DNA from: an uncultured bacterium
GTDB lineage: Bacteria > Patescibacteriota > Minisyncoccia > Phycocordibacterales > UBA918
Reading direction: 5' to 3'
Length of the DNA stretch: 42,022 nt
NCBI GenBank assembly: GCA_913050645.1
Contig: CAJXAG010000003.1
Span: 1 to 42,022, forward strand
Part shown: piece by piece, positions 1 through 42,022 of the stretch
How the letters are laid out: every line of letters begins with the position of its first letter
Position numbering within the stretch: position 1 is the first letter of the stretch
Position numbers and translations under genes: made by a program
The notes under the pieces: model-generated
Database searches by the model: none
The model's input: the letters and a program-made list of their open reading frames with translations, nothing else
Told to the model about the DNA's origin: nothing

Positions 1-68
1 TTTTACCAGCCGGTAGCAGAGCTAGTTTTTTTTCAATAGCACTAAAATCAAATACTCCTGGCCTTGGT

Positions 69-518
69 TCAAGCTGGGCCCACTCTACTCGAATCAGTCC
101 ACCATATCATAATATCCGCACCGTTTTTTACCGCCTTGTCTGTCAGCACTGAAGTGAACACACCTTTTGGTTTTTTGATATTAGATTTATTAATTGATTT
201 GTTACAAATTAGCCCCGAAGTAGGAATAACTTGTTCTGCCGACCTCTCAACAGTATCGACTTTTATAAACTTAGACAATGAACCATCTATCGATACTGAA
301 ACTACTTCGGTCTTTTCTGTTTCAGCAGCTGACATTGAATTATTTTCTGCAGTCTCAGCGACTTCTGAATTCTGCGTAATTTCAGTCTCGCGATAACCTA
401 CATCTTCTATTTCCGATGGCTGGGTTGAAACTATTTCCTCTTTAGAAAATGGATAATAAATATAAACACCAGCTAGGAAAGTTGTGACAAATATAAGTAT
501 TGCTAGAGACTTGATCAT
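69..518 (-). CDS. hypothetical protein with N-terminal transmembrane/signal anchor
   Basis: 149-aa ORF; N-terminus MIKSLAILIFVTTFLAGVYIYYPF is a hydrophobic anchor; antisense ORF 64..396 judged spurious. Confidence 0.5.
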   Translation of the reverse strand: MIKSLAILIFVTTFLAGVYIYYPFSKEEIVSTQPSEIEDVGYRETEITQNSEVAETAENNSMSAAETEKTEVVSVSIDGSLSKFIKVDTVERSAEQVIPTSGLICNKSINKSNIKKPKGVFTSVLTDKAVKNGADIMIWWTDSSRVGPA

Positions 519-926
519 AATTATTAAATAGTTATTCTGTAACTATACCAAAACTACTACACTATGTTACTGTTTATTATTCCCTGAATCTTTGTATATC
601 TGTACACTTCTATCGCTATTACTAGATCATCTTCAAGAAATTAGGACACTCCATTTCAATCAAGGAGGTTTTCACCACAAGAGCATTTCCGAAATTATTG
701 TCGCTGACACCCCTTAATTTCTAGGTCAACTTGGTGCAAAGTATCAAAGAATGTCACTTCCAAGTAATTAAGTTTCAGCTCACTAACTGTCATGAGGACT
801 ATCATCCTAAGAAGACCACTTCACCGTATCGTATTGAGGAAATGACTCCACCGATTACCATTGCTTCAATTCCGTACATTGCAAAGATGCATCGCTACCA
901 AGAGTATTTGGCGAATGGAGGAAATC

Positions 927-2048
927 CTAACGATTGGCCAGAGCAACCATAGTGCGTACGTCGTGAATTATTGCATCAAGTATTGTTGACACTTGGTATG
1001 TATCATCAAAATTAATGGACTGGTAGAAATCAGTGAGACCATACTTATTAAAGGTCTTATGATCTTGGGTAGGATATACCTTTATATCATCCTTGATATG
1101 GTTAAATTTAAACCACTGATTTTCTTCTAAAAGCCGCTCGGCATATGCCCGAGTGGCTTTTCCGTATCCAGCGTAGCCTTGAAGCATTTGACTGTATCGA
1201 CGCTCTTGCAGTTGAATGGTTATGTATAAACCATCTTCGAGTAAGTAAAAAATATCAATGATGCCTTGGGCACGAATCATACCTGGTCCTATATAGATTA
1301 TTCCTCGCTCAAGCACTTTTGGTCTAGTTCCAAAATGAACGGTGATATCGGGCAGTTCTTTACCTAGACGCTTCGCTAACAAGGCACCCAGTGACTGGTA
1401 CTTAATTTTTAGATACACATCCGCCATGCGAATGTTCTGCAAAAGTTGGAGGGTAGGATCAGTCTCTGGTTTATAGAAAGTAAATTGGTCAGACTCTTTC
1501 ACATCCACATCCTTCATAACGTCACTGATAAAAGTAATGAAGTAGATGTAGTCTTCGAGGATGAGTTTGTCGTACTGACCAGTAGTTGTGGGGACGAGTG
1601 TCTTAAGCGCCTCCGCTAATTGACGGTAGGACATGGTGTGCCAGAAGATATCGAGAACAGGAATTTTATCGGTCTTGGTGAATTCGGGACGAGTGAGAGT
1701 AAGGAGGAGAAAGTTTTGATTGTCAGTGTGACCCTTTGAATATTCCTCAAGTTGTTCGATGTACGGAATACTCTTTACTTTATTCTCCAGAATAAGTTCT
1801 TGACCATTGGCAAAGAAAAGATGTACGTCGATATTTTTCTGCTCTCGCTCGATACGTGTGATGGTGAGATCATCAGTAGTATCTTTTAAGTATGGAGAAA
1901 AAAGTTTACCAACTTGCTCAGGATATTTTCCTGCCAGCCAAGCAATAAAGTTACTGTGAAAGAGCTCTTTTGAACCCAATGATAATTGGAAAAGAGGTGA
2001 CGCTTTTATAGCGTCAGCTTCCCCGATAGGGGATGTAGTTGTATTCAT
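927..2048 (-). CDS. PD-(D/E)XK nuclease superfamily-like protein
   Basis: 373-aa ORF; 'IDVHLFFANGQELILENKVKSIPYIEQLEEYSK' resembles the D...ExK core (ENK) of PD-(D/E)XK_4-type proteins. Confidence 0.7.
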   Translation of the reverse strand: MNTTTSPIGEADAIKASPLFQLSLGSKELFHSNFIAWLAGKYPEQVGKLFSPYLKDTTDDLTITRIEREQKNIDVHLFFANGQELILENKVKSIPYIEQLEEYSKGHTDNQNFLLLTLTRPEFTKTDKIPVLDIFWHTMSYRQLAEALKTLVPTTTGQYDKLILEDYIYFITFISDVMKDVDVKESDQFTFYKPETDPTLQLLQNIRMADVYLKIKYQSLGALLAKRLGKELPDITVHFGTRPKVLERGIIYIGPGMIRAQGIIDIFYLLEDGLYITIQLQERRYSQMLQGYAGYGKATRAYAERLLEENQWFKFNHIKDDIKVYPTQDHKTFNKYGLTDFYQSINFDDTYQVSTILDAIIHDVRTMVALANR

Positions 2049-2397
2049 ATTTTCTAGCGGGTTTTAGTTGTTGGAACCGATGACGAGTATCAAAAGGCTC
2101 CCAGCCATTGCGATCCAACCTTTCGGCCAGACCCATACCCGTTTCCAGATATGACCCGCTAGAGTGACTCTGACTGGGAGTCCTTTAATCTCTAGCGGGT
2201 ATTTACAACCATACCGCCAGCAAGCTGTCGGGTTAGGTCTGATTTGTAATGAACATAATAGCTCAATTTGAGCTATTAGTCAGTACCTTAGCTTAGTTTA
2301 AGGCTCTTACGAAGCCTCGGTTAACGACAGTTGCTTCCACATCACCACATAATTAAAGGGGTCTTATAAGGTAGAATATAAGTATATATTTGTTCCT

Positions 2398-3009
2398 ATG
2401 CAATCTCTTAAGACAATTCAACAAACTAACGATGCGATAATCAGAGAGGCTTTAGTCGGGCAACTTAAAACTGAATACTCTAAAAATCCAGAGTATCGTG
2501 TTATTCCTGAATTGGGTTTATGGCATGGTGCTTCGAGGATTGATGTCGCTGTGGTTAATGGTATTTTGCATGGGTTTGAAATCAAGAGCGATCGTGACAC
2601 ACTCAATCGTCTTCCTGATCAGAGAGAGGTGTATAACTCAATTTTTGATAAGGTTACTCTAGTTGTAGGAGCAAAACACTTTGTAGATGCATTTAAGATC
2701 GTTCCTGAATGGTGGGGTATCGAAACTGCACACTTAAATGAGGAAGGATCGGTTTTCTTCAATACAATACGTGAACCAAGAGAGAACCCAAAACAAGACG
2801 ATATTTCAATCGCACGATTACTATGGAGAAGCGAAGCTCTAGAATTGCTTGAAAGTATAGGTAGAGCTGATGGCGTTCGTTCAAAAACACGAGATGTAAT
2901 ATATACAAGAGTAGCTGAATCTATTGAGATAGATGTGCTTAAAAAGTATGTTAGGAATGTTCTTCAGGGACCCCGTCAAGACTGGAGGTCTGATGCGCAG
3001 CTAGCGTAA
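2398..3009 (+). CDS. sce7726-like family protein (PD-(D/E)XK-like)
   Basis: 203-aa ORF; 'RIDVAVVNGILHGFEIKSDRDTLNRLPDQREVYNSIFDKVTLVVG' fits the sce7726-type pattern with a D...ExK core. Confidence 0.7.
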   Translation: MQSLKTIQQTNDAIIREALVGQLKTEYSKNPEYRVIPELGLWHGASRIDVAVVNGILHGFEIKSDRDTLNRLPDQREVYNSIFDKVTLVVGAKHFVDAFKIVPEWWGIETAHLNEEGSVFFNTIREPRENPKQDDISIARLLWRSEALELLESIGRADGVRSKTRDVIYTRVAESIEIDVLKKYVRNVLQGPRQDWRSDAQLA

Positions 3010-4084
3010 GGTGGTGGTTTATACTGACGGTTAGCCATGTGGTTGGACTTCCTGGTTTAATATTTTCTGGCGAAGCAATTCTAGAAACCTCAGCATCGCC
3101 AAAACTGTATTTGTCCAGTTTATAGAAATCACGTTTTACTAGTGTTTGTGCGTGTGCAATATATTGTTCTCTTCCAGGCCCCTTGATTCCAGTTTTACGG
3201 TCAATATGACCAGGCTTTTTGCCTCTGAATATGTACCACTTTTCGTCATCTGTATATCGAATACTGGCGCTTCCAATAGCTGCTACATATTCGTAAATTG
3301 GGTGTTGAGTTGTGTAGTCAGAAAAGAAAGGTGTGCGAGAAGTTATTGTGTCACAAATATCATTCCAAAGTTTCCATTCAGTTCTCTCTAACTGGTGTAC
3401 TTCACCTGAATTAAAATTGGTTAAGTCCTTTGGGAAAGCACCCCCAGACACAATAAATGATCGCCACCCATCTAAGTTTGGTAAAAGATTAAGACTTTTT
3501 ACAACTTCAGCTGCCTCCGTTCCGCTATCGATAATGCGTAAATCAATCAGGAGATCAAGGTCACTAATGTTCAATTTGTTAACCTCAATAAAATCAGTTA
3601 GGTGCTTAGATAAGTCCGTATCTTTAAGATGGGATTTGTCTATACGAATACAGAGTCCGTGCCCACTCTCCTTTGCGTAGTTGACAGCAATTTTACGAGT
3701 TTCCATGTCTGCGTCAGTACTAGTTACAGGAATGACATAAATAACCGGGATAGAGAACAAATCAAGGTCACTTGATGAAGATAATATTTCCTTAAAAGAT
3801 GTGGCTCGGATATCGCTGTCTAGAAGATGAACGTCAATAAACACAGGCTCACGCCCACACGATTTAAGCAAGCTGGTTGCAACACCAGGTAATTTTTCTA
3901 GGAATTTCTCTTTTGGGGTTTTCTTAACTTCCCGAGTTTCTCTGTCGATTGACGGTGCGGGCATAATAAATTCGATCAGAGGTGTAATTTTATCTCGATC
4001 TTCTGGGAAGAGCTTTTCAACTGCAGCTATCTCAGCAGGTCTCCATCTCAGTATAGGTACATAGGGTCTAATAATATTTCTCAT
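2951..4084 (-). CDS. beta family protein (phage T4 beta-like / sce7725-like)
   Basis: 377-aa ORF; 'YVPILRWRPAEIAAVEKLFPEDRDKITPLIEFI' N-terminus typical of beta-protein family; lies next to the sce7726-like gene. Confidence 0.7.
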   Translation of the reverse strand: MRNIIRPYVPILRWRPAEIAAVEKLFPEDRDKITPLIEFIMPAPSIDRETREVKKTPKEKFLEKLPGVATSLLKSCGREPVFIDVHLLDSDIRATSFKEILSSSSDLDLFSIPVIYVIPVTSTDADMETRKIAVNYAKESGHGLCIRIDKSHLKDTDLSKHLTDFIEVNKLNISDLDLLIDLRIIDSGTEAAEVVKSLNLLPNLDGWRSFIVSGGAFPKDLTNFNSGEVHQLERTEWKLWNDICDTITSRTPFFSDYTTQHPIYEYVAAIGSASIRYTDDEKWYIFRGKKPGHIDRKTGIKGPGREQYIAHAQTLVKRDFYKLDKYSFGDAEVSRIASPENIKPGSPTTWLTVSINHHLTLAAHQTSSLDGVPEEHS

Positions 4085-4086
4085 AT

Positions 4087-5319
4087 TTATTCTTTAAACA
4101 CGTCTGCAAAATACTTTTGCACACTTAGGTCGGGGTTATTAACTATTTTGTTTAAGTAAAAGAAATTTTGATGTTTAAATCTAATCATGCCTGCTATAAC
4201 TGCTATGTTTACCTGTAATTCATTTGCCAAATCTTCTGTTGAAAATTGATTTGGAGTAGTTTTAGCTGCGCTTGTTTCCCATTTACTCTTAGGAAGAATA
4301 GCTTCTTCTGCAAGTGCATCTGCCTCAATTTCTTTTTGGTCATTTTCCTCACCGTCTTTATTTTGTAGTTCTTCGTCAAAGAAATATTCGATATTCATTT
4401 CGTAGTGAAGTGCCACGTGTGCAAGTTCATGCATAAGCGTAAACCAAAAATTGTCAGGACGATCGTGACGAATTGTAAGCCCAATAATTGGGTTGTCTTT
4501 ATCGGCAAAGAAAGTAGCACCGTCCAAATGTGATTTAGGAAGGTGGGGCTCAATAACCAGCTTAATACCGTGTTCTCCTAGATATTTTTGAGCAAGAAGT
4601 GGGCCAGTTGCTTTTGTGCTTAGTTGCACCACTTTGCGCATGAATGGCAAGTCCACGGTACCTTTCTTGTATTTTATAGGCACTTGTATTTCTGTAGCCT
4701 TCTGTAGTACTCGTGTGCCCCACGCAAGTAGTGAATTGTTGTCAGTACGAGGTGCTTTCCTAAAAATTGTCTTACGGTACAAGGCGGCTGGTTGAGGTTG
4801 GTTGAAAGTCGCAAAAAAGTTACTGACTAATTCTGATTTGCCAAAATCCTTAATAGTTTTATTCCCAAAGTAACCGCGCCGTTCCATGGCTTTCACTAAG
4901 GTAGTGTCCCAGTTTTCTGATTCAGAAGCGTTGTTAGATTTTTGTATAAGTACTTTTGCGGGGATTCCTAGACCAGTAGAAAGTGAACGAACCATGTCAA
5001 GTGAAAGTTGTCGTTTTCCAGAAAGAATCTCAGACACTCTACCCGCACTACCTACATAGGGAATTAGATCAGATGGTTTGAGATCTGCTTGCTCCATACG
5101 AAATTTAATTGCCTCGATTGGATCTGGGAGATTTTCGGGGAATGACTTTGATTCGTAGTCTTTTACTAGTGCTGTGAGAAGGAGTAGACGATCACCATCG
5201 ACAGTTCCAGATTCTGGATCACGATCAACTAACTCTTCAATGAAGTTGAGAGCATTTCGATATTCTTCTTTTGTTGTGATTATTTTTATGTTTTCCATAA
5301 GCGTTATTTGATCTCCCAT
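4087..5319 (-). CDS. XRE-family antitoxin (HigA-like) with C-terminal ImmA/IrrE metallopeptidase domain
   Basis: 410 aa; HTH segment 'LKPSDLIPYVGSAGRVSEILSGKRQLSLDMVRSLSTGLGIP' and zinc motif 'LMHELAHVALHYE'; overlaps the HigB gene by 16 bp. Confidence 0.85.
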   Translation of the reverse strand: MGDQITLMENIKIITTKEEYRNALNFIEELVDRDPESGTVDGDRLLLLTALVKDYESKSFPENLPDPIEAIKFRMEQADLKPSDLIPYVGSAGRVSEILSGKRQLSLDMVRSLSTGLGIPAKVLIQKSNNASESENWDTTLVKAMERRGYFGNKTIKDFGKSELVSNFFATFNQPQPAALYRKTIFRKAPRTDNNSLLAWGTRVLQKATEIQVPIKYKKGTVDLPFMRKVVQLSTKATGPLLAQKYLGEHGIKLVIEPHLPKSHLDGATFFADKDNPIIGLTIRHDRPDNFWFTLMHELAHVALHYEMNIEYFFDEELQNKDGEENDQKEIEADALAEEAILPKSKWETSAAKTTPNQFSTEDLANELQVNIAVIAGMIRFKHQNFFYLNKIVNNPDLSVQKYFADVFKE

Positions 5320-5591
5320 TTTTCATACTCTTTATGAGTACCAACATTTTTTACGAACACGACTCCACTGTTGTATGCGACTTTTACCCATAGACGGTAA
5401 TTATTTCCATAAATATTAAATACCACTTGTTTATTACCTATTAAGCTGGCTTTAGGGAAGTGAGCCTTCAGATCGTGGGGTCCCTTCCATGTCAATTCCC
5501 TTATTTCTGCTTCCCAGGCGTCAACATGGGATCTGGCATCAGAATGCTTTTGCTTAAAGGCATCAAGAATTTCTTTTCCGATTAGTTCCAT
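5304..5591 (-). CDS. higB: HigB-family type II toxin (mRNA interferase)
   Basis: 95 aa; 'ARSHVDAWEAEIRELTWKGPHDLKAHFPKASLIGNKQVVFNIYGNNYRLWVKVAYNSGVVFVKNVGTHKEYEKW' matches HigB_toxin-type pattern. Confidence 0.85.
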   Translation of the reverse strand: MELIGKEILDAFKQKHSDARSHVDAWEAEIRELTWKGPHDLKAHFPKASLIGNKQVVFNIYGNNYRLWVKVAYNSGVVFVKNVGTHKEYEKWEIK

Positions 5592-5726
5592 ATATTTAAT
5601 AAATTTTTGATACCTGTGTATTAGTTCCCACTACGGGAAGTATATTATAGGTACTCTTAAGTTGTCAAGAGTCAAGAACCAGAACCCCTAGACTTACTAG
5701 AGGGATTGCGTCATTAGTGTTGGTAT

Positions 5727-7055
5727 ATGAGCAGAACAGAGGCACCAGAGGGATTTGTATCCAAACATACGTTTACACCTGTAACTACACGCTATTGCCT
5801 CTATGCTCGCAAGTCTACAGAGTCTGAGGAGCAGCAGGTTCTTTCAATCGACTCACAGATTAAGGAGATGCTCCAGATGGCAGAACGAGACAATTTAGAG
5901 ATTGTCGAAATCAAGAAAGAATCACACTCTGCCAAGGAGGCTGGGATGAGACCTGTCTTCAACGAGATCGTGGACGAGATAAAGTCTGGCAAATTTAACG
6001 GAATATTGACATGGGCTCCAGATCGTATTTCAAGAAATGCTGGTGACCTTGGGAGGATTGTTGATCTCATGGACTCAGGATTATTGCAGGAGATACGAAC
6101 GTATGGACAAAAGTTTAGTAACAATCCAAACGAGAAGTTCCTGCTAATGATTCTCGGCTCACAAGCCAAACTTGAGAACGATAATAAGGTGGTGAACGTA
6201 AAGCGAGGAATGAGAGCTAGGTGTGAGATGGGGCTGTATCCATGCATTGCGCCAACAGGATATTCAAATAGTAAGAATGTAGATAAGCGGTGTCATATTG
6301 AAATAGATGCAGAACGAGCACCGATAGTGAAGAAGATGTTTGAAAAGATTGCCTATGAAAACCTAACAGGCAGACAACTCTACTTTTGGCTAAGAGATGA
6401 AGCGAATTACAAAACAAGAACTGGTAAACAACTTCATCTCGGAAATCTCTATATGATTTTGCGAAACCATTTCTACTACGGCACATTTCAATATCCGAAG
6501 AATAGCGGGCAGTGGTATAAGGGTGCTCACGAGCCACTGATTAGTAAGGCGTTGTTTGATCAGGTACAAGAAAAAATACAGGTACAAAATACCCGAGGTG
6601 GTGGTATGCAAACAAAAGAGTTTGCCTTCACAAAGCTGATGTCTTGCGCACTTTGCGGATCAGGAATTACGGCTGACGAAAAGTATAAAACTCAGAAGAA
6701 TGGAAACACCCATCGCTATGTCTACTATGGGTGCTGTAAGTCGAATGATAGGAGTTGTACCTCGGGCTATATCAATGAGGATGACCTGGTCGAACAGCTA
6801 GTTGCCCTGATGGACAAGATTGAGTTCAACGACATCGGAATGAGGCAAAAAATAAAAGCGGAGATAGAGAGGCATAAAAAGTTCCAGTCGGGATTACTTG
6901 GTGAAAAAGAATCGAAGATAAAGGTAAAAGATGTCGAGGTTAGGAGTTATGCTAAGTACATCTTGAGAGAGGGGCAGACGCATGAGAAGAGAGAGTTGCT
7001 GTCGTGTTTGAAGAGTAGGATATGTGTCGCTAATAAACTGGTTAGCCTAAAATAG
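5727..7055 (+). CDS. serine recombinase (resolvase/invertase N-terminal domain plus recombinase and zinc-ribbon domains)
   Basis: 442 aa; 'RYCLYARKSTESEEQQVLSIDSQI' catalytic N-terminus; 'LMSCALCGSGITADEKYKTQKNGNTHRYVYYGC' zinc ribbon. Confidence 0.9.
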   Translation: MSRTEAPEGFVSKHTFTPVTTRYCLYARKSTESEEQQVLSIDSQIKEMLQMAERDNLEIVEIKKESHSAKEAGMRPVFNEIVDEIKSGKFNGILTWAPDRISRNAGDLGRIVDLMDSGLLQEIRTYGQKFSNNPNEKFLLMILGSQAKLENDNKVVNVKRGMRARCEMGLYPCIAPTGYSNSKNVDKRCHIEIDAERAPIVKKMFEKIAYENLTGRQLYFWLRDEANYKTRTGKQLHLGNLYMILRNHFYYGTFQYPKNSGQWYKGAHEPLISKALFDQVQEKIQVQNTRGGGMQTKEFAFTKLMSCALCGSGITADEKYKTQKNGNTHRYVYYGCCKSNDRSCTSGYINEDDLVEQLVALMDKIEFNDIGMRQKIKAEIERHKKFQSGLLGEKESKIKVKDVEVRSYAKYILREGQTHEKRELLSCLKSRICVANKLVSLK

Positions 7056-7059
7056 GCTT

Positions 7060-7108
7060 AAGTACACCTTTACGTAAATGTTTACAACATTTACGTAAAG
7101 GTGTACTT
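7060..7108. repeat. 23-bp perfect inverted repeat, 3-nt loop
   Basis: aagtacacctttacgtaaatgtt / tac / aacatttacgtaaaggtgtactt; each arm contains the self-complementary tttacgtaaa. Confidence 0.95.
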
Positions 7109-7115
7109 TTGGGAT

Positions 7116-7334
7116 ATGGAAAGCGATAAAAGAAAAAGATTTAAGCGGTTGGCCGCACAACGTACAGAAAAGGTGCTTCAAAAGCTCCACGTTCTTGGTA
7201 ATTGCTCAAACCGCAGTTCTTATGAATATAGTGAAGAGGATATTAACAAGATCTTCTCAGAAATCGACAAGGCAGTGAAAAACACCAAGTCACGATTCAA
7301 TTATCCACGTAAGCGTAGTCAGTTTAAGCTTTAG
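7116..7334 (+). CDS. small basic hypothetical protein
   Basis: ORF track start 7101 lies inside the palindrome; the internal ATG at 7116 (MESDKRKRFKRLAAQRTEKVLQ) is more plausible. Confidence 0.5.
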   Translation: MESDKRKRFKRLAAQRTEKVLQKLHVLGNCSNRSSYEYSEEDINKIFSEIDKAVKNTKSRFNYPRKRSQFKL

Positions 7335-7338
7335 TATT

Positions 7339-7455
7339 ATGTCAGTAAAAGTTCACATTTCTCCCCACATCGTTAATTCTGTTGCAAGTCTCTATAATGA
7401 TTCTAATAGAATCTTTATGGAGTATATTGATAATGCGATCGATAGTTGCCGAGGA
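7339..7455 (+). pseudogene. N-terminal fragment of a GHKL/HATPase-type protein
   Basis: 'VNSVASLYNDSNRIFMEYIDNAIDSC' resembles the N-box of GHKL ATPases, then homology is lost at a junction around 7450-7465. Confidence 0.5.
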
Positions 7456-7532
7456 CGCCGAGCGGCAAGCATCATGAGCACGGCTACAACTGCTCCTGCG
7501 TATCCTAATGAGAGTGCGTGAAGTGTTTTCAT
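7401..7532 (-). pseudogene. truncated small membrane protein N-terminus
   Basis: Minus-strand ATG at 7532 reads MKTLHALSLGYAGAVVAVLMMLAAR..., a membrane start that degenerates at the same junction; about 44 codons to the stop. Confidence 0.45.
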
Positions 7533-7626
7533 ATTTTTATGATTAGTTGTTAATTCTGCATAGAGTGTGCAAATTAAGTTGACACCTAATACCCCATTGA
7601 GGTATGGTACTATAAGTATAAAATAT

Positions 7627-9156
7627 ATGAAAAAAATATCTTTTTATCTCGTCGTCGTAGTTATTATAGGTATAGCCCTTATCTCTTTGTGGTCGTATCA
7701 AAAATATTTTAAGGGGGAAGAAGTAGAGCTTTTGTTGTTCAGTGTGGAGAGAGGAAGCATGCAAGAGATTGTAAAAGTAAGAGGCGAGGTGGTTTCTCAA
7801 ACAGACTTCGATTTAGGCTTTCCTTTTTCGGGGATAATAGAAAATATTTTTGTCCAAGAGGGACAAGAGGTCAAAAGTGGAGACCCGCTTATGAAACTGG
7901 AGATCACAGATTTTGAACTGGAGAGAGGAAAGTTGCAGGCACAATTGGATGGAGCTAAGGCTGACCTCGCACTGCAGGAGGCGGACTTAAAGAGAGCACA
8001 GATTGAGTCAACAAATACTCAAACGAACCTTGCTAAGGTGATTGAAGAGCAAGACACACTGGTAAAAAATGCGTTTCGTACGCTTCTTTCTAGCAACCTT
8101 GAAGCACTTCCAGTAGACAAAGGAAACGACGACATCGCACCTTTGGTGAGCGGAACCTATTCTTGCGATACGGAAGGCTCATACACGCTTTCTACGTATA
8201 GTTCTGCCGCTAACTCCGGGTACTCATACAGACTTTCTGGGCTTGAGACCGGTACCTACACCGCATACACGGAGTCCCCCGCTCCATTTGGCACATGCGG
8301 TCTATCGCTCCAATTTGTTGATGGTGAGGCATACAGGAACCGAGACTGGACTATTGCAATTCCAAACACAAGAAGTGCTGCATATATCGGAAATTTAAAT
8401 GCATACGAGGAAGCAATCAAGGTGCGCGACCTTGCTGTCGAGAAAGCGCGCGCTTTACTTGAAGAGAGACTCAAGAATGCTGGGCTTGAATCTGAACGTG
8501 ACGAAGCAGTGACTTCTATGGAACAAATGACAGCGCAAGATGCCCGAGTGGAGAAGGCAAAGGCCACCATACGAAACTATCAGGCGCAAATCGCGACTGT
8601 TCTAGAAAAAATTAAAAAATCTACGCTCTATGCACCCGCTGATGCGGCAGTTGCAAAACTCTGGTTTGAGAAGGGTGAGTTTTTCAGCCCTAACCAAATA
8701 GGTGTTTCACTGTCGACTTCTGGACACAAGATTCAAGCCGATATATCTGAGTTGGAAATAGGGAAAATAAATGAAGTTGATGGAAGCAAAGTACTCATAC
8801 AGCTTGATGCATTTCCGGACGTGAAATTTACCGGCAACATTGTTTCCATAGAACCAAGAGAAATAGTGAAAGAGGGAGACAAGTATTACCGAACTAATGT
8901 GTATGTAGAACCACACGGTTCAGAAATTCGTGCAGGAATGAATGCTGACTTAATGATACTCACCTCGTCTAAGGATGACGTATTAAAAATTCCTGAATTT
9001 GTAGTGTACAAAAAGGACGACAAAGAGTTCGTAACGGTACTGGTGGGAGACCTGCAAGAAGAGGTGGAGATTGAAACAGGCATTTCTGACGGTGAGTTTA
9101 TTGAAGTTGAAAGCGGGCTGCGTGAGGGTCAGACGGTGGTCTTTTCCGCTGATTAG
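7627..9156 (+). CDS. periplasmic adaptor / membrane fusion protein (MacA/HlyD-like)
   Basis: N-terminal TM; 'GEVVSQTDFDLGFPFSGIIENIFVQEGQEVKSGDPLMKLE' biotinyl-lipoyl-like motif; promoter TTGACA(7579)-N18-TATGGT(7603). Confidence 0.85.
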   Translation: MKKISFYLVVVVIIGIALISLWSYQKYFKGEEVELLLFSVERGSMQEIVKVRGEVVSQTDFDLGFPFSGIIENIFVQEGQEVKSGDPLMKLEITDFELERGKLQAQLDGAKADLALQEADLKRAQIESTNTQTNLAKVIEEQDTLVKNAFRTLLSSNLEALPVDKGNDDIAPLVSGTYSCDTEGSYTLSTYSSAANSGYSYRLSGLETGTYTAYTESPAPFGTCGLSLQFVDGEAYRNRDWTIAIPNTRSAAYIGNLNAYEEAIKVRDLAVEKARALLEERLKNAGLESERDEAVTSMEQMTAQDARVEKAKATIRNYQAQIATVLEKIKKSTLYAPADAAVAKLWFEKGEFFSPNQIGVSLSTSGHKIQADISELEIGKINEVDGSKVLIQLDAFPDVKFTGNIVSIEPREIVKEGDKYYRTNVYVEPHGSEIRAGMNADLMILTSSKDDVLKIPEFVVYKKDDKEFVTVLVGDLQEEVEIETGISDGEFIEVESGLREGQTVVFSAD

Positions 9157-9166
9157 TCTTAATATC

Positions 9167-10027
9167 ATGGAACAAAAATACACAAACCAAAAAAATGATT
9201 CAGTTTGTGGAATGAATTTAGAAGGGCTGGATGATATTCCAGAGACCGTTCATAACGGTAACCAGTTTTTCTTTTGTGGAAATTTTTGTAAAAAACGATT
9301 TGAAAGTAACCCAGAAAAATTCCAAGGGACGCCGCTTATTGCCCTGAGGGAGGTGCGAAAGAGTTTTATAGTCGGCAATGTCGAGACCAAGGTGCTTAGA
9401 GGCCTTAATCTCAATATCTGGGAGGGTGATTTTGTAGCTATTGTCGGTTCAAGCGGCTCTGGCAAGAGTACGGCATTAAATATGATAGGGCTGCTTGATC
9501 GGCCTACGTCTGGTTCCATTTTACTGAACGGAGAGGATGTATCTGTGCTTGGGGACGATGTGCGAGCCGGATTTCGCTCACATACTTTTGGTTTTATTTT
9601 TCAACAGTACAACCTTATACCGTGGCTTACTGCGTATGAGAATGTAACGCTTCCTCTCATCTTTTCAAATAAAACAGCTGATTCAGGCACATTAGAGGCT
9701 CGTTTTCACGATTTTGGTCTTGCCGCACGCTTGGCACATAGACCTTTTGAACTTTCAGGAGGAGAACAGCAGCGCACAGCTCTTTTGCGGGCACTGGCTA
9801 ATGATCCTGAAATAATTTTGGGAGATGAACCAACTGGCAATCTTGATTCTGTAACCGGAAACAAAATTTTGGAAATATTGATAAATTTAAATAAAATCCA
9901 AAAGAAGACACTTATCATTGTCACGCACGATGATGATATTGCAGAAAAAGCGGATCAGGTTATTATTTTCAAAGATGGCCAGCTTGAACGTAACCACGAG
10001 GTGCAAAGAAAAATTTACACTGAATAA
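9167..10027 (+). CDS. ABC transporter ATP-binding protein (MacB/LolD-like) with N-terminal YHS-like domain
   Basis: Walker A GSSGSGKST, signature LSGGEQQR, Walker B ILGDEPT; N-terminus 'DSVCGMNLEG...FFFCGNFCKKRFESNPEKF' is YHS-like. Confidence 0.9.
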   Translation: MEQKYTNQKNDSVCGMNLEGLDDIPETVHNGNQFFFCGNFCKKRFESNPEKFQGTPLIALREVRKSFIVGNVETKVLRGLNLNIWEGDFVAIVGSSGSGKSTALNMIGLLDRPTSGSILLNGEDVSVLGDDVRAGFRSHTFGFIFQQYNLIPWLTAYENVTLPLIFSNKTADSGTLEARFHDFGLAARLAHRPFELSGGEQQRTALLRALANDPEIILGDEPTGNLDSVTGNKILEILINLNKIQKKTLIIVTHDDDIAEKADQVIIFKDGQLERNHEVQRKIYTE

Positions 10028-10029
10028 AT

Positions 10030-11235
10030 ATGTTTAAAAATTTCATCATTTTGACGTTAAAGGGAATCAGGTACAGGCCGATTAGAGGGTGGCTGACGAT
10101 TTTGGGTATTGTAATCGGCATTATGCTGGTGGTCATCATTCTCGCTTTGGGTGGCGGGATTCAAAGTGCTGTAAGTAAAACCCTCCAGATGTTTGGCTCT
10201 GATCTCATTATGATATTGCCCGGCAAAGAGAGTAACCCGCTTGTAGGGTTCTTAGGAGCTCAGAAATTTAAAGAAAGAGATTTAATGGATTTAGAAAATA
10301 TTCCGGGTGTAAGATTCGTCCTGCCGATGGAGATAGCAACGATAAACCTTGAATATAAAGGGGAGAAAAAATCTTCAATGGTCCACGCCTCGCCGTGGCG
10401 CGGTTTGAAGGAAACCTACGAAGAATCACAAGGCCTCAACCTGGAAAAAGGCAGATGGCCAACTGACGAAAGAGCAAGCGAAGTTGTTTTGGGCTATAAA
10501 GCGGTTAACAATCTTTTTAAAAACAAGATACAACTCGGAGATGAAATTATCATCAAATCAAAAAGAATGAAGGTCGTCGGCATTGTCTCTGAAGTAGGAG
10601 AACAGATGTCTGACAATATCATTTTTATATCGTTAGATATTTTCCGCGATATGACCGGTTCAAGAGGAACCGCCGGCTCGGCTTTTGTGAAGGCCGCGCC
10701 GGATGCGAATATTAACCTTGTTGCCAAACAAATAAAATTTCAACTCTCTAAGCAAGAGGTAGTACGCGATTTCTCCGTTTTAACACCAGAAAAATCCGAT
10801 CGATTGATCGGCAACGTACTTTCGATTATTGAGCTTGTCCTGCTGGTGGTTGCCTTAATCTCACTGATTGTTGGTGCAGTAGGAATTATGAACACAATGT
10901 ATACGTCTGTCTTGGAACGAACAAAGCAGATTGGCGTCATGAAAGCCATCGGTGCTTCAAGTGATGCTATTCTGTCACTATTTCTTATAGAATCAGGAAT
11001 GATAGGTCTCGTCGGGGGAATGCTAGGAATTATTTTCGGAATATTTTCCGCGTATCTCATCAGTTTAGCAGCTGCTGGCCTTGGTATTAGAGGGCTATTC
11101 TCTTTTGCTTCGTTGGATTTTCTCGGCTTCTTAGTGGTTTTGTTCCTCACCTTCATTATTGGGATAATAGCTGGAGCATTGCCGGCAAGACAGGCATCCA
11201 AAATGGAGCCAGCAGACGCACTGCGGTACGAGTGA
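10030..11235 (+). CDS. ABC transporter permease (MacB/FtsX-like)
   Basis: 401 aa; N-terminal TM, periplasmic MacB-PCD-like region, C-terminal FtsX-like TM block ('GIMNTMYTSVLERTKQIGVMKAIGAS'). Confidence 0.9.
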   Translation: MFKNFIILTLKGIRYRPIRGWLTILGIVIGIMLVVIILALGGGIQSAVSKTLQMFGSDLIMILPGKESNPLVGFLGAQKFKERDLMDLENIPGVRFVLPMEIATINLEYKGEKKSSMVHASPWRGLKETYEESQGLNLEKGRWPTDERASEVVLGYKAVNNLFKNKIQLGDEIIIKSKRMKVVGIVSEVGEQMSDNIIFISLDIFRDMTGSRGTAGSAFVKAAPDANINLVAKQIKFQLSKQEVVRDFSVLTPEKSDRLIGNVLSIIELVLLVVALISLIVGAVGIMNTMYTSVLERTKQIGVMKAIGASSDAILSLFLIESGMIGLVGGMLGIIFGIFSAYLISLAAAGLGIRGLFSFASLDFLGFLVVLFLTFIIGIIAGALPARQASKMEPADALRYE

Positions 11236-11378
11236 CATGTTTAACCTCACAATTACATAGAGAAGCTAATAGGGGTGTTTCAGTAACATCGCGTACATGT
11301 GTCAACTTGTTATAATGAATTGAATGTCACTACGCGCTTTTATTTGATGATATATTCTATTTTGAGAGTTTTAAAATC

Positions 11379-11641
11379 ATGACCACTGCACTTCTTACAA
11401 GTATTATTATTGCTGGCATACTTGGCGTAATCCATTTCTGGAACGAGAAATTCGTATTGGCCGGTAGTAAACGCCAGTTGGCAGTTTCATTTGTCGCGGG
11501 TACCTTCCATTACCAATAGAAAAAAACCCGAAAGATGCAGATCAAATTAAGAAACAGTTGGGTAATGTCTTTAAGCAAAAGTGGGAAAGTCAAAAAGGAA
11601 TGGAGGCTATAACAAAACAATACGGAAGATTTACTACTTAA
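11379..11641 (+). pseudogene. two fused gene remnants (membrane-protein N-terminus and unrelated C-terminus)
   Basis: MTTALLTSIIIAGILGVIHFWNEKFVLAGSKRQLAVSFVAGT then stop; another frame gives PLPIEKNPKDADQIKKQLGNVFKQKWESQKGMEAITKQYGRFTT*. Confidence 0.45.
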
Positions 11642-11674
11642 TTTGATTAACTCTGAAGAGTCTAGCATTGCAAC

Positions 11675-11705
11675 AATAAAACCACCCATATAGGGTGGTT
11701 TTATT
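11675..11705. terminator. intrinsic terminator
   Basis: aataaaaccaccc-atata-gggtggttttatt. Confidence 0.8.
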
Positions 11706-11775
11706 GTTTAGCACTGTTCGTGAGTCTCTTCTGAGCTAATCGAGCATTTTAGCCCTCTCAGTAGGTCTCGCTACG

Positions 11776-11851
11776 TGGTGCCCCTACTAGGAATCGAACC
11801 CAGATCAAGAGCTTAGAAGTCTCCTGTTTTATCCATTAAACTATAGGGGCA
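11776..11851 (-). tRNA. tRNA-Arg (anticodon TCT), CCA encoded
   Basis: Reverse complement TGCCCCTATAGTTTAATGGATAAAACAGGAGACTTCTAAGCTCTTGATCTGGGTTCGATTCCTAGTAGGGGCACCA folds as a cloverleaf; loop CTTCTAA. Confidence 0.9.
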
Positions 11852-11981
11852 GTTACTACTGCATCGTGCAGTGGCAATACAATACCAGAAGTTTTCTAAT
11901 ATATAAACAAAAGAAAAGAGCGGCCCAGACATTCCAATGAAATGATGATGCGAACGTGGGCGCGCTCTACGTTGTGCCGCT

Positions 11982-12113
11982 TCAGTGAAGCGGGTATTCT
12001 TTTGCAGCTTTTTCAAACTCAGACCCCCCTTCAGTGAGCGTTCCTTGATGGATAGCTTTCCAGAGGTTGGGGTGGTGAAATTTGAGCAGCTCGTGTTTGC
12101 TTAGGGCATGCAT
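11982..12113 (-). CDS. small hypothetical protein (43 aa)
   Basis: MHALSKHELLKFHHPNLWKAIHQGTLTEGGSEFEKAAKEYPLH* preceded by aaaggaggaatcgat (strong SD); stop sits in hairpin ccgcttca-g-tgaagcgg. Confidence 0.5.
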   Translation of the reverse strand: MHALSKHELLKFHHPNLWKAIHQGTLTEGGSEFEKAAKEYPLH

Positions 12114-12255
12114 ATCGATTCCTCCTTTGTGCAGTGACCTAATCTCACTATACCTCTATACAAGGATTAAAAATGTGGTGTGGTGTGGATAAGTGTCATG
12201 AAGCATGGTTCTATAGGTACAATAAAAAGAAGGTTATAAGATAATTTCAATTCAT

Positions 12256-12495
12256 ATGGAATTAGTATACTTTGTGCTCGTAGGTGCTATTGCAGGTTTT
12301 CTTGCAAGTAAAATGATGAAAATGGAGTCAAATCTCGTGATGGCCATTGTGGTCGGTATCGTTGGTGGCTTCGTAGGAGGCTGGGGCTTGGGACAGCTTG
12401 GGCTTATGCTTCCGTGGGGTATGGTTGGAGAAATTATTACTGCTGCGTTAGGTGCGGTGGTACTTCTGTATCTTTATAAACTGGTGGCAAAATAG
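12256..12495 (+). CDS. GlsB/YeaQ/YmgE-like (transglycosylase-associated) membrane protein
   Basis: 79 aa; glycine-rich TM helices 'GAIAGFLASKMMK...IVGIVGGFVGGWGLG'. Confidence 0.75.
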   Translation: MELVYFVLVGAIAGFLASKMMKMESNLVMAIVVGIVGGFVGGWGLGQLGLMLPWGMVGEIITAALGAVVLLYLYKLVAK

Positions 12496-12505
12496 CTATT
12501 GTACC

Positions 12506-12544
12506 AAATAAAAAACGCAGCTGTGTCGCTGCGTTTTTTATTTG
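12506..12544. terminator. intrinsic terminator
   Basis: aaataaaaaacgcagc-tgtgtc-gctgcgttttttattt. Confidence 0.85.
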
Positions 12545-12625
12545 GTGTAGTAGATTTGTCTTTTGATCACTAGTAAAGCGTAAAGATTCGTGTACAGTAA
12601 TATATAGATTAAACAGGAGGTAATC

Positions 12626-12904
12626 ATGTTTTCAAAATTGTTCCCCTGGGCGTTCTTCTTTAACTGGATGCCCTATCCTCGCCGATTTTGGGTTCTCGGG
12701 CCGTTTACACAACTGTTTTATGTTCCGTTGTATCGTACATATGAGGCAGCAGTAGTTTCCTACTATAAGAAACAACTACGTGAACTCGATTTCTGGTATG
12801 CGATGTCCGAGGCAAGTAAAGAACTTATCCGTCGCCGTGAGCTTGCACGTGAGCAGGGTATTGGCCCCGCGGATCCCGAGTATCCTAATCTGCATGATGT
12901 TTAG
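12626..12904 (+). CDS. hypothetical protein
   Basis: 92 aa; SD aggagg upstream; terminator immediately downstream. Confidence 0.6.
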   Translation: MFSKLFPWAFFFNWMPYPRRFWVLGPFTQLFYVPLYRTYEAAVVSYYKKQLRELDFWYAMSEASKELIRRRELAREQGIGPADPEYPNLHDV

Positions 12905-12932
12905 AAGACCAACTTTAAGCATCTATAAAAAG

Positions 12933-12958
12933 AAAACCCGCCAAATCTGGCGGGTTTT
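12933..12958. terminator. intrinsic terminator
   Basis: aaaacccgcc-aaatct-ggcgggtttt. Confidence 0.85.
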
Positions 12959-12968
12959 GTTTAGGTGC

Positions 12969-13622
12969 TTAACCAACAACCCTAAAGGCAATAATGTTCC
13001 ATCCGCTTTTCGGATCATCTGGTGGTCGATGACGCCAGCAAACCTGTGGCCATTGTTTGGCACGTACGGGGGCTCTAGGAATGCCACTTTGTACCTCCAC
13101 TGCGACTATTGCGTCTGGGGCAACCGGCCGGTCCCCACCTGTCCAAGGGATCATTCCATCTTTTCGAGGTTTCAGTTTTGTCACTGCGTCACCAGTTTTG
13201 ATGATGCCGCTGCTAACTACGTCGGCAATCAAACCACCGCGATCGAAGAACACTTTACGAAAACTGTCGGTGATACCTGCAAGCTTGCTGGGTCGTTGGC
13301 AGGGGTCACAATACCGTACCCCTTGAAACGTTACTGCTCCGACGGTGAACATTTGACCGATAAGATCCATCAGCTCAATATCATGAGTGATGAAGTTTCG
13401 TCGTGCATCGGCGTATTTGAATTCGGTCCTTTCAAAAAAGATACCGTTGATCAACGTTACTTGTCGATGGCCTGGCTTGCCTTTGTTCCAGCTACCAGCA
13501 CCTCCATGGTACCGGTCTCCGACCAGGCCCATGCCTGCTTCAGCATAAACTTCATCGATGGTCTTGAGCTCCTCGCCAGCTTCTGGTGCAATACAAATTG
13601 CGGTGACTGTGCCGTTTGGCAT
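12969..13622 (-). CDS. MOSC domain-containing protein
   Basis: ATG at 13622 with SD gaaaggaaac; 'VGDRYHGGAGSWNKGKPGHRQVTLINGIFFE...QGVRYCDPCQRP' MOSC-like. Confidence 0.75.
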   Translation of the reverse strand: MPNGTVTAICIAPEAGEELKTIDEVYAEAGMGLVGDRYHGGAGSWNKGKPGHRQVTLINGIFFERTEFKYADARRNFITHDIELMDLIGQMFTVGAVTFQGVRYCDPCQRPSKLAGITDSFRKVFFDRGGLIADVVSSGIIKTGDAVTKLKPRKDGMIPWTGGDRPVAPDAIVAVEVQSGIPRAPVRAKQWPQVCWRHRPPDDPKSGWNIIAFRVVG

Positions 13623-13759
13623 GATGTTTCCTTTCAAGCGGGTTGATTTCTGCTTGTACTGTACTGGAATATCTAAAAGAGGCAAGGGGTTGGGGTGATG
13701 TGAACACTTTTTATATTGAAAGAAAGAGCCTACCCACGGTTGTGGATAGGCCGGAGGGG

Positions 13760-14284
13760 CTATCTGTCAGGATCGTTCATAACAAACCCACCTCTGTAGT
13801 AATGGTGGCCTATGGCATGATCACCCCCATTTGGGTAAATTTCGTAGACTGTTTCTTTCCCGCAGAAGTCTGCAAAATTATTTTTCTCAACGCGATTTTC
13901 GTAGGAAAATACACCTTCTTTGTATGCGGCTGGTCCTCGACCTCCTAACCATATGCCCTGGGTATAATTTCTCTCAAGCATCTTGCGTAGGAAAGGAATT
14001 ACTCGATTTGGGTACTGACCACCATATTGCATCTCCCAAATCAGATGCCCTCGGTAGTAAATAGAAGTGACTCCGTTACTACCTTCACCGAGATCAGTAG
14101 TTCTCCATTCGTCGATTCCATACCAACCTGAGAGACCTTCCCAGGTGTTACGTTTGGTTCCTGGGTCACCAGGGAATCGTTCTACTTTCTTCGGTTCGAC
14201 ATCGACTGCATAACCAGCCATTAACAGTGCAAAAAAGGCTTGCTGGCATCTTACACGAGGTAGTGGTATTTCCAATTTGGTCAT
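13760..14284 (-). CDS. DUF5680-like hypothetical protein
   Basis: 174 aa; 'GWYGIDEWRTTDLGEGSNGVTSIYYRGHLIWEMQYGGQY' resembles DUF5680-type proteins. Confidence 0.6.
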   Translation of the reverse strand: MTKLEIPLPRVRCQQAFFALLMAGYAVDVEPKKVERFPGDPGTKRNTWEGLSGWYGIDEWRTTDLGEGSNGVTSIYYRGHLIWEMQYGGQYPNRVIPFLRKMLERNYTQGIWLGGRGPAAYKEGVFSYENRVEKNNFADFCGKETVYEIYPNGGDHAIGHHYYRGGFVMNDPDR

Positions 14285-14513
14285 TACATTCCTCCAAGTG
14301 TTTAGCTATCTGTAACTAAATTACCTGAAAGTTCGATAATAGCAAGTTTTTGAGAGACGTGGCAAAAGTTATTGAGTTTCTTTGTGGTCACGAGTTATTG
14401 AGAGACTTGGTCCCTACAGGACCTGTACACCTTTTGGGTATTTCTGTTCGTCCCTCCAGAAATTCCACAAAAGCTTTTCAAGTCTCCCGTAACAGTGTCT
14501 ACACACTGTTACT

Positions 14514-14569
14514 TCATCGCGCACAAATGAAAAACACCCCGGAGGATGTTTTTGATTTGTGCGCGATGA
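14514..14569. repeat. 15-bp inverted repeat including the tRNA-Val 3' acceptor, with inner terminator-like stem
   Basis: tcatcgcgcacaaat (14514-14528) / atttgtgcgcgatga (14555-14569) around gaaaaacacc..ggatgtttttg. Confidence 0.85.
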
Positions 14570-14632
14570 GAGACTTGAACTCCCGGCCTTCTCCGTGTAA
14601 AGGAGCTGCTCTACCAACTGAGCTAATCGCGC
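14560..14632 (-). tRNA. tRNA-Val (anticodon TAC)
   Basis: Reverse complement GCGCGATTAGCTCAGTTGGTAGAGCAGCTCCTTTACACGGAGAAGGCCGGGAGTTCAAGTCTCTCATCGCGCA; loop TTTACAC. Confidence 0.93.
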
Positions 14633-14724
14633 ATGTATTAATTTGTGCGTGGCAGTATAACGTGTTTATGGAAACTTGTCTACACATGAACAGCGAATAT
14701 ATACGTTTATGATATACTTTCTAT

Positions 14725-15384
14725 ATGAAAGCTGAAGAGAAGAAAAAAGCAATTCAGATGCGCAAGAAAGGAGTCGCTATGGGTGAGATAGCGAAAGAGC
14801 TTGGTGTTGCAAAAAGTAGTGTGAGCTATTGGGTGCGGGGTATTCAGTTGACTGCTGCGCAGCGCAATAAACTAAATGCAAATGGTCACAGTGTGGATGC
14901 GATTGAAAAAAGAAGACTTTCACGTCTGGCAAATCTCACCCAAAAGAGGAATGAAATTATGGAACGTGCCATGAAGGAAGCTGCTGTGCTTTCAAGTAAC
15001 TCACTATGGTGTGTCGGTGTTGCATTGTATTGGGGAGAGGGTGGTAAGACACAAAATGCGACACGCATAGCAAATAGTGATCCCGAGGTTATTGCACTGA
15101 TGATGCGATTTTTTCGGAAAGTATGTGAAGTGGAGGAAGGTAAGTTTCATGGTCATATACACACCTTTGCACATTGTGACGAGAAGAAAGCAGAACGATA
15201 TTGGTCGAGTGTGTCGGGAATCAGTCAGTCGTGCTTTTTTAAGACGTACAAAAAACAGAGTAGTGCTAGTAAAAAGAAGCGAGATACGTTACCGTATGGT
15301 ACGTTTCAGATTTACGTCCATGATACTAACTTCTTTTTTCGGATGATGGGGTGGATTGAGTATTTAAAACAAAACGAACTATGA
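14725..15384 (+). CDS. HTH protein with LAGLIDADG-like C-terminal region
   Basis: 219 aa; N-terminal HTH 'MGEIAKELGVAKSSVSYWVRG'; C-terminal 'GVALYWGEGGKTQNATRIANSDPEVIALMMRFF' LAGLIDADG-like. Confidence 0.6.
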   Translation: MKAEEKKKAIQMRKKGVAMGEIAKELGVAKSSVSYWVRGIQLTAAQRNKLNANGHSVDAIEKRRLSRLANLTQKRNEIMERAMKEAAVLSSNSLWCVGVALYWGEGGKTQNATRIANSDPEVIALMMRFFRKVCEVEEGKFHGHIHTFAHCDEKKAERYWSSVSGISQSCFFKTYKKQSSASKKKRDTLPYGTFQIYVHDTNFFFRMMGWIEYLKQNEL

Positions 15385-15521
15385 TGGAAATGAATTGTGT
15401 GATCACTGGTAAGGTGAGAAAGTCTGGGAGACTTTCGCAAGACCTTGACTACTATTTCAGGAATGCATGGACTGAAATAGTGACAAGGTGTACAGCATCT
15501 GTAAGATGCAAGGGATTTTAA
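15381..15521 (+). pseudogene. 46-codon upstream ORF starting with an acylphosphatase-like N-terminus
   Basis: MMEMNCVITGKV... parallels MKSEINCVISGRV of the adjacent acylphosphatase; ends 1 nt before that gene's ATG. Confidence 0.5.
15418..15509 (+). promoter_or_regulatory. three consecutive stem-loops in the acylphosphatase leader
   Basis: gaaagtct-ggg-agactttc; accttg/actatttcag-gaatgcatgga-ctgaaatagt/caaggt; gcatct-gta-agatgc. Confidence 0.7.
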
Positions 15522-15522
15522 T

Positions 15523-15798
15523 ATGAAAAGCGAAATCAATTGTGTAATAAGTGGTCGTGTTCAAGGTGTTTCTTTCCGTGCGTATGCACAAGACTCGGCC
15601 GATGAGCTTGGTCTTTGTGGTTGGGTGAAGAATCATGACGATGCCTCGGTACTAGTCTGTGCGCAGGGTGACCGTGATCTGCTCAAAGAATATGTTGAGT
15701 ACTTGCACGAAGGATCACTACGCGCAGAGGTTGCTGCGGTGTCTGTTGAATGGGGTACACCCCAGGTGGTATTTCCGGAGTTTTCCATTAAGCACTAA
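15523..15798 (+). CDS. acyP: acylphosphatase
   Basis: 91 aa; 'VISGRVQGVSFRAYAQDSADELGLCGWVKNHDDASV' canonical acylphosphatase signature. Confidence 0.92.
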   Translation: MKSEINCVISGRVQGVSFRAYAQDSADELGLCGWVKNHDDASVLVCAQGDRDLLKEYVEYLHEGSLRAEVAAVSVEWGTPQVVFPEFSIKH

Positions 15799-15802
15799 CA
15801 GT

Positions 15803-16843
15803 ATGCAACAGGTTATCGATCTATTCTCTGAGTATACAAAAGAAGTTGATGTATATATGAACGATGTGCTCACAAAGCATGCTGATATTTCACTGTATAA
15901 GCACCTATCGTATTTTCTTGGATTTTTAGACGAAGAACTGCAGCCGGTGCAAGCATATGCAGGGAAGCGGATGCGCGCGGGACTCTGCATGCTGCTTGCG
16001 GACTGGTATGGCAGCAAAAAAGAGGCTCTATCTGTGGCTGCATCGATCGAACTCTTTCACAATTTTACACTCATTCATGATGACATTGTTGACGAAGACG
16101 CGGTGCGGCGCGGTCGACCTACAGTCTGGAAACTCTTCGGTGTTGACCATGCGATTAACAGCGGTGATGCGCAGTTACTTATTGCACTACAGGTCGTTAC
16201 AAATGCTACTGACCTGTCTGACCAGCAAAAGGTTGCACTTAACTCATTTTTAACGAAACAGTATTTGCGGGTTGTTGAGGGTCAATATCTCGATTTTTCA
16301 TTAACTAAAAAAACGCTTGAGGACGGAGTTTCAGAAGAGGAATATTACAAAATGATCGGCCGAAAGACTGCTGATTTGATTGCTGCATCGACGCAGGCTG
16401 CAGGTGTAGTTGCTCAAAAAAGGGATGCGGAGTTAGAGGCTTTGTTTGCGTATGGACACAGTGTAGGTATGGCGTACCAGCTGTGTGATGATCTTGTGTC
16501 TATTTGGGGATCACAAGAGCAGACCGGGAAGCGTGCGTATGGTGATCTACTTGAAAAGAAAAAGACGTTGCCGGTCATTCATTTATATGAGAAGGCATCG
16601 CAGGATGTACAGGAGCGACTGCGTGCGATATATGCACCAGATACTGTAGTGTCGCAGGAACATGCACAAGAAATTGTTAAAATACTTGAAGTTGCGAGAG
16701 TACGTATATATGTAGAAGAGAAAGTTGTAGAGTATGTTCGCAAGGCGAAAGACTCTACGCACGTGCTTTCAATAACACCAGAGCAAAAAGAGCAGCTGTG
16801 TCGACTTGTCGATGATGTATTACCGATTACAATAAATATATAA
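15803..16843 (+). CDS. polyprenyl synthetase family protein
   Basis: 'LIHDDIVDEDAVRRGRPTVW' first Asp-rich motif and 'QLCDDLVSI' second region; ATG at 15803. Confidence 0.9.
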   Translation: MQQVIDLFSEYTKEVDVYMNDVLTKHADISLYKHLSYFLGFLDEELQPVQAYAGKRMRAGLCMLLADWYGSKKEALSVAASIELFHNFTLIHDDIVDEDAVRRGRPTVWKLFGVDHAINSGDAQLLIALQVVTNATDLSDQQKVALNSFLTKQYLRVVEGQYLDFSLTKKTLEDGVSEEEYYKMIGRKTADLIAASTQAAGVVAQKRDAELEALFAYGHSVGMAYQLCDDLVSIWGSQEQTGKRAYGDLLEKKKTLPVIHLYEKASQDVQERLRAIYAPDTVVSQEHAQEIVKILEVARVRIYVEEKVVEYVRKAKDSTHVLSITPEQKEQLCRLVDDVLPITINI

Positions 16844-16848
16844 ACAGT

Positions 16849-17625
16849 ATGTTTGGTTTTGGAAAACAGAAAGAAGCTCTATTGGATATAGAAATACTTT
16901 TTGAGAATGATGATGTGGTTGTAATCAATAAACCTGAGGGGGTGATGGTGCATCCCGATGGACATCATGAGGGAGCGACAGTTGTCGATTGGTTTTTAGA
17001 AAAGTATCCTGACGCAAAAGGAGTTGGTGAGCCACAAAAGAATAATAAAGGAGAAGAACTCGAACGATCAGGTGTGGTGCATCGACTGGATACTGATACT
17101 TCTGGTGTGTTGATTCTTGCAAAAACACAAGAAGCATTTGAACATCTAAAGAGCCAGTTTCATGATCGACAGGCAAAGAAAGAGTATCGTGCGTTTGTGT
17201 ATGGTCCAGTGCGCGAGAAGTGGGGGACGATTAACAAAGCAATCGGTCGCAGTCCAAAAGATTTTCGTAAACGTCTAGCAACACAAGGTGCAAAAGGCAC
17301 ACTGCGTGACGCGGTAACTGATTGGGAATGTATAGGGCAGGGACGGTTTGAAGACCAAGACTTTTCATATATGAAGCTTAAGCCGAAGACAGGGCGGACG
17401 CATCAGATCCGGGTGCACTTGCGCGCTATTGAGCGCCCGGTGGTGGGGGACACGCTCTATGCAGAGCATATGATGGAGCAGTCAAACAACCTCGGTCTTG
17501 ATCGTATGGCGCTGCATGCGCATACGCTTGAGATTATGCTGCCCGATGGTGAGATGCAGCGGTTTATCGCACCACTGCCAGCGTGTTTCGAAGAAGCAGC
17601 TGAAAGACTAGCTGAGGAGATATAA
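16849..17625 (+). CDS. RluA-family pseudouridine synthase
   Basis: 'VVHRLDTDTSGVLILAKT' catalytic motif; 'GRTHQIRVHLRAI'. Confidence 0.93.
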   Translation: MFGFGKQKEALLDIEILFENDDVVVINKPEGVMVHPDGHHEGATVVDWFLEKYPDAKGVGEPQKNNKGEELERSGVVHRLDTDTSGVLILAKTQEAFEHLKSQFHDRQAKKEYRAFVYGPVREKWGTINKAIGRSPKDFRKRLATQGAKGTLRDAVTDWECIGQGRFEDQDFSYMKLKPKTGRTHQIRVHLRAIERPVVGDTLYAEHMMEQSNNLGLDRMALHAHTLEIMLPDGEMQRFIAPLPACFEEAAERLAEEI

Positions 17626-17718
17626 AAGCCCTAAAAGGACTTCCTTTTTCTAGACTGTTGTGGTAGATTAGGGCACGTTTTATTGCGACTTCTAAAGCAT
17701 TTAACAGTAGATATATTT

Positions 17719-18426
17719 ATGAACACAGTAACAACAGGTGTAGCAATTTCTCCAGTAAACATGGAGGACCGAAAGAACATCGGCATTAAAGCTGGTGACA
17801 CGGTACGCGTACACCAGAAAATTCAAGATAAGGGTAAGACACGTATTCAGGTTTTTGAAGGTGTTGTGCTCGCACGAAAGCACGGAAGTGAGCCAGGAGC
17901 TACATTTACCGTTAGAAAGATGGCTAGTGGAGTCGGTGTAGAAAAAATTTTTCCACTGTACTCACCAAGTATTGATAAGATCGAGATTGTGAAGCGAGCG
18001 AAGGTTCGTCGAGCAAAGCTCTACTTCATCCGAGAGAAGGTTGCACGAGAAATCAAGCGACAAATGCGTCGCATGCGTCTGGTTTCTATTGCATCAGAGT
18101 CTGAAGCAGAAGCAGCAGTACGAGCTGAAGCAGAAGAGGAAGCAGCAAAGGCTGCTGAAGAAGCAAAGAAGGCTGAGGAAGCAGCAGCAGAAGCTACTAA
18201 AGCAGAATCTACCACACAATCTGATGAGTCAGATTCTGAGGCAGACAAGGATGCTACAGAAGACGCACCAGCTGCTGAGGTGTCCGAAGAACAGAGCGAA
18301 AGCGACAATTCTGAAGATACACAGAGTGAGACTCCAGCTGAAGAGGCAACAGAAGAGGTTGCTGAAAAGGCTCCTGCAGAGGAAGAAGCTGCAGAAGTAT
18401 CAACTGACGAAGAAAAGAAAGACTAG
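17719..18426 (+). CDS. rplS: 50S ribosomal protein L19 with long acidic C-terminal extension
   Basis: L19 core 'GDTVRVHQKIQDKGKTRIQVFEGVVLARKHGSEPGATFTVRKMASGVGVEKIFPLYSPSIDKIEIVKRAKVRRAKLYFIR', followed by a >100-aa Glu/Ala-rich tail. Confidence 0.95.
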   Translation: MNTVTTGVAISPVNMEDRKNIGIKAGDTVRVHQKIQDKGKTRIQVFEGVVLARKHGSEPGATFTVRKMASGVGVEKIFPLYSPSIDKIEIVKRAKVRRAKLYFIREKVAREIKRQMRRMRLVSIASESEAEAAVRAEAEEEAAKAAEEAKKAEEAAAEATKAESTTQSDESDSEADKDATEDAPAAEVSEEQSESDNSEDTQSETPAEEATEEVAEKAPAEEEAAEVSTDEEKKD

Positions 18427-18435
18427 TTTCTTTCA

Positions 18436-18474
18436 AAAAACAAAAAACTATCGGCATGCCGATGGTTTTTGTTT
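18436..18474. terminator. intrinsic terminator
   Basis: aaaacaaaaaactatcggcatgccgatggtttttgtttt. Confidence 0.8.
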
Positions 18475-18525
18475 TCTGAAACAGAATATTAGAAAACTAA
18501 TTGGTAGACATGATATAGTAGAGGT

Positions 18526-19185
18526 ATGGGAAAGCGTGGACCAAAACCGAAAGGGAGAGTAGACACTTCGTGGCGAGCTGAGCTTGCCTATGCACTTGGT
18601 TTGATTACTGCTGATGGGTCTTTGTCAAAAAACGGCCGCCACATTGATCTTACCTCAAAGGATCTGGATCAGTTAGAAACATACAGAAGTTGTCTTGGTA
18701 TAGAAGATATAAAGATTGGCTCTAAGCGTAGTACTCATGCAAATGATGTTTCGTACTATAGAGTTCAGTTTGGTGACGTGTTGTTTTATCAGTGGCTCGC
18801 GGACAGAGGTTTGGCACCCAATAAATCTAAGACGATTCAGAAAGTTGATGTACCAGATAAATACTTTTTTGATTTCGTGCGTGGTGAATGGGATGGAGAT
18901 GGGACGATCTATTGTTCGGAGGACAAGCGCTGGAAAAACAGTTATGTTGTTAGTATTGCATTTGCAAGTGGGAGTTCAGAGTTTTTGCAGTGGCTTCAAA
19001 AAGAAATTAACAAGAGAATTGGAACTACCGGACACATTCAAGAAAGTACACGTGCGCTACAGCTACGATATGCACGAAGAGATTCAAGAAAACTTTTTGA
19101 CGCTATGTTTTATGTAAACGACCTGCCACATCTTTCAAGAAAGTTTGCAAAAGCTCAAAAAATCTTTAAAATGACGGGACTCTAA
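18526..19185 (+). CDS. LAGLIDADG-family homing endonuclease-like protein
   Basis: 219 aa; two motifs 'YALGLITADGSL' and 'FVRGEWDGDGTI'; adjacent to tRNA-Leu. Confidence 0.8.
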   Translation: MGKRGPKPKGRVDTSWRAELAYALGLITADGSLSKNGRHIDLTSKDLDQLETYRSCLGIEDIKIGSKRSTHANDVSYYRVQFGDVLFYQWLADRGLAPNKSKTIQKVDVPDKYFFDFVRGEWDGDGTIYCSEDKRWKNSYVVSIAFASGSSEFLQWLQKEINKRIGTTGHIQESTRALQLRYARRDSRKLFDAMFYVNDLPHLSRKFAKAQKIFKMTGL

Positions 19186-19196
19186 CGAGTATAGAT

Positions 19197-19278
19197 GCCC
19201 AGGTGGAGAAATTGGTAAACTCGTACGCTTGAGGGGCGTATGCTTAACAGCTTGCTGGTTCAAGTCCAGTCCTGGGCA
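19197..19278 (+). tRNA. tRNA-Leu (anticodon GAG)
   Basis: GCCCAGG...CCTGGGCA with long variable arm; anticodon loop CTTGAGG. Confidence 0.93.
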
Positions 19279-19293
19279 CAAATCAGTATAAGT

Positions 19294-19325
19294 AAAAACC
19301 ATCATTCCTAAGAATGATGGTTTTT
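19294..19325. terminator. intrinsic terminator after tRNA-Leu
   Basis: aaaaaccatcatt-cctaag-aatgatggttttt. Confidence 0.85.
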
Positions 19326-19369
19326 ATTTATAGAAAGCAAACTGCTTTGCTTGCGTGCTGATTTGTGAG

Positions 19370-19420
19370 CCGGAGACATGTTTTCTGCTCTTTCCTAGAG
19401 CAGAAAACGGTCGAGGCCGG
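19370..19420. other. long stem-loop, candidate structured RNA element
   Basis: gttttctgctct(19380-19391)-ttcct-agagcagaaaac(19397-19408), extended by gac/gtc and ccgg/ccgg. Confidence 0.55.
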
Positions 19421-19515
19421 GGAGGAACCACTTAGTATTTGTTGAACCTAGTGAAAAAGAAATGCTTAGTGAGTTGACCCCAAGAGAAAGATGTCTTGTT
19501 TGCTATACTTTCTCT

Positions 19516-19950
19516 ATGGAAACCATACAAGACTACTCGTACGGGGTGATACCAGTGCGGAAGGAAGGCGATGAATGGAAAGTGTTTGTGCTGCATCAGA
19601 TATCAAAAGCAGATACCTATTGGACCTTTCCAAAGGGTCACCCGGAAGAAGGGGAGACACAAGAGGAATCAGCACTGCGCGAACTACATGAAGAGACAGC
19701 ACTTGTTCCTGGAAAACTGGAGAAAGAAAAAACATTCGATCAGCAGTATCACTTTATGCAAAATGGCATACGTATACATAAACACGTATCGTATTACATT
19801 GGATATATTGATAACCCTGCCTTCACCATGCAAGAAGAAGAGGTTCTTGATGCGCGGTGGTGTACTTTTGCAGAAGCGAGAGTATTATTAACCTATGACC
19901 TCGCCAAAGAGCTTCTTGATGAGGTTGCTCAATTTTTAACAGGTAAATAA
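19516..19950 (+). CDS. NUDIX hydrolase
   Basis: ATG at 19516; Nudix box 'GHPEEGETQEESALRELHEETAL'. Confidence 0.92.
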   Translation: METIQDYSYGVIPVRKEGDEWKVFVLHQISKADTYWTFPKGHPEEGETQEESALRELHEETALVPGKLEKEKTFDQQYHFMQNGIRIHKHVSYYIGYIDNPAFTMQEEEVLDARWCTFAEARVLLTYDLAKELLDEVAQFLTGK

Positions 19951-19956
19951 ACGACT

Positions 19957-20145
19957 ATGAAGACGTTTAAATGCTATGACTGTGAGAGCTCGTTTCAGGC
20001 AGAGACGCGAGAGATGATTCTCAGTATTCTTTACGAACACTATATGAAGAACCATCACAGTGTTATCAGTAACGCTTCTGATGAGGAGAAGAAGCAGTGG
20101 ATGCAGCAGTTTGAGAAGGATTGGCAAACTGCTGAAGAAGTGTAA
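19957..20145 (+). CDS. DUF1059-like small metal-binding-type protein
   Basis: 62 aa; MKTFKCYDCESSFQAETREMILSILYEHYMKNHH with Cys/His spacing. Confidence 0.6.
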   Translation: MKTFKCYDCESSFQAETREMILSILYEHYMKNHHSVISNASDEEKKQWMQQFEKDWQTAEEV

Positions 20146-20156
20146 ATAAAATAAAT

Positions 20157-20801
20157 ATGAATACTCACAAACTGTTATTTGTAGGCCTTGCAATCATTGT
20201 GCTTGGGCTTATTGCCTACTTTGCAATCCCGGCGTCAGACGATGTGCCAAATGATGCAACAAACCAACAGGATACAGATATTGTATCGGAAAAAGATAGT
20301 GGTAGCGGATCGTTCCTCTCGCTTATGGAACGTGATGAAAATATCGCCTGCACCTTTACTTCAGATACAGAGGGTACGAAGTCGGCTGGTATGTTTTATT
20401 ACAGCGATGGAAAATATCGTGTTGAGTCAGAAACAGAAACTGATGGTATGACGTTTACCTCGAACATGATTGGTTTAGAAGACAAGTCATATATTTGGGG
20501 AACGTCACCACAGGGAGATATTGCGCTGGTTGTTGCAAACGATGCTGTAGATGCAGAGGAGTCAGCACGTGAATTTGCTGATAGACAAGAGGAATCCACA
20601 ATCGACCTAGAGGAAGGTGTGGTGTATAACTGCAACCCATGGCAACCAGTTCCAGCTCTGTTGGAACCTCCAAGCGATATAGAGTTTATGGATATGCAGG
20701 AAATGTTAGAAAGCATGTTTTCTGGAGAAATGCCGGATATGCCAGAAGGATTTGAAATGCCTGAGGGGATGGAAATTCCCGCTGATCTACAGATGCAATA
20801 A
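20157..20801 (+). CDS. hypothetical membrane-anchored extracytoplasmic protein
   Basis: 214 aa; N-terminal TM anchor, Asp/Glu-rich linker, Met/Glu/Pro-rich C-terminus. Confidence 0.65.
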   Translation: MNTHKLLFVGLAIIVLGLIAYFAIPASDDVPNDATNQQDTDIVSEKDSGSGSFLSLMERDENIACTFTSDTEGTKSAGMFYYSDGKYRVESETETDGMTFTSNMIGLEDKSYIWGTSPQGDIALVVANDAVDAEESAREFADRQEESTIDLEEGVVYNCNPWQPVPALLEPPSDIEFMDMQEMLESMFSGEMPDMPEGFEMPEGMEIPADLQMQ

Positions 20802-20802
20802 C

Positions 20803-20830
20803 TTGCACAAAAAAGAAAACTTGTTACTAT
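20803..20830 (+). promoter_or_regulatory. promoter of the leuA leader transcript
   Basis: TTGCAC(20803-20808)-N16-TACTAT(20825-20830), extended -10 TGT; predicted start about 20837. Confidence 0.65.
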
Positions 20831-20838
20831 CAAAACGT

Positions 20839-20910
20839 ATGACACATACACACACAAATAACCTGCTGGGGCTCCTTCGAAATAGTCGTGGAGCATTCGT
20901 GTGTGTATAG
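20839..20910 (+). CDS. leuL: leucine-rich leader peptide (23 aa)
   Basis: MTHTHTNNLLGLLRNSRGAFVCV*; Leu codons ctg ctg ggg ctc ctt at 20863-20877. Confidence 0.75.
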   Translation: MTHTHTNNLLGLLRNSRGAFVCV

Positions 20911-20970
20911 TTTCTCTTAAACAAAGTATGTAGATACAAACCCTCCACGAAAATGGAGGGTTTGTTTGTG
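20839..20970 (+). promoter_or_regulatory. ribosome-mediated transcription attenuator upstream of leuA
   Basis: 1:2 atacacacac/gtgtgtgtat + gctcc/ggagc; 2:3 tcgtggag/ctccacga; 3:4 acaaaccctcca/tggagggtttgt. Confidence 0.75.
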
Positions 20971-20993
20971 TCAATGGTGACATATATGTTCTT

Positions 20994-21112
20994 CCCGTTA
21001 GAGATCAGGAGTGTACATACTTCTGATGGGTAAAACTAACGGACTGTTCTTTAAAACTGAAAAAGAGAATCTTTTGTTGGGAGTGAAGCATAACGTTTCA
21101 ATCTCTAACGGG
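20994..21112 (+). promoter_or_regulatory. second long-range structured leader segment before leuA
   Basis: cccgttagagat(20994-21005)/atctctaacggg(21101-21112), 12 bp perfect; competing ctaacgg copy at 21036-21042. Confidence 0.6.
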
Positions 21113-21136
21113 ATTCTATACAAAAGGAGAAAACAC

Positions 21137-22699
21137 ATGGATCAGGTACTCTTCTTCGATACGACGTGTCGAGATGGTAAGCAGGCACCGGGGAATAACC
21201 ACGGACCTGCAGACACGGTGCGTATTGCACATCAGGCTGCTGCACTTGGTATCAATATCTTCGAGGCAGGTTTTGCTGTTTCCTCGGAGCTTGATTTCCA
21301 GTCAGTCTCACGTGTTGCAAAAGAAGTTGATGGTATCGTGCCGTGCTCACTTGCACGCGCAAGCACAAAGGATATTGAAGCAGCTGCACGTGCACTTGAG
21401 GGTGCGCTTGTTTCGCCACGTATCCATACGTTTATAGCAACTAGTGATATTCATATGGAACATAAGCTGCAGATGAGTCGTGATCAGGTGCTTGAAAAAG
21501 TTGCGGATTCGGTACGGTTCGCACGGACATTTGTGGATGATGTGGAGTGGTCTGCGGAGGATGCGATGCGCAGTGACTTTGAGTTTCTTAAGCTCGCGGT
21601 GCGTGAAGCAATTTTCGCCGGTGCACGCACGGTCAACGTGCCAGACACGGTGGGATATCTCATGCCCGGTATGATTCGAGAGAAAGTTTCTCAGCTTATT
21701 GCTGAGGTACCTGAGATTAACGAGTACGGTGTGGTTGTGTCGGTACATTGTCATGATGATCTGGATTGTGCTACCGCCAACACGCTTGCAGGTATCGAAG
21801 GTGGTGCGCGGCAAGTTGAGTGTACGATCAACGGTATTGGCGAGCGTGCAGGGAATACGCACTATGCACCGGTTGTCATGGCACTGTCATTGCATAAAGA
21901 CTACTTTGGTGTGACGCACAGTATCAACACGCAAGCTATTGGTGATACAGCGCGGTTGCTTTCATCAGTGCTCCAAAAGCCAGTGCCGAGCAATTTGCCC
22001 GTTGTGGGTGAAAATGTATTTGCGCATGGCTCAGGTATTCATCAACATGGTGTCAGTGGCAACACACAAACGTATGAGATCATGACACCCGATTCGGTTG
22101 GTTGGAAAGCTGAAGGGTTTCCACTTTCGTCCCAGTCTGGTCGTCGCGGCCTTTCTGAGCGTTTGCGCCTGCTGGGGTACGAGCTTGGCGAGAATGAGCT
22201 GCGCGTTGTGTATGATCGCTTTGAGTCGTATGCGACAGGACGCAGTCTCGTTTCCAACAATGAGCTGCATATGCTCATGCAGCAACATCGGTGTGGGGTT
22301 GACCATGCTGCACATCGCATCGTGCTTGATGATATCTCGTATGCAAAAGTAGGTGATGTTGTTGGAGCAAGTGTAACACTCTGCTATGGGGGAGTGATGC
22401 ATCATGGTAATGGGCGTGGTGCGGGTCCGTTTGCAGCAGCAAAACAAGCTTTGTCGGAAGCATTGCGTGCATGTGATGTTTCACTTGCTGATATTTCGCT
22501 TGTACACTATGACCTTGAGAAAGGAGAAGGTGGTGCAGATGCAATCGGACAGGCACACATTACAGTCCAAAGTGAAACCATGACTGGCTTTGGGTATGCA
22601 GAAAATGTCGATACAGTACTTGCAAGTGTCCAGGCATATGTACAGGCGGTGAATCACTTGTTGCTTGTGGGGATTCCAAAAGATCAGGTGGATGTGTGA
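21137..22699 (+). CDS. leuA: 2-isopropylmalate synthase
   Basis: ATG at 21137 with SD aaaaggagaaa; 'DTTCRDGKQAPGNN', 'HCHDDLDCATANTLAGIEGGARQVECTINGIGERAGN'; C-terminal LeuA regulatory-type domain. Confidence 0.93.
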   Translation: MDQVLFFDTTCRDGKQAPGNNHGPADTVRIAHQAAALGINIFEAGFAVSSELDFQSVSRVAKEVDGIVPCSLARASTKDIEAAARALEGALVSPRIHTFIATSDIHMEHKLQMSRDQVLEKVADSVRFARTFVDDVEWSAEDAMRSDFEFLKLAVREAIFAGARTVNVPDTVGYLMPGMIREKVSQLIAEVPEINEYGVVVSVHCHDDLDCATANTLAGIEGGARQVECTINGIGERAGNTHYAPVVMALSLHKDYFGVTHSINTQAIGDTARLLSSVLQKPVPSNLPVVGENVFAHGSGIHQHGVSGNTQTYEIMTPDSVGWKAEGFPLSSQSGRRGLSERLRLLGYELGENELRVVYDRFESYATGRSLVSNNELHMLMQQHRCGVDHAAHRIVLDDISYAKVGDVVGASVTLCYGGVMHHGNGRGAGPFAAAKQALSEALRACDVSLADISLVHYDLEKGEGGADAIGQAHITVQSETMTGFGYAENVDTVLASVQAYVQAVNHLLLVGIPKDQVDV

Positions 22700-22715
22700 T
22701 ACTCAAATAAAAAAC

Positions 22716-22741
22716 AAGGCGGATGCAATCGCATCCGCCTT
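22716..22741. terminator. intrinsic terminator
   Basis: aaggcggatgc-aatc-gcatccgcctt. Confidence 0.85.
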
Positions 22742-22744
22742 TTA

Positions 22745-23335
22745 CTATTCCCAATCAGCAGGAAAGCAGTTTTTGTCATAGTATTTTTTCATCACGCAGT
22801 CGTACTGGTGTGCGATGAAGTCCTCGCTCACTACACCTCCCCAAGCGTCAATGCCGACATTGATAATCGGTTGGCCGTTGGGCATATACTGGGTGCGCCA
22901 GATTCCATGGACATGGCCACAGAGGGCCGGTCGCCCATTGAAGTTACTTATGTCGATACAGTCAGTAGGCTTATGTGCCAGCGTATAGATTTTATTGTCT
23001 ACACGTACCACGGATTGCATGTGCACTTCATGAAAAATGGACTGCTCTTGGTTACGCTCGATGAACTCATCAAGGGTAAATGCTTTGTTAGCGTACTCCT
23101 TGTCACCTAGAATGAGAATCTTATGACATTCAGGAAGTCTTTGGAGCGTTCGAAGATCATCAAGTGTAATCCCAATATCACCCAAAAAGACAATTGTGTC
23201 TTCAGATGTAAGCAGGTCTTGGCATTGTTGCAGCCATTCCTCAACCATAACCTCTGTAGGGTGTGGGCGAAGATACGAGTGGGTATTGGGGAGCTGTTGT
23301 TCCCCAACATGCCAGTCGGACGTGAAGTAAATCAT
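22745..23335 (-). CDS. metallophosphoesterase
   Basis: 'MIYFTSDWHVGEQQ', 'VFLGDIG', 'LCGHVHG' metallophosphoesterase motifs. Confidence 0.85.
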   Translation of the reverse strand: MIYFTSDWHVGEQQLPNTHSYLRPHPTEVMVEEWLQQCQDLLTSEDTIVFLGDIGITLDDLRTLQRLPECHKILILGDKEYANKAFTLDEFIERNQEQSIFHEVHMQSVVRVDNKIYTLAHKPTDCIDISNFNGRPALCGHVHGIWRTQYMPNGQPIINVGIDAWGGVVSEDFIAHQYDCVMKKYYDKNCFPADWE

Positions 23336-23949
23336 GCTGCAGTCCTTCTGCTTTGTAGTGCAATGTTAATTGCTGCATTGACGCTATCTTCGAGTGTTTC
23401 GAAGATAGGTACCTGAGGAACTTTTGTCCGAAGCTCGTACCGCACTGTGTCCCATTCAGGGAACTCAGGATCGGCGCCAATCACAACTCGTAGATCGGGT
23501 TTATGGAACTGGATTGTGGAAATCATTTCACCAAGTTCAAGCATGGTGATTTGTGCATACGATTTCCCTGGATGCTTCTCGTTCTCCGCTTTTTTGCCAA
23601 GAAAGAAGAAGCCACATCCACCAGTGTCTTCAGCTTCGCTTAGACCCATAGCACGGTCGATATAGTAGTTTTCCCAAGCTCTCTGTCGTGGGAAAGTTTC
23701 ATACCGAGGCCAGTCGCGCTCAGCATACTCTGTTGTCTGTTCTGACAATTCGGTCGGTCGAGCAGGACATGCAAAGAAAACATCTTCGTTCATAGTAATT
23801 GCATGTTCAATGGCTCTGCCATGCCAGGGAAACGAATTCCGAATTGGGCCAAGCGAGAAGAGTACCGGCTTACGGGTCGGTATTTTCACCTTGCGACCTG
23901 CGTCTGAAACACCAAACGCGATAGGGAGGTGTATTTGCGTTCGATACAT
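23332..23949 (-). CDS. hypothetical protein, possibly nucleoside 2-deoxyribosyltransferase-like
   Basis: about 205 aa; overlaps the metallophosphoesterase gene start; family call tentative. Confidence 0.5.
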   Translation of the reverse strand: MYRTQIHLPIAFGVSDAGRKVKIPTRKPVLFSLGPIRNSFPWHGRAIEHAITMNEDVFFACPARPTELSEQTTEYAERDWPRYETFPRQRAWENYYIDRAMGLSEAEDTGGCGFFFLGKKAENEKHPGKSYAQITMLELGEMISTIQFHKPDLRVVIGADPEFPEWDTVRYELRTKVPQVPIFETLEDSVNAAINIALQSRRTAA

Positions 23950-24014
23950 TCTCAATCTCCTTTCTTTGTGAAGTTCTATTCCTGCCGCAACAGTACCATT
24001 TCTTTGCGTTTTGT

Positions 24015-24758
24015 CTATAGACTGCGGCGATTATGCTTGCGCAACTGCCGGAAGAGCATCATAAAGATATCTTTTTGCATTTGCGCAAGTACCGGGTTTT
24101 CAATAATAGTCGCAATAGGTTGGGTGTAGTCGATAAAGGCAATTTTGCTTCCATAGACGATCTGCGATACACCATAGTCAAATGGAAGGTATTCGTCAGG
24201 TACCACCATAAGTGATTCGTCCAATGATGGTTCGCGTGAGGTGGAGTAGGTTGGGTTAGTAATTACGAGGCGTTCAAGCTGAAGCTTGCCACGCTCCTCT
24301 TCGTATCCTTTTGGAAAGCCAACTGACTTTAGCTCATCAACACCTTCCGCACTGTACCGATAGTATGTCTCGCCCTTTTTCAGTGTCAGGAGAATATCTT
24401 CATAGACCGCGTGTACACCTGCTTTACCGTCGAGCCTTCGAACAATCGGCGTTTTATTATCTTGCAGTTGTATGAGTTTTGGGATCACTGTGTCGAGCTC
24501 TTCATGGAGGGAATGAATGCGGTCGCGTAGTCGCTCGGGCGGTTCAGCAGCGTAGTGAATGAGTTTGCCGACACGTCGTTCACTAATAAGACCCTTTTCT
24601 TTCAGGTGGGGAAGGGCACGGTAAATCGCTGGACGGTGGAGTTTGCTTGTGCGCGAAATCTCAGAGATGGTTTGCGTTCCGTACTCAATAAGATCCATAT
24701 AAATGCCCGATTCAGTGTCGGTTAAGCCAAAGTTGGTGAGCAGTTTCTTTAATTCCAT
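24015..24758 (-). CDS. TrmB-family transcriptional regulator
   Basis: 'LLTNFGLTDTESGIYMDLIEYGTQTISEISRTSKLHRPAIYRALPHLKEKGLI' TrmB-type wHTH. Confidence 0.8.
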   Translation of the reverse strand: MELKKLLTNFGLTDTESGIYMDLIEYGTQTISEISRTSKLHRPAIYRALPHLKEKGLISERRVGKLIHYAAEPPERLRDRIHSLHEELDTVIPKLIQLQDNKTPIVRRLDGKAGVHAVYEDILLTLKKGETYYRYSAEGVDELKSVGFPKGYEEERGKLQLERLVITNPTYSTSREPSLDESLMVVPDEYLPFDYGVSQIVYGSKIAFIDYTQPIATIIENPVLAQMQKDIFMMLFRQLRKHNRRSL

Positions 24759-25139
24759 AAATATGTATTTTTATGTTACAACTCTTTTATATCATAAACA
24801 TGGCTAAAAATAAAGCTCTAATACCTAAAAACAGAGTTTTTCACTACACATTGTATTATTTTTTTACACAATTTAACTTAAATATAATATAGTAAGGGTG
24901 TTGGAAAGAAAGAAAGCAAACGAAATCCGACACAGTACATAAACAATTTGTTAAATCTGACAACTGAAGGAAGGTTCCTTGCAAGGCTTTTCTTGGATGA
25001 TGTTTTTGTCAGATTTAGCATCAAAAGAGAAAAGCACTGCAAAGAGCGTTTCCTTCCGGAAACGCTCTTTCGCATGCTGGTGTCATGGTGACAACAGGAG
25101 ACAATGCGAAGCTCTTCACAAGCAAAAGGAGAAATAGCT

Positions 25140-25241
25140 ATGGAACTGCTGACAGCACTCTTCATCATAAAGACTGGCGTCATGGCGGTGATCTTGCTGG
25201 GGCTCTGGGTGATGAATCGTTCTTTCAATCAGGCGAGCTGA
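25140..25241 (+). CDS. small membrane protein (33 aa)
   Basis: MELLTALFIIKTGVMAVILLGLWVMNRSFNQAS*; SD aaaaggaga; stop codon inside an 11-bp hairpin. Confidence 0.5.
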   Translation: MELLTALFIIKTGVMAVILLGLWVMNRSFNQAS

Positions 25242-25477
25242 GGCTCGCCTGATAGCTACAATTTCAATAAATCTGACACATTCCTTCAGTACTGCTTGGC
25301 AGCGCCAAGCAGTCTTGTGTGGAGTGTTTATGACAAATGCTCTGTGTTATCGCAGGTTCACCTGATGGATAGCGCGTTCTTTAAAGCTTCAAGGCGGTAG
25401 TCTTGACATATCAGTTATTTTGTTCATAATTTTGCGCAGACTAACGAAGATCCTCAAAAGAGAAAAGGAAAACGAAA

Positions 25478-26899
25478 ATGGAAATGTTTCTTTCAAGTGC
25501 TGTTTGGGTGACGGCTGTTGTTGTCATCCTTCTGGTTGTTACGCTGGGTATCTCTATCTGGCTACGTACTGTTGTGCCCACAAACCGTGTACATGTGGTG
25601 CAGTCCGCAAAGCGAACAACGTCCTATGGCGGTGTTGCAGAAACCAACCAAGGCAACGTCTACTGGGTCTGGCCCTCGTGGGTGCCGCGGTTTGGTGTGA
25701 CGGTTATCGATCTGCCGATCTCTAACTTCGACTTGTCGCTCAATGCCTATGAGGCATACGACAAAAACCGTGTGCCGTTCGTTGTTGATGTAGTGGCCTT
25801 CTTTCGTATTACCGATACGGACAAGGCAGCGCGTCGTGTGAAGACGATCGAGGAGCTGCAAGATCAACTGAACAAAATCGTGCAGGGTGCAGTGCGTAAA
25901 GTACTTGCTTCTGACGAGATTGACTCGATTATGCTCGAACGTGCAAAGTTCGGCGACATGTTCACCGACGAGGTTGCCGGTCAGCTCGAAGAGTGGGGTG
26001 TTGAGTCAGTCAAAGCGATGGAACTGATGGACATCCGTGACTCGAATGGCAGCAATGTCATCGAGAACATCATGGCAAAACAGACATCGTTCATCGACAT
26101 GGAAAGTCGGACCGAGGTTGCAACCAACAAGAAGAAGGCTGAAACTGCGGAAATCGAAGCTCAACAGGAGATCGATGTTCGTCAGCAAGAGGCCGAACAG
26201 GTCGTGGGTGAACGGACTGCGGAAAAAGACAAAGCAGTCGGTATCGCGACAGAGCAATCTCAACAGGAAGTTCTGACCGAACAGCGTGAGACCACCGATC
26301 GTCAGATGGAGGTTCGCCGCGTTGAAGAGGTTAAAACTGCCGAGATCGAACGTGACAAGGAAATCGTTGCGGCCGATCAGGAAAAGCAGACAACAGTTAT
26401 TGTTGCTGACGGTAAGCTCGAAGCTGAGCGCCGTGAGGCAACAGGTATCGAAGTTGTTGGTACAGCGAAAGCTGCTGCCGAGCAGGCCATGCAGATGGCC
26501 CCGGTTGAAGCGAAAATTGCGCTTGCCAAGGAAATCGGTACGAACCCCGCCTTCCAGGCATACCTGCAGGTTATCGAAGCAGTTGCTGCTCAAAAAGAGA
26601 TCGGCATCGCTCAGGCCGCAGCGCTGGTTGAGGCTGACCTGAAGGTCATTGCCAACACCGGTGATGCCTCGAAAGGGGCTGGTCTGATTGGTGGTGTGCT
26701 TAGCTCGCAAGGCGGCACCAACTTGGCTGCTTCGCTTGAGGCGCTTGCCAATACACCGATGGGTAAAGGGATGCTGGACAAGTTCGGCATCACCCCTGAG
26801 GAGGCTGTTGTGGCAGTTCAAAATCTTCCGAAAGCCGAGACTTCTGAAGTAGAAGATGAGACTGACTCTGATCCTTCTGACGAAGCTCCGCAGTCGTAA
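25478..26899 (+). CDS. flotillin-like SPFH/band-7 domain protein
   Basis: 473 aa; N-terminal TM then SPFH core; long Glu/Ala coiled coil and C-terminal AAALVEADLKVIANTGD segment typical of flotillins. Confidence 0.88.
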   Translation: MEMFLSSAVWVTAVVVILLVVTLGISIWLRTVVPTNRVHVVQSAKRTTSYGGVAETNQGNVYWVWPSWVPRFGVTVIDLPISNFDLSLNAYEAYDKNRVPFVVDVVAFFRITDTDKAARRVKTIEELQDQLNKIVQGAVRKVLASDEIDSIMLERAKFGDMFTDEVAGQLEEWGVESVKAMELMDIRDSNGSNVIENIMAKQTSFIDMESRTEVATNKKKAETAEIEAQQEIDVRQQEAEQVVGERTAEKDKAVGIATEQSQQEVLTEQRETTDRQMEVRRVEEVKTAEIERDKEIVAADQEKQTTVIVADGKLEAERREATGIEVVGTAKAAAEQAMQMAPVEAKIALAKEIGTNPAFQAYLQVIEAVAAQKEIGIAQAAALVEADLKVIANTGDASKGAGLIGGVLSSQGGTNLAASLEALANTPMGKGMLDKFGITPEEAVVAVQNLPKAETSEVEDETDSDPSDEAPQS

Positions 26900-26917
26900 G
26901 ACTGCAACAACAAAAAC

Positions 26918-26943
26918 AACCCTAGCGAAATTTCGCTAGGGTT
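26918..26943. terminator. intrinsic terminator
   Basis: aaccctagcgaaatttcgctagggtt. Confidence 0.85.
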
Positions 26944-26948
26944 TTCTT

Positions 26949-27296
26949 TTATGAGGGTTTATGTTCTGACATAACCATACCTTGGTGTGGCTGGAGTAAA
27001 ACTACAAAATGTATGGGGTGTAGCTCTGGTAGGGTACTGATTTTTTGTGTAAGTTGGTCACTGTGTTCTTTTGCTTTTTGCATAACACGCGATCCAGCAG
27101 TGATGCTGAAAATGAGCCCGTCGATGTTTGATGCAATTTCTTGGTCCTGCGGGCTAATCGGTTCTGGGATTACCTTTATGTTTTCTTCTGGGTAACCAAA
27201 TTCGTTTGCGACCAATGTTTCAATGTTGGTTATATTGACCTTAAGTGCGTCACGTATTGTTTGATCCTCAAAGAAAGTTACTCTCACATGTGGCAT
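26949..27296 (-). CDS. hypothetical protein
   Basis: 115 aa with SD aaggagcaagc. Confidence 0.6.
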   Translation of the reverse strand: MPHVRVTFFEDQTIRDALKVNITNIETLVANEFGYPEENIKVIPEPISPQDQEIASNIDGLIFSITAGSRVMQKAKEHSDQLTQKISTLPELHPIHFVVLLQPHQGMVMSEHKPS

Positions 27297-27397
27297 TGCT
27301 TGCTCCTTTGTGTACTATTTATATTGAACACTACTACGAAAGATATATTTGTCGATAGTATCGAAAGAAAAACCCTGGCTGCTAGCCAGGGTTTTTC

Positions 27398-28468
27398 TTA
27401 GTTACCGGTATCGAACTGCTCGAGATAGGTAGTGAGTTGTTTATTTACTCGTACAAATGTAGTTCGTTTTGAGAACTCTTTGAGTTTTCGTGCACCTATA
27501 TATGTACCTGTGCTACGTAGTGACCCGAAGAGATCTTGCAGGTAGTGTGCAATGTCGCCTTTGTATGGCATGAGCACTTCGCGACCTTCGCTTGCACGGT
27601 GCTTCTCTTTCTTTCCATAAAATGTTTCCAGCGCTTTGTTTGAAGAAGATCCGAAGTATTCTTTATACTTCTTTCCATTTTTCTCAACAATCTCTCCAGC
27701 GCTTTGATCGTATCCTGAGAACATTGAACCAAACATATTAAAATCAGCTCCTGCGCAAAATGCTTTCGCGACACAAGAAGGAAACTGTTGTCCACCGTCA
27801 GCGATTACTAATCCGTATCCTTGGTCATTGTCGATACCATGTGCCGCATCTGCACACTCGATTACTGCGGATAGCTGTGGGTAGCCCACACCGGTCATTC
27901 GGCGCGTAGTGCACGCTGAGCCGGGCCCAATACCTACTTTCACAATATCGGCACCATTAAGAATGATTTCTTCTGTGATTTCATTGGTTACCACATTACC
28001 CGCGATGATGATGTGCTCGGGGCAGAGTGTTCGCAGTTCGCGTATTTTTTCTAGGAATACTTCAAGGTATCCATTAGGGATATCGATGCAGATGAATGAG
28101 AAATGCTTCATAAGGTCCGCAGCAATCATTGCATGCAACTTTTCGAAGTCTTCTGCTCGGGTACCAAGAGTGTACACAACGTAATCTGGATTGGTAAAGT
28201 CAGCAAAAAACTTTTTAAAGTCTTCTACATCATAGTATTTATGAAAGGTAGTGATCATTTTATGTGGCGCAAGTGTTTGTGCCATTTCAAAAGTGCCACA
28301 AGTCGCCATGTTGGCGGTCATGATCGGGATACCGGTCCATTTTTTAGGGGAGTGATAAAAGGAAAAGGTCCGCTCCAGCTGCACCTCTTTACGTGAGGTC
28401 AACGTACTTCGCTTTGGGCGAAGGAGGACATCGCTATAATCTAGCTTTAAATCTTCTTCAATTCGCAT
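27398..28468 (-). CDS. guaC: GMP reductase (IMPDH/GMPR family)
   Basis: '[15 protein letters not shown]', '[29 protein letters not shown]', '[13 protein letters not shown]'; no CBS domains; start 28468 or 28492. Confidence 0.88.
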
Positions 28469-28546
28469 ACCTGCCAAGTGTAGCAGATGCATGTGGTCTG
28501 TCTATGAAATAAACCCTGACGGAAGCCCGTCAGGGTTTTTCTGTGT

Positions 28547-29548
28547 TTAGTGTGCGTCAGCTTCGATAATCTGCCGCAATACACCCGGCCGTTCGATACC
28601 CAGTGCGGTGTGTCCCGCACCTTCACGAACAAACGAGGCCCATGCGTCAATCAGTGCAAACAGGTCACCACCACCATTTCCGTGATCGCGCAGCAGATAC
28701 TCATGGTACTCACGGGGAGTAAACAGTCGGTCGCTGTGTCCACTTAAGAGTGTAACTCGCACTGGTGTTGATTTTAGGTACAGCAGCAGTGTGCCAACAT
28801 CTGCTTTGATACCCTCGGGCACCTCATCAGTCAATCGCCAGATAGACTTTTGCGCGAAGTTGCGCATAAACGTACGTCCAGCGCGACCTGACGGTTCCAG
28901 TAGTTGCGTGTCACCTCGCAAGACCTGGCCGGCAATGTCGGTCATTTGATCAAATGCCTGGTGTGCAAACTTCGCCGCAATCAGAAAAGTGTCTTGGTCT
29001 TTTTGAAATCCCTCGGGGTTGACCAGGGTAAGGGTGGGTACGTGTTTAGCATGCAGTGCCGCAACGTGTGTTGCGAGCATACCTCCCTGCGAGTGTCCCA
29101 CTAGATGATACTGATTGGCGTCGAGTTGGTCTAGTAAGGCGTCAAGAGCAAATACTTTGCGCAATACCACGTCAGGCACCGTGTATGTACCTTGGAATTG
29201 CGCATGCATTTCAGACAGTGGTCCTGTGTATCCATAGATCGGATTCACAAATACCGTCACGTATCCCTTGTGGTAGAAATCAAAGAGTTCGCCAGCGTAT
29301 GCATGTACCCCCTGGGAAAACCCACCAATCAAAACGATAGGTTTGTCATGAAGTATTTCCTCAGGAATGATGATGGTGTAGACGTCATCACAATGCTCAA
29401 GCTGGATACCTCGCTCAACTTCTATTTGTTCAACAAAGTCATGTGCGTGTTCGATCTGCTGTGCAACATCCTTTGAAAGTTCTTTGCGCAGCAGCATTTT
29501 GCGGATAGTCATGACGGGATTGTATAGCAACTCCTTAAGTTTGGTCAC
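28547..29548 (-). CDS. alpha/beta hydrolase
   Basis: 'YHLVGHSQGGMLATHVAAL' nucleophile elbow; C-terminal His in GAGHTALG. Confidence 0.8.
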   Translation of the reverse strand: MTKLKELLYNPVMTIRKMLLRKELSKDVAQQIEHAHDFVEQIEVERGIQLEHCDDVYTIIIPEEILHDKPIVLIGGFSQGVHAYAGELFDFYHKGYVTVFVNPIYGYTGPLSEMHAQFQGTYTVPDVVLRKVFALDALLDQLDANQYHLVGHSQGGMLATHVAALHAKHVPTLTLVNPEGFQKDQDTFLIAAKFAHQAFDQMTDIAGQVLRGDTQLLEPSGRAGRTFMRNFAQKSIWRLTDEVPEGIKADVGTLLLYLKSTPVRVTLLSGHSDRLFTPREYHEYLLRDHGNGGGDLFALIDAWASFVREGAGHTALGIERPGVLRQIIEADAH

Positions 29549-29681
29549 TGTGTACCTCCTGTAAAGAACAGTTTTATGAACAGTATCAGGAATTGTATGT
29601 TTGTCTATATTTTGCGTATGTGCTGCAAATGGCTACATTGCGCATGCTACGATAACAGTACTAGTACATAACAACATATAT

Positions 29682-30725
29682 ATGAAGTCTCAAAAGCAGT
29701 CATTAAAAGAAAAAGTGATAGGAAAGCTTAAACAGTATGGTGTGCCAGGCTTGGCAGTGGTCGGAGCACTTGCGCTGCTCATGGTGGTGTTTGGAGGTTT
29801 CAATTCGTTCCACCCGTCTGGTATCGGTTTTTCTGACAGTGCGACTGTTCAAAATATGCCGGGTGTTCCGTCGATGGGTAGAGGGGGTTCGTTTGGTGCC
29901 GAGAAGATGTTCTATGCTGAAGAGATGGCGATTGAGGGTGGTTATATACAACCCATTCCAGACCCGTCTCCATACGTACCAGAGCTAGAAAAGTATGAGA
30001 CAACTGACTATCGGGTGAGCGCACGTACCCGACAGTTCGATGAAGCGTGTAGCCTACTTCGTGCCCTGAAGGCTGACACGCGTATCGACTTTAAGAGTAT
30101 TTCTGAAGGACTCAATCGCTGTTCAGGAACCTTCTATGCAGATGAAGCGCAGTCTGCGTGGGTACTTGATAAGCTGAATGGCATTGCAGGTGTAGAGATA
30201 AATCGCCAGACCGTATCGGTTACCCGACATCGAGAAAATCTCCAGACTGAAGCAGGAGTACTTCGTGAACAGCTTGCAGTGGTCGAGCGTACGCTTACGC
30301 AGGCAGAATCGCAGTACGAAGAGATTACTGAAGTTGCTCGTGTCGCAAGTGACGCAAGTGCACTTACTGAAGCGATTCGTGATAAGTTGTCGATGATTAA
30401 AACGCTTAACAACGAACGTATTCAGCTACTTGCACGTTTGCGTAGCATCAGTCAGCAGTCGTCTGACCTTGAAGAACGCATCGGTGTAGTGGCGTTTTCA
30501 GCTTCCTTCACACGGTCATACCCGGTAGATCTTGATGAAAACTCACGCAAGTGGGAAGCGGCATGGGAGAACCTGAACGATGCGTTTATAGACTTCATGA
30601 TGGCGTTTACAGTCAACCTCGGTATCTTTCTTCTGAAGGTGATTCAGTATGTAGTGTACGGTTTGATTCTCTTAGTCTTCGTACGAGTGGGATATCGTGT
30701 CGTACGCCGATTGTGGCAGATCTAA
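29682..30725 (+). CDS. DUF4349-like membrane protein
   Basis: ATG 29682; N-terminal TM, central coiled coil, C-terminal TM. Confidence 0.65.
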   Translation: MKSQKQSLKEKVIGKLKQYGVPGLAVVGALALLMVVFGGFNSFHPSGIGFSDSATVQNMPGVPSMGRGGSFGAEKMFYAEEMAIEGGYIQPIPDPSPYVPELEKYETTDYRVSARTRQFDEACSLLRALKADTRIDFKSISEGLNRCSGTFYADEAQSAWVLDKLNGIAGVEINRQTVSVTRHRENLQTEAGVLREQLAVVERTLTQAESQYEEITEVARVASDASALTEAIRDKLSMIKTLNNERIQLLARLRSISQQSSDLEERIGVVAFSASFTRSYPVDLDENSRKWEAAWENLNDAFIDFMMAFTVNLGIFLLKVIQYVVYGLILLVFVRVGYRVVRRLWQI

Positions 30726-31032
30726 AACCTGCCAACTAGCGTTGCACAAAAGAAAAAAACCGCGCACGTTCCATGCGCGGTTTTTCTGTTCGAAGTACGA
30801 AATATTGGCAGTGATAACTAGATGTTCCCCAGTCAGACGGATCGTGAGCATCATAGCCGAGACACCTTGTTTGAATATATTCACTTTCGATCTGGATTTC
30901 GTACCTCTCGATCTCTGGCCACTTCACCCGAACCTTTAGCCTACAAAGATGCTTAGTTTTAGAGGGGGAGAATATGTTGTTTCTGCAGGTTTTTTGAGCT
31001 TGTCGCGTACGTTATACACAGTGCCATAAATG

Positions 31033-31083
31033 CATAGATAGACATCTATGTGTAGAATGTAATTCCATAGATACTCGTCTATG
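31033..31083. promoter_or_regulatory. tandem 18-bp dyads in the nrdD promoter region (NrdR-box-like arrangement)
   Basis: catagatagacatctatg (31033-31050) and catagatactcgtctatg (31066-31083), 33 bp apart. Confidence 0.65.
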
Positions 31084-31130
31084 ATACCACACTCCACAGT
31101 GGTGATTTTGTCAGCACTAAATTACAACGA

Positions 31131-33281
31131 ATGAATACCTCACTACACCAAACGACACTTGCTAAAATTGTTAAGCGCAACGGCACATCGGTTACATTTG
31201 ATCCGAGAAAGATTACTCGGGCAATTGAAAAAGCGATGCGTGCAACTGACACTTATACTGAGAATGCACCACTAGAGATTACGAATACGGTGTTGCATTC
31301 GCTTGAGGCGGCACAGAAAGATCGTCCCCAGTATATTCCCACTGTTGAAGAAATACAGGACTTGATTGAAGCTGAGCTCATGCGACAAGACTATACCGAG
31401 ACTGCAAAAGCATATATTCTCTATCGTGAACAACATGCACATATTCGACGGATGGTTAACACCGAAACTGTCGATTTAGTTGATCAGTACCTCGATCGCG
31501 CGGACTGGCAGGTAAAAGAAAATAGCAATATGGCCTTTTCGCTACAAGGTCTCAACAACTATATTGCTTCGGAGGTCAGTAAGACCTACTGGCTGGATAA
31601 GATATATCCAAAAGAAATAAAGAAAGCTCATCTTGCAGGGGACTTCCACATTCACGACCTGAACTTACTTTCAGTGTACTGCGTGGGATGGGATTTGTAT
31701 GATGTGCTTGTACGGGGGTTCGGCGGTGTACCGGGCAAAGTACAAAGTAAGCCAGCAAGACACTTTCGCAGTGCGCTTGGGCAGCTCGTCAACTTCTTCT
31801 ACACGCTGCAAGGTGAGGCGGCTGGTGCACAAGCATTCTCAAATGTAGACACCCTTCTCGCACCATTTATTTGGTACGATCACCTTTCCTACGACGAGGT
31901 TAAACAAGCAATACAAGAATTTGTTTTTAACGTAAACATTCCAACACGAGTTGGATTCCAAACACCATTTACGAATATCACCCTTGATCTCACTACCCCA
32001 AAACACTACGCAAACATGCGTGTAGTGCGCGGTGGAGAGAAAATGAAAGAAACGTACGGCGAGTTCCAACGAGAGATGGATATGTTCAACCAGGCTTTTC
32101 TTGAAGTTATGTGTGAAGGTGATGCATCGGGCCGTGTCTTCACTTTTCCGATTCCTACCTATAACATTACTGAAGACTTTGACTGGGATAGTGATCGGGT
32201 TAAAAACCTGTGGGAATCTTCAGCAAAGTATGGCATTCCGTACTTCTCAAACTTTATAAATTCTGACATGAGCCCAGACGATGCACGTTCCATGTGTTGT
32301 CGACTGCGCATTGATAATCGTGAGCTCTACAAGCGCGGAGGTGGACTTTTTGGTGCCAATCCTCTCACGGGCTCAATTGGTGTGGTCACAGTCAATTTGC
32401 CACGGATTGGACACGAAGCAAAAACGAAGGATGAGTTTTTTGAGAAACTATTCTTGCTTATGGATACCGCCAAGGAGAGTCTTGAAATTAAACGAAAAGT
32501 ACTAGAAAGAATGACCGATGCTAACCTGTATCCGTACACAAAATACTATCTTGAAAATATAAAACTTGGCTTTGGTTCTTATTGGCAAAACCATTTCTCA
32601 ACCATTGGACTGGTTGGGGCCAATGAAGCTTTGAAGATGTTGCTTGGCGTTGATATTACTACCGAAGAAGGCAACGCTTTCGCCGCAGAAATTCTCACAC
32701 GTATGCGTGATCGGCTCGCGGACTATCAGGAGGAGACGGGTAATAATTACAACCTTGAAGCAACGCCAGCCGAAGGGACTTCATATCGTTTAGCCTTACT
32801 TGACCAAAAGTGTTTTGCTGACATGCAGTTCGCCAATGGTGTGGGGCAGGATGTTGTTGATCCGTATTATACCAATTCAACACATACTCCCGTTAACTTT
32901 TCTGATGATGTGTTTGAGCTTCTTGATGCCCAAGATGGTTTGCAGACAAAATATACAGGAGGTACCGTCATCCACTTCTTTCTTGGAGAACGTGTTGATG
33001 ATCCGGAGTCTGTGAAACAGCTCGTGAAAAAGATATGCTCTAATTACCGCCTGCCGTACTTTACGCTCTCTCCGACCTTTAGTGTCTGTGTTACGCATGG
33101 ATACCAAAATGGTGAGGTGCACGAATGTCCCAAATGTGGCGCACTGTGTGAGGTGTACACTAGAATTGTTGGCTACCTCCGTCCTGTTGAGCAGTGGAAT
33201 AAAGGAAAAAGAGCTGAGTACGATGATCGGACGACCGTTCCGGCACGTGACGTGTCTACCTCTGAGAGTGTATGCGGCTAG
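31131..33281 (+). CDS. nrdD: anaerobic ribonucleoside-triphosphate reductase
   Basis: ATP-cone N-terminus 'IVKRNGTSVTFDPRKITRAIEKAM'; C-terminal 'CPKCGALCEVYTRIVGYLRPVEQWNKGK' zinc and glycyl-radical region. Confidence 0.95.
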   Translation: MNTSLHQTTLAKIVKRNGTSVTFDPRKITRAIEKAMRATDTYTENAPLEITNTVLHSLEAAQKDRPQYIPTVEEIQDLIEAELMRQDYTETAKAYILYREQHAHIRRMVNTETVDLVDQYLDRADWQVKENSNMAFSLQGLNNYIASEVSKTYWLDKIYPKEIKKAHLAGDFHIHDLNLLSVYCVGWDLYDVLVRGFGGVPGKVQSKPARHFRSALGQLVNFFYTLQGEAAGAQAFSNVDTLLAPFIWYDHLSYDEVKQAIQEFVFNVNIPTRVGFQTPFTNITLDLTTPKHYANMRVVRGGEKMKETYGEFQREMDMFNQAFLEVMCEGDASGRVFTFPIPTYNITEDFDWDSDRVKNLWESSAKYGIPYFSNFINSDMSPDDARSMCCRLRIDNRELYKRGGGLFGANPLTGSIGVVTVNLPRIGHEAKTKDEFFEKLFLLMDTAKESLEIKRKVLERMTDANLYPYTKYYLENIKLGFGSYWQNHFSTIGLVGANEALKMLLGVDITTEEGNAFAAEILTRMRDRLADYQEETGNNYNLEATPAEGTSYRLALLDQKCFADMQFANGVGQDVVDPYYTNSTHTPVNFSDDVFELLDAQDGLQTKYTGGTVIHFFLGERVDDPESVKQLVKKICSNYRLPYFTLSPTFSVCVTHGYQNGEVHECPKCGALCEVYTRIVGYLRPVEQWNKGKRAEYDDRTTVPARDVSTSESVCG

Positions 33282-33955
33282 GTGGACTACAAAAGTGTTC
33301 CTTAATAGATTATCCCAAAAAAGTATCCGCCATTGTTTTTACCGTTGGCTGCAATTTCCGCTGTCCATACTGTCACAACCCCGAGTTGGTTGATGAGACT
33401 GCTGATGAAATCTCTGAAGAAGCATTCTTTAGTTTTCTGATGAATCGTCGCGGCAAACTGGACGCCGTCACGGTCACGGGTGGGGAACCAACGGTACATG
33501 ATGATTTATTGAGCTTCCTTGAGAAAATTAAACAGCTTGGATTCCTCGTTAAGCTTGACAGTAATGGCACACACTCTGATATGCTTCGCGGTGCAATCGA
33601 CGCGAAACTGGTTGACTACATTGCCATGGATATAAAAGCACCGTTGCGTATGTACGAAGGAACGGTAGCACGACCCGTTGATATTGAAGAAATAAAAAAG
33701 AGCATTGCGTTGCTCAAAGAGGGGCAAGTAGCGTATGAGTTTCGTACCACGGTCATTAAGTCGCTGTTGTCGATTGAAGACTTTCACGAGATTGGTACTG
33801 CTATTGCCGGCGCAGATAGATATTACCTGCAAAAATTTGTACCAACCAAGTTACTCAATCCGGCATTTATCAAAAAGACTACGTATAGTGACGAAGAGTT
33901 TAGAGAAATAAAATCCATCATGGATTCTTATGTGACAACATGCAACATCAGATAA
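33272..33955 (+). CDS. nrdG: anaerobic RNR-activating protein (radical SAM)
   Basis: 'VGCNFRCPYCHNPELV' CxxxCxxC motif; overlaps the nrdD stop. Confidence 0.93.
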   Translation: MRLGGLQKCSLIDYPKKVSAIVFTVGCNFRCPYCHNPELVDETADEISEEAFFSFLMNRRGKLDAVTVTGGEPTVHDDLLSFLEKIKQLGFLVKLDSNGTHSDMLRGAIDAKLVDYIAMDIKAPLRMYEGTVARPVDIEEIKKSIALLKEGQVAYEFRTTVIKSLLSIEDFHEIGTAIAGADRYYLQKFVPTKLLNPAFIKKTTYSDEEFREIKSIMDSYVTTCNIR

Positions 33956-35160
33956 CCAAGCAACAGATCTATCTCGATCATGCGGCGACAACGCCGTTGT
34001 CGGAAACAGCTGGGGCTGCTATGGAAGCGTGTCTCTATGAGCCGTATGGTAACCCGTCATCAATGCATCAGATTGGACGCCAAGCGTACGACGCATTGTA
34101 TGCGAATCGTAGAACGCTTGCAGAAGCACTTTCAGCTGACCCGGACGAAGTCATTCTGACCGGAAGTGGCACCGAGTCAGATAACTTGGCGCTGCTTGGT
34201 CTTGCACGTCAACACCGCGAGCACGGTAACCACATTGTCATTTCAGCAATCGAGCACAAAGCAGTCTTGGCTGCAGCTAAACAGTTGGAACGGGAAGGTT
34301 TTTCAGTTACGCGTCTGCCAGTGGATGCGACTGGGATGGTGTCAGTGGTAGATCTGCAGACCGCATTGCGACCAGAAACAATTTTGGTATCGATTATGTA
34401 CGCCAACAATGAAATTGGAACCGTTGAGCCCATTGGTGACGTAGTGCAGGTATGCAAGGAGTTTCGGCCGAATAGTCAGTACCCGCTTGTACACACGGAT
34501 GCTTGTCAGGCAGTCGGTATGCTGCAGTGTGTTCCGCACGTGCTTGGGGTAGATGCCATGACCATTAATAGTTCAAAAATATACGGGCCAAAGGGGGTTG
34601 GTTTATTGTATCTGCGGCGAGGTGTGGCCATACAGCCACTGATTGTCGGAGGCGACCAAGAGCATGGTATGCGGGCTGGTACTGAAAATATCGCCCTTAT
34701 TGCCGGTTTTGCTGCGGCGTTGACCGAAGCTGTGGCATATACTCATACGCATGTTGTAGCGATGAGGAAACTACAATCCTACTTCATGCAGGAGTTGTTG
34801 GCCACGGTGCCAGACATTGCGTTCAACGGTCATCGAACTGACCGATTGCCGAACAATGTTCATGTCACCATCCCAGATATAGAAGGTGAGTCGTTAGTTT
34901 TAATGTTAAGCGAAGCGGGCATTTGTTGTGCAACTGGTTCAGCGTGTTCTTCGCTTGATCTTGAGCCTTCGCATGTGCTGCATGCCATTGGACAGAGTGC
35001 TGATGTGATACATGGCAGTGTACGCTTTACCTTTGGTAGAACGACAACTCAGGAAGCTCTGAGTCATACAGCACAGGTGTTGGGGGAAGTAGTGAAACGG
35101 CTTCGCACCATTACTGCATGTACAACGAAGGTTTACAAGCAACAAAAAGCACATATATGA
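33940..35160 (+). CDS. cysteine desulfurase (NifS/IscS-like)
   Basis: 'IYLDHAATTPLSE', 'INSSKIYGPKGVGLLY' (PLP Lys), 'CCATGSACSS'. Confidence 0.93.
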   Translation: MQHQITKQQIYLDHAATTPLSETAGAAMEACLYEPYGNPSSMHQIGRQAYDALYANRRTLAEALSADPDEVILTGSGTESDNLALLGLARQHREHGNHIVISAIEHKAVLAAAKQLEREGFSVTRLPVDATGMVSVVDLQTALRPETILVSIMYANNEIGTVEPIGDVVQVCKEFRPNSQYPLVHTDACQAVGMLQCVPHVLGVDAMTINSSKIYGPKGVGLLYLRRGVAIQPLIVGGDQEHGMRAGTENIALIAGFAAALTEAVAYTHTHVVAMRKLQSYFMQELLATVPDIAFNGHRTDRLPNNVHVTIPDIEGESLVLMLSEAGICCATGSACSSLDLEPSHVLHAIGQSADVIHGSVRFTFGRTTTQEALSHTAQVLGEVVKRLRTITACTTKVYKQQKAHI

Positions 35161-35594
35161 ACACAACACCAGACATCTACGCCTGCGCTGGCAAACCCTC
35201 ATGGATCTATAGTGACATAGTGAAAGATCATTTTTTTAAACCGAGAAATCTATTGATTGATGAAGAGCATTATGAGGCAGACGGTATTGGTATCGTTGGC
35301 AGTCCCGCCTGTGGTGACATGATGGTCGTTTGGATTAGAATTGATGATACGACGCAACAAATTAGTGAGTGCAAGTGGCGTACCTTCGGTTGTGCGTCGG
35401 CTATTGCCTCAACCTCAATGATGTCGGTAATGGCAACAGAAAATGGCGGTATGACACTGAAGCACGCCAAACGCCTGACACCAGAGGCAATTTTAGAACG
35501 ACTCGGTGGGCTACCAGAGAAGAAGTATCATTGCTCGGTACTTGGGCACCAAGCGCTACGGGAAGCAATTCTGGATTATGAGAATAAACAATAA
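35157..35594 (+). CDS. iron-sulfur cluster scaffold protein (NifU/IscU-like)
   Basis: 'GSPACGDMMVVWIRID', 'WRTFGCASAIASTSMM', 'HCSVLGHQALREAI'; ATGA overlap with the desulfurase. Confidence 0.9.
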   Translation: MNTTPDIYACAGKPSWIYSDIVKDHFFKPRNLLIDEEHYEADGIGIVGSPACGDMMVVWIRIDDTTQQISECKWRTFGCASAIASTSMMSVMATENGGMTLKHAKRLTPEAILERLGGLPEKKYHCSVLGHQALREAILDYENKQ

Positions 35595-35597
35595 TGT

Positions 35598-36305
35598 ATG
35601 GAACTTGGGCACGAATACCGTTGGACTGTAGCTAATGTACAAACAGAAACACCGCGGATAAAAAATATATATCTGGAATCTTGCAGTGAAAGACCAGTGT
35701 TTATCGCCGGGCAGTACTTGACGGTGAAGTTGCCTGATTGTAGTCCAGCCGAGGGCAAGGCATATAGTATTTCCAGCGCCCCCACAGAGTCACAGGTGCG
35801 TTTGAGCATCAAACGTATTGGTGTTTTTTCTGAAGCACTGTTGTCACTTCAGTCGGGAGATGAACTTATCACGACTGCTCCATATGGGTTTTTCTATCCT
35901 GAACCTGAAGAGAGCAGCCCGTTGGTATTTGTGGTCGGTGGCATTGGTATCACCCCATGTCTGAGTATTATAAAAGACCTCGCATACCAGCAAAACTCTC
36001 GACCGGTACAGCTACATTACTCAAACCAGACAGAATCCGATATCGCTTTTTTTGCAGAACTGGAACAACTTACAGCACAACATCCGAATCTCAGCGTAAT
36101 GCATTACGTCACGCGTGAGCAACCAGCCAACGATGCAGTTACGTTCGGCAGGATGACAATCAAGTCACTTCTCTCCCATGTTGATCTCAGTACAGATGCA
36201 GAGTTTTTTATTTGTGGATCAATGGATTTTACAAAAACCCTTTGGAAAGGACTCCACGGTGCAGGTGTGCCACAGCACCAATTGTATACTGAGGGTTTTT
36301 TCTGA
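35598..36305 (+). CDS. FAD/NAD(P)-binding oxidoreductase (ferredoxin-NADP reductase type)
   Basis: 'GKAYSISSAPTESQVRLSIKR' FAD-binding, 'VVGGIGITPCLSII' NAD-binding; ends FICGSMDF. Confidence 0.88.
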   Translation: MELGHEYRWTVANVQTETPRIKNIYLESCSERPVFIAGQYLTVKLPDCSPAEGKAYSISSAPTESQVRLSIKRIGVFSEALLSLQSGDELITTAPYGFFYPEPEESSPLVFVVGGIGITPCLSIIKDLAYQQNSRPVQLHYSNQTESDIAFFAELEQLTAQHPNLSVMHYVTREQPANDAVTFGRMTIKSLLSHVDLSTDAEFFICGSMDFTKTLWKGLHGAGVPQHQLYTEGFF

Positions 36306-36345
36306 GATATGCTCAGTGAGATATTTTGTAAAATGCAAAAAAAGT

Positions 36346-36372
36346 AGGCTCCGCGAGTGTGTCGCGAAGCCT
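36346..36372. terminator. intrinsic terminator
   Basis: aggctccgcga-gtgtg-tcgcgaagcct. Confidence 0.7.
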
Positions 36373-36403
36373 GTTTGTTATTACTGGAGACTGTCCGGTT
36401 CGA

Positions 36404-36877
36404 CTAGAGCTCCAGGTAGGTCTTCTCAGTCCTTGGTGAAACGGAGAAGTCTGCAACCAGTCGGTCGGGTCCACTGCCTGTGAAGACGACGGCATTGTAT
36501 GGTGCAGAGATGCGCATTAGCAAATCTTCGGTAAAGCCAATGCGGCAGACACGATGTTCTGCGAAGTGGTGGTAGTAGCCAGTACGACCATTGTCCATGC
36601 ACCATTTCGTGTCATCGTCCCATCCGGGTATCGCTGTAAACTGAACCTGTACCCAGTCCTCGTCGTTGTCTTCGAGGGAGGTAAAGGTTGCAGTACACTC
36701 AATGTGGCCGTGGTATTTTCTGCTGCGACTGTATGAGTAATCGATGGATTTCAGGCCGCAAGCCATTTTTCCAGTGAGTACCTCGTACGCCATTACAGCA
36801 AGCCGCTCAAACGCTTGTTGAAGTGTTTGACGGCGGTGGTTTTTTGTCAAAAGGTCTAGTAGTTCTTGAGTCTTCAT
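36404..36877 (-). CDS. hypothetical protein
   Basis: 157 aa; SD aaggagcatag. Confidence 0.6.
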   Translation of the reverse strand: MKTQELLDLLTKNHRRQTLQQAFERLAVMAYEVLTGKMACGLKSIDYSYSRSRKYHGHIECTATFTSLEDNDEDWVQVQFTAIPGWDDDTKWCMDNGRTGYYHHFAEHRVCRIGFTEDLLMRISAPYNAVVFTGSGPDRLVADFSVSPRTEKTYLEL

Positions 36878-37062
36878 CTTTCTATGCTCCTTGGTTGCCA
36901 GCGAGTGCTGGTGACGCAGAGCTTATCGGTCGCCTAAGGTTAGTCCGATAACTGGGAAGATCATGACATCTTAGGTTCTTTCAATTTATAACCAGCAGCT
37001 AGTATGCTGGTCACCCGTACCCAGTCGATAGGGAGTGAAAGTAGCTATATTTAAGCATAAAA

Positions 37063-37093
37063 TATTGACTTTGTCAATAAAATGTGGTATTCT
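37063..37093 (+). promoter_or_regulatory. sigma70-like promoter with a dyad over the -35
   Basis: TTGACT(37065-37070)-N17-TATTCT(37088-37093); dyad tattgac-ttt-gtcaata (37063-37079). Confidence 0.75.
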
Positions 37094-37194
37094 ACTTAGG
37101 TTGGTATTACTCCAACCCTATCGAGATACGCAGTCCCATGCGTATCGGGCATATCGCGCGATAGGAACCCTCACATATATGAAGGGAGACTACT

Positions 37195-37779
37195 ATGGGA
37201 CGTAACCTGGACTGGCTCTATAGCCACGCCACTCGCCTTGAACAGAAGTTCGGGGTGAACAAGTTCCTGAAAAGGAAAGGGGTCGTGCACGCGACCAAAG
37301 AACAGTTCGCTGACGATTGGGCTGCTAAGGTGCGCGAAGAACTTCGCGGCTGGAAGCCTGAAACACTTGGCAAGCTGATTGCCTGCGGTGCCCAGAGCAT
37401 GTCCAGTGCCCTTGAGCTTCGTACTGCGATGTCTGATATGAGCACTCAAGAATACAACAAGCTCAAGCATTATCCTGGTGCCATCTGGCTCGAAGAGCTG
37501 GCCACCCAGGTTTTGCTTGCTGCACTCTACGACGTGACCGTTATCACCGAAGGTCGCCGTCAGTCGCAGAAGGGAGAACATCCCTACGTCGACAACGGTC
37601 GGCAATGCTACCATGGTCGCACCGTTCAGGTGATCGAAAATGGTCGCCAGATCGAGATTCCGAACCCGTACTGGCGCTCGGAAGCAGTCGACGTGAGTGT
37701 CATCCCTGATGTACGCTTTGCGGGGCGGCATGAGGATGAATATCCTGGCCTGGAGCCGGAAGACATTCATATTCCGTAA
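37195..37779 (+). CDS. hypothetical protein
   Basis: 194 aa; SD gaagggag; preceded by promoter and hairpin-rich leader. Confidence 0.65.
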   Translation: MGRNLDWLYSHATRLEQKFGVNKFLKRKGVVHATKEQFADDWAAKVREELRGWKPETLGKLIACGAQSMSSALELRTAMSDMSTQEYNKLKHYPGAIWLEELATQVLLAALYDVTVITEGRRQSQKGEHPYVDNGRQCYHGRTVQVIENGRQIEIPNPYWRSEAVDVSVIPDVRFAGRHEDEYPGLEPEDIHIP

Positions 37780-37859
37780 CTCCAACAATTCGAGGGTGAC
37801 GGAATATGCCGTCACCCTACAACTGCTACACCACACCGGTGTAGCTTTTTTTACATAAA

Positions 37860-37885
37860 AGAGCCCCGCATTTTTGCGGGGCTCT
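37860..37885. terminator. bidirectional terminator between convergent genes
   Basis: agagccccgcatttttgcggggctct. Confidence 0.85.
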
Positions 37886-37889
37886 AAAC

Positions 37890-38348
37890 TTAGGTACGTA
37901 ACCGGTCACGCAGTTCATAGAGTCTTGAAGTAAGTTCAAGAACGGTCAGAACAGTGTCGTGAGTGTCGTGCGACCCAATGGTGTGGATCAAGCGTTCGTT
38001 TCCGGTTTGTTGCAGAATTAGATGGAGTTCAGCTGATGCAGCAAAAGCAACATCATACAACCGATCGAGTAGGTCTTGGTAGTTCTGACTTGACCGTTGG
38101 TATACAACCCCGTTCCAGTGCAGCATTTGGGTGTCTTTCCAGTCATTGTGCGACCGCCCAGCTTTCTTAGCTGCTTTACCGTCAAGCCCACAGATACGAA
38201 CTTGCTCCGCCCAATCAGCGCATTTAAACGCTTGAAGCGGCCCTTCAAGACAGGTACAAGTCACACCGTCAAACGTGAACGGAAGGGGATTGAAGTTTGA
38301 GAGTTTTTTCTCAAGTGGGTTCTTCGAACCATAACCAATGTTCAGCAT
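37890..38348 (-). CDS. hypothetical protein
   Basis: 152 aa; SD aaaagaggaga. Confidence 0.6.
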   Translation of the reverse strand: MLNIGYGSKNPLEKKLSNFNPLPFTFDGVTCTCLEGPLQAFKCADWAEQVRICGLDGKAAKKAGRSHNDWKDTQMLHWNGVVYQRSSQNYQDLLDRLYDVAFAASAELHLILQQTGNERLIHTIGSHDTHDTVLTVLELTSRLYELRDRLRT

Positions 38349-38481
38349 TGTATTTCTCCTCTTTTGTAAAGAACTACTGCACTGAGTATAGTGATCTCCA
38401 GATATTTTGCTTATATTTTAGTCACGTTTATAGATTTTTCTGAAATATCTTTTATATAAGCCATTATATTTATATATAGTG

Positions 38482-38510
38482 TTGACGAAAATTACGTCAA
38501 TATGTATCAT
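38482..38510 (+). promoter_or_regulatory. sigma70-like promoter with a TTGACG...CGTCAA dyad
   Basis: TTGACG(38482-38487)-N17-TATCAT(38505-38510); dyad ttgacg-aaaatta-cgtcaa. Confidence 0.75.
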
Positions 38511-38516
38511 GCAATC

Positions 38517-39347
38517 ATGAAACAAAAGCTAAATGATGTACTGTACCCACTGGGCCTTACAAAGTCTGAGGTAGACGTATACTACAAACTTCTTGCCTAC
38601 GACCATGTAAACATAAGTGTGCTCAGTCGTGAGACAAAGATTCCGCGTACGTCGCTGTATACCATTCTCGCGACACTACAGAAACGAGAACTTGCTCGAC
38701 AGATAACTGTTGGTGGCCATAAAGAATGGCAGGCAGCTTCACCTGAGGAACTACAGGCGATAGTGAATCGCTCATACCAGGCGATGGAAAAAGTCATGCC
38801 TGATCTTGTGGGGCGGCAGGGATATAAAAGTCTTCATAAGAAAGGAACGGTTGAGTTTATTGCTGGGGAGAAAACAAAAAGTCGTGGAGCGTTGCGTACT
38901 CTCTATAGCAATTTGCGAGCGCTTCCGAAACATGAACATGTATATATAATTGAAGGACTTGGCTCTGTAGCGTATCGGTCCGGGTCATTTGGCTCGGCGT
39001 ATGCACGTGTATGGCAAAACCTACTAACCGATGCGTCGTTTGTGCTCCATGCAGTAGTGTCACGATCTTCATTGGAAGAAATTCTTGCACTCGATAAAAG
39101 TACTCTGCAACTTTTTTTGAAGACACCCATTAGTCTGTATGTACTTGATGATGATGCACTTGATTTTAGTTGTGACATTGTTGTGCACAAAGAACAGGTG
39201 TTTTTTGCACACCCGCCACATAACACTGCAGCAATCATAAACTACAAATACACCGCTGATGCGATGATGAGCGTGTTTGACAGCGTAGTGCTTAGTGCAC
39301 AGAAAGTTAATCTGCAGGCAGAGGTACACAAGCGATTGGGTATATAG
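38517..39347 (+). CDS. TrmB-family transcriptional regulator
   Basis: 'LYPLGLTKSEVDVYYKLLAYDHVNISVLSRETKIPRTSLYTILATLQKRELA'; the 38502 ATG overlaps the -10, so 38517 is preferred. Confidence 0.8.
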   Translation: MKQKLNDVLYPLGLTKSEVDVYYKLLAYDHVNISVLSRETKIPRTSLYTILATLQKRELARQITVGGHKEWQAASPEELQAIVNRSYQAMEKVMPDLVGRQGYKSLHKKGTVEFIAGEKTKSRGALRTLYSNLRALPKHEHVYIIEGLGSVAYRSGSFGSAYARVWQNLLTDASFVLHAVVSRSSLEEILALDKSTLQLFLKTPISLYVLDDDALDFSCDIVVHKEQVFFAHPPHNTAAIINYKYTADAMMSVFDSVVLSAQKVNLQAEVHKRLGI

Positions 39348-39348
39348 T

Positions 39349-39714
39349 ATGGATATGGAAATGGCATACACAAACGCAAAAGATTTTTTAAGAAAGACGG
39401 TAACTATAGAGATGGACCGGCCGCTTGGAAGCGTCCATCCAAAGCATGGCTTTGTGTATGAATTGAACTATGGGTTTGTTCCGGGGACACGCTCACCTGA
39501 CGGGGAAGAGCTCGATGCATATGTGCTTGGTGTTGACGAACCACTGCAAACGTTTGAAGGTGTGTGTATCGCGATTATTCACCGTACCAACGATGACGAC
39601 GACAAGTTGATTGTGGTGCCTTCTGACAAAACTGACATCACTGATGAAGAGATCCGAAAGAAGACACACTTTCAAGAACAGTGGTTTGAATCAGAAATTG
39701 TTCGTAACAATTAA
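39349..39714 (+). CDS. inorganic pyrophosphatase family protein
   Basis: 'VYELNYGFVPGTRSPDGEELDAYVLGVDEPL' PPase motif. Confidence 0.85.
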   Translation: MDMEMAYTNAKDFLRKTVTIEMDRPLGSVHPKHGFVYELNYGFVPGTRSPDGEELDAYVLGVDEPLQTFEGVCIAIIHRTNDDDDKLIVVPSDKTDITDEEIRKKTHFQEQWFESEIVRNN

Positions 39715-39743
39715 AGGGAAGGCTTTTGCCGGATACTTCTCTT

Positions 39744-39779
39744 CGAAATTTCGAACGAAATTTCGAACGAAATTGCGAA
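39744..39779. repeat. three tandem 12-bp palindromic units
   Basis: cgaaatttcgaa cgaaatttcgaa cgaaattgcgaa. Confidence 0.9.
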
Positions 39780-39838
39780 GGGGGATAAAAAGAATAAAAA
39801 TAAAAGTACGCGCTGGCCGAGTATGATACGCTAAAAGT

Positions 39839-40006
39839 ATGATAGAAAAATTTGTACGCAAACTTACCAAGACAGGTATGTATAGTTACACAGTGAACGT
39901 ACCTAAAGAGGTCATTGCTGATCTAAAGTGGCGCGAGCGTCAGAAGCTTGAGGTGGTGTATGATGCAAAGAAGAAAGAATTGAAAATAAAAGACTGGAAG
40001 AAATAG
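39839..40006 (+). CDS. AbrB/SpoVT-type swapped-hairpin DNA-binding protein (55 aa)
   Basis: MIEKFVRKLTKTGMYSYTVNVPKEVIADLKWRERQKLEVVYDAKKKELKIKDWKK*; below the ORF-track length cutoff. Confidence 0.7.
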   Translation: MIEKFVRKLTKTGMYSYTVNVPKEVIADLKWRERQKLEVVYDAKKKELKIKDWKK

Positions 40007-40012
40007 CAAAAG

Positions 40013-40044
40013 AAAAGCTTGGCGACATTGCCGCCAAGCTTTTT
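40013..40044. terminator. intrinsic terminator
   Basis: aaaagcttggcg-acattgc-cgccaagctttt. Confidence 0.85.
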
Positions 40045-40063
40045 GTTTGTTTTGAGAAACGCG

Positions 40064-41920
40064 TTACCTGTCTTCACCGCGCAACTGCTGCAAGAGCAGT
40101 TCAACGTCTTCCGGCGAAAGCTGGTTGACGGTTGCCTCGAGGTCTGAGCGTTGCATTTCCGCCTCATAGCGCGCAAAGACCGACTCGGCCCGAGCGTCCA
40201 TCACCTCCTGTAGTTCACTTTCGGCGAGTGTCAGCACGAGGTTGTCGAAGGTTTCCACTTCGATGACGGCCGGCTCGGTGTTGATGGTTGAGAGTACGAT
40301 AGGTTCGCCAACGAGGCTCGCTGCCACCTCTGCCGAGCGTGTGCCACCGACCAGAAACACCTTGTCGGTGACGGTGTCGAGACGTACGTAGAAGTACGTA
40401 TCGCCGTCTTGGATAACCGGCTGCAAGCTCAGGAGTAAACCTTCGTAGAAGGTTGCCTCAAGGTCTGCATTGCCTTCGAAGGCGCCGATACCTTGGTTTT
40501 CACGCGCCGAGCGCAGGTATGCCCGCACCGCTTCGGTGACCGTGTCGCCCGTGCCGTAGATATCACGGCTCCGCTGTGAAACGAGTCCGAAACCTTTGCG
40601 AGCGCCATTGGCATCGGTGATGACCGAGAAGTAGGTTTCCATTCCGCTCACTTGGATGAGAATGGGGTTCTCGGCCGACCAGCCATCGAAGTTCGAAATT
40701 GCACCGTTGATGGTTCTTATTGCGGTAACTTCGGTAATACCGGCCCGGCGATAGAACTGGACTTCGCCGGTCCGCGCGTTTACGGTCGCTACACCCGAGG
40801 TCGCTTCGCTGTCAGCGCGTGCGAACTGGGTGCCGGTCACGTAAATCATGGTGCCGGTTTCATTCATAGTGACGACCATGTCCGGTGTCGGGTCGATGAC
40901 GTTCTCATTGGTGAAGTAGCAAGCCACCCATCCTTGCGAGAAGCAGCCCCAGTCTTCGAGGCGAGCCTCGATGACGTCCTGCGAATATGCACGGTCAACC
41001 CAAGTGGGGATTTCCGAAACGTCATTGGCTTCGGTGATATTGCCCGTGGTCGCGTTGACGATGAGCCAACGCTCGGGGTAGTTTGCAAAGAAGCCGACCT
41101 GTGGTCGCTCGAGCGGTACCACGTAGTACGGTACACCAGCGTCGTCCACCTGGAAGAATGGCTCGCCAAAGTTGAAGTTGATGTAGCCATTGAGGTAGAT
41201 GTGACGGTTCAAGTCTCGCGCCCAGAAGAAACCTTCCGAGCCGTAGGCAATCGGCTGGTCTTCCACGAGCTCCGCATCGGTCGAATTGATGTGCGAAGCC
41301 ACGAAGTAGCCAGGGGTTGTCCCATTGCCGAGCCAGCGCAAGAAGCCCGAGTGCACGAGTGGCGAAATCCAGACCGGTTCACCCGCTTCGGTGACGCCTG
41401 CGTAGATTTCACCAAAGTTCGTGCGGGAGGCGAGTCCCGACTCTTCAGCCGAGCCAATGAGTTCGGCACCGCGCTTGAGTGCGAGATCGGAGGTCACCCG
41501 CTGTGCCTGCTCTTGCGAGACGAGCGAGAGGGTGCTCTCCATCGTGCCGTTGTCGGTGATGTCGATAACCGATGCTAGCGATGTGGAACGGAAGAATCCG
41601 CTGCTCGCAATCGAGCCGACAATGATGACAAGAATGATGCATGCAGGCACGATGAGTGCCGCTGGTGCGCGGCTGTCAAGATTATCCTGGCCCAGCATGA
41701 TGGTCATGCCAGCTGCTGCTCCAGTCGCAATCATGAGCATGAACCATGTTCCGATCATGTCTAACGAAAACGGAGGCAACATCAACCACGAGATAATGTA
41801 GAAGTCCACGAATAGTAGCAGGGCAGAGAAGATCTGCGGCTTCTGCCGGAAGATCAGTCCAAAGGCTACGGTTGCGATTGCCGCAATACCGCCCCAGATG
41901 AGGAATCCGATTGAAAACAT
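40064..41920 (-). CDS. large membrane protein, multi-TM N-terminus plus large extracytoplasmic domain
   Basis: ATG 41920 (MFSIGFLIWGGIAAIATVAFGLIF...) with SD aaggaaagga; hydrophobic N-terminal segments followed by a long soluble region. Confidence 0.75.
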   Translation of the reverse strand: MFSIGFLIWGGIAAIATVAFGLIFRQKPQIFSALLLFVDFYIISWLMLPPFSLDMIGTWFMLMIATGAAAGMTIMLGQDNLDSRAPAALIVPACIILVIIVGSIASSGFFRSTSLASVIDITDNGTMESTLSLVSQEQAQRVTSDLALKRGAELIGSAEESGLASRTNFGEIYAGVTEAGEPVWISPLVHSGFLRWLGNGTTPGYFVASHINSTDAELVEDQPIAYGSEGFFWARDLNRHIYLNGYINFNFGEPFFQVDDAGVPYYVVPLERPQVGFFANYPERWLIVNATTGNITEANDVSEIPTWVDRAYSQDVIEARLEDWGCFSQGWVACYFTNENVIDPTPDMVVTMNETGTMIYVTGTQFARADSEATSGVATVNARTGEVQFYRRAGITEVTAIRTINGAISNFDGWSAENPILIQVSGMETYFSVITDANGARKGFGLVSQRSRDIYGTGDTVTEAVRAYLRSARENQGIGAFEGNADLEATFYEGLLLSLQPVIQDGDTYFYVRLDTVTDKVFLVGGTRSAEVAASLVGEPIVLSTINTEPAVIEVETFDNLVLTLAESELQEVMDARAESVFARYEAEMQRSDLEATVNQLSPEDVELLLQQLRGEDR

Positions 41921-42022
41921 AAAGAAGTCCTTTCCTTGGTGAAGTTGGTTGTGAAGAACAGAGATAATGCTTCCCAACCTTTAAATACAGTCATAGAATA
42001 GAAGTCTATGAACAAAGGAAAA

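Follow-up and report, generated by a model that had tools for sequence, protein, structure and literature searches.

A probable four-gene variant of the PD-lambda-2 defence system with a nuclease-like gene overlapping the beta gene

In a 42,022-nucleotide stretch of contig CAJXAG010000003.1 from an uncultured Patescibacteria bacterium, referred to here as the window, a HigB-like gene (A), a gene for an Xre-type protein with a metallopeptidase domain (B) and a beta gene (C) stand in a row on the minus strand, and the question arises as to what kind of system they form and whether it ends with these three genes. A sequence-only reading had proposed a tripartite anti-phage or abortive system, which was right in kind, as A, B and C match the PADLOC PD-Lambda-2 models, but a tripartite system of this sort had already been described. 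Its count of three genes also fell short, since the locus contains a fourth, the convergent sce7726/cII nuclease-like gene D, which was overlooked because the interval considered started at the beta stop (position 2951).

Genes and regulatory features of the locus

The features of the window on which the analysis is based are as follows.

5304–5591, minus strand: A, HigB-like protein of 95 aa, PD-Lambda-2_A (PADLOC 4.9e-37; Pfam HigB_toxin 9.4e-26)
4087–5319, minus strand: B, Xre/HigA-like helix-turn-helix plus M78 zinc-metallopeptidase, 410 aa, PD-Lambda-2_B (PADLOC 5.8e-131)
2951–4084, minus strand: C, beta protein of 377 aa, PD-Lambda-2_C, predicted TIM-barrel-like (Pfam Beta_protein 5.7e-63; PADLOC 1.9e-44)
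2398–3009, plus strand: D, sce7726/P4-cII-like predicted PD-(D/E)XK nuclease of 203 aa, convergent with beta (NF033832 1.5e-48; PADLOC cll 3.4e-26)
2951–3009, both strands coding: C/D overlap of 59 bp (ORF coordinates; conserved spacing; constrained third codon positions)
5639–5668, minus strand: sigma-70-like promoter of A-B-C just upstream of A, TTGACA-18-TATACT (11/12 matches)
5625–5639, no strand: palindrome TTCCCGTAGTGGGAA beside the -10 element, putative operator for B (with A), with motif matches in relatives
5727–7055, plus strand: large serine recombinase divergent from A, mobility context and not a component (Pfam Resolvase/Recombinase)

The three minus-strand reading frames recognized earlier were confirmed as real, correctly placed and of the families named (HigB_toxin, Peptidase_M78 and Beta_protein). 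A matched the HigB structure 5ycl_B in the PDB (phmmer 1.5e-6), and the N-terminal half of B was Xre/HigA-like, its profile matching HigA 5ycl_A (3e-13). The M78 assignment of B (Pfam Peptidase_M78, 7e-11) was accompanied by the HExxH zinc site already noticed, HELAH at residues 297–301, of which H297, E298 and H301 were invariant in 16 aligned homologues. For the beta protein, the former label "beta/sce7725-like" was upheld by Pfam Beta_protein, but no NCBIfam model matched, so that "sce7725-like" is loose. Its AF2 model (pLDDT 86.5) gave weak TM-scores of 0.2–0.6 in a fold search, the sole match below E 0.001 being a designed TIM barrel, and a TIM-barrel-like fold is thus predicted.

As reported before, 16 bp are shared by A (5304–5591) and B (4087–5319); between B and C there are two free bases, instead of a beta start 3 nt past the B stop. 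The order A-B-C on one strand and the tight packing are those of PD-lambda-2, and at the sequence level A, B and C are established as one operon behind a predicted promoter, similar promoters being present in relatives. The motif TTCCC-N3-ATGGGAA reached at least 10 of 12 positions in 9 of 11 four-gene loci; as it had been read off such loci, the fairer test was provided by 15 further loci, either E. coli-type or A-B only; at least 10 of 12 was reached in 11 of them, at scores attained by only 0–6 of 150 random stretches per locus. These matches suggest that B autoregulates the operon via the palindrome, for which its HigA-like half would be the obvious binder.

The identity of D was examined by homology and structure prediction. 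It matched the PADLOC model "cll", the P4 cII protein, and in 20 homologues E38, R47, D49, E61, K63 and Q75 were invariant and S64, D67 and R71 likewise shared, a layout predicted to be that of a PD-(D/E)XK nuclease. A sequence search of D against the PDB gave chance matches only. Two of the five AlphaFold models exceeded pLDDT 79, and the sole significant fold match was 3dnx (E 7e-6, TM 0.44/0.58), presumably an MmcB-like protein. We infer that D belongs to the system as a component.

The beta-D junction

The last 59 bp of D are antisense to the 3' end of the beta gene, and the same frame relation was found in 46 of 54 overlapping beta-D pairs. In 45 of 60 loci, precisely 39 nt separated the invariant His358 of beta from Arg193 of D, and this spacing occurred in Patescibacteria, Proteobacteria, Actinobacteria and phages with betas just 21–28% identical to that of the window. 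Agreement at fourfold-degenerate third positions was 59% within the overlap vs 28% elsewhere for beta and 67% vs 28% for D, and in a scan along beta the overlap ranked at the top of 68 windows; these comparisons draw on shared sequences and lack independence, the contrast nonetheless being large. The distance matrices of beta and D were correlated (Mantel r 0.70; 0 of 2000 permutations), and their nearest neighbours agreed in only 28 of 54 cases. The register of the overlap thus looks locked, and the simplest reading is that the overlap is homologous, going back to a single ancestral beta-D junction. Because any indel within it would damage both proteins, beta and D are expected to be inherited as a unit.

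A convergent D adjoined beta in 57 of 65 full-length beta loci (those labelled ABCD, -BCD or --CD and the window's own row), a share biased upwards because most loci were found through D, the layout being unaffected by this. Aligned over all groups, beta was too divergent to serve for scanning viral contigs, and a narrower alignment found nothing there; the beta loci were therefore collected by searches seeded with D or B and by searches of plasmids and phages. Even the betas from the phage and plasmid searches, in which D played no part, mostly had D, the exceptions lacking it being L047, L051 and L190. D was present yet unannotated in Gordonia and Mycolicibacterium phages and a Marinibacterium plasmid; unannotated sce7726 genes overlapping beta in public records were located at L038:3983–4657, L044:3659–4309 and L053:4528–5124 (all minus strand).

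The modules also occurred in other combinations. Beta faced D without A-B in 41 of the 65 loci, on phages, plasmids and P4 (gop-beta-cII), the pair standing alone or behind gop, and A-B occurred without C-D on plasmids and phages. In L046, L048 and L049, B-C-D was preceded by a DUF6932 gene (PF22014) at the HigB position, and DUF6932 may stand in for HigB as a partner of Xre-M78 proteins. In L048 (pNDM-AP_882, 1811–13013), an IS30/blaNDM-1 segment interrupts the beta gene of the DUF6932-B-beta-D arrangement. In L100 and L104, beta is immediately preceded by small ORFs whose membrane-type starts resemble each other; the match of the L100 ORF to P4 gop (E 1e-5) suggests that relatives of gop-beta-cII exist in other phages. 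The nuclease-like gene pairs with a second family too, as a tandem sce7726-sce7725 pair in the same orientation in L199, from another genome of the phylum (161–2049, minus strand).

Distribution and genomic context

Relatives of B, sought in the genomes of 85,000 species, yielded ten loci; B, C and D occurred together in nine, with A also present in the eight uncut by a contig end, and the tenth carried a distant B (38%) in an A-B pair only. In the uncut loci of the window's clade, A-B-C faced D in 12 of 12, the set including the window, L013 and L014 from a phylum search and L211 from another genome of the window's genus. The four-gene loci span Patescibacteria, Bacteroidales and FCPU426 MAGs, the nearest homologues of the window's B being found in Patescibacteria MAGs. 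Among 380 genomes of the Patescibacteria phylum, a full-length B was found in four, the same four had beta above the cut-off, and sce7726 occurred in these and in one genome with an sce7725 gene. Weak matches to the PADLOC B model in many Patescibacteria were rejected as partial Xre or M78 proteins, not PD-lambda-2-type loci.

No D adjoining beta was found at four E. coli A-B-C loci (L186–L189, of which L188 and L189 are near-identical), including the reference-type locus of strain C (L187; 619 and 544 bits against the PADLOC B and C models), nor at L111, an inovirus-like contig with a full A-B-C. The four D-less E. coli loci, set against the 12 of 12 in the window's clade, define an E. coli type without D and a window's type with it. 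In the beta tree these form two clades (supports 100/99 for the window's type and 100/100 for the E. coli type), and the B tree splits them likewise, the four-gene B clade and beta clade coinciding. A single origin of A-B-C was not rejected (AU p 0.48). In L002, L003 and L005, B and C overlap by 4 nt; in L004, a 171-aa ORF (7263–7775, plus strand) sits between B and beta.

Within the window's genus the system was present in 2 of 38 genomes. Serine recombinases were also found near L002 and L006, and the flanks of relatives held type I, II, IIG and III restriction, Gabija and GmrSD-type genes; the recombinases, the defence-gene flanks and the patchy presence in the genus together give a mobile defence-island pattern. 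The recurrent A-B-C synteny and defence setting that had been anticipated, with restriction systems and Gabija in relatives' flanks, were thus borne out, and the association of beta with the toxin-antitoxin-like pair, whose failure to recur had been named as counter-evidence, does recur across genomes. The recombinase of the window, a distant Ccr-like one followed by short ORFs (5727–7334), scored 6e-32 against the CcrB model, far below that model's cut-off. Element ends were not found, as direct repeats around the locus were short and weak and the window starts where the contig itself starts; the flanking MacA/FtsX-type genes showed no synteny in the genus. A PD-(D/E)XK gene adjoining the system (927–2048, minus strand; PDDEXK_4 3e-7, weakly similar to the PADLOC candidate PDC-S26) was considered as a fifth component and rejected, being found in no related locus. 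A 637-aa ORF at 40064–41977 (minus strand) had no Pfam or NCBIfam match.

Relation to described systems and proposed mechanism

PD-lambda-2 was described in E. coli as a three-gene abortive-infection system in which the Xre-protease B is toxic alone and is neutralised by the HigB-like A, C being dispensable for neutralisation and required for defence against lambda-vir (Vassallo et al. 2022, PMC9519451). Like the window, it has a HigB-like A, a HigA-like B with an M78 domain and a beta gene in the same order and on one strand, with an operator-like palindrome upstream, and B identity across the aligned PD-lambda-2 family ranges from 42% or less to 67%. By this analogy, the roles of toxin and antitoxin earlier given to HigB and the Xre-M78 protein are probably reversed. 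The two differ in that the E. coli loci L186–L189 lack a D beside beta, whereas the window's clade has a convergent, overlapping one.

The gop-beta-cII system of satellite P4 protects against lambda and P1, and its beta was reported as an antitoxin of gop (Rousset et al. 2022, PMC9122126). As in the window, beta is convergent with an sce7726/cII gene; however, the membrane protein gene gop stands directly upstream of beta in place of B, a 27-nt gap replaces the 59-bp overlap, and the two betas are only 22% identical. In the Rac-SA53 prophage and similar phages, beta and D are convergent with a 41-bp overlap, the same frame relation and the same 39-nt spacing, but without A or B upstream. Alphaproteobacterial and Acinetobacter plasmids carry B, C and D in the window's layout, with DUF6932 (PF22014) replacing HigB at A. 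The HigBA type II toxin-antitoxin systems share the HigB-HigA gene order, and A and B match solved HigB and HigA structures; the HigBA antitoxin, however, is a small helix-turn-helix protein without further domains, whereas B of the window has 410 aa and an M78 domain, the corresponding protein of E. coli PD-lambda-2 is itself toxic, and C and D are additional.

Considering these comparisons, we regard the locus as probably a four-gene PD-lambda-2 variant within a mobile defence island, in which an autoregulated A/B switch would control a beta-D effector pair. A and B would jointly repress the operon at TTCCC-N3-ATGGGAA, and A would hold B inactive, as in E. coli PD-lambda-2. Phage infection would disturb the A-B complex, so that B is freed, the operon derepressed and the infected cell arrested. 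Beta would be needed for the antiviral outcome, a requirement demonstrated in E. coli only, acting with its inherited partner D, which would cut nucleic acid, most likely DNA. It is a guess that D is the effector and that beta acts as sensor or adaptor. Systems of this kind do not strictly need D, as E. coli PD-lambda-2 defends without an adjoining D.

The occurrence of beta facing D without A-B in 41 of 65 beta loci, including Rac-SA53 and P4, and of A-B without C-D on plasmids and phages, would also fit a beta-D defence module merely lying beside a HigB-Xre-M78 toxin-antitoxin pair, the halves being independent. This is unlikely, given that B and C lie within a few bases of each other (2 nt apart in the window, 4-nt overlaps in L002, L003 and L005), that the four-gene B and beta clades are the same, and that E. 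coli A-B-C defence requires C (PMC9519451). Rather unlikely, too, is a toxin-antitoxin-like pair in which beta would keep the D nuclease in check, with the antisense 3' ends contributing to the balance of their doses; the frame-locked overlap and the precedent of an inhibitory beta, that of P4 acting against gop (PMC9122126), are in its favour, but beta is retained in the absence of D in E. coli PD-lambda-2, L047, L051 and L190, and PD-lambda-2 C is unneeded for toxin neutralisation (PMC9519451).

It is very unlikely that the locus is an addiction module that stabilises a mobile element with a serine recombinase and plays no part against phages in the window: the adjoining recombinase, those near L002 and L006 and the presence in 2 of 38 genomes would agree with it, whereas the whole-length homology to a tested anti-phage system and the restriction systems and Gabija around relatives argue against it. 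That the locus is a decayed, non-functional remnant is extremely improbable, since signs of decay were looked for in the window and none found, and the four intact frames, motifs, promoter and palindrome are retained. Besides the favoured four-gene variant, we tentatively consider an extended, possible though somewhat doubtful scheme in which the overlap itself is functional, keeping beta-sce7726 inseparable as a portable effector module and tying nuclease expression to beta. Different modules acting as triggers (HigB-Xre-M78, DUF6932-Xre-M78, gop or none) would have become attached to it; PD-lambda-2 and gop-beta-cII would then represent two versions of a single system, the E. coli PD-lambda-2 being derived by loss of the nuclease.

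The kind of system is already known; the novelty lies in the four-gene form and in the beta-D link to gop-beta-cII, through which two defence systems treated as unrelated are connected. In nearly all cases beta forms a locked pair with a nuclease-like gene, which thus becomes its likely partner, and the observations suggest that annotation tools listing three PD-lambda-2 genes overlook one more gene across much of the family. For Patescibacteria, one more defence system is added to their small genomes.

Follow-up and report, generated by a model that had tools for sequence, protein, structure and literature searches.

The enterobacterial leu, trp and ilv attenuators (Rfam Leu_leader, Trp_leader) are among the known systems closest in kind to the leader described here. 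Leaders upstream of alphaproteobacterial leuA genes (L006-L085 in our set) encode peptides of the form ...LLLLSRP. In the actinobacterial LEU element the Leu codons and the Shine-Dalgarno sequence of leuA base-pair in a pseudoknot, and translation-coupled control has been proposed (PMC1262725). For the S. aureus ilv-leu genes, the accessible part of the report describes a leucine-rich attenuator peptide that controls genes for branched-chain amino-acid synthesis (PMC5794164). Amino-acid sensing in the ultra-small, amino-acid-dependent Patescibacteria is largely unknown, and no report of leader-peptide attenuation in these bacteria was found in the full-text literature searched, a scope that left out most subscription journals.

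The window analysed here, 42,022 nucleotides, is the complete contig C3 of a genome of 1.0 Mb and 91% completeness, which is taken to belong to Patescibacteria on account of its small size, the genes it carries and its relatives. The data were sequences and their comparison only, with no transcript, reporter or proteomic data. An earlier note on this DNA had read the region upstream of leuA as a leucine attenuator, and homologous leaders with gene-matched codon runs and covarying 2:3 pairs supported that reading, the response to leucyl-tRNA being inferred. We hold with high confidence that 20839-20970 is a ribosome-mediated transcription attenuator through which Leu-tRNA supply controls a solitary leuA, and that it belongs to a Patescibacteria family whose members share one RNA scaffold and carry codons for Leu, Ile or Phe according to the gene that follows. 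The features of the locus are as follows.

20803-20830, forward strand: candidate leader promoter, TTGCAC (20803-20808), 16 nt, TACTAT (20825-20830), then 8 nt to the leader ATG; layout common in the family, window copy a weak match.
20839-20910, forward strand: leader peptide ORF MTHTHTNNLLGLLRNSRGAFVCV, by direct translation; homologous peptides NLLGLL...GGxxAxV in relatives.
20846-20908, forward strand: 1:2 protector hairpin, outer stem 20846-20855/20899-20908, inner stem 20871-20875/20890-20894; fold of -26.5 kcal/mol and family pairing counts.
20863-20877, forward strand: regulatory codons CTG CTG GGG CTC CTT (LLGLL), also part of region 1; the run is conserved and its residue suits the downstream gene across the family.
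20886-20910, forward strand: region 2, the antiterminator 5' arm, which encodes the conserved C-terminal portion of the leader; from alignment A1 and pair counts.
20932-20950, forward strand: region 3, antiterminator 3' arm and terminator 5' arm; a ACAAGCCAGCTCTTCACC-like block conserved in relatives that covaries with region 2.
20936-20975, forward strand: 3:4 terminator hairpin of 12 bp (20936-20947/20954-20965) with T-rich tail TTGTGTC; -19.5 kcal/mol, with 3:4 hairpins across the family.
21046-21056, forward strand: boxA-like GTTCTTTAAAA between terminator and leuA; similar motif in the same place in L087, L089, L004, L096, L099 and others.
21124-21129, forward strand: leuA Shine-Dalgarno sequence AAGGAG, 7 nt before the ATG at 21137.
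21137-22699, forward strand: leuA, 520 aa, a short-type 2-isopropylmalate synthase homologue with all three domains (PF00682, PF22617, PF08502).

Compared with the described systems, the window leader shares a Leu-run peptide upstream of a short-type leuA with the alphaproteobacterial leaders, from which it differs in the C-terminus of the peptide. As in the LEU element, a leader peptide with Leu codons precedes leuA and alternative RNA folds are available, but the terminator hairpin of the window lies more than 160 nt before the gene. The likeness to S. aureus ilv-leu, as far as the accessible part of that report goes, consists of a leucine-rich attenuator peptide and branched-chain genes, without any sequence relationship being implied, whereas the genome of the window is without the branched-chain pathway. 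Unlike the enterobacterial attenuators, the window leader has no Rfam match at the gathering score, has its own conserved region 2 and region 3 sequences, has a leader ORF that appears nearly leaderless, and is followed by a lone gene instead of a leuABCD operon.

Direct re-checking found the sequences and coordinates given earlier for the ORF, regions 1-4 and the outer stem to be correct throughout. The inner 1:2 pairing of gctcc (20871-20875) with ggagc (20890-20894) was confirmed, as was the complementarity of tcgtggag (20886-20893) in region 2 with ctccacga (20943-20950) in region 3. The 2:3 pairing was present as the earlier note had claimed, but its extent had been understated, as it forms a long interrupted helix of -19.9 kcal/mol. 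Leu occupies four of the five codons of the regulatory run, a run that is kept in relatives and that the 1:2 protector hairpin overlaps. None of 200 dinucleotide shuffles folded as well as the segment 20820-20980 (z -4.76), and the duplex between leader and region 3 reached -19.8 kcal/mol, against -9.1 +/- 2.6 in mononucleotide shuffles (p ~0.001). With a ribosome placed over the first two Leu codons and transcription advanced to 20953, the 2:3 helix was about as stable as the terminator alone (-19.9 and -19.5 kcal/mol), and free window RNA folded into the 1:2 form (-26.5 kcal/mol). These energetics are consistent with switching. The 3:4 hairpin is itself strong, but its tail is T-rich and interrupted, with no clean T run, and a strict terminator scan did not pick up the hairpin because of this weak tail. 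Five of the 357 short ATG ORFs in the window have four Leu in five codons; such ORFs are not rare in themselves, and so the decisive evidence must be comparative.

Since neither a leuA (about 38 other genomes of the genus searched) nor a homologue of the leader (blastn, 39 genomes of the genus) was found, covariation among close relatives could not be assessed and wider family members were used instead. Related leaders were identified upstream of LeuA genes of Patescibacteria (e.g., peptides MKLSTLNLLGLLLTTQTGGGLASVHNLESRK, MKSSTINLLGLLLALKNGGGLARAKIN and MIKQSNNLLALLSLNIHGGDFACA) and also before a second, distant LeuA type that is about 25% identical to the window LeuA. In DNA alignments of these leaders region 2 (GGTGGAGGTCTTGCTCGTG) and region 3 are conserved. 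A leave-one-out covariance model built from nine leaders, with the window excluded, matched window positions 20851-20977 at 47.5 bits (E 6.5e-9), the runner-up in the window reaching just 13.4 bits. The ten-leader model R1, in which the window is included, gave hits in 56 of 399 genomes from the window's order and in 5 of 294 genomes sampled across the phylum. Weak matches (25-33 bits) before M20 peptidases (G247, G099, G212) were not counted. The leuA genes of leuBC-bearing Patescibacteria genomes (L105-L107) lacked a leader of this type.

Covariation was examined in two sets of leaders. In the ten-leader alignment the 15-pair 2:3 helix was 92% paired, against 33-47% when slid by one to three columns, and its covariation score exceeded those of all 500 shuffles. 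Across 58 distinct leaders, 2:3 was 93.2% paired (89.2 +/- 0.4 shuffled), with 43 double-changed cells where shuffles gave 14.1 +/- 2.6 and at most 23. The 3:4 hairpin had z below -1.5 in 55 of the 58, and region 2 was paired upstream, as 1:2, over 14.9 of 20 nt versus 9.2 in shuffles, the latter by pairing counts and not covariation. Several Leu leaders have Leu-Gly-Leu codons that themselves base-pair with region 2. Judged from these alignments, the mutually exclusive 2:3 and 3:4 pairings have evolutionary support. The earlier note would have been refuted by homologous leaders lacking both Leu codons and stem covariation; the comparison was run and gave the opposite result, the codon run being kept and 2:3 covarying.

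Searches of Rfam at the gathering score identified no family for the element in the window or in eight related loci. Leu_leader did not match the window even at E 10, nor any of the eight loci, and the T-box covariance model gave no window match at its gathering score or at E up to 10. Trp_leader, Phe_leader and freshwater-2 were rejected as identities for the leader, their weak Rfam matches lying far below the cut-offs. The earlier assignment to the enterobacterial trp/leu type therefore stands for the classical logic, which fits, but not for the element, which is a member of a broad family of Patescibacteria leaders that have a conserved sequence of their own and are missing from Rfam. For this family a covariance model is now offered.

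The residue encoded by the leader corresponded to the pathway of the downstream gene in 21 of 21 classifiable leaders. Leu runs precede LeuA in 13 cases (the window, G323, G181, G120, G168, G041, G042, G369, G084, G151, G725, G108 and G1015). Ile runs, seven in all, precede citramalate synthase (CimA; G042 C13, G255, G749), threonine ammonia-lyase (IlvA; G181, G070) and RidA-IlvA (G108 C43, G301 C30), and a single Phe run (MTRQTAALFFFLTTKPLSVEV) precedes prephenate dehydratase (G700). Under random dealing of labels such agreement would arise once in about 1.6 million; the leader-bearing genomes are related and are not independent events, and shared ancestry makes the true value less extreme. 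Ten of the 13 Leu leaders before LeuA were in the training set of R1, and the Ile and Phe leaders were not; because R1 was trained on Leu leaders only, it recognised the Ile and Phe leaders by their RNA scaffold and not by their codons. One locus (L089 in G088) was kept outside the 21: a Leu leader is present, its LeuA groups with those of alphaproteobacteria, and the model misses the leader. The parts of the element, their conservation, the covariation and the match of codons to genes were demonstrated, at the level of sequence comparison.

Other genes were also seen behind leaders of this family. In G281 (L232:2941-3285) the gene behind a Leu leader encodes a LeuA allosteric domain on its own (115 aa; PF08502, 2e-22), the catalytic domain being absent from that ORF. 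Many Leu and Ile leaders precede small proteins of 65-115 aa without a Pfam match (L238, L226, L230, L189, L181, L191, L188 and others), which fall into at least two sequence groups (alignments A5 and A6) and are possible amino-acid-starvation genes. An Ile-leader gene in G042 (L237:1081-3867) encodes citramalate synthase fused in one ORF to a cysteine desulfurase of NifS/IscS type, its frame and assembly being unverified. The single contig L183 (G749 C38) has five model matches; the four leaders inspected comprise two of Leu type, one of Ile type before citramalate synthase, and one of mixed Ile/Leu type before an unknown 319-aa protein. On these predicted leaders, the contig is a case of tandem use of the same sensor scaffold.

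The family also informed the start of the leader. A TTGNC-N15-19-TAnnnT layout followed by 3-11 nt to an ATG was present in 40 of 51 family leaders (0.5 expected in shuffles), the -10 box lying mostly 6-9 nt from the leader AUG, and a Shine-Dalgarno-like motif preceded the leader ORF in just 8 of the 51. As the promoter ends so close to most leader ATGs and Shine-Dalgarno motifs are few, translation of the leader probably begins at or very near the 5' end of its mRNA (leaderless or nearly so), which would explain the absent ribosome-binding site of the leader ORF. The window promoter fails the strict layout pattern and has a poor -35 box, and no sigma-70 site there passed a strict scan. The start site near 20837 proposed in the earlier note is supported by the family layout, to which the window fits loosely, and remains an inference from sequence patterns.

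Based on these observations, we propose that RNA polymerase would start a few bases 5' of the AUG at 20839 and that the leader would be translated from a (nearly) leaderless 5' end. When Leu-tRNA is plentiful, the ribosome would reach the stop codon (20908-20910) and cover region 2, so that region 3 would pair with region 4 and transcription would end near 20965-20975. When Leu-tRNA is scarce, the ribosome would stall on CTG CTG GGG CTC CTT and cover region 1, region 2 (20886-20910) would capture region 3 (20932-20950) ahead of the synthesis of region 4, and the polymerase would continue into leuA. Without translation, the 1:2 hairpin would form and termination would win. The start site, leaderless translation, stalling, termination and induction of leuA are all inferred. 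The switching logic is known, of the classical trp/leu type; novelty lies in the lineage in which it occurs, in the family of RNAs, in the near-leaderless form of the leader ORF and in the orphan targets.

The leuA product has what is expected of a LeuA, with HMGL-like, post-catalytic and allosteric domains and the catalytic motifs RDGKQ, HCHDD and GIGERAG retained; its enzymatic activity is inferred. It scored 532.4 bits against NF002086 (cut-off 532) and fell under the cut-off of TIGR00973. It is 50% identical to the nearest relative found, and in the LeuA tree it groups with the leader-bearing L087, L088 and L109 (97/99 support). LeuA is patchy in the order, being present in 21 of 299 genomes with distant homologues counted in, and a LeuA scan of viral_contigs identified no relative. 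That leuA is isolated, as had been claimed for the window, holds genome-wide: no aconitase-type LeuC (PF00330), LeuB-type dehydrogenase (PF00180), IlvD (PF00920) or IlvE-type aminotransferase (PF01063) was detected in this 91%-complete genome, and control genomes were positive in each search. Among 20 leader-bearing genomes, IlvD was found in none and an aconitase-family gene in just one (G301). Incompleteness could explain some of these gaps, not those of all leader-bearing genomes at once. With the pathway partners undetected, it appears that leucine supply governs an orphan enzyme.

Other explanations of the locus were considered. The hairpin at 20936-20965 might merely be the terminator of the upstream gene (20157-20801), with the Leu-rich ORF and alternative pairings coincidental; it lies 135 bp past that gene's stop codon, and Leu-rich ORFs occur in the window at the frequency given above. 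We give this reading almost no credence and regard it as already refuted by the conserved family, on comparative grounds, as dozens of genomes have homologous leaders in front of unrelated genes, with codon runs, regions 2 and 3 and covariation conserved, and the leave-one-out match to the window is strong (E 6.5e-9). It is also very improbable, in our estimation, that the leader works without attenuating termination, through translation-coupled control at the leuA ribosome site or through Rho-dependent termination. The weak U-tract, the structured 120-bp segment directly before the leuA Shine-Dalgarno sequence and the actinobacterial pairing of Leu codons with that of leuA (PMC1262725) would fit such a route, but a strong hairpin that shares region 3 is present in 55 of 58 relatives, the spacing between hairpin and gene is variable, and the segment preceding the Shine-Dalgarno sequence is outside the leader family.

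That the leader is a fossil brought in with a transferred leuA and no longer regulatory is unlikely, though less readily dismissed. It would agree with the lack of detected leuB, leuC, ilvD and ilvE homologues, with the absence of leuA from the other genomes of the genus searched, and with the 50% identity of LeuA to the nearest relative found. Against it, leader and leuA are both intact and the catalytic motifs are kept; the window sequence has diverged from its relatives and still has the codons and the 1:2, 2:3 and 3:4 pairings; and the same leader-leuA pair is kept in several other leuC-less genomes. One point against the attenuator reading itself is that the 120-bp repeated segment at 20993-21113 could hold a promoter or structure that bypasses or modifies control; none was found there, in searches that did not cover alternative promoter types.

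The family provides a set of genes, predicted to respond to leucine, isoleucine or phenylalanine, that can be tested directly. It singles out uncharacterised small proteins as possible genes of amino-acid starvation, and it raises the question of why leucine would regulate an enzyme whose pathway is absent. We speculate, with somewhat less than even confidence, that in Patescibacteria one modular near-leaderless attenuator scaffold senses the supply of Leu, Ile and Phe, presumably scavenged from a host, and that its targets are orphan enzymes of first steps and uncharacterised small proteins, not complete biosynthetic pathways, the orphan LeuA serving a non-leucine role, e.g., supplying 2-isopropylmalate for a partner or as a signal.

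Elsewhere in the window, a LOOT RNA (RF03000, 77.6 bits), which Rfam lists without a known function, was identified at 2112-2239 on the reverse strand. Between the attenuator terminator and the gene, many loci have a boxA-like motif, K-TCTTTGAMAA, possibly an antitermination or general leader signal, for which there are no functional data. The segment at 20993-21113 has 13-bp inverted ends (TCCCGTTAGAGAT/ATCTCTAACGGGA) and folds well (z -4.16). Copies were present in the same genome at C12:2198-2342 (84% identical) and C74:2065-2208 (76%) and in the genus relatives G011 and G020, and further loci share the ends only. An integron attC identity was rejected, the core sites being in the wrong orientation, and whether the segment is a mobile element or a conserved 5' UTR structure is unexplained. 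Many copies have a -10-like box just before the left end and a gene whose ATG follows immediately on the right end (CTAACGGGATGAA); with respect to leuA, the copy in the window has the reverse orientation.
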